Assembly (NCBI GenBank): GCA_002688135.1 | Contig: NZCD01000069.1 | Coordinates: 1-45,604, forward strand | Source: Parcubacteria group bacterium | GTDB lineage: Bacteria; Patescibacteriota; Patescibacteriia; Magasanikbacterales; GCA-002688135 | DNA: 45,604 bases | Reading direction: 5' to 3' | Shown here: positions 1 through 45,604 of the stretch, one piece after another | Numbering within the stretch: position 1 is the first letter of the stretch | Layout of the letters: each line of letters starts with the position of its first letter | The notes under the pieces: model-generated | The model's database searches: none | What the model was told of the DNA's origin: nothing | What the model saw: the letters and a program-made list of their open reading frames with translations, nothing else | Translations under genes and position numbers: made by a program

Positions 1-867
1 TCCTGACGCGATTGCTACAATTGTACTCGAACCGTCTACTAACAGCATTGGAGATCTAGCACCTCCGTCGTACCCGAGATGAACTGTTCCTGATGCATAT
101 ATATCGTTGTATGACAGCGAAGCAGAACCAAGATCAGATGAATTATTTGAATGAGGCATAATGTTACCCGCAATATTCATGGTGCCAGATGCAAAAATAT
201 CGCCATCTTCATCAACTCGAAATTTTTCTGTGCCGCCGACTGCAAGTCCTAGCAATGTGTAATCTGCTGTTGCGGATGAAGGGTTTATATATAAAACTCC
301 ACCAGCAACTTCTGTGCTTGTTGGGGTTCCTGTAAATACAAAATCTCCGTTATCTAGCGCAGCGGGAATGTATGCTCCGGTGCCGCCTGCAGTAGAAGTA
401 GCTAATCCAGAAAGATATAACGCGTTGTATGCAAAGCCTACGTTGTTTAATTGTTTGCGTGGTGTCATTTCTGAATCTGATTCAACTGTAACACCGAGAA
501 AAAGATTGTTTGATTGAAAAATCGTGGGGTCAATTGTGTTTGTATCTGATCCATCCCCTAGGTTTACTGAAAAAATTCCTCCTGTGACAGTTACAGATAC
601 TGCTGTTGGCGTACCACATGTTCCTGAAGCTGTATAAAGACATGAACCACCTGTTGAGGTGTCGTAAATTGAAAATATTATGTTGTAGGTGCTATCTGAA
701 ACCGTTGTTCCTGAATTATCTGATAATTTTCCTTGATAAGTAATAATCCCATCAAATGCGTGTGCGGGTGTTGCATATAGCAGCAATGCAACGCTCGCAA
801 AAACAAAAATCACCACAGCAGATGTGATCTTAAAAATCCATTCGGCTCTTGACAAGAATGGGGGCAT
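1..867 (-). CDS. Partial secreted surface/fibre-like protein; 3' end lies outside the window
   Basis: Minus-strand frame open from ATG at 867 to the window edge (not in ORF track). Begins MPPFLSRAEWIFKITSAVVIFVFASVALLLYATPAHAFDGIITYQGKLSD (signal peptide), later NIAGNIMPHSNNSSDLGSASLSYNDIYASGTVHLGYDGG. Confidence 0.8.
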   Translation of the reverse strand, partial: MPPFLSRAEWIFKITSAVVIFVFASVALLLYATPAHAFDGIITYQGKLSDNSGTTVSDSTYNIIFSIYDTSTGGSCLYTASGTCGTPTAVSVTVTGGIFSVNLGDGSDTNTIDPTIFQSNNLFLGVTVESDSEMTPRKQLNNVGFAYNALYLSGLATSTAGGTGAYIPAALDNGDFVFTGTPTSTEVAGGVLYINPSSATADYTLLGLAVGGTEKFRVDEDGDIFASGTMNIAGNIMPHSNNSSDLGSASLSYNDIYASGTVHLGYDGGARSPMLLVDGSSTIVAIASG

Positions 868-1008
868 AATCTCCTTCGAGGTTCTTTATTACCTCCGTCT
901 TATTATAACATAAAAAGATATATTTTTTTATACTTTTTATTTGCTTTCTGTGTATAAAATATACATTGTGTCTTTCCAAATTTAGAGTGAAAAATACTTT
1001 TTAATCAG

Positions 1009-1032
1009 AAAAAACGCCGCTTAGCGTTTTTT
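1009..1032. terminator. Rho-independent terminator hairpin
   Basis: AAAAAACGCCGCTTAGCGTTTTTT, downstream of the 1057..5016 gene. Confidence 0.65.
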
Positions 1033-1056
1033 CTACTCACTACAAACTACTCACTC

Positions 1057-4000
1057 TTAGGATCCTTTCCCCTCACCAAAATATCCATCTGATTTTGGTA
1101 GTGGTGGCAACTTTGGTGGCGTCACATCTTCCTCATCTTCGTGTGCTCCGAATATGTCGTCTGGATCCTTTTTGTCCTCTGATTTCTTTGGTGGTTCTAC
1201 TGGTAGCGGCGTTGGAGTTGTGAATGCACGTTTTGGTGGAGCAGATTGCGTTTTTTCGGCTTGCACAACTGGTTTTGGAGCAGGTACTGGTTGTTGCGCT
1301 TGTTCTTGTGGTGCTGCTTGCGGTTCTTCTCCACGACCTACCCCTCGCTCTAGCATCACCTTTTCTCCAATGATTGTAGGTTCTTTTTTATCTGTTAGAT
1401 CAAAAACATCACTCTTCTTCTTCATGAACCCTTTCTTTTCATACGTCACATAGTACGTACGTTGAGAAGCAAGAAAAGCATACCTTCCTTTTGCGTCAGT
1501 AAGTTGTGTATCTAGAAGCTTGTTGTATTCGGTGTCGAAAATGCGTGCAACAGTGTAACGCAATGGTTTTCGTACAAATGCATCGAATACGATACCCCAT
1601 TCTTTTGGTTTTTTCGGATATGCAAGTCGTCGAATGAGGAAAAATAATGCAATGTGTGCGAATAATATGAAGATTGTCTTTCCTGATGGAACGATTATCA
1701 CAGACGCAAGCGCCAGTACAATTCCGAGCATTGAAATTCCAACTTGTACTTTTCGGCCAACCGCTTTCATGATTAGTTTCTTGATTGATAAATCATCGGC
1801 TTTTACCGGGTCCAGCGGAATGTTTGGTGCGATTCGATGTGCTTCATTTTCTACTATAATCTCCTCGTTGTGATAAATTTCAGCATACCTTCCATCAAGC
1901 TGCTCATCTTTCACGTATTCTGATGGAAATGAGAATTTATTTTTTGATGCCTCAAGTCGATATGTTCCTTTATCAACGAAAAATGCATAGCGGCCAAGTT
2001 TGTCGGTGATTTTGGTTCTGATAATTCGCCCCTTGTTCACATCAATCAGACGCACGTATGCGAGATCCACTGGATTTTTTGTGAGTGAGTTGTATACAAC
2101 TCCCCAACCTTTTCGCTTGCGTCTGCTGAATAGTAAGAGTGGTTGTGTAAACATGAATTGGAAATAGTGCAACATCGATGGCAAGCCTGTTGCTGCAACT
2201 GTGTTTACTGCAACTGCTGTTGCAACGGTTGGCGCGACAGTTTGCTCTGTTGCATCCTCAACTTCAGGATTTTGTACAAATTTAATAGTTTCGCGCACTG
2301 CAATCTTGGATCCATACGCAACTTTTTCTCCTACGTTTTCAGTCACATTTAATACGTTTTCTAACATGGGCGCTTCCGGGTCGATCACATCTGCTATCTT
2401 TTTTGGAACTCGGAACAAATCAAATGATCTGTTGATTACATTATTTTCCACATCAAATGTAGTTGTTTCAGTTCGATGCCCTGCCTCACTTACTTCTATT
2501 TTGTATCTTCCATTTGGAATCATGAATCCGTACAATCCGTTTCCTGATGTTGAAGTAGGATTTTTTTGACCATATGAAGTCACATCAATATTGTTTCCGT
2601 CTGTGTCCATCAATCTGATTGAAGCCCCTGGAAGTGCAGATAGTGTTCCATCGGTTTTTGATGAGACTAGCCCATATAGTGCTCCACCTATTGTGAAGGA
2701 TGTTGCATCCTCACTGCCATCTGAATATGCAACACGCAAGAATGATGATTCTTGGCCTGCTTTTTTCATCAGAGTTGTGTGATATGATTTGTCACTTTCT
2801 TTAAGCGTGAACGTTTGATCTCCTGTTACTAAAGTAACTGATTGAACCTGCTTGTCTTGCTGCAAATTCTTTTTTGGAACGACAACACTCAAGTCAAAAC
2901 CCGTAAGAACCGTGACTGTGTTTCCTATTGGGTGTAGTTTAATTTCATAAGATGCTGTTGCAAATGACAAGTCATTTATGTCGAAAATATCTTCTTCTTC
3001 CTCACCCCCCAATCCGATAAAGTCCAGTGCATTATCAATTATACCTTCTTCTTCAGGCTCCTCGTCTTCTAATTCTTCTGCAGCTGCGTCAGCTTCAACA
3101 CCCTCGCCCTCACCCTCTTGAGGTGGTGTGAATGGAATATCATCTGGAATACCTGGCTCTATATCATCTGTTTCTGGGAATGCATCTTCATCACATGCAT
3201 CCCCAACCCCATTGGCATCCTTATCAATTTGATCGGGATTGTGTACAAATGGGCAGTTGTCTTCGTCATTTGGAAATCCATCGTTATCTTGATCTGCTGC
3301 AACAGGTTCGTCCTCCAGAGTTGGCTCTATTAAATCACCTTGCGCTAGTGATCCTGATGAAAAATTTCCGGATGTGTCCTCAGTGAATGCAACAAAATAT
3401 ACTACCTTTGGAAACTGCTCTTCTTTTGGTACTGAAACTATGATTCCTGATGATTCCTCTGTTGTAGAAACTAGTGATAATCCGTCTGTAACGCTGTTAG
3501 GTTTTGTGCCGATGTTATAACGAATAATTGTTTTTTCGAAATCAGGTACGTCAGGATTTTTCCACGAAAGAAGTGCTAGCCATGAATAATTGTTTTCACC
3601 AATTGGTTCTGGAATGAGAGTTGCAGCAAAGTTAATTACATTTGGTGGCGCAACAGCATCTTCTAATGTATCAAAGGTTTTTGTTTCAAGTGTTCCGTTT
3701 GATTGTGCGTCTGCAACATAGACCTCGGCCTGATGAGGGGCATTTGATATAAGCCCTACGAATGTTGCGGTGTGGGAGGTGCTTAATCCCTCTGGGTTCT
3801 TTGTGTGTGGTTCAATGGTTTCCTGATTCTGATTTATTACTTGAATAATACTACTGGTTGGCTCGTCTGTAGTTACTGTAATTGATGCAGTTGTTTTTGT
3901 AATGTCAGTAATTTCAAAAGATGTGATGGCTGGTGGTGTAGTGTCTGGTGTTTGGAATGTGCCAACGTCGTGGACAGTTGTACCATAATCTCCTACCGCT

Positions 4001-5016
4001 CGTACTACATAATAATATGTTGTGTCGGGCGATAATTCCGTTAGTGTGACCGCGTGGTTGATTATCTCTGGTTCAAGACTGATCACAATCTCATCATAAG
4101 GACCTTCAGCGATAGTCGACACTCCGACATGCGATCCAACAGCCTCGTCAGTCTGCCAACTCAAAATCCCGCTCGTGTCAGTTACTGATTCATAAGAAAT
4201 ATCGCTAATCACCGGAGGAATTCCAGTTGTGGTTGCACTTGATTCAAATTCTTCTGATTCTGTGTCGGCTACAGATGTAAGTTTGAAAAAATATTCTGTT
4301 AGAGGCTCTAGTTGTGTGACACTAACTCCATGCTCTGTTACTAATTCTCCTGAATATGACACACCGATTTCATACGCCACTGTTTTTCCTAATTCGAGTT
4401 TTGTATCAGACAGCTTATTTGTAATCCATGAGACAACAAGCGTTCCTGCTGTGTCAGTATCTGTTTCAACATTTGATATTATCAGTGGTGTAAAATCTGC
4501 TGCTGGTGTTGTTATAACCACCTCTTCTTGAATTGCTGTTTCCGTATCTGTTGCTGAAGAAATTTTTCCGAAATATGTCACTTCTGGTATCAGGTCTGTT
4601 AAAACCATGATGTGATCGACCAATTCATTTGGATCATATTTTGAACCCAGCTCGTAGTTGAGTGTTGTCCCCCATTCCACCTGCGAATCCGATGCTTTGT
4701 TAGTTACCCATTCAACCTTCATGGATGTACCTGACAACGGCGTTACCAAGACATTTGAAACAGCCAATGCAGCCGGCTGATCTGGATCTGGAGGATCTTG
4801 ATCTGGAGGTTCTGGGTCTGCAGGCGGATCTGGTTGACTTGGTGCACCTCCACCACCAGCAGGCACTTCAGCTTCTACTGTTACATTTCCTGTGCTGGTT
4901 GAAATAATTTGCGAATGAGCATCCTGCACTCCTGTGTTCATCATCGCCAAGAATCCCAGCGTGATTGCTGCTAATACTATGTATGTTTGAATGCTCTGTG
5001 TTAATCGTTTGATCAT
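1057..5016 (-). CDS. Large surface protein: signal peptide, fibronectin-III-like repeats, thrombospondin-type-3 Ca-binding segment, carboxypeptidase-regulatory-like domains, TM segments
   Basis: 1319-aa ORF; repeats such as [58 protein letters not shown]; repeated [23 protein letters not shown] / [23 protein letters not shown]. Confidence 0.88.
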
Positions 5017-5019
5017 AAA

Positions 5020-5931
5020 CTACAATCGTATTTTTCTTATGATTACCCAACCCGCACCCAGCAACAGCATGACCCACAATAAGGGTGTATAGATAATGAA
5101 TCGAGATGATGCTCCTTCGCTCTCACTAAAACCATTTAGCTGCAACTCTGCTTCGTATAATCCAATCGCAAATGGATTGAGTGTTTCATACCATTTTGAA
5201 TTTTCTTTCCAATACTGGGTAATGGTGCGATGCGAGCGAGGCAAAACTTTGTTTAAATCGTCGTTTACTGTGACGACATGCTTTGTTTTTGTAAATAAAT
5301 TTGTAATGGATATGATTCCTTGGGGCGTTGTGTGAATTGATCCGGTATTATTCATGCTGAATGAAAGTTCGACGGGAAAACCTACGATGGTTTTTGGCTG
5401 CGCATTAAACTCACTAATCTCACGCGTTGTCCTCATCTCCCCTTCTATAGTGATGAAATGTAATACACCTACTTCATTTGAATTTCCGATTGTGGCATTT
5501 TCAGCTGGTCTTGTTTTTGCAAATACTGCTGCGTAATATCCTCCTGGTTGTGCATCTGGCGGTGTTGTAATCGAAATAGGAATGAGTTTTGTTTCCCCTG
5601 GTTCTAGAACGATCTCATTTGAAGGCACCTTAAACCATCTTACAGGAAGTGCGTTTTCATTATTGATGAACTCTGGTACTCCTTCTATATTTCCAGCCTC
5701 AAAAGCTTGTGCGCGGAATGTGATTAATTCGATAAAACTTTCCTGATTGCTTACTTCAATAGTAAATTCATGTACTGATCCAGCCTCCATTACAATATCA
5801 TTTAGAAATGGCTTCACTCCAAGCGCATCCACTTTGGTTGCTATCATTACCACCATCATCGCCACCATCCATATAGCACTACGTAATAAACTCACGAATT
5901 GACTGTATTTTTTTTGCTTCAAATTTATCAT
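5020..5931 (-). CDS. Membrane-anchored DUF916/WxL-like secreted protein
   Basis: 303 aa, N-terminal TM/signal, C-terminal TM followed by RKIRL; LEPGETKLIPISITTPPDAQPGGYYAAVFAKT. Confidence 0.75.
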   Translation of the reverse strand: MINLKQKKYSQFVSLLRSAIWMVAMMVVMIATKVDALGVKPFLNDIVMEAGSVHEFTIEVSNQESFIELITFRAQAFEAGNIEGVPEFINNENALPVRWFKVPSNEIVLEPGETKLIPISITTPPDAQPGGYYAAVFAKTRPAENATIGNSNEVGVLHFITIEGEMRTTREISEFNAQPKTIVGFPVELSFSMNNTGSIHTTPQGIISITNLFTKTKHVVTVNDDLNKVLPRSHRTITQYWKENSKWYETLNPFAIGLYEAELQLNGFSESEGASSRFIIYTPLLWVMLLLGAGWVIIRKIRL

Positions 5932-5979
5932 AAATCCGTAGCTTCATCCCTCCTTTTGCTTTGATTCATCTACTCTTAA

Positions 5980-6627
5980 TTAAAAATTCGATACGGTAGA
6001 AAATGTGACGATGTGTGAATATGAGCCAGCAGTGGTTGAACCTGAAATTGCGGCCTTAAAATACACAGCCGTAGACTCTGATGTCACTGGATCACTGGCG
6101 CTTGCTATTATAGTTAAGGCTGATGAAATTCCAACATCTGAACTATTATACTGGCCTGATGTTCCCGCAGTACCTAATCCGTATTCCTCGGAACCTATTG
6201 TTACCTCCCCATCGGCCACCGCATCAATGGTTGCAGCTCCATCACTTAACGGCTGATCCTCACTTGCTCTGATGGTGTATCCAGACATGGCATCCGACGT
6301 GACAATGATTTCGATTCTACCCTGCGTTAAAGTAATGGTTGAAAGTGTGCCTAAATCTACCGAACCTGCTGACACTGATGCACTTAATACCCCATCCTGA
6401 AAGGCACCAACTATCCCATCATTAACCTGATAATTTGTACTTGTTGAGGTGTCACTTCCTATCACTCCGATATCATCTTTCAAAGAATAATTCGTTGATG
6501 TTGAGCGTGCACCCGAACCAAACGAATCAAGTTGCATGTGATAGTTTGTTGATGACATTGTTTCTGCCCATGCCGCATATGGCATGAGTAACATTGCTGT
6601 GAGAAGTATGTATATTCTGCATTTCAT
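5980..6627 (-). CDS. Small secreted protein of the same cluster
   Basis: 215 aa, signal peptide MKCRIYILLTAMLLMPYAAWAE, Ser/Thr-rich mature part. Confidence 0.7.
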   Translation of the reverse strand: MKCRIYILLTAMLLMPYAAWAETMSSTNYHMQLDSFGSGARSTSTNYSLKDDIGVIGSDTSTSTNYQVNDGIVGAFQDGVLSASVSAGSVDLGTLSTITLTQGRIEIIVTSDAMSGYTIRASEDQPLSDGAATIDAVADGEVTIGSEEYGLGTAGTSGQYNSSDVGISSALTIIASASDPVTSESTAVYFKAAISGSTTAGSYSHIVTFSTVSNF

Positions 6628-6638
6628 AATCGGTCCTA

Positions 6639-7421
6639 TTATAGCACGAATTTTTTAAATGACTCACTACTTGATGCTTCCCACAAAACATTCCACAAAG
6701 ACTTGAGTTGTCCAACCACCATTGCATCCGTCATGTAGGTTACATGATACTGACCTGATTTTCTGTACAAATATATAACTGTTGATCCTAAAATAATGCT
6801 ATTTGTAGGAAATAGTTCTGTACCAGACCACTTTCTTACGTGCAGAGGTGGTTGGTGAATTGTGATGTCTGGCTGTGTAATTTCTTTTGAAAAAGATAGG
6901 ATGTGAATCGGGACATCGATGTTGTGTGTAAACGCAAGGTCTTGGAGAATATCGATAAAAGGAACCGTTGTTCTTCTGTCTGCGTATGCCCAACCTTTGA
7001 GCGCGGTGAGTGTGTCGATTTGTACTAGTGAATCAAATTTTTCTGAAATGTGTGACACCGCGACTTCGAGTGATTCAAATTGGTGGCGCGAGGCGTATTC
7101 ATAATCATCTTCAGCGTGGAGCTGCTCAATAACTCGTTGGGTAGCTTTTTTCTTTTCTTTTACTCGAGCTGCTTCTTTTTGAACGATAGATTCTAATACA
7201 TGTGGTGACTGTGGTGTAAACGACGTTCCGTTTGTATGCGTTGTGACGGAAATAAGTCCTTTTTTCGACAGCTCCTTAGTTGCACTATATACAGTGGTTC
7301 TGTTCACTCCTGTTGCTGATGAAACATCATTTGGCGTCGCTGTACCTGAATCGAGCAGCCAAACATAAATGGCTGCCTCTGTTTTTGTGAGTCCTACAGT
7401 GAGTAGATCTTGTTCTAACAT
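6639..7421 (-). CDS. TrmB-family HTH transcriptional regulator
   Basis: LTVGLTKTEAAIYVWLLDSGTATPNDVSSATGVNRTTVYSATKELSKKGLI winged helix plus C-terminal effector-like domain. Confidence 0.85.
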   Translation of the reverse strand: MLEQDLLTVGLTKTEAAIYVWLLDSGTATPNDVSSATGVNRTTVYSATKELSKKGLISVTTHTNGTSFTPQSPHVLESIVQKEAARVKEKKKATQRVIEQLHAEDDYEYASRHQFESLEVAVSHISEKFDSLVQIDTLTALKGWAYADRRTTVPFIDILQDLAFTHNIDVPIHILSFSKEITQPDITIHQPPLHVRKWSGTELFPTNSIILGSTVIYLYRKSGQYHVTYMTDAMVVGQLKSLWNVLWEASSSESFKKFVL

Positions 7422-7698
7422 GATTGGGTATGAACCAGTTAGTTTTCGGTTTTTCCCTATTTATATGGTTCCGGGTCGAAGGTTGATGCCAATTGAACCG
7501 CACTTTTCCTCCGCTACGCTGCGGGAGGTTGCGCCGCTTCGCCACTATTGTCATCCCGGCACTATCGCTTCGCTCCAGCACAGGCTCCGGCCGGGATCCA
7601 TAATGAGGATTCGTGGTACGTCGCTGCCGCTCCAATGGATAGGGATCTTATAGCTTAGAAGTTTGCTTCTCCGAAGCAAATTCATGACTTATAGTAAC

Positions 7699-7737
7699 GG
7701 CAAACTATATTCCGCTATCGCTACATATAGGTTTGCC
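7699..7737. repeat. Hairpin repeat GGCAAAC-TATAT...ATATA-GGTTTGCC, copy 1
   Basis: Related hairpin at 14791..14826. Confidence 0.7.
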
Positions 7738-7773
7738 TAAGTGCTATTGCTGTGCGTGGTAAACTGGCAAAGT

Positions 7774-7946
7774 TGTTGAAGGTACTTCAACAGGTATTTG
7801 AAGCTAAATTTAGTATAGCAAAGTGTAAAATAATGTCAAATTGTTGAAGGTACTTCAACACGAATTACTCTAAATTTAGCGACGGGTTGTGAAGTAAATG
7901 CAATAACTACCATAACACCGAGACTCGGAGTTGAAGTCGATTCAAC
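7774..7946. promoter_or_regulatory. Cluster of three GTTGAA-N5-TTCAAC palindromes (candidate operators)
   Basis: TGTTGAAGGTACTTCAACA at 7774..7792 and 7842..7860; GTTGAAGTCGATTCAAC at 7930..7946. Confidence 0.7.
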
Positions 7947-8036
7947 ATGAAAAAGCTTCACATGAAACACCTAATTTGAATGAATCAAATAAAAAATCCG
8001 ATATATTATCGGATATTAGACTTCAAGCCTTAAATA

Positions 8037-8624
8037 CTACGTTCCGCGTGAAACATCACCCTGACCAGCTAATGTTTTGTGGATTTTATGAATTACAGAA
8101 GCATAATCGATGTTTTCAGGGAATGTTGTGTCTACCTGCAGAACTTCCCCCTCAACTTCCAGCACAGGAGCTTTATTTATCTCGAATCTGGCGAATATCT
8201 CATCTTCGGCAAGTTCATCTCTGTGTCCTGGATGCCTTTGGCCCTCTGAAACCCTGCTTTGAAATCTCTTCATTAATATTCTCTTTTCCGCCCAACAAAC
8301 AATCTGTAATACTCTACATCCGGTATTGACCATAATCTCTTGTACTTTTTCTGAATCTACAGATGGATCGAAGTTACTTTCAACAATAATCCATGCTCCT
8401 GATTTCATCAGAACTTCGATTACAGTGTAGACCATCAAGTAACTTGCGGCGCCGACCTTCTTTGACCAATCTCTGTCTCCTGTTCCCATTTTGTCGAATA
8501 GGCCCTCTTTTATTTCGTCCCTACTGATAAGCGGAACCTGCATTGTTTCTGATATTCGCTTGGCGAGTGTCGATTTTCCGCTTGCTGAAAGCCCGCCGAC
8601 TAGTACTAGAACACCTTGTGTCAT
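8037..8624 (-). CDS. P-loop kinase / AAA-type ATP-binding protein
   Basis: Walker A GGLSASGKSTLAKRI near the N-terminus; ESNF and R-rich lid-like region. Confidence 0.82.
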   Translation of the reverse strand: MTQGVLVLVGGLSASGKSTLAKRISETMQVPLISRDEIKEGLFDKMGTGDRDWSKKVGAASYLMVYTVIEVLMKSGAWIIVESNFDPSVDSEKVQEIMVNTGCRVLQIVCWAEKRILMKRFQSRVSEGQRHPGHRDELAEDEIFARFEINKAPVLEVEGEVLQVDTTFPENIDYASVIHKIHKTLAGQGDVSRGT

Positions 8625-8894
8625 TTTATCTCCTTTAAGTGACTGTCTCCCGATTGGACTTTTGCCAATATTTCATATTGATGTTCAAATTTTCATGCAT
8701 CTCGGCCGGAGTTTATGCTGGCGACGCCAGTGGCAGTGCCGGGATGACAACCCTTTGCCTTAGCTCTCACTAAAGTTTCAAAACTAAAAGGGTGAATTTC
8801 GCCCTATCGGATGACCGCCCGATAGGGTGGGATCACTCAATCTGAAAATTTATGACTAAAAGCCTATCGTGCGACAACTCCTTTATTACCCCTA

Positions 8895-8967
8895 TGTCCC
8901 CAAGAGGAGTCGAACCTCTATCTCCACCTTAGGAGGGTGGCATTCTATCCGGTTGAATTATGGGGAC
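8895..8967 (-). tRNA. tRNA-Arg (anticodon CCT)
   Basis: Reverse complement GTCCCCATAATTCAACCGGATAGAATGCCACCCTCCTAAGGTGGAGATAGAGGTTCGACTCCTCTTGGGGACA; anticodon loop CTCCTAA; no encoded CCA. Confidence 0.92.
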
Positions 8968-8976
8968 TTAACGTAG

Positions 8977-9005
8977 TGTGGATATTTTGTGGATAGTGTG
9001 GATAA
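8977..9005. promoter_or_regulatory. DnaA-box-like cluster upstream of rmuC
   Basis: TGTGGATAT (8977), TGTGGATAG (8988), TGTGGATAA (8997) in tandem. Confidence 0.6.
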
Positions 9006-9217
9006 TGTTTCACGTGTAACTTTTTATCTCAATAAATTTAAGCTTTTTATTCCGTACTCTTATGCACAGGTCTGGATGGCTAGTGGATAATCTTCTCAAA
9101 ATACTATGTGTGAAACAATATGTGAAACAATTGTATTGATTATTTTAAAATAAGTAAAATAATATTTTTATTTCGTACACACGTCATGAAACGCAGCTTG
9201 TGTTATAATGATGCCCT

Positions 9218-10195
9218 ATGAATACTCTATCAATTATCTTTGGTGCTGTCAGCTTGCTTGCTATTGGACTTCTTTTATATGTTCTTCGAGAAATTCGCGC
9301 ACTTCATCATTCTCATATGTCTGATAAATCGTCTGAATTACTAAATCAGAATGTGCAGAGCATGCATCAACGATTGGATGCAGCCACAAAAATACTTAAT
9401 GAACGTCTTGATGCTTCACATAAAACCATGCTTAACAGTCATGAGTCAATGTCTAAGGTGATGGGAACTGTCGGACAAGAATTAGGAACAGTTAAGGAAA
9501 TCGGACATCAATTATCAAAGTTTCAGGAATTTCTGAATTCTCCAAAACTTCGCGGAAACTTAGGGGAACATATTTTATACGATTCTCTCGCAAAAATCTT
9601 ACCGAAAGATGCTTTTACACGCCAGCATACATTCAAGACAGGAGCATGTGTAGACGCGCTTATTATAACAGATAAAGGCCATATTCCTATTGATTCTAAG
9701 TTTCCGATGGAGGATTTTCAGGCTTTGGCTAAGTGTGAGGATGAAAAGGAAATCGCGCGATTGCAATCTGCATTTAATCGAAGTTCTAAAAAACATGTTG
9801 ATGCGATTAGCAATAAATATATCTTGCCAGCAGAAGGGACTGTGGACTTTGCATTGATGTATGTTCCTGCAGAGCAAGTTTATTATGAGATGGTTAGCGG
9901 GGATCATGGAGTTGCTGCATATGCTCAACAAAAGAAGGTGATTATGGTTTCACCAAACACATTCTTCCATTTCCTTCGTGTGGTGTTGATGGGACTTGAA
10001 CGATCCAAAGTTAATGACGAGGCCGAGAAAGTTTGGAAAATGCTAACCTCGCTCCAGCATGATTTCACCAAATTTGGTAAACAAATCGACATCTTGCAGA
10101 AGCATATCTCCCATGCCAGCTCTGCCGTTGAAGGCGTTTCATCTGACTATACAAAGATTGGCTTGAAGTTTGACAATATCAAGCAATTAGATTAG
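9218..10195 (+). CDS. rmuC: DNA recombination protein RmuC homolog
   Basis: 325 aa, N-terminal TM, coiled coil, SPKLRGNLGEHILYDSLAKILP...PIDSKFPMEDF. Confidence 0.92.
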   Translation: MNTLSIIFGAVSLLAIGLLLYVLREIRALHHSHMSDKSSELLNQNVQSMHQRLDAATKILNERLDASHKTMLNSHESMSKVMGTVGQELGTVKEIGHQLSKFQEFLNSPKLRGNLGEHILYDSLAKILPKDAFTRQHTFKTGACVDALIITDKGHIPIDSKFPMEDFQALAKCEDEKEIARLQSAFNRSSKKHVDAISNKYILPAEGTVDFALMYVPAEQVYYEMVSGDHGVAAYAQQKKVIMVSPNTFFHFLRVVLMGLERSKVNDEAEKVWKMLTSLQHDFTKFGKQIDILQKHISHASSAVEGVSSDYTKIGLKFDNIKQLD

Positions 10196-10220
10196 AATTG
10201 TCTGGAATTTGATCATCCAC

Positions 10221-10287
10221 TTGTCATTCCCGCGAAGGCGGGAATCCACAGAAGGAACCTGGATTCCCGCCTTCGCGGGAATGACAT
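10221..10287. repeat. Inverted pair of GGATTCCCGCCTTCGCGGGAATGACA repeats
   Basis: TTGTCATTCCCGCGAAGGCGGGAATCC ... GGATTCCCGCCTTCGCGGGAATGACA. Confidence 0.85.
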
Positions 10288-10351
10288 ATTATTGAGTATT
10301 GGATGAACTTTACTGTGTCTCGTAAATTTCACACAATATTTAAACAAATCT

Positions 10352-10630
10352 ATGGCAAATACATCAGAAAGAAAGAGTGCAGGCCTCAAAGCTGTCCGCT
10401 CTGACAAAAAACGTGCTGCACGCAATGCCGCTCAAAAAGGCGCAATAGAAGTACAAGAGCGCATGATGAAAAAAGCAATCGTTGCAAAAGATTCAGAAGC
10501 TATCAAGAAAATCCAACTCGGATTGCAGAAGCTCTACGACAAAGCAACAAAAAATAACATCATGCATAACAAAACTGCGGATCGTAAAAAATCTCGATTA
10601 GCAAAACGTGTTGCAACCACAACAAAATAG
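10352..10630 (+). CDS. rpsT: 30S ribosomal protein S20
   Basis: 92 aa basic protein; MANTSERKSAGLKAVRSDKKRAARN...HNKTADRKKSRLAKRV. Confidence 0.9.
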   Translation: MANTSERKSAGLKAVRSDKKRAARNAAQKGAIEVQERMMKKAIVAKDSEAIKKIQLGLQKLYDKATKNNIMHNKTADRKKSRLAKRVATTTK

Positions 10631-10632
10631 TT

Positions 10633-10659
10633 TAAAAAATCGCCTTTCGGCGGTTTTTT
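10633..10659 (+). terminator. rpsT terminator
   Basis: AAAAAATCGCCTTTCGGCGGTTTTTT. Confidence 0.85.
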
Positions 10660-10716
10660 ATTTGATTTTGTCTATGATGAGCCTTATACTTTGTATCTAG
10701 ATATCACAATCATTTT

Positions 10717-11541
10717 ATGAAAATTGGAGCACATGTTTCTATTGCGGGTGGGATTGATAATGCGCCTGGGCGGGCGGCTGAATTGGGTTGTGAGGTTTTT
10801 CAGATTTTTTCTCGTTCTCCTCAAGGTGGGCCGGCTCCGAAATTGACTTCTGAATTAGTTGATAATTTTTTGGCGGAATGTGAGAAATATAAGATGGAAG
10901 AGTGGGTTGTGCATACGCCGTATTATATTAATTTGGCGAATGCGAAAGAGCTGACACGGAAAAATTCTGTGAGGATTATTCGTGAGGAATTGGAACAGGC
11001 GAGTGTGATTGGCGCTGCTTATGTGATGACACATATCGGAAGTTCGCGTGATGCTGGCCCGAAAGAAAGCTTGAAGTTGTGTGTTGAGGGTATAAAGAAA
11101 ATTATGGATGGATATGATGGTTCTGCGAAATTTTTAATTGAGATTGCTGCTGGTTCTGGACATGTTATTGGTGGAACATTTGAGGAGATCGCTGAAATAA
11201 TCGAAAAGTCTAGTACTGATGTGAATGTTTGTTTTGATACACAACATGCATTTGGCGCAGGATATGATTTATCTACAAAAGCTGGTGTGAAGAAAACACT
11301 CGACCATTTCGATGCGACTGTTGGGTTAGATAAGCTCAAAATTTCACATTGTAATGATTCAAAAGTAGAACTTGGATCGCAGAAAGATCGACATGAGCAT
11401 ATTGGAGAAGGATTTATTGGAGTGAAAGGATTTGAAGCGTGGTTTGCTGATAAACGCACAAAAGATATTAATCTCTATTTGGAAACAAAACACGACGCAG
11501 TTGAAAAGGATTTGAAATATTTGAAGAAGCTCCGCGGCTGA
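10717..11541 (+). CDS. nfo: Deoxyribonuclease IV (AP endonuclease IV)
   Basis: MKIGAHVSIAGGIDNAPGRAAELGCEVFQIFSRSPQGG; CFDTQHAFGAGYD; HCNDSKVELGSQKDRHEHIGEG. Confidence 0.95.
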   Translation: MKIGAHVSIAGGIDNAPGRAAELGCEVFQIFSRSPQGGPAPKLTSELVDNFLAECEKYKMEEWVVHTPYYINLANAKELTRKNSVRIIREELEQASVIGAAYVMTHIGSSRDAGPKESLKLCVEGIKKIMDGYDGSAKFLIEIAAGSGHVIGGTFEEIAEIIEKSSTDVNVCFDTQHAFGAGYDLSTKAGVKKTLDHFDATVGLDKLKISHCNDSKVELGSQKDRHEHIGEGFIGVKGFEAWFADKRTKDINLYLETKHDAVEKDLKYLKKLRG

Positions 11542-11546
11542 CCAAT

Positions 11547-11673
11547 GTGTCATCCTGAGCGTTTGTTCTTAAGATCGTTTCATTTGAGCCTGTCCTCGCG
11601 AAGGCGGGGGAAGGATCTCGAGAGTATACTGAAACCAGACGGGATCCTTCGACTAAAACGCTCAGGATGACAC
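11547..11673. repeat. Inverted-repeat element with 18-bp perfect arms
   Basis: GTGTCATCCTGAGCGTTT (11547..11564) and its exact reverse complement (11656..11673). Confidence 0.85.
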
Positions 11674-11745
11674 GTTTAGTGGCGCAGGTTGACCAATCAT
11701 TCAGTTTGTCCTAGTATTTCTGCAGATCATTTAGAAAAGGATGGA

Positions 11746-12141
11746 ATGATGAGCGTGAGACTGAAGATCAAAACACCCCGACAAACCTTTGAGCGGATCT
11801 TGACTCTGGTAAATAACGATACGCGTGTACATACGCGAAACCCTGAACTTCGAGAGATTTCGTGTGGTGAGTTGAGTGATGAAATTCTTGGGCGCGTTGT
11901 GGCTCTTGGTGGGGCAGTCAACAAGGAAGATCCTTTTGATTGGGAAAACACGGATAAATTCATTCACTTTGAGTTTGATGGTCGGCATTATGGTGCAAAG
12001 CGTGGAGAATTTCTTAAAACCGGTTCTGTGCTCTTGCCCGAAGGTTTTGTAGTGCGTGTTAACAGCTGGAATGAGACCGAACCACCGACACCACGAACAT
12101 GGTCTGTTGTTCCGATGGCGAAAGCGTTTCTGCTTCCATAG
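11746..12141 (+). CDS. Hypothetical protein (track start 11689 is TTG; ATG at 11746 more likely)
   Basis: MMSVRLKIKTPRQTFERILTLVNNDTRVHTRNPELREISCGELSDEILGRVVALGG. Confidence 0.55.
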   Translation: MMSVRLKIKTPRQTFERILTLVNNDTRVHTRNPELREISCGELSDEILGRVVALGGAVNKEDPFDWENTDKFIHFEFDGRHYGAKRGEFLKTGSVLLPEGFVVRVNSWNETEPPTPRTWSVVPMAKAFLLP

Positions 12142-12156
12142 CATTTAGGACATACC

Positions 12157-12429
12157 ATGCATCGATATTACAGAGAGCAACACATGCGATCTGTTCAGGC
12201 GAAGTGGGAGGAATCTACTTTTCTTGATTGGGTAGCTCGTGTGTTTCATTTGGATCGTTCGTTGATTTCTCTTGATACGGTTGTGCCGTCTACATCTTCA
12301 ATAGATGTGATTATCGACCATCTTGTGTGGGATCAATGTTCGACCGACAGAAGTCTTCTCCCAAGCGATCGCCTTCCTACATTCAAAGAAGTACGCAATG
12401 TTTTCTATAACATTTCTGGTGGAGATTAA
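12157..12429 (+). CDS. Hypothetical small protein
   Basis: 90-aa ORF directly after 12141 and followed by a terminator. Confidence 0.5.
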   Translation: MHRYYREQHMRSVQAKWEESTFLDWVARVFHLDRSLISLDTVVPSTSSIDVIIDHLVWDQCSTDRSLLPSDRLPTFKEVRNVFYNISGGD

Positions 12430-12440
12430 TTCCTCCACAC

Positions 12441-12463
12441 TTCCCGCAATGCGGGATTTTTTA
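12441..12463 (+). terminator. Rho-independent terminator
   Basis: TTCCCGCAATGCGGGATTTTTTA. Confidence 0.7.
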
Positions 12464-12502
12464 ATACTTAGTTTCAAAAAATCCGACCGTAGTCGGAGAT
12501 GT

Positions 12503-13171
12503 CTAGCGAAAGAATAGTTCCTGTGGATGGAGCCTGTTTGTTCGCAGTTTTTTCCACCATTTCACTCTGTGGGGTGGGGCGGCGGTGTATTTCCAATATG
12601 CCGTGCCCGCGAGGTTTGGTATTGCGGGTATGTATGGTCCGATTTTATCCGTTCTTGCGCCGAGGCTCTGGTATCGAGGATTTTGGATGGTTCCATTCTC
12701 ATCGATTTCATCGGTATTCATACCAAGAGTCGACGTGATGCATCTAGAGCAAAACGGACTCATGTATCCCTTAGGATTTCTCCATAACTTGCAGTTTGTG
12801 GCACCACATTTTCCACATCGATAGCTATCTGGCACACCAATTTCTGTGAATTCGACAGCCTCATCTGCTTTATCTGGAAGTCGACACCACCAGCCCACTG
12901 CTTCGTCTGGTGATTCGCCATATTCCCAATAACCTAGGTTGTTGTCATATGGAATTGCTGCCATATACCAAACCTTTCCTGATCTGCGTGCATTTTCTAT
13001 TCCATCATTACTGTTTTCAACTACAACACCCTGCTTTCCATCAACACAGTTTACACACAACAACTTTACGGTCCTTGACCAATCATACTCTCGAAACAAC
13101 TTGCAATTCGTTTTACCACACTCCAAACAGATATAATTATCTGGAACTTCATTCTTACTGTAACTCAACAT
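12503..13171 (-). CDS. Hypothetical protein with two copies of a double-CxxC/WW motif domain
   Basis: VPDNYICLECGKTNCKLFRE...LLCVNCV...AAIP...VGWWCRLP and VPDSYRCGKCGATNCKLWRN...PFCSRCI...IPAIP...VKWWKKL...HPQELFF. Confidence 0.75.
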   Translation of the reverse strand: MLSYSKNEVPDNYICLECGKTNCKLFREYDWSRTVKLLCVNCVDGKQGVVVENSNDGIENARRSGKVWYMAAIPYDNNLGYWEYGESPDEAVGWWCRLPDKADEAVEFTEIGVPDSYRCGKCGATNCKLWRNPKGYMSPFCSRCITSTLGMNTDEIDENGTIQNPRYQSLGARTDKIGPYIPAIPNLAGTAYWKYTAAPPHRVKWWKKLRTNRLHPQELFFR

Positions 13172-13183
13172 CAGATTTTTCTC

Positions 13184-13882
13184 CTATTGAAAGAATGCTT
13201 CTTGTGGATGCGATTGATCTTCGGGGAGTCGGTTCCACCAATCAAGCATTTCTTGTTTTACTTCATAGATAAATATGATATCACCAGCAAATCTTGATCC
13301 CGGAATTGCTGGAATCCAGTCTGTTACACGGAGTCTTATTTTCATCACTACTACCACAACACCCTCCTCGTTATTACCGCTCTCACTCTTATCAACAATG
13401 ATTTCGGGTTTCACAGCACAGGCAGTACAGTGCATCTCATTTTTTTCATTTTCCCATAATCGGATTCCCGCTTGTTCGCACCTGCTGCATGTGTACCAAT
13501 CAGGAAAATCTGAAGATGAGTAATCGAATGCGTTTTCAGCTATTTCTTCTGAGTCGATGACGCCTAATTCACGAAATGCTGGAACTAGTTCTTTTGGTAG
13601 CTTCCAATCTTGAATATTCTCTTTAGCATATTGATATCCAAAATGAAATCGACACCGTGCACCTTTTCTTTCTGGATCCTTTTTTCGATCCATCGCATAA
13701 CATCTACCAGCAGGTCCTCCAAGGAAATTACTACAGTCCTCCGGGCGCGCAATGGTCTTATCATCTTCACGACGGACTATTCCAATACTTATTTTAAGTC
13801 CTCCATCTGTAAGAACTGTGTTGCCGTCAAAATCACAGCCCTTGCACGCCACCACTACTTCTCTTTTTATTCTTACCGTCAT
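13184..13882 (-). CDS. Paralogous hypothetical protein with one copy of the same domain plus an N-terminal Cys-rich region
   Basis: FPDWYTCSRCEQAGIRLWENEKNEMHCTACA...WIPAIP...LDWWNRLPEDQSHPQEAFF. Confidence 0.75.
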   Translation of the reverse strand: MTVRIKREVVVACKGCDFDGNTVLTDGGLKISIGIVRREDDKTIARPEDCSNFLGGPAGRCYAMDRKKDPERKGARCRFHFGYQYAKENIQDWKLPKELVPAFRELGVIDSEEIAENAFDYSSSDFPDWYTCSRCEQAGIRLWENEKNEMHCTACAVKPEIIVDKSESGNNEEGVVVVVMKIRLRVTDWIPAIPGSRFAGDIIFIYEVKQEMLDWWNRLPEDQSHPQEAFFQ

Positions 13883-13948
13883 TTACCCAATCTCCTTATT
13901 ATGAAAGAACCTTTCTAATATATGGTATTTTACTTGTTTTGTCAATAG

Positions 13949-14197
13949 TTAAGCCGGGTCATTCCCGCCTTTATTCCAGGGGTTGCAGCGGAGGATTCTG
14001 TAGAGTGTTTTTATAGATCCTTTTAGTAATCCGTGTTTTTTTATTGATTCGTATCCGTATTGCGAGCATGTTGGATTGAATCTGCAGTATCCGTGTGGGA
14101 AGAATTTTTTGAGTGGGCCGTGGTCTGGGGAGAGTGTTTTTTGATATATGCAGACTAAAAACATTCCGACGTGACGAGGTATATGTAGAATGTTCAT
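13949..14197 (-). CDS. yidD: Membrane protein insertion efficiency factor YidD
   Basis: MNILHIPRHVGMFLVCIYQKTLSPDHGPLKKFFPHGYCRFNPTCSQYGYESIKKHG; the track start (14245) extends into a repeat element. Confidence 0.92.
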   Translation of the reverse strand: MNILHIPRHVGMFLVCIYQKTLSPDHGPLKKFFPHGYCRFNPTCSQYGYESIKKHGLLKGSIKTLYRILRCNPWNKGGNDPA

Positions 14198-14204
14198 GAG
14201 AATG

Positions 14205-14345
14205 AAGTCAAAAGTAAAAGCTAAAAAGTAAAAACCACAATTCAAAGTTCAAAACAAACGAGCATAGCGAGTCATCCCGTAGTCGTACGGAATCCATTAT
14301 GAAGATACCACGAACGGCATGGATCCCGTACGACTACGGGATGAC
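14205..14345. repeat. Composite repeat (7-bp-phased A-rich leader plus long hairpin), copy 1
   Basis: AGTCAAAAGTAAAAGCTAAAAAGTAAAA... + GTCATCCCGTAGTCGTACGGAATCC...GGATCCCGTACGACTACGGGATGAC. Confidence 0.85.
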
Positions 14346-14353
14346 AGTTGGTG

Positions 14354-14734
14354 TTAATTTAGTTTTGAGATGAGTTGCTTCATGTTTTCCATGACATCCT
14401 TATATGAAGCTGCGCGTTCTGGAGGGGTTTTTTGTCCTTCTACTTTTGCTTTGGTGTATGTGATAGATGCGGTTCGTGCTTGAATTACTACATCATAACC
14501 TTTTGGTACTGTTTCAAGGATTTCTCGTAATGATTCTCGTACGCGTCGTTTTATTAGATTACGAACTGTAGCGCGTTTTGCTACTTTTGTGCTTACTACT
14601 ACTGCGAAGCGTGTTTGTTCTGCGTTTGTTTGTAGAATTTGGAAACGAAAAAGCGGCGTCATCATGCGCCGCCCTTTTTTGAATACTTTTTTTATATCCT
14701 TCTCTGCTCTTAGCCTGTTTGCTTTTGGGAGCAT
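14354..14734 (-). CDS. rnpA: Ribonuclease P protein component
   Basis: MLPKANRLRAEKDIKKVFKKGRR...FAVVVSTKVAKRATVRNLIKRRVRE. Confidence 0.93.
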   Translation of the reverse strand: MLPKANRLRAEKDIKKVFKKGRRMMTPLFRFQILQTNAEQTRFAVVVSTKVAKRATVRNLIKRRVRESLREILETVPKGYDVVIQARTASITYTKAKVEGQKTPPERAASYKDVMENMKQLISKLN

Positions 14735-14790
14735 ATTTGTACTTTTTATCTTGGTTTTTACAAAATTTAAATTTTCGGTTACTTATTAAC

Positions 14791-14826
14791 GCAAACTATA
14801 TTCCGTTTCACTGCATATAGGTTTGC
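14791..14826. repeat. Hairpin repeat GCAAACTATATTCCG...GCATATAGGTTTGC, copy 2
   Basis: Matches 7699..7737. Confidence 0.7.
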
Positions 14827-14865
14827 TTTCAGCTCGTAGCCGATTTTGTTTCGGGAGCATGTTTC

Positions 14866-15004
14866 AAGATTAAAGATAAAAGCGAAAAATGCAAAACTAC
14901 AGATCAAAATTCAAAGATGTTGTTCACTGTCATTCCGTAGTCGTACGGAATCCATGCTGTTTTGTGCCGTATATTTGATGGATCCCGTACGACTACGGGA
15001 TGAC
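14866..15004. repeat. Composite repeat, copy 2
   Basis: AGATTAAAGATAAAAGCGAAAAATGCAA... + GTCATTCCGTAGTCGTACGGAATCCATG...GGATCCCGTACGACTACGGGATGAC. Confidence 0.85.
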
Positions 15005-15010
15005 AAATGA

Positions 15011-15148
15011 CTACGCTGCCAATGATTTTCGGCCTTTTGCTCGGCGTCTTTTTAGGATGTTTCGTCCTCCTGGAGTGTTGGTTCGTGCACGAAAACCATG
15101 CTTTCTGGCACGTTTTTTTACTTTTGGTTGATACGTTCGTTTGGGCAT
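15011..15148 (-). CDS. rpmH: 50S ribosomal protein L34 (45 aa)
   Basis: [45 protein letters not shown]. Confidence 0.96.
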
Positions 15149-15270
15149 ATATTTAGGATTGAGAGGTGAGGGGTGAGGATTGAGTCCCTGCATTCAGGTT
15201 TTGTGGGGGTATACTAACATTGTGGTTTATGTTTGGCAAGAGATGGGATATAAACTTAAAATTGTGCTCG

Positions 15271-15406
15271 TGTGGACAAAGGTTGACAGAATCCACAGCT
15301 CGCGATAGGCTTAAATTCTAGCTATTGTTAGCGAATTAATATATTTTTAAAAATATATTCACACCTGTTTTTAGTATTTATCCACACTATCCACAGGTTT
15401 TCCACA
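15271..15406. promoter_or_regulatory. DnaA-box cluster upstream of dnaA
   Basis: TGTGGACAA (15271), TTATCCACA (15378), CTATCCACA (15387), TTTTCCACA (15398). Confidence 0.7.
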
Positions 15407-15496
15407 TGGTACACACATATCGTAAACAGTTGACCCTTTTCAAAGAATATTTTGTGATGTATCATCGAAAGACTTATGATTTCATAAATGAAATCA

Positions 15497-15598
15497 GTAA
15501 TGCGTAAGGAGTAATGCGTAATGAGAGAAAGCCTTCGGCTTTTGCCGCCGACGGCGACCGCTTTACGCCTTACTAATTACTCTTTACTAAAATGTGAT
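15497..15598. repeat. Hairpin element with 7-bp-phased arms abutting dnaA
   Basis: AGTAATGCGTAAGGAGTAATGCGTAATGAG ... TTTACGCCTTACTAATTACTCTTTACT. Confidence 0.7.
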
Positions 15599-15610
15599 AA
15601 TGACCTCTTT

Positions 15611-17008
15611 ATGATGACGAACGAATCAATCTGGCAAGCAGTACTTGCTGAACTCGAACTTGAACTCTCAAAAGCGAATTTCACCACGTGGTTTCGCAAT
15701 ACTTCGTTGTCTTTAATGGAGAATAATGAGGTTTCGGTTTATGTTCCAAATAACTTCACCAAATCTTGGTTGGAGAAAAAGTATCACACATCTATATTAA
15801 AAACTCTCGAACAGGTTTTGGGGGCTCGAATTCAGAAGGTTGCGTATTGCGTTGAAAAAAATCCGCAAAAGACTCAAGCCTCTTTTATCACACAAGGTTT
15901 CACTTTCAATCACGATTCTGCAGACAATTCACTTACTGTTGGCCCACAGACTCCTGTGGTTCAGCAAAATCCAAATGCGCGCGGCTTACACCCGCGTTAT
16001 GTTTTTGATAATTTTATTGTGAGTAAAAGTAATGAGTTGGCACATGCTGCAGCGCAGGCTGTTGTATCGAATCCTGGTGCTTCTTATAACCCCCTCTTTA
16101 TATACGGAGGAGTTGGTCTTGGGAAAACTCATTTAATGCAGGCAATTGGACACTCTGTGTTAACTCAGAATTCAGAGGCTAAAGTATTGTATGTATCTTG
16201 TGAAACATTCACGAATGATTTTATTCATGCGGTTCGAAATGGTGTTGCTAAGGAATTTAAAGATCGATATCGAAATGTAGATGTTTTGATTGTTGATGAT
16301 ATTCAATTTATTACTGGTAAAGAGGGGACGCAGGAAGAATTCTTTCACACCTTTAATGCGCTTCATCAGCAAGACAAGCAGATTATTATTTCATGTGATC
16401 GTCCACCAAAAGCAATTCCTGCTTTAGAGCAACGATTACTCTCTCGTTTTGAGTGGGGGATGATCGCAGACATTTCATTTCCTAATGTTGAAACACGTGT
16501 TGCTATTTTGGAAGCGCGTTGCAGCGAGCGTGGTATTAAAGTGCCATCAGATATTTTACATACGATTGCGAATCACATTCAAAATAATATCCGAGAGTTA
16601 GAAGGTGCTTTGAATAAAATTATTGCTACAATTGAAATGCATAAGACTGAACCAACGAAAGAAATGGTTGAGCAGGTTTTGGGGAGCATTAAGGCATCGC
16701 GTACTATTCATTCTGTGTCGCCTAAGGAATTGATTAGAGTTGTTTCTGAATATTTTGATGTAGGTATTGATGATATGGTTGGTAAGAGCCGTGAGAAGCG
16801 TATTGCGTTTCCTCGTCAGATTATTATGTATTTGTTGCGTAAGGAGATGAAGAACTCATATCCGTCGATTGGTGCTGAATTGGGTGGACGAGATCATACT
16901 ACAGCGATTCATGCGTATGAGAAGATTCGAAAGGCGGTTGAGGTTGATAATAAGTTGAAGGCGGATATTCAGTATATTAAGGAGCGGTTGTATACGCCGG
17001 CGGCTTAG
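15611..17008 (+). CDS. dnaA: Chromosomal replication initiator protein DnaA
   Basis: MMTNESIWQAVLAELELELSKANFTTWF; Walker A GGVGLGKTHLMQAIG; GGRDHTTAIHAYEKI signature. ORF-track start 15521 lies in a repeat element. Confidence 0.97.
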   Translation: MMTNESIWQAVLAELELELSKANFTTWFRNTSLSLMENNEVSVYVPNNFTKSWLEKKYHTSILKTLEQVLGARIQKVAYCVEKNPQKTQASFITQGFTFNHDSADNSLTVGPQTPVVQQNPNARGLHPRYVFDNFIVSKSNELAHAAAQAVVSNPGASYNPLFIYGGVGLGKTHLMQAIGHSVLTQNSEAKVLYVSCETFTNDFIHAVRNGVAKEFKDRYRNVDVLIVDDIQFITGKEGTQEEFFHTFNALHQQDKQIIISCDRPPKAIPALEQRLLSRFEWGMIADISFPNVETRVAILEARCSERGIKVPSDILHTIANHIQNNIRELEGALNKIIATIEMHKTEPTKEMVEQVLGSIKASRTIHSVSPKELIRVVSEYFDVGIDDMVGKSREKRIAFPRQIIMYLLRKEMKNSYPSIGAELGGRDHTTAIHAYEKIRKAVEVDNKLKADIQYIKERLYTPAA

Positions 17009-17052
17009 TGAGGTGTAAGGTTTTAGGTGTAAGGTGTAAGGTTTTGCACTTG

Positions 17053-17300
17053 TTGTTCACAGGGTACGCACATGTGATTAGACTGTTAGGGAGGTCGAGT
17101 AAGGTGTGATTAACAATTGAGTTGTTCACAGAAAAAAATAAGGGGTTAAGTTCATACACAATTCGTACACATGGCATTTCACAGTTGGTGTGTACAAATT
17201 ATTGTCTAAAATTAAAACAAAAAGTGAGTTGTTAGACTTATCCCGTGCCTTATTATTACTATTAGTTTAATTTATATATAAATATAATATAATACATTTT
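17053..17300. promoter_or_regulatory. Probable oriC: DnaA boxes, DnaA-trio-like run and AT-rich DUE
   Basis: TTGTTCACA (17053, 17122), TTATCCCGT (17238), then TTA-TTA-TTA-CTA-TTA (17250..17264), then AT-only-like TTTATATATAAATATAATATAATAC. Confidence 0.65.
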
Positions 17301-17347
17301 CAGAAATGAGAGAGAAGGGGGAGTTATAAACCTAAGAAAGGAAGAAT

Positions 17348-18472
17348 ATGAAGTTCTCATGCACAAAGGAGAATTTACTCAAAGCGTTAACATGTACTGG
17401 ATACGTATCTGGTAAACAAGTGAACTTGCCGATATTGCAAAATGTGTTGATATCAATGAAGAACACAGAAACGAAGATTGTATCGACTAATTTGGAGATT
17501 GCGGTTTCAGCGCAGTTGCGAGCGAAGGTTGAGACTGATGGAGAGTTTACTGTTCCGGCGAGAGTATTTTTGGAATATATGTCGAATGTTCCAGGGGATC
17601 GTGTTGATATTGAATTGCATGATTCTGGATTGGGTGTTCAGATGGGGCATTCTAAGACTGTGTTGAAGGGGATGGAGGCGACGGAGTTTCCTCTGATTCC
17701 AGGAATAGAAGGTGATGTTGTATTTGAATTAGATGCGAAGGTTTTGTTGAATGCGTTGCATCAAGTTTTATTTGCAGCTTCTAAGAGTGATGTTCGTCTG
17801 GAATTGTCTGGTGTGTTATTTCATTGTAATCCACCTGAAGGAAAACAAAATTTAGTATTGGCGGCGACAGATAGTTTTCGGTTAGCTGAAAAGAAAATTA
17901 CGTTTAAGAGTGGTGGAACTGAAGAGAAGCGTGTGATTGTTCCATCTAGAACTGTTGCTGAATTGGTTCGTATTATAAATGTTTCTTCAAAAGAAATTGA
18001 TAGTGTGACGATGCGTGTTTCTGATCATCAGATTGTATTTGTGTGTGGTGGTGTGCAAATTACATCGCGATTAACTGAAGGGAATTATCCGAATTATGAA
18101 CATATTATCCCCAAAGAATCGAATGTTGAAATGAGTGCTTTGAAGGATGATGTTGTGAAACAAGTTAAGGGTGCGAGTTTGTTTACTACGAAGGGGATTG
18201 GTGCGGTGCGGATGAAATTTGTGGCAGCTGAAAATAAAATAAATATTACATCGACGAATGCGCAGACGGGGGAACATGCTGGGAGTGTTGTTGCGGAAGG
18301 AAAAGGTGATGAAGTTGAGATGTATTTGAATCATCGATATATTTTGGATGGGTTGGGTGTGATTGATAATGAGCGGGTTGTTTTTTCTGCGCAGTCTACT
18401 GATGCGCCGTTAGTGATGCGCCCACAAATGGATAAAGATTATCTGTACATGATAATGCCGATTAAACAGTAA
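17348..18472 (+). CDS. dnaN: DNA polymerase III subunit beta (sliding clamp)
   Basis: MKFSCTKENLLKALTCTGYVSGKQVNLPILQNVLI...MPIKQ; adjacent to dnaA. Confidence 0.96.
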   Translation: MKFSCTKENLLKALTCTGYVSGKQVNLPILQNVLISMKNTETKIVSTNLEIAVSAQLRAKVETDGEFTVPARVFLEYMSNVPGDRVDIELHDSGLGVQMGHSKTVLKGMEATEFPLIPGIEGDVVFELDAKVLLNALHQVLFAASKSDVRLELSGVLFHCNPPEGKQNLVLAATDSFRLAEKKITFKSGGTEEKRVIVPSRTVAELVRIINVSSKEIDSVTMRVSDHQIVFVCGGVQITSRLTEGNYPNYEHIIPKESNVEMSALKDDVVKQVKGASLFTTKGIGAVRMKFVAAENKINITSTNAQTGEHAGSVVAEGKGDEVEMYLNHRYILDGLGVIDNERVVFSAQSTDAPLVMRPQMDKDYLYMIMPIKQ

Positions 18473-18486
18473 TTTTAGGTGCTAGA

Positions 18487-18513
18487 TAAAACCACACAGA
18501 TTGTGTGGTTTTT
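18487..18513 (+). terminator. dnaN terminator
   Basis: AAAACCACACAGATTGTGTGGTTTTTG. Confidence 0.75.
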
Positions 18514-18543
18514 GTGTTGTAATACTTTTTGTGATTTTGAAAA

Positions 18544-19392
18544 TTATTTAAGCGTGGTGTTAATTGTTTTGAGGAGGGGATGTTTGAGATTAATATGCGA
18601 TGTTTTTGTTGTGAAAATTCCGACAGTACGCGATATTTTAAATGAAATTTTTGTTTTGTGAAGAGATTTATTTTTTAGTTCGTCTGTGATTTGATGTTGT
18701 GGGAGAAGTGTTACGCCAGCTCCAGATTCTGCCATCTCTAGTAGAAAGTTTGGGTTAGTTGATTCAATGAGAATTTTTGGTGTGTAGTTGTTTTTTTGAA
18801 ATGTTGTGTCGATGTATGATCTTGTTGTTGATCCTGCATCATAAAGAATGAACGGGATTTCTTTTTTTGGATTCCATTTTTTTCCTGAAACAGGGATGAG
18901 TTCTTCGTCGTATGTTTTGAGGATTGTGATATTGTGGGGAGGCTTGTATTGTTGTGGGACAACACAAATACATATATCGAATAATCCTGCTTGGAGCCAT
19001 GAGAGCAAGTTTCTTGAATTATCGATTTTCATTTCGAAATGATACTCGTTTGTGTCGAGATTTTTTTTGAGAAAGTGGATTAGTTTGAGCGCTGCGGAAT
19101 CGTATAGACCGAGAGAAATAATTTGAGATCCACGAAGATTCGTCAGTTCGCTGGCGTTTTGTATTTTTTCCCAATTGTCGTTCATTCTTCTGGCGAGCTG
19201 GTATACGATTTGGCCTTCTTTGGACAGCTGTGGTGTTGGGGTGAGGGATGTGAACAGATTTAGCTGTAGGTGCTCTTGAAGGCGTTTGAGAGACTGTGAG
19301 ATGGCTGGTTGGGATATGTTGTGGGATTCGGCTGCTTTGGTTACGGAGCCTTTATGTACTATTGAGATGAATCGCTCCAGTTCGAGTAGCAT
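18544..19392 (-). CDS. LysR-family transcriptional regulator
   Basis: MLLELERFISIVHKGSVTKAAESHNISQPAISQSLKRLQEHLQLNLFT HTH plus substrate-binding-like domain; ATG at 19392. Confidence 0.92.
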   Translation of the reverse strand: MLLELERFISIVHKGSVTKAAESHNISQPAISQSLKRLQEHLQLNLFTSLTPTPQLSKEGQIVYQLARRMNDNWEKIQNASELTNLRGSQIISLGLYDSAALKLIHFLKKNLDTNEYHFEMKIDNSRNLLSWLQAGLFDICICVVPQQYKPPHNITILKTYDEELIPVSGKKWNPKKEIPFILYDAGSTTRSYIDTTFQKNNYTPKILIESTNPNFLLEMAESGAGVTLLPQHQITDELKNKSLHKTKISFKISRTVGIFTTKTSHINLKHPLLKTINTTLK

Positions 19393-19398
19393 ATTTTT

Positions 19399-19538
19399 CA
19401 AGATCAAATATTAAAGCGAAAAGATTAAAACCACAGATCAAAATTTAAAGATTTTGTTCGTTGTCATTCCGTAGTCGTACGGAATCTATGTTGCTTTGTA
19501 TTGCTGACTTGATGGATCCCGTACGGCTACGGGATGAC
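19399..19538. repeat. Composite repeat, copy 3
   Basis: AGATCAAATATTAAAGCGAAAAGATTAAAACCACAGATCAAA... + GTCATTCCGTAGTCGTACGGAATCTATG...GGATCCCGTACGGCTACGGGATGAC. Confidence 0.85.
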
Positions 19539-19672
19539 AATTATGTGGATAAGCTGTGCTTATAGTGGATAAGTATCATTAATTTGGATTATATATGAGT
19601 ATGGTATATAGTTCAAGCGTTCTTTACTTAACTGGATTTCCGCCTTTGCGGGAATGACAAAAGGAGAGTTTT

Positions 19673-20812
19673 ATGAGCACGCGAACTATCAACGTAGCGA
19701 TTGTCGGCGTAGGTAACTGCGCTTCTTCATTCGTGCAAGGTCTGGAGTATTACAAATATTGTGCTGATGAGCATATTCCTGGATTGATCAACACAGATTT
19801 GGGTGGGTATCGGATTGGCGATATTCGTGTGGTTGCTGCTTTTGATGTAAATGCAAATAAGGTTGGGCGGGATTTGTCACGAGCGATTTTTTCTGCGCCA
19901 AATAACACAACGAAGTTTGCTGATGTTCCTGAAGTTGGTGTGCGTGTGTGTAATTCGAGGCGCATGGATGGTATTGGTGAATACATTGATGGTGTTTTTC
20001 CGCTTTCTGATGCGGAGATTCCGGATCCGATTCAAGTGCTGCGTGATTCAGGTGCGGATGTGTTGGTGAATTATCTTCCGGTTGGTTCGCAAAGGGCTGT
20101 CGAGTACTGGGCGCAGGTTTGTTTGGATGCTGGTGTTGCGATGGTGAATTGCATGCCGGTGTTTATTGCGAGTGATCGCGCGTGGGAACAGAAGTTTTCT
20201 AAAGCAGGTATTCCGATTGTGGGAGATGATATCAAGTCACAGTTCGGAGCGACGATTTTGCATCGTGCGCTTATCAAGTTGATGGCTGATCGTGGGATGC
20301 CGGTGGACACAACGTATCAATTGAATTTTGGTGGAAATACTGATTTTCAGAATATGTTGGAACGCAAGCGACTTGCCAGCAAAAAGCTTAGTAAGACGCG
20401 CGCCGTTACTTCGCAAGCCGATCGTGATCAGAGCTTGTCGCATGATGATGCGACACATATTGGACCTTCTGACTATGTTCCGCACTTGAAAGATAATAAG
20501 ATTGCCCAGATTCATCTAGAAGGTCGTCATTTCGGTGATGTTCCGATGAACGTGGAAGTTCGATTGTCTGTTGAGGATTCTCCGAATTCCGCTGGTGTTG
20601 TTGTTGATGCGGTTCGTTGTGCGAAGATTGCTTTGGATGCGCGTGTTGGTGGCGCACTTCTTGCACCGAGCGCGTATTACATGAAATCTCCGATTCGTCA
20701 GATGGAGGATTCTGTTGCGAGGGATGGTGTGTTGAGGTTCGTGCACGAATGTCAGGAGATGATTAGTAGTCCGTCGCTGTCGGTGATGCAACCGACCGTG
20801 AGTCGAGCGTAA
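19673..20812 (+). CDS. ino1: Inositol-3-phosphate synthase (myo-inositol-1-phosphate synthase)
   Basis: NVAIVGVGNCASSFVQGLEYYK; VPLxx-like NYLPVGSQRAVEYWAQ; GDDIKSQFGATILHRALIKLMADRG; LNFGGNTDFQNML. SD AAGGAGAG upstream. Confidence 0.9.
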   Translation: MSTRTINVAIVGVGNCASSFVQGLEYYKYCADEHIPGLINTDLGGYRIGDIRVVAAFDVNANKVGRDLSRAIFSAPNNTTKFADVPEVGVRVCNSRRMDGIGEYIDGVFPLSDAEIPDPIQVLRDSGADVLVNYLPVGSQRAVEYWAQVCLDAGVAMVNCMPVFIASDRAWEQKFSKAGIPIVGDDIKSQFGATILHRALIKLMADRGMPVDTTYQLNFGGNTDFQNMLERKRLASKKLSKTRAVTSQADRDQSLSHDDATHIGPSDYVPHLKDNKIAQIHLEGRHFGDVPMNVEVRLSVEDSPNSAGVVVDAVRCAKIALDARVGGALLAPSAYYMKSPIRQMEDSVARDGVLRFVHECQEMISSPSLSVMQPTVSRA

Positions 20813-20813
20813 T

Positions 20814-20849
20814 AAAAAACCTCCGAGATTTCTCGGAGGTCATTTTTTA
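20814..20849. terminator. Bidirectional terminator between convergent genes
   Basis: AAAAAACCTCCGAGATTTCTCGGAGGTCATTTTTT. Confidence 0.85.
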
Positions 20850-23663
20850 TTTACTGACGAAGAGAGGGAGGGTTTGGGAGGTTGTGGTTTGATTTCCGTC
20901 GTAAGAAGCTATAAAAGAAAATTCGTAGAAGCCTCCTTCTTCTGGAATGTTTTCCCAAGTGTGTGTCATGTTTGATGAGAAGTCTCCATCAAAAATTATT
21001 GTTTCTAATAATTCTCCGCCTTTCTTTTTGATGTATAGGGTAACCTTGTTGATGCGCGATGGCATGGTTGGACGGAATTCGAATGTGAATGGGAAATCGT
21101 TTTGTGTGATGGTTACATTGGCTGGTGGGTAGTTCCATAAAACTGTAGGAGTATCAGATTGTCCTGTGAGGTTTATGGTGAAGGATTGTGATTTAACATT
21201 GAAGTCTACATCGTATGCGCGAGCTTCAAATGTATGGAAGCCGCTGACGAATTGTCCGAGGTTGAGTGTTGCGGCGTATTCTTCTCCGGAAAATACTTCA
21301 CCTACTTGAACGCCATCCACGAAATATCTAACCCTTTTTATTCCTTGTGGAGCAGATGCTTGAACGCGAGCAGTCATAATTCTGTTCACTGTTTGTTTTT
21401 TTGTTGGTTCAAGAATAGAAATTGATGGCGTGAATTCTGGTTTATGAATATCGTCGTATTCGGTTGGTGGTTCTGAAATTTCGATTGGTTCTTTTTCTAA
21501 TTCTTCATCGGTTTTTTTCGCCCATTCTTGAATTCCTTTTTCCCATGATGCAAATTGTGCATCACTCTCTGGATTTTTTGGTGGTTTTCCTTGTGGGTCA
21601 TTTTTATCGATGTGATACAAAATTGAATGTCCTGCAAAGAACTTTTTCTTTTCTTTTGTTTCTTCAGGAGTAAATTCTGTGGCGAGTTTTCCTGAAACTG
21701 TATCAATTTCAACTTCTTGTAATCCAGGGTCTTGTCCAGTTAACACGGGCTTATTTGTTTTTGGTTCTTCTGGTGGTTCGAATTGTTCGATTTCAGTTCC
21801 TTCTAGTGCGCGTAACATAAATGCTTGCCAGATTGGTCCAGCTGCAGTTGATCCACCAGAGCCTTGTCGCATTGGCGTGTTGTTGTTATTTCCAGCCCAT
21901 ACTCCTGCCGCAAATGATGGTGTGTATCCCATGAGCCATCCGTCACGATAATCATTTGTTGTTCCTGTTTTTGCGGCGACTGGTCTTTCTCCTAATTGTG
22001 CGACAGAGTTTAATCCAAATGCGTATGCGCGTGCGTTGTTATCCGAGAGGATATTTGAAAGTTGTCGAACTGCGTTTTTATCAATTGCTTTTTTGCCTCG
22101 TTTTTTTTCATGTTCGAAAAGCACTGTTCCATCATCATCCTCTACTTTCAAAATAGAAACTGGCGCGATGTATGCACCTTCGCGGGCAAATGTTGCGTAT
22201 GCGGTTGTGTGTTCAAGTAATGTTACTTCTCCGCCACCCAACACGAGTGATAATCCGAAACGAGATCTGTCTGAAAGTGTTGTATAGCCGATTTTTTCTG
22301 CAACATCTAATACATGACTAATTCCTGCTAAATAAATCATTTTTACAGCCGGAATATTTAGTGATCCTTGAATAGCTTTTCTGATCGTAACGGGTCCGCG
22401 TTCTTTGAAGTCGTAGTTATTTGGTTCATATGGTTTTCCGATTGCATTTGAGAAAGCAGTTTTTGCATCGTAGAGAATAGTTTTGGGGGTGTAGCCTTTT
22501 TCAAATCCTGCGACGTATACAAGTGGTTTGAAGGATGATCCTGGTTGGCGCGGTGCGAGCGCGACATTAAATTGACCATCGTATTCTTTGTCGAAGAAAT
22601 CTCGAGACCCTACCATTGCTCGGATTTCTGCGGTTTTAACATCGATCGCAACGAGTGCTGCATTTTCTGCTTTATTGTGTTCTCGATTGTGTTCTACTCC
22701 TTTTTTTATTTCTTCCTCTGCGATTTCTTGTAGATCATAATCGAGTGATGTGGTGATTTTGAGTCCACCTGTTTCAACCAATTTTTCTCCGAGTGTTTGC
22801 GAGAGTTGTTCTTTTATCATCATCACAAAGTGAGGTGCGCGAATGGAGTTGTCGACATTTTGTTTAAGTTCGACATCTACATTTTTTGCGGTTTTCGATT
22901 CTTGCTCTGTGATAAATTGTTGTTCTACCATCAAATCTAAAATGAAATCTCGTCGATCTTGTAATCGTGTGAGATTATTGAGATAGCGTGTTGGCGCTTG
23001 TGGGAGTGCGGCGAGTGTTGCTGCTTCGGCTATTGAAATATCTTCAACTTTTTTCGCGAAGTAGCTTTGTGAAGCTGCTTCGATTCCGTAGTTTGTTGAT
23101 CCGTATGGAATTTCATTGAAGTAGAGTTGGAGGATTTCTTTTTTGGTGTATTTTTTTTCAAGTTGTGTTGCGAGGATTGCTTCTTTGATTTTTCGAATAT
23201 ATGAATGGTCGTCTCCAACGATTGCATTTTTGATGAGTTGTTGTGTGAGGGTGGAGGCACCACCTTGCCCAGATTTTTTTCCGAGTAAATTTGAAATTGC
23301 GGCGCGTGCAATACTTTTGTATGCAACACCTTTGTGATTGTAGAAATTTTTATCTTCAACGGCGAGTGTTGCGTTTACTGCGTATTCAGGAATATCTTCG
23401 AGTGCTACAAGTGTTCGTTTTTTTTCATTGAAGATTTCAAATAATAAAGTTTCTCCGGTTCGGTCATAAATTTTTGTAGTTTGTCCGAGTGATCGTTCTG
23501 AAAGTTTTTCTGGATCTGGTAAATCTTTTGCGATTGATGCAATCCATATCGTCAACAAAATGAACATCAATAATCCTAGGCCCAATCCCCATTTAACAAG
23601 TTTCCAAAAGAAGCGCTTTTTGGCGCGACGTTTTTTATATGGTTTGTGGTAACGTTTGTCCAT
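20847..23663 (-). CDS. PBP1A-family bifunctional penicillin-binding protein
   Basis: Transglycosylase AVEDKNFYNHKGV, GGASTLTQQLIKN; transpeptidase APRQPGSSFKPLVY, AAKTGTTNDYRDGW; C-terminal Ig-like domains. Confidence 0.95.
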   Translation of the reverse strand: MDKRYHKPYKKRRAKKRFFWKLVKWGLGLGLLMFILLTIWIASIAKDLPDPEKLSERSLGQTTKIYDRTGETLLFEIFNEKKRTLVALEDIPEYAVNATLAVEDKNFYNHKGVAYKSIARAAISNLLGKKSGQGGASTLTQQLIKNAIVGDDHSYIRKIKEAILATQLEKKYTKKEILQLYFNEIPYGSTNYGIEAASQSYFAKKVEDISIAEAATLAALPQAPTRYLNNLTRLQDRRDFILDLMVEQQFITEQESKTAKNVDVELKQNVDNSIRAPHFVMMIKEQLSQTLGEKLVETGGLKITTSLDYDLQEIAEEEIKKGVEHNREHNKAENAALVAIDVKTAEIRAMVGSRDFFDKEYDGQFNVALAPRQPGSSFKPLVYVAGFEKGYTPKTILYDAKTAFSNAIGKPYEPNNYDFKERGPVTIRKAIQGSLNIPAVKMIYLAGISHVLDVAEKIGYTTLSDRSRFGLSLVLGGGEVTLLEHTTAYATFAREGAYIAPVSILKVEDDDGTVLFEHEKKRGKKAIDKNAVRQLSNILSDNNARAYAFGLNSVAQLGERPVAAKTGTTNDYRDGWLMGYTPSFAAGVWAGNNNNTPMRQGSGGSTAAGPIWQAFMLRALEGTEIEQFEPPEEPKTNKPVLTGQDPGLQEVEIDTVSGKLATEFTPEETKEKKKFFAGHSILYHIDKNDPQGKPPKNPESDAQFASWEKGIQEWAKKTDEELEKEPIEISEPPTEYDDIHKPEFTPSISILEPTKKQTVNRIMTARVQASAPQGIKRVRYFVDGVQVGEVFSGEEYAATLNLGQFVSGFHTFEARAYDVDFNVKSQSFTINLTGQSDTPTVLWNYPPANVTITQNDFPFTFEFRPTMPSRINKVTLYIKKKGGELLETIIFDGDFSSNMTHTWENIPEEGGFYEFSFIASYDGNQTTTSQTLPLFVSK

Positions 23664-23805
23664 GACAAAAGATTAAAGCGAAAAATTTAAAGCCACAATT
23701 CAAAATTCAAAAGTGACGACCGTAGTGAGTCATTCTGGAGCTTGCGATAGAATCCAGAAATTCAACGCGAAAGTGTTGGATTCTATCTCTTTGTTCCAGA
23801 ATGAC
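23664..23805. repeat. Composite repeat, copy 4 (divergent hairpin)
   Basis: AGATTAAAGCGAAAAATTTAAAGCCACAATTCAAAATTCAAAAG + GTCATTCTGGAGCTTGCGATAGAATCCAG...TGGATTCTATC...TTCCAGAATGAC. Confidence 0.75.
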
Positions 23806-24033
23806 GCGATGCGTCAGTTTGTTGAACTATTTATACCGTTTTTGGTAGTTTAGAGCAATGTTTTTTTGTTGTAAATATGTTGCATCATAAGAAAATTAAT
23901 CCACATCAGAGTATTGACTTTTAGGGTAATTCGTGCTATACTATTGGCGTCTTTGAAGAGTCTTTCAAAGGCTTTTTTATTCGATATATATAGAGGAAAT
24001 AGAGGATTCTGATGGATTCCCGCTTTCGCGGGA

Positions 24034-24534
24034 ATGACAATTTATACTATGATTACTGACTTTATTATTCAGGCAACAGCTAAGGCATTAATGATTACTA
24101 CTGCCGCTTCAACGCTTCCTGTTGCTATTAATTCTACCCCTTCTGCGGTACAAGATGTGTCGCGTAGTTTTGGTATTGGGCAGCGCGTGCCCGATCCACT
24201 TCCGATTTCGGAAGAACGTGGCTATACCACATGGGTTGGTACGACTGCGTATTCATCTTCACCAGATCAAACTGACGATTCCCCATTTATTACAGCGAAT
24301 CAAACCGTTGTGCGTGATGGGATTGTTGCGGCAAATTTTTTACCATTTGGAACTCGTGTGAAAGTTCCAGAGTTGTATGGTGACAAAGAATTTGTTGTGG
24401 CGGATCGAATGAATGCGCGTTATTACAAAAAAATGGATTTTTGGATGCCTACTCGTGAGGCTGCGATGGCGCATGGGTATAAGTACGTCGAAATCGAAGT
24501 ACTTCCTCCGGCGCATAATATTGCGCGACAGTAG
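24034..24534 (+). CDS. 3D-domain (double-psi beta-barrel) secreted protein
   Basis: AYSSSPDQTDDSPFITANQTVVRDGIVAANFLPFGTRVKVPELYGDKEFVVADRMNARYYKKMDFWMP; alternative start at 24049. Confidence 0.8.
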   Translation: MTIYTMITDFIIQATAKALMITTAASTLPVAINSTPSAVQDVSRSFGIGQRVPDPLPISEERGYTTWVGTTAYSSSPDQTDDSPFITANQTVVRDGIVAANFLPFGTRVKVPELYGDKEFVVADRMNARYYKKMDFWMPTREAAMAHGYKYVEIEVLPPAHNIARQ

Positions 24535-24551
24535 CCTTATAATTTATTTAG

Positions 24552-24575
24552 AAAAACGGCTAACGCCGTTTTTTG
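24552..24575 (+). terminator. Rho-independent terminator
   Basis: AAAAACGGCTAACGCCGTTTTTT. Confidence 0.8.
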
Positions 24576-25142
24576 GTTTATTTTTATTTCATTATTTTTT
24601 ATTATTATTGTACTCTATGAAAGCTTTATTTTGTCACAGTAAATTTCTTGCATTGCTTTTTCAAAAAAGCAACAAAAACCTCGCGCCACGTTCTGTTTTG
24701 GGCTCACCTTGTTTTTTCAGACTAATTTTCAAACTCACTCTCGGGCCTAACACACACAAAACTTTGACCAATCCCCGCCTACGCGGGGATGACAATCTAT
24801 AATTGAGGCTCGTCTTTATGGATCCCGGCCTACGCCGGGATGACAATTTTTAGTAGCTCTCGCTAAAGTTTCAAAACTTATTTGAAGAATTGATCACTCA
24901 ATCTGAAAATTTGTGATCAAAAGTCTTGTGCGCGCTAGACCCTGCGTTCAAACAGTGAAAATTAGTATCTGAAAAAACTGCGTTTCGCTGATCCAAAACG
25001 CCACTATGCGCGGCGGCTATCGCCGACTTATATGCTGCTATCGCAGATTTTTATTGTTTTTATATGGTTTGGTTGACAAAGGGAGGTTTTGTGCTTACAG
25101 TTAATAGTGCTCGTTGATAATTGATTTTTTTAGGAGGGTAGC

Positions 25143-25502
25143 ATGGGCCAATCGGGTCCGTGGAAGAGGCGTCATACTGGTTTGAATGAGCTGAATCAGC
25201 GATCGGATGAATTTCGTCATCGTTCTGATTCTGCTTTAATTTCATTACATCAAAGATGTGATACTCGTTTGGGACGCATGAAAACGCGTTTGAAATTGGT
25301 ATTGATTATTTTGCTGTTAGGTGTGATTGGTTCTGTTTCCTTATTTCGTGTTGTGACATGGCTGGCATATATTTTTGTTGGCGTGTCTGTTATTGCGGGG
25401 TTTGTGGGTTTGCATGCAATTCACATTAAGGAAAAATGCTTCACAATGTTGGCCGTGATTTCTGTTGAATTGAAGGCGAGAGGCGTGAATCATCGGTTGT
25501 AG
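25143..25502 (+). CDS. Small two-TM protein of unknown function (1 of 3)
   Basis: SD AGGAGGG; TM segments LKLVLIILLLGVIGSV and VVTWLAYIFVGVSVIAGFVGL. Confidence 0.7.
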   Translation: MGQSGPWKRRHTGLNELNQRSDEFRHRSDSALISLHQRCDTRLGRMKTRLKLVLIILLLGVIGSVSLFRVVTWLAYIFVGVSVIAGFVGLHAIHIKEKCFTMLAVISVELKARGVNHRL

Positions 25503-25556
25503 TTGACTTTTCACGAGTGCTTCAGTACATTGTGCCCAGGTCTTTACAGGAGGGCA

Positions 25557-25942
25557 TGATGAAGAGGTCTGACTTTGAATCTGAACATGCATTTATGCAT
25601 GCTCGGTCGTTGCGCATTCATGATATGGCTCGGAAGTGCATTTCTGCGGTTAGTGAAAGAGAGCAGCTTGAATATAATCGCTTGAATTTGTCGCGATATA
25701 TGTGGGCTGTGTGGTCGCTTGCTAGTTGGATTTTATTGGGTTTGTTTGCGAGACGTGCGTATATGTCTGATTTGGCGTATCATTCTTCGCTGGTCAGCGT
25801 GCTTAGTGGGTGTTTGCTTGTCGTGCTAATTCTTTTTGTGAAATCACGTCTTTATGCGAATCGAGTTTTTGAACTTAATGATATAATTCGGCCTCTTGCG
25901 GATTCTGCTGATGCTATATCGAAGACCTTCGAAGTGAAATAG
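25557..25942 (+). CDS. Small two-TM protein of unknown function (2 of 3)
   Basis: SD AGGAGGG before ATGATG at 25557; TM MWAVWSLASWILLGLFA and LVSVLSGCLLVVLILFV. Confidence 0.7.
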
Positions 25943-25945
25943 TGC

Positions 25946-26191
25946 ATGATGCAGCTTGTGTTTGGCGCGGGGATGGTGAGTGCATTGATTGGGCTATGTG
26001 GAATCGTTGGTGTGTTGTTTTTTGTGGCTCGCGTACGGTATCTGCAGTCGCATCAATCTCAGGATGATGCTAAGATTGCACAATGGGACATGTATGCATT
26101 GCAAGGAATTCTTTCTGAGTTTGCTGCAAGTTTGTTTGCTCTTCTGTTGGGTGTAGTCTTGATTGTTGTTTCGCATTTGTTTGGCGGGTAA
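25946..26191 (+). CDS. Small two-TM protein of unknown function (3 of 3)
   Basis: Starts 4 bp after the previous stop; TM MVSALIGLCGIVGVLFFVA and FAASLFALLLGVVLIVV. Confidence 0.65.
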   Translation: MMQLVFGAGMVSALIGLCGIVGVLFFVARVRYLQSHQSQDDAKIAQWDMYALQGILSEFAASLFALLLGVVLIVVSHLFGG

Positions 26192-26250
26192 GTCCCGTCT
26201 TTTTTATACTTGATTTTTGTGAGTGATTTCTATATGATACATCTCGCTGT

Positions 26251-26421
26251 GGCCAGGTAGCCAAGTGGTAATGAAGGGGCCTTCAACCCTCTTAGTTGCT
26301 CAACTTACAATACTGGCAAGCTGCACCTGTTTTCACTCGTCGTTTGATCGACGTACTACAACGTACGCCTCACTGCACGACTCGTTCCAAACAGGCACAT
26401 CTTATCCAGTCTTGAAAGTTG
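26251..26421 (+). ncRNA. tRNA-Cys 5'-half-like segment fused to a 121-nt structured RNA, unit 1
   Basis: GGCCAGGTAGCCAAGTGGTAA (identical to tRNA-Cys 5' end) then hairpin 26301..26421. Strand inferred from tRNA orientation. Confidence 0.65.
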
Positions 26422-26446
26422 CTCGCGTCCGTGGAAATTAAAATGT

Positions 26447-26624
26447 GGCCAGGTAGCCAAGTGGTAAGGCAGGGGCCCACTTCACCCTCTATTCTCTATT
26501 GCTCAACATCCGATACTGGCAAGCTGCACCTATCTTCACTCGTCACTTATTCGACGTACGGAAATGTACGTCTCATTGCGTGACTCCCTCCAGATAGGCA
26601 CATCTTATCCAGTCTCGAATGTCG
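26447..26624 (+). ncRNA. tRNA-Cys 5'-half-like segment fused to a 121-nt structured RNA, unit 2
   Basis: GGCCAGGTAGCCAAGTGGTAAGGCAGGGGCC then hairpin 26504..26624, aligned without gaps to unit 1 with compensatory changes. Confidence 0.65.
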
Positions 26625-26658
26625 CCGATGTTCGTGGTCTATTGGAAATAAACACTTG

Positions 26659-26730
26659 GGCCAGGTAGCCAAGTGGTAAGGCAGGGGCCTGCAAAGCCTC
26701 TATTCGTGGGTTCGATCCCCGCTCTGGCCT
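26659..26730 (+). tRNA. tRNA-Cys (anticodon GCA)
   Basis: GGCCAGG/TCTGGCC acceptor, loop CTGCAAA, T arm GTGGGTTCGATCCCCGC, discriminator U; no encoded CCA. Confidence 0.95.
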
Positions 26731-26733
26731 TAT

Positions 26734-26763
26734 AAAATCCATCACGTATGTGGTGGTTTTTAT
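26734..26763 (+). terminator. Terminator after tRNA-Cys
   Basis: AAAATCCATCACGTATGTGGTGGTTTTT. Confidence 0.7.
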
Positions 26764-26822
26764 GTTGACAATTTTTTTAGTGAATGCTATGGTTTTGCTG
26801 TTCTTTAATAAGGGGGTTAGTT

Positions 26823-27221
26823 ATGAGTGAAGTTGCAAAAGATTGTGCTCCGGTTGTGATTGTTGATCAGCATGGGAAATACATGTTGCAGTTTCGGGAT
26901 GATACTCCGGGAATCAACCATCCTTTGATGTGGGGATTTTTTGGAGGTCAATGTGAAGATGGTGAGACTCCGGGGCAATGCGCGTCTCGTGAGTTGCATG
27001 AGGAGTTGGTAGTTGAATTTATGGCGTTTGATTTTGAGGAGTTAGCATCTCTTCCAAAGGATAATGGTAGTATGCGGCATGTTGTTCGTTTGTGTTTTCC
27101 GATTGTGTGGGGAGAGTTTGCGTTATGTGAGGGGGCTGGTGTTGGATATTTCACTAAGGATGAGGCTTTGAAGTTGAATCTTGTTCCGGGTGCTCGTGTG
27201 ATTTTTGAGGAGGTTCTGTGA
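26823..27221 (+). CDS. NUDIX hydrolase
   Basis: Nudix box GQCEDGETPGQCASRELHEEL; SD AGGGGG before ATG 26823. Confidence 0.9.
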   Translation: MSEVAKDCAPVVIVDQHGKYMLQFRDDTPGINHPLMWGFFGGQCEDGETPGQCASRELHEELVVEFMAFDFEELASLPKDNGSMRHVVRLCFPIVWGEFALCEGAGVGYFTKDEALKLNLVPGARVIFEEVL

Positions 27222-27340
27222 GTGACACGAAGAATTATGCTGGGTTTTTTATTCGAAATGCGGCTGGTTTGTATCTTTTGTAGTTTCGTATGACGTGTCC
27301 TGTTTGCAACCGATTTACTATGGTGCTCGCGAGATGTTTC
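27218..27340 (+). pseudogene. Remnant of a second NUDIX-like gene
   Basis: GTG start overlapping the upstream stop; VSDTKNYAGFFIRNAAGLYLL*FR parallels ...GKYMLQFR with TAG in place of the Gln codon. Confidence 0.5.
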
Positions 27341-27362
27341 GTAGATTTGCAGAATAGTTTAT

Positions 27363-27389
27363 AAGGGCTGATGAGCCCTTTTTTTATTT
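27363..27389 (+). terminator. Rho-independent terminator
   Basis: AAGGGCTGATGAGCCCTTTTTTT. Confidence 0.75.
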
Positions 27390-27497
27390 TGTTTGAGGTG
27401 GTAATATCAGTGAGTAGTTTATAGTGAGTAGTGAGTAGAATTTTAATAATGTGGATCCTGGATCATGTCCGGGATGACAGTTTCTATCGGCTCCGAT

Positions 27498-30170
27498 ATG
27501 AATTCTAACAAGACATTGGTTTTGATTGATGGGAACGCGATATTGCATCGTGCGTATCATGCATTGCCGCCGATGAGTACTAAGGATGGGATGTTGGTGA
27601 ATGCGGTGTATGGGTTTTCGTCTCTTTTGTTGAAGATTATGAATGACATTAAACCAGAAGGTTTGGTGTGTACTTTTGATTTGCCTGGGGGGACGTTTCG
27701 AGATGAGATTTATCCAGAATATAAAGCGACGCGTGAGAAGAAATCGCAGGAGTTGTATGATCAGTTGGATCCGATTAAAGATGTGTTGGATGCGTTTGCT
27801 ATTCCGTGGTTTGAGAAAGAGGGGTATGAGGCCGATGATATTATTGGATCGATTGCAAAACAGGTGACGAAAAAAAATAAGGACTGGAAGGTTCTCATTG
27901 TGACTGGAGATTTGGATGAGTTGCAGTTGGTGGATGAGCGGATTAATTTATATATGTTGAAGAAGGGGATTTCGCAGGTACAGATTTATGATGAGGTTGC
28001 TGTGCATGAAAGGTATGGTTTGACTCCGGATGAGTTGATTGATTATAAGGCTTTTAAGGGTGATCCATCTGATAATATTAAGGGTGTTGCTGGGATTGGA
28101 GATAAGGGTGCTACGCAATTGATTCAGAAGTTTGGTTCGGTTGAGGGCGTTTATAAGGCTTTGGGTGATGATGGTTTGGAGGGGTTTTCTGATGGGGTTG
28201 CGAAAAAAGTTCGTGAGGGGGAGGATAGTGCGAAGTTATCGAAAGAGCTGGTGACTATTGTTTGCGATTTAAAAACAGATTTTGATTTGAAGGATTCGTA
28301 TCTTCATGATTTTGAGTTTGAGGATGTTGAGAAGGTTTTTCGTGGTTTGGAATTTGGTTCACTTTTGTCGAGGGTTCCTGGTTCGAAAGTTGCGCCGGTG
28401 CGAGCTTCTTCAGCTGGATTTACGATTATTCCGCTTGAGGTGAATGTTGATCAGAAGGATTGGAAGGAATTTATTGGATTGTGTGAGAAGCAAAAGCAAT
28501 TGATTGTGTTTTTACATAAAGCCGAGCAAGTTTCGATGTTTGAATCTGGGATTACGATAGGGTGTGTAGCAGGAAAAGAGGTTTATGTATTTGTTCTGAA
28601 TGATGCGCGACGTAATCAATTGTTGGATACTATTTTGGAAAAAAATATTAGGTTGGTTGGTTTTGATGTGAAGCGAATGTTTCATGAATTGGATGTTGAT
28701 GATGTATCAGGATTTGTGATTGATGATGTTATGTTGTTGGAGTATGTTTTGCATGCTGGGCGGCAAACGACATTATCGAATGTGTTGTTTCAGTATGCTG
28801 ATGTACAGATTGGATCCCCGCTTTCGCGGGGACAAGGCAAAGTTCCGACGAATGTTGCGCAGTATGTTGCGAATATTGTGGAGGGTGTTGGTGTTGCGCA
28901 TGATGCATTGCGAAAGGAGATTTCAAAACATCCGTCAAAGAAAATTGTAGATGATATTGAGTTGCCTTTGTTGCCGGTTTTGTATGCTATGGAACGTGCT
29001 GGGGTTTTGTTGGATGTTGAGGAATTGTCGAAGTTGCATGATGTAGTTGTGAAAGATATAGAGAAATTGAAAAAGAAAATGTATAAGGCTTGTGGGGTTG
29101 AGTTTAATATTTCGTCGCCATCGCAGTTGAAGGATGTTTTGTTTGAGACTTTGCAGTTGCCGACGCAAGGAATTAAGAAAGGGAAAACAGGGTATTCTAC
29201 AGCAGCTTCAGAATTGGAAAAGTTGCGAGGAATGCATCCGGTTATTGAAGATATTTTTGTGTATAGGGAATTGTCGAAATTACAGTCGACTTATATTGAT
29301 GCGTTGCCGAAGTTGGTGGCGAGTGATGGGCGTGTGCATACAACATTTGCGCAATCGGTTACTTCTACAGGGCGATTGGCATCTCTTAATCCGAATTTGC
29401 AAAATATTCCGATGCGTACAGAACGAGGGCGTGAGGTGCGCGCGGCGTTTATTCCAAAGGATGGTTTTGTATTATTGGCGGCTGATTATTCGCAGATTGA
29501 GTTGCGATTAGTTGCGCATATTTCGAAGGATAAAGAATTGACTCGCATATTTCGCGAAGGTGAGGATGTTCATACAGCGACTGCGGCAAAGATTCATGGG
29601 ATTCCAATTGAGAAAGTTACCAAGGATATTCGACGAACAGCGAAGGAAGTTAACTTTGGAGTTTTGTATGGAATGGGGTCGTTTGGCTTGGCGCAACGCA
29701 CGGGAATCTCACGAGTTGAGGCTGCGGAGTTTATTGAAAATTATTTTGATTTGTTTTCGGGCGTGAAAAAATATGTTGATGAGACGATAAAGCAAGCGAC
29801 GAAGGATGGATTTGTTGAGACCATGTTTGGTCGTCGTCGAGAATTGCCGGAATTATCGAGTGATGTTGGGATGGTGCGGAAGGCTGGCGAGCGCATGGCA
29901 GTGAATATGCCAACACAAGGTGCGCAAGCTGATATCATTAAAAAAGCGATGGTAGAATTGTATGAGGTTTTGGATGGAGAGGAAGATGAGATTAAGATGT
30001 TGCTGCAAGTTCACGATGAGTTGGTATTTGAAGTGAAAAAAGGAGAGGAGGAAAAATGGAGTAAGAAAATTAAGAGGGTTATGGAGGATGTAGTTAAATT
30101 ATCCGTGCCAATTATTGTTGATGTGCATGTGGGAGATAATTGGAGGGATATGAAAGAACTTCATTGTTAA
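27498..30170 (+). CDS. polA: DNA polymerase I
   Basis: MNSNKTLVLIDGNAILHRAYHALPP; GDPSDNIKGVAGIGDKGA; TGRLASLNPNLQNIP; DYSQIELRLVAHIS; LLQVHDELVFEV. Track start 27465 lies in a repeat. Confidence 0.97.
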   Translation: MNSNKTLVLIDGNAILHRAYHALPPMSTKDGMLVNAVYGFSSLLLKIMNDIKPEGLVCTFDLPGGTFRDEIYPEYKATREKKSQELYDQLDPIKDVLDAFAIPWFEKEGYEADDIIGSIAKQVTKKNKDWKVLIVTGDLDELQLVDERINLYMLKKGISQVQIYDEVAVHERYGLTPDELIDYKAFKGDPSDNIKGVAGIGDKGATQLIQKFGSVEGVYKALGDDGLEGFSDGVAKKVREGEDSAKLSKELVTIVCDLKTDFDLKDSYLHDFEFEDVEKVFRGLEFGSLLSRVPGSKVAPVRASSAGFTIIPLEVNVDQKDWKEFIGLCEKQKQLIVFLHKAEQVSMFESGITIGCVAGKEVYVFVLNDARRNQLLDTILEKNIRLVGFDVKRMFHELDVDDVSGFVIDDVMLLEYVLHAGRQTTLSNVLFQYADVQIGSPLSRGQGKVPTNVAQYVANIVEGVGVAHDALRKEISKHPSKKIVDDIELPLLPVLYAMERAGVLLDVEELSKLHDVVVKDIEKLKKKMYKACGVEFNISSPSQLKDVLFETLQLPTQGIKKGKTGYSTAASELEKLRGMHPVIEDIFVYRELSKLQSTYIDALPKLVASDGRVHTTFAQSVTSTGRLASLNPNLQNIPMRTERGREVRAAFIPKDGFVLLAADYSQIELRLVAHISKDKELTRIFREGEDVHTATAAKIHGIPIEKVTKDIRRTAKEVNFGVLYGMGSFGLAQRTGISRVEAAEFIENYFDLFSGVKKYVDETIKQATKDGFVETMFGRRRELPELSSDVGMVRKAGERMAVNMPTQGAQADIIKKAMVELYEVLDGEEDEIKMLLQVHDELVFEVKKGEEEKWSKKIKRVMEDVVKLSVPIIVDVHVGDNWRDMKELHC
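28812..28836. repeat. Palindromic intergenic repeat embedded in frame within polA
   Basis: GGATCCCCGCTTTCGCGGGGACAAG; cf. GGATTCCCGCTTTCGCGGGAATGACAA at about 24013. Confidence 0.75.
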
Positions 30171-30306
30171 ATTGTTAAATGGCTAAATTGTTTTGCGCCT
30201 GCGGCGCTGAAATGAGTGAGGTGTTAACAATTTAATAATCTTTCATGTTTGTTGTATTTGACCATCTTCTCATTTTTGTTACCATGAAGATAATGAAATT
30301 TTGTGT

Positions 30307-30528
30307 ATGACAAAAATAGATTTAAAATCAGTGGTTTGGAAAGAGGGCGACTATTATGTGTCGCGTTGTCTTGATGTAGAAGTATCAAGTTTTGGGAAAA
30401 CGAAAAAAGAGGCTCTGGCTATGCTTCAGGAGGCTTTGGAATTATATTTTGAGGATGTTCCGGTTCCTGAAAAGAAGGAGCTTATTAAGCGTCCAACTCT
30501 TGCGTCGGTGACGCTTTCGTATGCCTAA
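30307..30528 (+). CDS. hicB: HicB-like antitoxin
   Basis: VVWKEGDYYVSRCLDVEVSSFGKTKKEALAMLQEALELYFED; overlaps hicA-like ORF. Confidence 0.8.
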   Translation: MTKIDLKSVVWKEGDYYVSRCLDVEVSSFGKTKKEALAMLQEALELYFEDVPVPEKKELIKRPTLASVTLSYA

Positions 30529-30742
30529 ACAATATTCTGTTAGGCTTGTGATACGTGTTCTTAGAAGCAAAGGCTTCTTTTTTGTTTCTCAAAAGGGTTC
30601 TCATGCTAAGTACAGAAAAGTTGGTAAGCTTGTATTGACCGTCATTATTCCTAAGCATGAGAAGGATTTGCGTTATGGAACATTTAAGTCTATTTTGGAA
30701 CAAGCTCAGTTAAAGGAAAGTGATTTTAATAAGAGAAAATAA
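30521..30742 (+). CDS. hicA: HicA-like mRNA interferase toxin
   Basis: VIRVLRSKGFFFVSQKGSHAKYRKVGKLVLTVIIPKHEKDLRYGTFKSILEQA. Confidence 0.85.
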   Translation: MPKQYSVRLVIRVLRSKGFFFVSQKGSHAKYRKVGKLVLTVIIPKHEKDLRYGTFKSILEQAQLKESDFNKRK

Positions 30743-30745
30743 TAT

Positions 30746-31252
30746 ATGAGTAGATATACTAATGATTTATTGATAGAATCTGCTATTCGTATACTGTGTG
30801 AATATGCGCCGTCGGATTGGGATCGTCCTAAGCGACTTTTGATGCATGATTTGCGGGTTGGGTTTTATTTGTATGAGCATGACTATTCGGTAGATGTTGT
30901 CGTTGCTGGCTTTCTTCATGATGTATTGGAATGGACTGATTGTGATGAATCTCTCGTCAGATCAAAGTTTGGGGATCAAGTGTTTGAAATTGTGAGTGCG
31001 AATACGAAAGATCGTTCAATTTCTGATCCACATGACCGTAGGGTTGAATATGTACAAAGATGTTTGCGGGTTGGTGAAGATGCGTTGATTGTGAAAGCTG
31101 TAGACACACTTGATAGTTATAAATTTTATGTTGATTTGGGAGATGAGTCTGAAATTGAGCGTTCGCGAGATATTGCAAGAATTGTTTTAGATGTTTGTAC
31201 GCAGGACATGAAAGATCCGATTTTTAAGAAATTGAATGAGATTGTAAATTAA
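30746..31252 (+). CDS. HD-domain (RelA/SpoT-type) phosphohydrolase
   Basis: LLMHDLRVGFYLYE...VVAGFLHDVLEWTD...VKAVDTLDSYKFYV. Confidence 0.75.
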   Translation: MSRYTNDLLIESAIRILCEYAPSDWDRPKRLLMHDLRVGFYLYEHDYSVDVVVAGFLHDVLEWTDCDESLVRSKFGDQVFEIVSANTKDRSISDPHDRRVEYVQRCLRVGEDALIVKAVDTLDSYKFYVDLGDESEIERSRDIARIVLDVCTQDMKDPIFKKLNEIVN

Positions 31253-31258
31253 TGTTGT

Positions 31259-32221
31259 ATGGTTTTATTTTATTGGGGAGCTGATGGTTTTCGGTCGCAT
31301 GAGCATGTTGTGCGGACGATTGAGAGTTTTAGGGAGAAGAGAGATCCGCAGGGATATAATGTTTTTGTGTTTGATGTTAATGATGCAAAGTCTGCTGAAA
31401 TTTGGGAGGCGATTTCGTCGGCGCCGTTTATGGCGGAGAAGAAGATGGTGGTTGTTAAGCATTTATTTTCGGTGAAGTCTGAATTTGAGGATGAGTTGAG
31501 GGAGCGATTAGCTAGCTTGGATTCTAGAGAGGATTTAGTTTTGTTGTTACACAGCGAGGGAGATAAATTTCGAAATAGTTTGTTTAAGGATGTGATGAAA
31601 TTGAAATATGCGCAGGAATTTATTCCGTTGAAGGCTCCGGAGATTATGGGGTGGATAGCTGAACGGTTGGATGGGCATGGGGTGACGATTGAATCGAATG
31701 CATCTTCTTTGTTGGCTAAATCTTATACGGAGGATATGTGGTCTTTGTCGCGATTGGTTGATCAGTTGGTGGCTTTTGTGAAATCTGAAAGTCGTGCGAT
31801 TGTGACTAAGGCTGATTGTGAAGTGTTTTTGCCGGAAGTTATTGATGATAATACATTTCATTTTGTGGATGCGATTAATGCGAAGGATCATGGACGCGCG
31901 TTGTCATTATTAGATCAGCAATGGCAGTCTGGGAAAACGCCAATTGAGGTTATTGGGTTGTTGTTGTGGCAGTGGAGAGTGATGTTGAAGGTTCGTGCAT
32001 TATTGGATGAGCAGCCAAAACTTCGAGGTAAAGAAATCGCAAAGGAGTTGAAATTGCACGCATTTGTAGCTGATAAAACAGCGCGATTAGTTCGTGATGT
32101 TGACGTCAATCATGTTTTGGGACAATATAATCAACTCATGCGATTAGATGAGTCTGCGAAATCTGGGGGGTATGCGCAGGCGGAATTAACTTCGTTGGTT
32201 ACGACACTTACATGTCAGTGA
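31259..32221 (+). CDS. holA: DNA polymerase III subunit delta
   Basis: VLFYWGADGFRSHEHVVRTIESF...APFMAEKKMVVVKHLF...LLLWQWRVMLKVRALL. Confidence 0.85.
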   Translation: MVLFYWGADGFRSHEHVVRTIESFREKRDPQGYNVFVFDVNDAKSAEIWEAISSAPFMAEKKMVVVKHLFSVKSEFEDELRERLASLDSREDLVLLLHSEGDKFRNSLFKDVMKLKYAQEFIPLKAPEIMGWIAERLDGHGVTIESNASSLLAKSYTEDMWSLSRLVDQLVAFVKSESRAIVTKADCEVFLPEVIDDNTFHFVDAINAKDHGRALSLLDQQWQSGKTPIEVIGLLLWQWRVMLKVRALLDEQPKLRGKEIAKELKLHAFVADKTARLVRDVDVNHVLGQYNQLMRLDESAKSGGYAQAELTSLVTTLTCQ

Positions 32222-33045
32222 AAAAATTAGTTATCATATTCAGTATTGTTTTGATGGGGGCTGCCCCTTCTTTTTTATTTGGAGAGGAGCGATTAGAAAA
32301 TGAGATTAAGCTATCTGTTCCGATTGAGATTCATGATGAGGTTTTGGCGTATATGTTGGATAATTTTGTTGATGAGAGATTTGTGTTTGAGGATTTTCGA
32401 TTAGATGGTGAATATGTCGTCGAGCAGTTTATTGATTCGTATTATGATTCGTCGAAATTTGATGTGTTGGATGATGATAATGGGATTCGATATCAACGAC
32501 GATTTGCTGATGGTGAGATGTCTTCGCATATTGTGCAGGTGAAAGTTGCTGGTGAAGATACGGTCGCGAAGGAATTTAAATTTGAGATTGATGATGGTGT
32601 TTTTGATGATCGATCTCCTGCGTTAGATGATTTGATAGTCGATGCTGTAGGATTTTCTGATTTGATGTTGGAATTGAGTTATGATGAAAATAAATTACGG
32701 CCAGCTTTGGAGTTGGCGCAGATTCGTGATCGTGTGTTATTGGGAGTCGATGATGAGCCTCGTGTGACTTTAACTTTGGATTCAGTGTATTCAAAAAAAT
32801 GGTGGATTGACCGCCAGTTTGTGGAGTTAGAATTGGAATTGAATGAGGTTTATTACACTGCAGCGGATGAGGTTGAGCGTGCGCGACTTGTGCGTTTGAT
32901 TGAGTCGATTGAAGATGAAATTACGTCCGAGTTTGAGGAGATTGTGCCGAATCAGCGGCCAAAATATTCGCAGATGTATGAGAAGCTTAATGTCTTTCCC
33001 CTTTCTTGGTTTTGGAGGCCGTTTCGATGGCTGGGGTTGATGTGA
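32212..33045 (+). CDS. Secreted CYTH/VTC-like triphosphate-tunnel protein (tentative)
   Basis: Signal peptide then ENEIKLSVP (ExExK-like), DSYYDSS, GIRYQRRF; overlaps holA end. Confidence 0.55.
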   Translation: MSVKKLVIIFSIVLMGAAPSFLFGEERLENEIKLSVPIEIHDEVLAYMLDNFVDERFVFEDFRLDGEYVVEQFIDSYYDSSKFDVLDDDNGIRYQRRFADGEMSSHIVQVKVAGEDTVAKEFKFEIDDGVFDDRSPALDDLIVDAVGFSDLMLELSYDENKLRPALELAQIRDRVLLGVDDEPRVTLTLDSVYSKKWWIDRQFVELELELNEVYYTAADEVERARLVRLIESIEDEITSEFEEIVPNQRPKYSQMYEKLNVFPLSWFWRPFRWLGLM

Positions 33046-33111
33046 TTTTGGTATTTAGTATCTGGTATATGATGTCCGTAGGTTTTCATTGTGAGTGGCA
33101 ATTTTCATGAT

Positions 33112-33205
33112 AGTAATGCGTAAAGAGTAAAGAGTAAAGCGATTCAAACCTCATAGATGATTTACAGAAATCGCTTTACTCTTTACGAGTTACTCTTTAC
33201 TTTTT
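33112..33205. repeat. Hairpin element with 7-bp-phased arms
   Basis: GTAATGCGTAAAGAGTAAAGAGTAAAGCGATT ... AAATCGCTTTACTCTTTACGAGTTACTCTTTAC. Confidence 0.85.
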
Positions 33206-33278
33206 TCGAGATTGCCGCGCTAAAACGCTCCCCGATAAAAATCGGGATAAACCTTCGATGACAGCTCCTCATGTGTGT

Positions 33279-34877
33279 CTAATACCCGACGTTGGTGATG
33301 GGGAGTTCGTGGAGTTTTTGGGAGATGAGGTTTTTTAATATTAATGTGATTTCTGGGCGGATTGTTTGTGGTTTGTTGAACCGAAGTTTGAATGTGTATG
33401 TTTGCGGTTCTGTTTTGAATGTTGTGTAAAGGAGATGTGTGTCACGAATTATTTTGTTTGCCATAATTTCTGGTTGGCTGATACGTTTTCCATTTCCATC
33501 GTAGATTGAGAATGGTGTGTCTGCATTCCATTCCATAATTTTATATGGTGCGCCACTTTGTGTGGTTATTTTTATTTCCGCGATGGTGTTATTCGTATTC
33601 CATGATGTATGTGCGTAAATTTTGAAATTCTGTATTTCGTCTTTAATTAATGAGATGTTTGTATCTCGAAGTTGCGCATATGTATCGAATGCTGTTTGAA
33701 TGGCTGTATTTGTGACTTCTTTTTTACGATCCCAAAAGAGCGCAGGCTTCATCGTTTGGATGGCTTGTTGAAAGTTTGCTGTATCGTTTGTTTTCCATTC
33801 TTGGTTGCTTGTGATGTTCCAGAGAATTTTGCCTCGTAAGATTTGATATTCTTGTACATTCACTAATCGGTCCAATAACGGATTATATTTTCGATCGATC
33901 ATGTTTTCACGATGGAGTTCTTCAAATAAAACATCCCATGGCATGAATCTTAGCTTTCTGTCTTCTGGAGAATAATAGATGCGCATGTTGTGCGCCCAAT
34001 CTTGATGATTTGATCCTGCGAGAATTGAGTGTGCGTGCCATGTTGCGAGATTTTCAATGTCTACAATCTCTTTTAGTTTTTGATAGAAAATATCATCTGA
34101 CGATTCGTTGAGAAGTTCGAGGAGATTTGCGAGGGGTTGAAATGAAGCGTTTGGATCGCCAGCTTTGATACTCCAATATCCTGCATTTGAGAAAATCGGT
34201 TCGTTTACGCCGTCCTCTCCGAATAATATTGTTCCTTCTGAAAGATCGTGTTTGATTAAGAAATCATTATCGACATGTTCAAATGCGATATATGGCCCCA
34301 TCTTTTTTTCATTGAGTGTCATTGTGACAAATTGTGCATCAGGTACAAGAAGATTCATTTTTTTTGCGCGTTCATTATTGAGCCATTCCATAACATACAA
34401 ACGATCTTCCGGAACAATGAGATTGAGAGTGCTGTGTCCTAAAATAGTTTTATTTTTTTTGAGTTCGATGCGCCACGATTTTTTTGCATAAGCCCAATGC
34501 GAACTTGTGTCGCCGCGTAAACGAACACGTGCTTTGTATTCTTCTCCGTTAAATGTGACTTCACCGTCGCGCCATAGTTTTCCGCGAGTTTGGTATTCGT
34601 CGTCTGATGTAATGTTGTTGAGTGTTTTGATATCTGTTGGTTTCATCTTTAGATGAATGGTTGGCAGTGACTTTTTTTGAAATGTTGTTTTTAGCATTGA
34701 GGGTGCATCTTTGAAAAACAGTACACTATATTTTCCAGCTTTTCGTAATCCATCCGGCAGACTGTTTACAAATCCTGATCCACGTAATGCTTGAACATTT
34801 CCAGATGCAACAAACACAAAACCGCCTAATAGGGCGATTGTTATTAATGTGGTGAGGATTTTCGTTCTTTTTTTCAT
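33279..34877 (-). CDS. CotH-family protein (spore-coat-kinase-like)
   Basis: KARVRLRGDTSSHWAYAKKSWRIELKK...GPYIAFEHVDNDFL...MPWDVLFEELHREN. Track N-terminus (34946) translates 7-bp repeats. Confidence 0.85.
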   Translation of the reverse strand: MKKRTKILTTLITIALLGGFVFVASGNVQALRGSGFVNSLPDGLRKAGKYSVLFFKDAPSMLKTTFQKKSLPTIHLKMKPTDIKTLNNITSDDEYQTRGKLWRDGEVTFNGEEYKARVRLRGDTSSHWAYAKKSWRIELKKNKTILGHSTLNLIVPEDRLYVMEWLNNERAKKMNLLVPDAQFVTMTLNEKKMGPYIAFEHVDNDFLIKHDLSEGTILFGEDGVNEPIFSNAGYWSIKAGDPNASFQPLANLLELLNESSDDIFYQKLKEIVDIENLATWHAHSILAGSNHQDWAHNMRIYYSPEDRKLRFMPWDVLFEELHRENMIDRKYNPLLDRLVNVQEYQILRGKILWNITSNQEWKTNDTANFQQAIQTMKPALFWDRKKEVTNTAIQTAFDTYAQLRDTNISLIKDEIQNFKIYAHTSWNTNNTIAEIKITTQSGAPYKIMEWNADTPFSIYDGNGKRISQPEIMANKIIRDTHLLYTTFKTEPQTYTFKLRFNKPQTIRPEITLILKNLISQKLHELPITNVGY

Positions 34878-34961
34878 CTGCCAAACATTATCAGAGTCAG
34901 AATTTAGAATCAAGAATTTAGAATTGAGAATAAAAAAGCTCCGCATATGCGGGGCTTGTGG

Positions 34962-36095
34962 TTACTCGTAGATGATGAGTACTTGTCCATCTGGGAGTTC
35001 GGCGAGATTGAATCGACCCTTTTCACGCATTTCTCGGAAGGCGTGTTCGCGGAGGGTTTTCATGTCGATTGTGACAGTGATTTCAGTTTGTAACACGGTG
35101 CGATATGCTGCCATGAATTTGTCTTCTTTCATGTAGCGCGCGTAGAGTTTGGCGGCTTCTTGTTTGAAGATTCTTTCAGCTTCATCGTGTTGCTTGAATG
35201 TCGGTGTGTTGAATGTGACGGCTTTGCTTCTCCATCCGAATGCGCTTGCGATGTTTCCAGCGAGCATTTCTTCTGTTGAGCGACTCATGAAGTATTGGAA
35301 TTTTGCTTCTGAAACCAACGATGATTCTTCGTCGAATTTCATGACTGAAGCAAGCTTGACTGCAGTTTCCCAGCATCCCTTTTCTTTGAGTTTTTCGAAG
35401 ATGCGTTTTGCGATTTCTGGTGATAGTTTTTTCTGACAGTACTGCTGGAAGTTTTGCGTGCGGTGTCCATATGGAAGTGATGGGGGATCATCTTCTATAC
35501 CGAGCCATACTGCTTCTATGATTTCACTGTGATGAATGTATGTAGTGAATATGTCGAAGTCTTGGGTGATTTGCCATGCGAAGTATGGTTTGTTGTTTTC
35601 CAGTGCGGCGGCAATACAAACTACGCCAACATCATTTGCTTCTTCTGTTTTGAGTCGTGCGTATCCGACGCTGTTTACATGAGCTTTGTACATCGTTTTG
35701 CAATACTGTACGCTCGCTGTTTGATCAGGTTCGAATGTGAGAATCTGATTGACTGCGAGTTTGCGGAGTGCAACTACAGCTTGTCGAAGTTCTTGATTCG
35801 GTTGGCCATCTTGAAGTTTGTGCATTTGCAAAATGAAGTTCATGTATGCAAATACAAATTCATCTTTGTGGAGTGGCTCGAGGATTGTTCTATCGTTGAT
35901 TTGAGAGTAATCAAGCCCGCGAATGTAGTTGAGCACCAGCTGTTTTTTGGTGTGTGGTGTTGAGGGTTCGGTTTCCAGTGCTTGCCTTTCTTTCTGAAGT
36001 CGTCTGATTTCATCATGGTTGCTTGTGTATTCATATTCACCACAACTCAATGTTGTGAGTGCGATGCATGCACAGAGTGCGAGATGCGTTTTCAT
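34962..36095 (-). CDS. Hypothetical lipoprotein
   Basis: MKTHLALCACIALTTLSCGEYEYTS lipobox; 377 aa. Confidence 0.75.
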   Translation of the reverse strand: MKTHLALCACIALTTLSCGEYEYTSNHDEIRRLQKERQALETEPSTPHTKKQLVLNYIRGLDYSQINDRTILEPLHKDEFVFAYMNFILQMHKLQDGQPNQELRQAVVALRKLAVNQILTFEPDQTASVQYCKTMYKAHVNSVGYARLKTEEANDVGVVCIAAALENNKPYFAWQITQDFDIFTTYIHHSEIIEAVWLGIEDDPPSLPYGHRTQNFQQYCQKKLSPEIAKRIFEKLKEKGCWETAVKLASVMKFDEESSLVSEAKFQYFMSRSTEEMLAGNIASAFGWRSKAVTFNTPTFKQHDEAERIFKQEAAKLYARYMKEDKFMAAYRTVLQTEITVTIDMKTLREHAFREMREKGRFNLAELPDGQVLIIYE

Positions 36096-36168
36096 GATTG
36101 CTCCTTTTAAAGATCGTTGGGTGGAGTGTAGTTTATTTATTTGGTTTTGTCAATGGTTTTGTGTGATA

Positions 36169-36195
36169 GCAAAAACCCACCTTGCGGTGGGTTTG
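36169..36195. terminator. Terminator-like hairpin
   Basis: AAAAACCCACCTTGCGGTGGGTTT. Confidence 0.65.
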
Positions 36196-36304
36196 CTGCA
36201 TGGATCCCATGCAGTACGGATCGGAATTGTCAGTGATTGTATTGTAGCGTGATGTGTGCTTTTTGTCAAGCTGTTTGTTCAATGTGTTACAATGAGCTTG
36301 ATAT

Positions 36305-36372
36305 GGGGATGGTGTGGTACGGGATCGGAATTGTCAGTCCAGATCCCCGGGGTTCAACTCCCCGCATCTCCA
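36305..36372 (+). tRNA. tRNA-Asp(GTC)-like gene with noncanonical D/anticodon region
   Basis: GGGGATG/CATCTCC acceptor, T arm CGGGG-TTCAACT-CCCCG, TTGTCAG anticodon-loop-like; only 68 nt; followed by a terminator. Confidence 0.5.
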
Positions 36373-36381
36373 TGTCGATTG

Positions 36382-36408
36382 AAAAAACGGCTTATGCCGT
36401 TTTTTCTT
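36382..36408. terminator. Bidirectional terminator
   Basis: AAAAAACGGCTTATGCCGTTTTTT. Confidence 0.85.
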
Positions 36409-36451
36409 TTGTAACCTCCCCTTCCCCCTCCTTGAAAAGGAGGGGAACTTG

Positions 36452-37756
36452 CTACGATGTTTTTTGTGTGACCTGTTTCTTTACTAGTTTTTCGCGGAGT
36501 TTTGCGGTTGTTTTTCTGTTGCGGAGGTTTACAGTGATGAAGTCGATGATGTTTGGATCTTTTAATTTTTCATCGATTTGTGGGTTGTCTTGATATGATT
36601 TTTTTACTTGTTCGAGTTCGAGTTTTAATTCTTCATCTGAAATTTCGATTTTTTCGATGTCAGCTAAGTCGCGGAATACGAGAGATCCCTTCACACGTTT
36701 TACTGCTTGTTCTTTGAATCCTTCTCCCATTTCTTCAGGAGTTTTTTTGATATCTTTGAGGTATTGTTCGAGTGTCATTCCTTGATCAGTTAAGCGTTGT
36801 TTGAATTCTCCTAAGAGACGTTCTTTTTCTGATTCAATCAATACTTCTGGAATTTCTCCGAACGTGGATTTTTCAAGGATGGTGTCAATCATCTCTCCTG
36901 TCGCACGTTCTGTTTCTTTTGCTTGTTTGTCGCGCAACATATTTTCTTTGAGCATTTTTTTCAGCTCATCTATTGATGTCGTTCCTAATCCTTTTGCGAA
37001 TTCTTCGTTTAGTTCTGGCAGTGTTCGTTCAAATACTTCTTTTACTTTGATTTTGAATTGAGCTTTTTTTCCAGATAGCATTTTTGAGTAATGTGTTTTT
37101 GGAATTTCCAAGAAGAAATCTTTATCCTCATCTTTTTTTGCTCCAATTAGTTTTTCGGTTAAACCTGGAACATAACTATCTTCTGAAAGATAAATTGAGT
37201 GATCTTTTGTTGTCCCGCCCTCAATCGCAACATTTTCTACAAGAATTTCCATATCAACCACTACGCGATCTTCTGCTGTTGCGGCTTTTGTTGTTGCTGC
37301 TTCTGTTGCGCGCATTTTGCGGATTTCCTCAATTGCTTTTTCAACTTCTCCTTCCTCAATTGCAACTGTTTTTTCTTCTACTGAAATCGTTGAGATGTCT
37401 GGAAGTTTTGTTTCTGGAAGTTTTGCCCATTCAACATCAACTTCTACATCATTTCCGGGAGTGAGTTTTTTGATTTCAACTTTTGGTTGGCCGATTGTGT
37501 GTAGACTATTTTCTTTTACAGCGTCGACTAATCCTTTTTGAATCATTTCATCTGCGGCAGTTTCAAGAATTGCCATTTCGCCCACTTCTTTTTTGACGAT
37601 ATCAAATGGAATGTGTCCTGGACGAAATCCAGAGACTTTTAAATTTTTAGAAATTTTTTCTGCAGCCTTTTGCAAAAATGGTTCCTGTTGGTTGACAGGG
37701 ATTGTAAGTGTGATGTGTACGAGTGACTTTGGTTTTGATTCACAAGTGATCTGCAT
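36452..37756 (-). CDS. tig: Trigger factor
   Basis: LTIPVNQQEPFLQKAAEKISKNLKVSGFRPGHIPFDIVKKEVG; PPIase-like and C-terminal chaperone domains. Confidence 0.93.
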   Translation of the reverse strand: MQITCESKPKSLVHITLTIPVNQQEPFLQKAAEKISKNLKVSGFRPGHIPFDIVKKEVGEMAILETAADEMIQKGLVDAVKENSLHTIGQPKVEIKKLTPGNDVEVDVEWAKLPETKLPDISTISVEEKTVAIEEGEVEKAIEEIRKMRATEAATTKAATAEDRVVVDMEILVENVAIEGGTTKDHSIYLSEDSYVPGLTEKLIGAKKDEDKDFFLEIPKTHYSKMLSGKKAQFKIKVKEVFERTLPELNEEFAKGLGTTSIDELKKMLKENMLRDKQAKETERATGEMIDTILEKSTFGEIPEVLIESEKERLLGEFKQRLTDQGMTLEQYLKDIKKTPEEMGEGFKEQAVKRVKGSLVFRDLADIEKIEISDEELKLELEQVKKSYQDNPQIDEKLKDPNIIDFITVNLRNRKTTAKLREKLVKKQVTQKTS

Positions 37757-37766
37757 ATGATGTAGA

Positions 37767-37799
37767 AGTAAGAATTATGAATTATGAATTATGAATGTT
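37767..37799. repeat. Heptamer repeat tract
   Basis: AAGTAAGAATTATGAATTATGAATTATGAATG, 7-bp period. Confidence 0.8.
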
Positions 37800-37937
37800 G
37801 TGGCCTGAAGTATAGCTTTTTTGATGTTGTTTGTCAATGGTTAGGGTGTGTAAATAAAAGAGCATCCTGTAGGATGCTGGATTTTACTTTTGTGGGATTC
37901 GATGAGAGTTTTGAGTCCGACTTTGATGCGTCGAGCA

Positions 37938-38408
37938 TTATTGCCGTGTTGTTTCTAGGGCAATGACTGGTGACATGACATAGGCATTCAATTCGATATT
38001 TGTGCTTTTGTATATTCTGGTAGCCCAGTCTGGTTCGTATCGTCCGATTCCTGAAAGGATTCTTTCAAAATCTGCACAGATGTCTCTGTTTTCTGCTTGT
38101 TTATCCAATAGCCCCATCAAGTCGAGGATGGTTTGGTTAATCATCCAAAAGACTTTTTTTTCGAGAAATTCTGTTTCTTCGAAAGCCTTTTGGAGTCCAG
38201 CTTTACCTGGTTCGTTTGTGAATGAGAATAATCCCATTTCATCATCTAGTTGCCACGCAGTTTCATCGGGATTGCATGCGTCTGTTACGCTGAACGAGAT
38301 GATGCATGATTGGCGTTTATTGTCGATGTTGATTGTGGCTGTGCCTGTGTAGTTGTATTGTGAGTCGATGAGTTTTCGTTTGCCTTGTGCGCATAAATTG
38401 ATTCTCAT
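37938..38408 (-). CDS. Hypothetical protein
   Basis: 156-aa ORF bracketed by terminator-like hairpins. Confidence 0.6.
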   Translation of the reverse strand: MRINLCAQGKRKLIDSQYNYTGTATINIDNKRQSCIISFSVTDACNPDETAWQLDDEMGLFSFTNEPGKAGLQKAFEETEFLEKKVFWMINQTILDLMGLLDKQAENRDICADFERILSGIGRYEPDWATRIYKSTNIELNAYVMSPVIALETTRQ

Positions 38409-38461
38409 GGTGCACCTTTAAATGGTCTGTGGGTTTTTTATCATGGTTGGTTTTTTTCGTC

Positions 38462-38486
38462 AAAAAAAGCGCCTCGTGAGGCGCTG
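38462..38486. terminator. Terminator hairpin
   Basis: AAAAAAAGCGCCTCGTGAGGCGCT. Confidence 0.7.
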
Positions 38487-38490
38487 ATGT

Positions 38491-39240
38491 TTATGCTGCT
38501 TCTGTGGCTGTGATGAATTTATCGTGTGTCTTCATCATGTCGTTGAGTTCTTTTTTGATACGGCGTGCGTGTTCGCCACGCCAGCCTTGTGCGTTAAATG
38601 TAAACTTTCCAACAATTTCCAGTGCTCTGTCTTGATGGAAGTCGTCTTCGAGTGTTGAGAGTGAGGCCATGCATGAGATGGGATCGTTGGCTGCTGGGTT
38701 TGGTTTTTTCCAATGATCTCTGATGTCTTTGGCGATGATTGAAAGTGATCGTGCCCCTGATGCGATCAGAAATGCAGTGTATTGATCGCCTGGTTCTAGC
38801 AGAGTTTGGGTTTCTGAACATGACAGTGTTGTGAAGGTTTTTTCGAAGCGGCCGAGTCGTGGAGCGATATGTGTCCAAGACACAACGGTTTGTTTCGCGA
38901 GAAGCTCAAGATCTTTTTTTGCAGCGATGTAGATGCGCATACATTCCCTCACGGGAAGTGCCACGAGAGAGCTCACAATTTGCGTTGCTGTGCTCGTGTT
39001 TGTGATGCGTTCTGGCTCTTGAAGCTTCAATTCGAATCGCCAGTGCGGCTTGCCGTCTTTTTTCAGATTTATTGTTCCGTCATGATCACGAAAATACCAG
39101 AATTCTACGTCGTATGTTGTTTCTGTAGTGCGTTGGAGTGCTAGATTTTCATATCGGCATGTCATTGAACCGATTGCGAGATCATTATTGTCTGGGTGTT
39201 TTGGCTGTGGTGTTAATGAGCATGCAAATGTAATTCTCAT
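38491..39240 (-). CDS. Hypothetical protein
   Basis: 249-aa ORF MRITFACSLTPQPKHPDNND... Confidence 0.65.
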   Translation of the reverse strand: MRITFACSLTPQPKHPDNNDLAIGSMTCRYENLALQRTTETTYDVEFWYFRDHDGTINLKKDGKPHWRFELKLQEPERITNTSTATQIVSSLVALPVRECMRIYIAAKKDLELLAKQTVVSWTHIAPRLGRFEKTFTTLSCSETQTLLEPGDQYTAFLIASGARSLSIIAKDIRDHWKKPNPAANDPISCMASLSTLEDDFHQDRALEIVGKFTFNAQGWRGEHARRIKKELNDMMKTHDKFITATEAA

Positions 39241-39263
39241 GTGTTTTTCCTCGCGATATTTTT

Positions 39264-39503
39264 TTATGCAGCTTTCAGTGAAATGTTGAGAACTGGGTGG
39301 TTGTCTGCGTAGCGAATCTCACCCTGCATTTCGTGCGTGTTGAGATTTCGTTTGATGCGATCGACCACGCTTGAGCTCCACCTTTGTGGGAGTGGAATGC
39401 TCACTGTCTCGCCTTCACGAACTCGTTCGAGTTGTGAATTGACGGTGTCGCGGAGGGTGTCGAGTTGACGTTGCTGGGTTCGAGAAAACTTTTTTCTAGA
39501 CAT
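39264..39503 (-). CDS. Hypothetical small basic protein
   Basis: 79-aa ORF MSRKKFSRTQQRQLDTLRDTVNSQLERVREGETVSIPLPQRW. Confidence 0.55.
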   Translation of the reverse strand: MSRKKFSRTQQRQLDTLRDTVNSQLERVREGETVSIPLPQRWSSSVVDRIKRNLNTHEMQGEIRYADNHPVLNISLKAA

Positions 39504-39576
39504 TCTTAACCTTTTTGGTTGTTTGAGTTGTAAAAGACTGCCGAAATAATAGCAGTGTAATGAATGTTTGTCAATA

Positions 39577-39602
39577 CAAAAAACGCCCGAGTGGGCGTTT
39601 TT
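39577..39602. terminator. Terminator hairpin
   Basis: AAAAAACGCCCGAGTGGGCGTTTTT. Confidence 0.75.
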
Positions 39603-39638
39603 ACTTTCTGGATTCCCGCCTTCGCGGGAATGACAATT

Positions 39639-41651
39639 TTAGAGCATGAGGCCAACAATGAGAAGTGCGACGATATTGATGATTTTAATCATGGGGTTTA
39701 TTGCTGGGCCTGCTGTGTCTTTGTAGGGGTCTCCGACTGTGTCGCCTGTGACTGCTGCGGCGTGAGCAAATGAACCTTTGCCGCCGTGGTTTCCCATTTC
39801 AATATATTTTTTTGCATTGTCCCATGCACCTCCGCCTGTTGCCATTGAGAATGCGAGGAAGATTCCGGTTACGATTGATCCAACTAATACTCCTCCGAGC
39901 GCGACAGGGCCGAGCATTGTTCCGACAAGAATTGGAATGACGATTGGAAGCATTGCAGGAACGATCATTTGTACGATTGCGCCTTTTGTTACGATATCAA
40001 CTGCTGCTGCGTAATCTGGTTTTGCTTTTCTTTCCATGATGCCGGGGATTGCTTTGAATTGTCGGCGAACTTCCTCAACTACTTTTGCGGCGACTTTTCC
40101 AACAGCTTCCATTGCGAATGCTGCGAAGAGATAAGGTATCATTCCACCGATAAACAGTCCGATGATGACCAATGGATCTCCTAACTCAAATACGAGTTCT
40201 TTTCCGCGGTGAGCGAATTCTTCGGTGTAGGCTGCGAATAAAACTAATGCTGCTAATCCAGCAGATGCGATTGCGTATCCTTTTGTAACAGCTTTTGTCG
40301 TGTTTCCAACTGCATCAAGTGCATCTGTAACTTCACGAACTTCACTATCTAATTCTGCCATTTCTGCAATTCCTCCAGCGTTATCTGTAATTGGTCCGTA
40401 TGCATCGATTGCCACGATAATTCCAGTGAGTGATAACATGCTCATTGCTGCGATTGCTACACCGTATAATCCTGCGACGTTAAATGATGCGAGAATTCCG
40501 GCTGCGATTACGATGACAGGGAGTGCTGTAGATTTCATTCCAACTGCTAATCCTGAAATGACGTTTGTTCCGTGTCCTGATTCTGAAGCTTTTGCGATTT
40601 GTTTTACAGGGGCGTATTCAGTTGATGTGTAATATTCTGTGAGCCATACAACTAATGCAGTTACACCTAATCCGATGAGTGCAGCGTACGTTAGATTTGT
40701 TGCAGTCAATCCTTCTGCGACTTGTTCACCTCCAAATAACCATTTTGTGATGGGTTGAAATGCGATGGCTGAAAGTACACCGGCTGCGATTAATCCTTTA
40801 TACAATGCGCCCATGATGTTTTTCTTTGGACCGAGTTTGATAAAGAATGTTCCGAGGATTGATCCGATAATTGCAACTGCTCCGATCATTAAAGGATAGA
40901 GAACTAAGTTTGGTGAGTCTGGAAATAGTAATCCACCGAGCAACATGGTTGCTACTGCTGTGACAGCGTATGTTTCAAATAAGTCAGCTGCCATTCCTGC
41001 GCAATCTCCGACATTATCTCCAACTAAATCTGCGATAGCTGCAGGGTTGCGTGGGTCATCTTCTGGAATTCCTTTTTCAACTTTTCCTACGAGGTCTCCT
41101 CCGACATCTGCACCTTTTGTGAAAATTCCACCACCCAATCGGGCGAATACAGAAATGAGAGATCCACCAAATCCTAATCCGATGAGGGCTTGTGTTGATC
41201 CATCAAACAACATGTATACACTTGTGACACCGAGTAATCCTAATCCTACAACAAGCATTCCTGTTACAGCTCCACCTTTTACCGCAACATCCATAGCTTT
41301 TTGCATTGATGTTTTTGCAGCTTGTGCGGTTCGGAGATTTGCTTGCACGCTGGTGAGCATGCCGAAAATTCCGGCAAGTCCAGAGAGGACTGCACCGATG
41401 GCAAATCCTAATGCGGAATCAAGTGACAAAAATTGCCACAACAGAATGAAAACTACGAGCCCGATAGCTGCGATAGTTTTGTATTGTCGCGTGAGGTATG
41501 CGCGTGCGCCGATTTGAATAGCGCGTGCGATCGATTTCATGCGATCATCTCCTTGGGATTGCTTAAGAATCCATTTCGTGGCGATGATGCCGTAGAGAAT
41601 ACCCGCAGCTGCTGCGAGTAAGGCGAGGTTCTCTGGGGTGATATTACCCAT
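39639..41651 (-). CDS. hppA: Membrane-bound pyrophosphatase, likely K+-independent H+-pumping type
   Basis: [60 protein letters not shown]. Confidence 0.95.
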
Positions 41652-41776
41652 ATATAGTTTAGGTTTTAATTATAGTGCTCACAGTATGACTATTTTTTTT
41701 AAAAACGTCAATTTCTTGAGTCGAAACCTCGGTGGACTTTTTGCGCATTACTTGCTAGGATAATTCTTGTACATAT

Positions 41777-43042
41777 ATGAAACGATTCGGATTAAACATC
41801 CTACTGACACTGTTTCGCTGGCTTGTTTTACTGAAACGCGCACTCATACGCAGCTTCTTTTTGGTAGGTCGATCACTTCGGCCTTCTTTTGTTTTTTTTG
41901 GTAAAATTTTTGTTTTGCCAGTTTATGCTTTGGTTGTGAAAGTTTTGCGTCGATTTACGCGAGCTCGCGCCACAAAGGTTTCGGTTCGTGAGATGATGGG
42001 TTTTGATCGATTGCCGATGGTGTTGGCGGTTGTGATGATTGGAGTTTTGTTTATTGGAGATTCTCGGGTGTTTGCAGGCGAACCTTCTCGTGGAGATGTT
42101 TTGTTGGTAGCTATGTTTCCTCAAAATACACATGGTGAGCGTGTGATCGGACAATATGTTGATGATGAGGAGTTGGAAGAATTAGTTGCTCCATCTGCAG
42201 AGGAGCTTCCGTTTGGCGGAACTGTTGCGGGTGGGCGTGCAATTGTTGCGCCATCTACTCTGCCAGGTGCGCCAGAAGAAGGTGAGCGTCGTTCGACTTC
42301 AAATTATGTTGTGAAACCTGGTGATACAATTGGTGCGATTGCAGAACGTTTTGGTGTGAGTGTTGAAACGGTGTTATGGGAAAATGGTTTATCATCTCGT
42401 TCGCGTATTCGTCCTGGAGATATTTTGAAAATTTTGCCGACGACTGGTGTTAAACATACTGTGAAAAAAGGAGATACATTGAATAAGATTGCAAATAAAT
42501 ATGATGTTGAGATTGATAAAATTTTGGCAACTAACCGATTGGATCCTGAATCTAAGATTGCAATCGGAGAATCTTTATTGATTCCTGATGGTCGTCCGAT
42601 TCGTCGTGCTGTTCCTGTTTCACGACGATCTTCTTTTGCGGTTCGTGCTCCTGTTGCAGTTCCGAGTGCATCTGATAGTGGTACTGAATTGTTGTGGCCT
42701 ACGTCTGGTCGTGTGATTACGCAATATTATCACGGTCGACATTCTGGTTTGGATGTTGATGGACATTATGATTCTCCGATTTATGCATCTGAAGGGGGTG
42801 TTGTTGCAACTGCTGGATGGAATCGCGGAGGATATGGAAATTATATTATTATTGATCATGGTGGTGGTTTGAAGACATTGTATGCGCATGCATCGAAAAT
42901 GTTTGTGGTTAAGGGACAGCGTGTTTCTCGTGGTGAGGTGATTGCTATGGTTGGTACTACGGGGAGGTCGACGGGAACCCATTTGCATTATGAAGTACGT
43001 GTTGGGAATCGACGAATGAATCCTTTGCGTTATACGAGGTAA
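41777..43042 (+). CDS. LysM/M23 family murein hydrolase
   Basis: Two LysM motifs (YVVKPGDTIGAIAERFGVSVETVLWENG; HTVKKGDTLNKIANKYDVEIDKIL) and M23 core HSGLDVDG...GTHLHYEVRV. Confidence 0.92.
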   Translation: MKRFGLNILLTLFRWLVLLKRALIRSFFLVGRSLRPSFVFFGKIFVLPVYALVVKVLRRFTRARATKVSVREMMGFDRLPMVLAVVMIGVLFIGDSRVFAGEPSRGDVLLVAMFPQNTHGERVIGQYVDDEELEELVAPSAEELPFGGTVAGGRAIVAPSTLPGAPEEGERRSTSNYVVKPGDTIGAIAERFGVSVETVLWENGLSSRSRIRPGDILKILPTTGVKHTVKKGDTLNKIANKYDVEIDKILATNRLDPESKIAIGESLLIPDGRPIRRAVPVSRRSSFAVRAPVAVPSASDSGTELLWPTSGRVITQYYHGRHSGLDVDGHYDSPIYASEGGVVATAGWNRGGYGNYIIIDHGGGLKTLYAHASKMFVVKGQRVSRGEVIAMVGTTGRSTGTHLHYEVRVGNRRMNPLRYTR

Positions 43043-43044
43043 GA

Positions 43045-43142
43045 CGTAACTCGTAAAGCGTAACTCTGGCAATGTATCATCGAAGATGATGATTTATAGA
43101 ATGTCGCCTTGCGACTCATTTTACAAGTTACGAGTTACGATG
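43045..43142. repeat. Hairpin element with 7-bp-phased arms
   Basis: CGTAACTCGTAAAGCGTAACTC ... TTACAAGTTACGAGTTACG. Confidence 0.6.
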
Positions 43143-43433
43143 TCCTAAATTTACTGACAAATATATATTTTTTAAAAGGTATAATTTTAAAGTTGTATCT
43201 TTTTTTTATATTTTGTGCTAATATAGGACTGTCTTACATGACTTGTTTTGCCAAAATTTTTATATTCAGGCTAGATTCTATCAAAAAATTTTTTACCTTA
43301 GCTTATGCTAAGCCGCAAAATTTGTTTGAAGAATCTATCACTGAATCTGAATAATTTATGATCAAAACGTTCATGTGAGTCAGCCCTAAAAATACAAAAA
43401 TAATATTTAAGGCGCGTTGCGCTGGATAGGAAT

Positions 43434-45604
43434 ATGCCAAATTCAGAAAATCCATTATTGGATCAAAAGAAACCTAAAAAAGAGCTTTTGGGTTTGGATA
43501 CTTCTGGGGTCGATCAACCCCCTGGGCCACCTGGTGGACCTCCTGTAGAGCCGCCGCTTAAGGCTGATGTGCAATCAGAGCCGTCCATGCTGGATGAGGT
43601 TATGGCTGAAGCAAGGCGTGAGGGTGATTCGTTGTCAGATGATATTGCCTCAAGAAATCGTGCGGATGCGATTAAGCGCCTCATGAAAGTAGATCGGAAT
43701 TTGTTGAGAGAGTTGAGAGAGTCGGGAGAGTTGGATCAAATGGATGTTGGTGAAATTAATCAGCTTGGTATTGAACAAGGTTTGGAGCATGATCGACTTA
43801 CGAGAGAATCAGATGAATCCGATCAAGGATTTTCCGAGGCGCGAGATTTAGGTTTTCACAAGACTCCGGATGAGGAATATCGTGAGCGTGGGGATGCGGC
43901 ATATGAAACATGGCGTCAGTTGGTTGGTGTGGTAAATGAATTAAAGGGTACAAAAATTGGATGGTTTGCAAAAATTAAATTTAAAGGAAAAATTCCTACT
44001 GCAGGTGGCGATATCGCAGCACAAAAGAAATTTGGTTTGGACGATGGAATGTCGGCTGGTGATGGAATTAAGTCATTCCATGGTTCGATGGAGGGGTTGG
44101 AGATGACTAATGAAATGAAGGCTGAAGATTATTTTACGAAGAAAAATAATAATGAAGGTTTGGCGTTACTTGATGAATATGATCGGTTGATGGGAGAGTA
44201 TCGTGCACATGTATTGGATATGTCATCTGGCGGTGGGGTTGATCGAATTGGTGTCGCTTCTGCTGAAAGTTTTGATATTGGGAAACATGAGGGCATTGGT
44301 GATTATCAGGAGGCTGCTTTTGATGAATCTGCGCAAGATGTGCGTGAGCATGCTGCCGGGCCAGCAACTGTTGAAACGCCAGCTGTTTCTGATGCTGATC
44401 TTGTTGAGGCAACTCCTACGTTAAGAGACATGCCATCGGTAGAAGGTGAATTAAGTGATGCTGATCTTGTTGAGGCAACTCCTACGGTACAAGATATTCC
44501 AGCAGCTCCTCGAACCGAAACACATCCGTATGTTCCTGTGGATCGAACTCCAACATTGATGGATGTAGAGCCTGCGGATTCCCAATTTGCAACAGCTGAA
44601 ACTGAGATGGATTTTGTTACATCAGATACATTGGCGGCAGTTCCATCTGAAACTGAAACTGGAACCGAGCGTGATATGGAGGCTGCGAAATTACCACGCG
44701 CAACAGAGGAGTATGTTGATTATGCGGCGGTTGAGCGAAAGGCGAAGAGGCGAGATAAAGAAGCAAGTGCACGAGCGGCAGAGCGGGCATTTCAAGCTAT
44801 TCTTGCAGAGTCACAGAGTGTGATTCGGGAAATCCCCATGGATTCGGATGCGAAAAAACTGTTAATGAATGATACATATTTTGCTCACCGTATTCAGGAT
44901 CATATGGACAATGCTGGGAATGTTGATGTTGCTCGTGTTGCGACAGACTATAAAGAATACTTGGAAGAGTGGTTTAATTTTCACAAATTATTGAATTCTA
45001 ATGGAAGGTTGCGAAAGAGTTCTGTTCGAGTAGCGGAGAAGGCTGGGGTTTCTCGAGCGAGGATTGATGACCAATACACATTGCTAGTTCAAATGGATGA
45101 TTTGATTGATCAATCAATTGGTAATACTGTTTCTGTTTCGCGAATGAAGGGTGCTTCTGGTGGTCGTCGTGTAGCGCGTCTTGATCGCGAGAATAAGCAA
45201 GTATCGGCTGAGCCTTTTAATCCTCCTGTAGAAGTTGAAGGTAGAGAGGTTCCACCACCGTTACCGGGAGACAAGGAATCTGTAGAATCAATTCCAGTAC
45301 CTGATGCGGAAATTGAGCTTGTGGCGGATGCTATGATGAGTACAGATGATGTTATTGATTTGATTGATGATTTAAAAATGGATAGTAAGCTGAAGCTTGG
45401 TTTGTATGATGCGCGGTTTATGGATATTGTTGCTGAATCTGGCCAGGATGTTTTTGCAATTTTGAATAAAGCGCAAAAACTTTCTAATGAAACACTTAAG
45501 CCTAATTTATTTGAGAAGTATGGGGCCAAGTTTACTTTAATAAATCCTGGATTACGAGGTAGTGATGAGGGAATTAATTTCGGAATTGAAAATAAATTAG
45601 ATAA
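43434..45604 (+). CDS. Large acidic low-complexity protein, 3' end outside the window
   Basis: Open frame from ATG 43434 to window end (not in ORF track): MPNSENPLLDQKKPKKELLGLDTSGVDQPPGPPGGPPVEPPLKADVQ; repeated SDADLVEATPT. Confidence 0.8.
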   Translation, partial: MPNSENPLLDQKKPKKELLGLDTSGVDQPPGPPGGPPVEPPLKADVQSEPSMLDEVMAEARREGDSLSDDIASRNRADAIKRLMKVDRNLLRELRESGELDQMDVGEINQLGIEQGLEHDRLTRESDESDQGFSEARDLGFHKTPDEEYRERGDAAYETWRQLVGVVNELKGTKIGWFAKIKFKGKIPTAGGDIAAQKKFGLDDGMSAGDGIKSFHGSMEGLEMTNEMKAEDYFTKKNNNEGLALLDEYDRLMGEYRAHVLDMSSGGGVDRIGVASAESFDIGKHEGIGDYQEAAFDESAQDVREHAAGPATVETPAVSDADLVEATPTLRDMPSVEGELSDADLVEATPTVQDIPAAPRTETHPYVPVDRTPTLMDVEPADSQFATAETEMDFVTSDTLAAVPSETETGTERDMEAAKLPRATEEYVDYAAVERKAKRRDKEASARAAERAFQAILAESQSVIREIPMDSDAKKLLMNDTYFAHRIQDHMDNAGNVDVARVATDYKEYLEEWFNFHKLLNSNGRLRKSSVRVAEKAGVSRARIDDQYTLLVQMDDLIDQSIGNTVSVSRMKGASGGRRVARLDRENKQVSAEPFNPPVEVEGREVPPPLPGDKESVESIPVPDAEIELVADAMMSTDDVIDLIDDLKMDSKLKLGLYDARFMDIVAESGQDVFAILNKAQKLSNETLKPNLFEKYGAKFTLINPGLRGSDEGINFGIENKLD

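Follow-up and report, generated by a model that had tools for sequence, protein, structure and literature searches.

REP-like, probably mobile hairpin repeats at tRNA ends and gene boundaries in Patescibacteria

REP elements are extragenic palindromes of 20-40 nt that are dispersed in many copies per genome, lie near gene 3′ ends and carry a GTAG/CGTC foot. An enzyme acting in trans recognises their folded single DNA strand and moves it (PMC8266576, PMC3733652); the transposase TnpA_REP (RAYT) binds one folded ssDNA strand only, via conserved stem irregularities (PMC8266576). MITEs are likewise short, non-coding, dispersed inverted repeats, with sharp ends. Integron attC sites are long imperfect palindromes, active as one folded DNA strand. 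TIGR stem-loop arrays (TasA) are tandem hairpins with variable palindromes and occur in the bacterial group treated here (PMC12045711).

We describe a hairpin repeat of ~122 nt, with full hairpins mostly of 119-135 nt, first seen in a 45,604-nt contig of a Parcubacteria group bacterium (NZCD01000069.1; ‘the window’ in what follows is this whole stretch). It shares with REP elements the dispersed, non-coding, strand-asymmetric extragenic palindrome, the conserved stem irregularities and the many copies per genome. It differs from them in length, in having a conserved apex with varying and covarying arms instead of the foot, in not requiring a RAYT, and in the polarised way in which it docks at either end of tRNA genes. 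It is unlike MITEs in that ends and arms are unconserved between copies while the apex is conserved, and in lacking a consistent target-site duplication. We take it, with a probability of roughly 0.6, to be a new REP-like and probably mobile hairpin that acts as folded ssDNA and is moved in trans.

The starting point was an earlier note, made from the window sequence alone, which described a tRNA-Cys-linked array. Its account of the layout holds. The 21-mer GGCCAGGTAGCCAAGTGGTAA has exact matches at 26251, 26447 and 26659, with no fourth site in the 1.05 Mb genome when up to three mismatches are allowed, and only the third copy continues into a full tRNA, called as tRNA-Cys (GCA) at 26658/26659-26730/1. 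Between 26301-26421 and 26504-26624, of 121 nt each, the alignment is gap-free with an offset of 203; over an extended alignment of 139 nt the units are 79% identical. Folding reproduced the claimed helices of both units, and the compensating changes between the two hairpins are real. Both upstream tRNA 5′ halves are indeed truncated, but unit 1 is not tRNA-like past the repeat: its D stem is also gone (GCC...TGA), so that no tRNA likeness extends beyond the repeat. Unit 1 was also considered as a UCA-anticodon (opal) tRNA and ruled out, the tRNA body being absent and the D stem lost. The features are collected in Table 1.

Table 1. Features of the window array and the intact tRNA-Cys gene
Feature	Position	Strand	Basis and remarks
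Predicted sigma-70-like promoter TTGATT-17-TATGAT, for array and tRNA-Cys	26210..26238	+	Consensus scan; directly precedes first unit
Truncated tRNA-Cys 5′ part 1	26251..26294	+	21 nt identical to tRNA-Cys; D stem and anticodon loop altered; 3′ half absent; no tRNA call by ARAGORN or Rfam
Hairpin element copy 1, 121 nt	26301..26421; core 26310-26412	folded strand minus	Folding, model match
Truncated tRNA-Cys 5′ part 2	26447..26494	+	31 nt identical to tRNA-Cys, then CTCTATTC
Hairpin element copy 2, 121 nt	26504..26624; core 26513-26615	folded strand minus	Folding, model match
Intact tRNA-Cys (GCA)	26659..26730	+	tRNA calling
Intrinsic-terminator-like stem and T run, 3′ of tRNA-Cys	26739..26761	+	Terminator scan

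Since a promoter-like site precedes unit 1 and a terminator-like site follows tRNA-Cys, array and tRNA-Cys are probably transcribed together from the plus strand. Three small ORFs lie upstream of the array (25143-26191), at least two of them hydrophobic and none with a Pfam match.

The hairpin is a dispersed non-coding repeat family, separate from the tRNA halves. A covariance model built from the two window units found three further copies at unrelated places in the same genome (E 1e-19 to 1e-23), one adjoining trmD, one in the gap between recG and tRNA-Ser, and one in front of a membrane-protein gene (trmD and the membrane protein as read from translations), and one copy in another family of the order. 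A second model, of eight sequences, added a sixth copy to the window genome and gave matches in 69 of 381 class genomes and, at detectable level, in 39 of 380 phylum genomes. Forty named genomes from other lineages were searched as well: a Saccharibacteria MAG was the single positive; the other 39, one Peregrinibacteria MAG included, had no match. The apex pattern GAGNCGTAC(3-8)GTACGNCGANTRA occurs in 4 of the 381 class genomes, its reversed form in none, and the apical pattern had no match in viral contigs. Scans of genome and viral collections with exact 16-mer patterns gave matches that looked like chance; beyond supplying control genomes they were set aside. The richest genome cited here, G387, holds at least 63 copies in 777 kb, one per ~12 kb, and plain BLAST from one of its loci returned 41 other matches.

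Homologs thus lie dispersed outside the contig, and they do not always adjoin tRNA genes, a point that the earlier note had left to be checked. The tRNA association that it described is real by the docking counts given below, though the majority of loci have no adjoining tRNA, and an array specific to tRNA-Cys is not what the family shows. As the note had said, no named RNA family applies: in a search of Rfam 15 the hairpin had no match at gathering score, and on the window and ten loci of other genomes Rfam placed only tRNA, lysM-TM7 and others, all off the hairpin. The lysM-TM7 RNA is itself present in a repeat-positive genome, which together with the positive Saccharibacteria MAG suggests that the carriers are Patescibacteria. 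A group I intron match below threshold lies near tRNA genes at locus L282 (209-313, genome G131), and 3′ of the hairpin at L260 (601-702, minus strand) there is a tRNA-Thr-like gene with an apparent extra GC-rich palindrome in the D region.

When folded, one strand of the repeat forms a long rod whose irregularities are fixed. It has a 1x1 mismatch, internal loops and, in most subfamilies, a bulged A beside a conserved U-G pair. At its apex lies a tandem G.A motif (YGAG/CGAR), which NCGTAC...GTACGN closes; near-invariant positions are these G.A opposites (G44 and A46 with G71 and A72) and the CGTA/TACG stem. The arms vary freely in sequence and keep their complementarity. Among 73 distinct copies 88.7% of the paired cells can pair, against 62.8% when shuffled and 29-42% when slid, and 35 of 37 pairs show double changes; the copies were found by a structure model that favours paired sequences, so that these counts lean towards structure, but the slid controls and the copies found by BLAST argue against circularity. 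The covariation score was 0.648 (0.194 shuffled) for these copies, 0.699 (0.185) for an independent set of 43 and 0.461 (0.139) for copies of a single genome, with slid controls at 0.06-0.14. Selection on the folded structure, proposed earlier from the two window units, is therefore borne out in wider alignments, where covariation is very strong (0.65-0.70 against 0.19 shuffled).

The structure also tells the strands apart. In the two window units the strand complementary to the tRNA, the minus strand, folds with an MFE of -57.6 and -60.4 (z -5.5 and -7.4), the tRNA-sense strand more weakly with -37.8 and -41.7 (z -2.8 and -3.4). On the folded strand of the 73 copies G.T opposites number 224 against 78 A.C; fixed positions hold the excess, for example the U-G pair beside the bulged A, the remaining columns pooled being even (79 vs 76) and most A.C cells lying where the middle of the rod aligns poorly. 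Because of the advantage in MFE and z and of this asymmetry, selection most likely acts on the fold of the window minus strand, which is opposite the tRNA transcript.

Two of the first readings fall with this. A fusion RNA of tRNA half and hairpin is rejected: at all other examined loci the hairpin stands without tRNA halves, it stands alone at many of them, and its folded strand is opposite the tRNA-Cys transcript. A tRNA sponge or mimic is unsupported, the hairpin being a separate dispersed element. Mobility, also among those readings, gained support. A broader RNA reading, likewise one of the first options, a trans-acting structured or guide RNA (TIGR/box C-D-like, or a tRNA sponge), would suit the very strong covariation, G-U pairs included, and the presence of TIGR arrays in these bacteria, which share with the window the tandem hairpins of variable palindromes. 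We consider it improbable. Box C and D motifs occur together in 1/73, 0/43 and 1/63 copies, the arms are paired and thus not free spacers, copies are mostly single and dispersed, the flanking ORFs hold no recurrent Pfam family, the flanks of closely related copies are unrelated and hence carry no attached promoter, and the folded strand is mostly antisense to the adjoining genes (46:22 and 43:25).

The ends of the repeat are sharp. Ten closely related copies in genome G033 share AGGACTTACG...CGTAAGTCCT or a close variant, between unrelated flanks. No target-site duplication was consistent across copies; the 31- and 24-nt repeats in the window are the tRNA halves, and a search for direct repeats between both flanks turned up the duplicated tRNA halves at no copies other than the two in the window. 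Nor does a constant partner gene appear: 132 flanking ORFs fell into 163 Pfam families, none found more than twice and mostly housekeeping, and PADLOC found nothing recurrent on the loci. Two paralogous ORFs with the common start KKMRTPGD lie beside one hairpin copy (L186 2-1192, genome G307).

Presence of the element varies between congeneric genomes. At an orthologous site in three genomes of one genus it is present in G387 and G327, with a short stem in G250; this remnant means that loss fits as well as gain. In the orthologous pair G125/G211 the 5′ half of an old hairpin precedes a new hairpin that is complete, and at L234 a complete copy is preceded by a hairpin 3′ half. At the orthologous sites L225/L232 and L224/L233 the hairpin is retained with different arms.

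Position relative to genes is strongly polarised. Among 116 copies a tRNA lies beyond the 3′ end of the folded strand in 21, 12-28 nt past the core, and beyond the 5′ end in three, at 27-43 nt. In G387 18 of 63 copies are docked on a tRNA at 10-21 nt (p ~2e-10 against ~4.5% expected by our own estimate); counted by unique gene, 16 of its 44 tRNAs, about a third, are docked. We also scored docking at any boundary, defined as a tRNA end, stop codon or start codon within 28 nt. The 3′ side was docked 69 times and the 5′ side 23 times in 112 copies (p 5e-10), and 42 against 21 times in the 63 copies of G387 (p 3e-4); for the pooled 175 copies the figures are 111 and 44, with gene ends taken from simple ORF calls and copies of related genomes not fully independent. 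For tRNAs alone the pooled ratio is 39 to 3. By kind of boundary it is 27:1 at tRNA 5′ ends, 12:2 at tRNA 3′ ends and 57:22 at stop codons, a niche near gene 3′ ends that REP elements share; start codons show no polarity (15:19). A structured 3′ flank at non-tRNA copies was a weak signal (p 0.045). Replication-strand bias is not claimed: all five copies in the skewed half of G357 lie on the same strand, and clear bias is absent in G387. At L376 (13356-14056, G387) four hairpins in alternating orientation, ~200 nt apart, surround tRNA-Ala and tRNA-Arg, in the manner of a BIME mosaic.

Docking of such regularity, with sites that keep their hairpin while its arms change, makes a functional boundary or processing structure at gene ends the main rival: the hairpin would serve to direct RNA processing, to keep 3′ ends stable or to stop read-through, with its multiplication as a secondary effect. 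Besides the docking at both tRNA ends and at stop codons, this rival can point to two tRNAs of G387 flanked on both sides by hairpins that point at the tRNA, to a tRNA-Leu(TAG) that has a docked hairpin in three genomes from the same family (L202, L205, L297), and to the persistence at L225/L232 and L224/L233. We nevertheless rate it as rather unlikely. The transcript would carry the weaker fold in the tRNA 3′ and stop-codon cases and the other one in the tRNA 5′ cases, but the G-U asymmetry fixes one strand. A constant neighbour gene is absent, and detection in just 39 of 380 phylum genomes makes the hairpin dispensable for tRNA maturation in general. Compared with an intrinsic terminator, the repeat lacks the stem plus T run: terminators were called at neither window hairpin, and flanks of the copies have no common T run.

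The fixed one-strand irregularities, complementary arms, sharp ends, high copy number, presence/absence variation and gene-end niche match instead the logic of REP elements, and we prefer the reading as a mobile hairpin. A folded single DNA strand would be recognised strand-specifically by a putative recombinase or transposase acting in trans, and insertion would leave its 3′ side flush with tRNA ends or stop codons. Whether it is a REP/RAYT system proper, with the Y1 transposases that many of these genomes carry as its mobilisers, is a narrower question. Y1 proteins were found in 192 of the 381 class genomes, and both the ssDNA hairpin logic and the genomic niche agree with REPs (PMC8266576, PMC3733652). 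The hairpin is three times REP length and the foot motif is not enriched (in 137 copies, 5′ side, near vs far: GTAG 9 vs 5, CGTC 9 vs 8; no clear enrichment on the 3′ side), so that by definition it is not a REP. Y1 was found in 41 of 69 positive and 151 of 312 other class genomes, a weak association (odds ratio 1.56, p 0.11); 28 of the positive genomes have no Y1, the high-copy G033, G202, G348 and G425 among them, single absences being soft in draft genomes. The RAYT of the window genome has its own, different palindrome. Mobilisation by Y1 is accordingly hard to credit, and the search for a mobiliser found none. At L191 of that genome (C62, 1225-1945), the Y1/RAYT ORF is flanked by this palindrome (CGACACTCGATGTCGA...) and adjoins tRNA-like sequence, a separate REP-like system.

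Integron attC sites share the long imperfect palindrome and the single folded strand, but here a gene-cassette arrangement is absent and copies are scattered singly; the R box GTTRRRY was found in 0/73, 0/43 and 0/63 copies when the 20 nt at the 3′ end of the core were scanned, and the outermost ~10 nt of the stem were searched by eye. Tentatively, the repeat may represent a mobile DNA class of its own, a ~122-nt folded strand inserted with fixed polarity at tRNA gene ends and gene boundaries by a novel single-strand recombinase, its arms rewritten from copy to copy and its recognition features fixed.

The window array is the usual docking on the tRNA 3′ side, except that both redundant tRNA copies have no 3′ halves: in both hairpins the end that faces the truncated tRNA-Cys halves is the folded strand's 3′ end. 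In related genomes of the order tRNA-Cys shows the same D and anticodon arms, and no second 5′ half accompanies it. In the simplest history, tandem tRNA-Cys copies with docked hairpins would have been eroded from the hairpin side in all except the last, leaving units of tRNA 5′ half plus hairpin upstream of a single intact gene. Exact identity of the halves over 21 nt despite ~20% hairpin divergence would need recent exchange between the halves, and later exchange between the 21-31 nt repeats may have contributed; a search for an intermediate stage found none. Assembly is known to have trouble with tRNA arrays and palindromes, and an artefact, or a plain tandem duplication of the tRNA with hairpins arising by chance, could be imagined. 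This is very improbable: the units are mid-contig and ~20% divergent, and for the hairpin itself the artefact reading is already refuted by homologs in dozens of independent genomes.

Our literature searches, beyond whose reach most subscription journals lay, found no description of this repeat for these bacteria. The family is a previously unlisted extragenic palindromic repeat, and it is a realistic possibility that its mobility mechanism is new. Patescibacteria have very small genomes from which few mobile elements or noncoding RNAs have been described, and the repeat probably ranks among the most abundant noncoding features of these genomes. A mobile repeat would imply a new single-strand DNA recombinase that targets sites close to tRNAs; a functional one would be a new kind of gene-boundary structure.

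Follow-up and report, generated by a model that had tools for sequence, protein, structure and literature searches.

An in-frame CGTC-type REP copy in a predicted disordered linker of a patescibacterial DNA polymerase I

A palindromic repeat is read in frame within polA

The window, by which we mean the whole 45,604-nucleotide stretch analysed, carries polA on the forward strand (27465–30170), delimited as an open reading frame encoding a 901-aa protein. Matches to Pfam families PF00476, PF02739 and PF01367 and comparison with PDB relatives identified the product as a genuine DNA polymerase I, comprising a 5'–3' nuclease, a degenerate 3'–5' exonuclease-like domain and a family A polymerase. 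The host was taken to be a patescibacterium from the names carried by the nearest outgroup PolA records. At 28812–28836 on the same strand, beginning with the first base of codon 450, lies a copy of a repetitive palindrome (REP), GGATCCCCGCTTTCGCGGGGACAAG, which is read in frame and encodes GSPLSRGQ, PolA residues 450–457. The initial annotation had described a palindromic repeat in frame in the exonuclease-like region of polA, and the sequence, the frame and the peptide are as it claimed, the region being that of the degenerate exonuclease. The copy includes the exact 14-base core CCCGCTTTCGCGGG, also found exactly at 24019, and forms a hairpin with a perfect 7-bp stem (TCCCCGC-TTTC-GCGGGGA), for which a transcript stability of −14 kcal/mol and a z-score of −2.9 were calculated. 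In an AlphaFold2 model of PolA (whole-model mean pLDDT 89), residues 446–459 were modelled as coil, and residues 455–457 had pLDDT values below 50. By block, residues 351–360 (pLDDT 58) and 451–460 (54) were both low-confidence coil.

Further copies are distributed along the window. An intergenic inverted dimer consists of a left half at 10222–10247 on the minus strand (TGTCATTCCCGCGAAGGCGGGAATCC as read on the plus strand) and a right half at 10261–10286 on the plus strand (GGATTCCCGCCTTCGCGGGAATGACA). Also on the plus strand are a diverged intergenic copy, GGATTTCCGCCTTTGCGGGAATGACAA (19634–19660), a copy between genes, GGATTCCCGCTTTCGCGGGAATGACAA (24014–24040), and an intergenic copy, GGATTCCCGCCTTCGCGGGAATGACAA (39610–39636), and an intergenic copy of a second subfamily, B, lies at 11586–11608 on the minus strand, where it reads CCCGCCTTCGCGAGGACAGGCTC and lacks TGA after the stem. 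A copy at 24771–24795 on the plus strand, ATCCCCGCCTACGCGGGGATGACAA, has a compensated stem in which T-A has become C-G as in the polA copy, with TGA retained. The intergenic copies listed in the initial annotation are all present (the inverted pair at 10229/10266 and the copies at 24019 and 39615), the last being a C/T variant, as are those at 10229 and 10266. Shortly after the 24771 copy, positions 24820–24850 hold GGATCCCGGCCTACGCCGGGATGACAATTTT, another REP variant that has a CCGG stem.

The repeat family resembles CGTC-1 REPs

On one strand, the consensus of the family is TTGTC-ATTCCCGC-GAAN-GCGGGAAT-CCA, corresponding to an element of about 25–27 bp, or about 65 bp as a dimer; pairs are often inverted, with 37–44 bases from start to start. 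The genome contains around 45 copies; they were examined in the sequence surrounding each match, a procedure that strongly diverged in-gene copies may escape. With at most one mismatch allowed, the 27-base consensus was present in 31 of 145 genomes drawn evenly from the phylum, at up to about 30 copies each, and the reversed control gave zero.

CGTC-1 REPs (Di Nocera et al. 2013, PMC3733652), among which are Neisseria dRS3 and Rickettsia RPE-6, are defined by a CGTC tag that is often changed to TGTC, 8-bp stems beginning with AT, 4-base loops and CCA tails, occur mostly as dimers and have no dedicated transposase (PMC3733652). The family described here shares the TGTC tag (consensus (T)TGTCATTCCCGCGAANGCGGGAATCCA, with CGTC variants found in the phylum), the stem, loop and tail (ATTCCCGC-GAAG-GCGGGAAT-CCA, an 8-bp stem with AT in positions 1–2) and the inverted dimers (contig:positions C21:750/789, C41:9410/9448, C53:19/57, C69:10229/10266 and C51:1840/1884), and it does not flank a RAYT-type transposase. 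Both families also occur inside repair and tRNA genes, the REP hosts named in other phyla including DNA polymerase I, TruB and tRNA synthetases (PMC3733652). Two differences were evident: the polA copy, whose reverse complement TTGTCCCCGCGAAAGCGGGGATCCA has the tag, loop and tail, has a stem of only 7 bp (TCCCCGC) without the outer A-T pair, and the five phyla in which CGTC repeats have been catalogued do not include Patescibacteria (PMC3733652). The analogy with Rickettsia palindromic elements (RPEs) drawn in the initial annotation is apt, given that RPE-6 counts among the CGTC-1 REPs and that in-frame copies inside conserved proteins occur here too, but the element is better described as a CGTC-type REP: RPEs of the RPE-1 type, as summarized in PMC2229807 from Ogata et al. 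2000, are palindromes of 105–146 bp read in frame inside conserved proteins, whereas the element here is about 25–27 bp.

Short palindromes and inverted pairs are also features of the GTAG REP/RAYT system, but the consensus here has no GTAG tag and the transposase is not flanked by the same REP. The sole Y1_Tnp match of the genome (C62:13772–14017) is flanked on both sides by other palindromes, of the ATCGACACTCGATGTCGA / ATCGACACTCGATGTCGAATCGACATCGA type, and the presence of Y1_Tnp did not obviously track that of the repeat across 57 relatives; mobilization of the repeat by a RAYT was rejected on these two grounds. In one relative, G047, Y1_Tnp matched partially 27 times, often at the ends of contigs, which suggests a multi-copy IS200-like element breaking the assembly. 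Earlier catalogues of intragenic REPs covered Proteobacteria and a small number of other phyla, and a literature search that did not span all journals found no earlier report of them in Patescibacteria/CPR. What is new is mainly the place of discovery; the element is ordinary in kind.

Origin of the polA copy

At up to two mismatches, the core matched seven times in the window compared with 0.07 matches expected, and the exact core matched 33 times in the genome and never for a reversed-pattern control. The palindrome pattern, with two mismatches allowed, gave 47 genome matches (two of which look unrelated by eye) versus one in the control. The core appeared in none of 20,000 codon-order shuffles of polA and in 4 of 20,000 synonymous-codon shuffles. 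On the window count, the reversed control and the shuffles, a chance match was rejected as the origin of the polA copy. That the segment is a chance or convergent coding sequence with no relation to the repeat family, as the GS and GQ at similar linker places in some relatives (for example, VGSGQESLFG) might suggest, is extremely improbable in the face of an exact 14-base core, the shuffles and flanking GGAT and GACA that also agree with the family.

The initial annotation held that the polA copy lacks exactly the TGA that would be an in-frame stop codon in its ancestor. Read against the TGA-bearing form, GGATCCCCGC..GCGGGGATGACAA, this is correct, but other parents are possible. Sister subfamily B, GGATCCCCG-TTTTC-ACGAGGACAGGCTC, which has about nine copies in the genome, natively lacks TGA; its copies end in GAGGACAGGCTC or GGGGGCAGGCTC, the intact end being GGACAGGCTCC. 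Aligned over 30 bases that include a 5' ATT and a 3' GGC, two subfamily B copies, ATTGGATCCCCGTTTTCACGAGGACAGGCTC, differ from polA by three substitutions and a single inserted base (score 21), and one of them reads IGSPFSRGQAP in the polA frame. Because subfamily B natively lacks TGA and reads IGSPFSRGQ in this frame, no stop codon need have been lost, and the exact loss of TGA was abandoned as a required step even though its absence relative to the standard type is real. A TGA-bearing parent would draw support from the score of 20 that the standard type, GGATTCCCGCTTTCGCGGGAATGACAA, attains against polA, from which it differs by a single substitution and a 3-base gap, and from the compensated-stem variant at 24771; entry of such a classic repeat as a net insertion of 8–10 aa followed by loss of exactly the in-frame TGA nevertheless seems unlikely to us, given the score and open frame of subfamily B and a net gain at the site that falls short of 8 aa. 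Judged from the alignments, subfamily B would be an equal or slightly better parent, with the two candidates nearly tied.

Lengths were compared among 49 same-order PolAs for the region bounded by the D.M motif and IE.PL. This region has 85 residues here, 83–85 in most same-order relatives (the mode being 84 in families that bear the motif described below), 80 in sister family f6 and 93 in one genome, corresponding to a net gain at the repeat site of 0 to about +5 residues. These lengths speak against the net insertion of 8–10 aa that the initial annotation had expected. A conserved ancestral loop of the same length, which it had set against its own reading, is found in part, in that most relatives have a region of similar length, but the GSPLSRGQ residues are not common to them. 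In a maximum-likelihood tree, the PolA of the window falls beside f6 (95/90) on a long branch (1.49); its nearest relatives are only about 47% identical and its own family, f1, is one genome. With these relatives, insertion and overwriting at polA appear inseparable, and simple insertion is not demonstrated. Overwriting, in which the repeat would have taken the place of an equally long linker, either through recombination or through insertion with later loss of adjacent codons, is conceivable, and we give it somewhat less than even weight. The 85 residues here against the mode of 84 fit such a replacement, as does the TruB loop with VIPAKAGIQ, where events may have been similar and which at 44 aa is as long as in several relatives; the net gain of five residues over f6 fits less well, as do the clear net gains in other hosts (RlmD, about +31; TrmD, +13 versus PDB relatives).

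A clamp-binding-like motif in the PolA linker of relatives

The linker of families f2, f4, f5 and f8 holds Q-x-[S/T]-L-F-G, with Q, L, F and G constant among motif bearers. A Q..LFG motif was present in 48 of the 49 relatives, in 44 of them in the linker and in 4 at position 355. This linker motif is conserved and similar in sequence to the bacterial clamp-binding consensus, QL(S/D)LF (PMC9690074), and on that likeness we infer that Q-x-S-L-F-G of PolA may bind the sliding clamp DnaN. In f6, the motif is QQDLFG (QQDLFA in one genome) and lies at position 355, not in the linker. The PolA of the window has no clamp-like motif in linker residues 446–459 and carries QVSMF at residues 355–359 (28527–28541, plus strand), the same alignment position as QQDLF of f6, in a predicted flexible loop. 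Since f6 and the PolA of the window have the motif in this other loop, the linker was probably free for the repeat, the motif probably having moved before the repeat arrived. The idea that the repeat destroyed a QxSLFG motif was dropped, as the tree groups this PolA with f6, which also lacks a linker motif and has it at 355. The shifting Q-x-S-L-F motif hints at a clamp tether in this group that is open to testing.

In-frame copies in other host genes

The initial annotation had proposed a search of the genome for other copies embedded in open reading frames, and this search returned about a dozen host genes, polA included. Seven hosts of in-frame copies score above NCBIfam equivalog cut-offs: TrmD, UvrC, RlmD, TruB, LeuS, DnaX and uL23. 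Such copies also occur in a UPF0020 methyltransferase, a ComEC-like hydrolase, one unassigned protein and a family-2 glycosyltransferase (GT2), the last of which contains both halves of an inverted pair. The favoured peptide reading of the repeat is VIPAKAGIQ, from the strand with all three frames open. In the structures of PDB relatives, gaps stand opposite the TrmD and RlmD copies; the TruB copy is length-neutral. Among four genomes of relatives examined, three had the element inside recognized genes: PheT, a ComEC-like protein and a MurC-like ligase in G038, TsaD (twice) in G019, and MnmA, a WecG-type transferase and a ComEC-like protein in G044. In the fourth, G055, the element was found only in one unassigned open reading frame.

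Discussion

We consider it quite probable that polA carries a single intragenic CGTC/TGTC-type REP in a disordered surface linker, kept since it does little harm. The repeat would have come to sit, by insertion or overwriting, in the surface linker of the degenerate exonuclease domain, where it would read as an open 8-residue peptide in a segment already relieved of a clamp-like motif, and it would have been retained because it is nearly harmless. The likeliest account of the polA copy is that of a stowaway tolerated by a disordered loop. The polA copy might instead be functional, its transcript hairpin or peptide modulating polA expression or PolA interactions, as its stable hairpin (z-score −2.9) and its position where relatives keep the clamp-like motif could suggest; we regard this as quite improbable, because the same element occurs in many unrelated genes and frames and the loop that it encodes here is predicted to be disordered.

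Around twelve core genes of this 1.05-Mb genome carry in-frame copies, and three relatives have them as well, which shows that genome reduction does not exclude such passengers; the copies also provide a natural insertion scan of the loops that essential proteins can dispense with. A broader proposal, which we advance tentatively and hold to be rather less probable than its negation, is that the permissive loops in which REPs of Patescibacteria settle within core proteins are repeatedly the same ones, the PolA linker being one vacated by a clamp-tethering motif. If REPs do revisit the same loops, short repeats would form a natural record of dispensable protein segments. The REP-bearing loops of LeuS, TruB and TrmD are possible insertion hot spots, and the LeuS loop that contains VIPAKAGIQ here contains VIPAKAGI also in L211, a genome of another family.

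Several minor observations concern loops of this kind. In a third genome, L227, the same LeuS loop has a segment resembling a different repeat, recognized by eye. More generally, loops that hold REPs here carry VIPAKAGI or repeat-like insertions (TCLPAGR, KKGGIRGLF, IASGAKQSQGIATSADANRLPRNDK) in other families, namely in LeuS of L211 and L227, TruB of L171, L173 and L178, and TrmD of L202. In UvrC (L012, G000:C39), repeat-like segments DPSAALGMTGATLGMTGTTFGMTGG and RRDPSTKTLRMTD occur besides the REP-encoded DSRIRGND.
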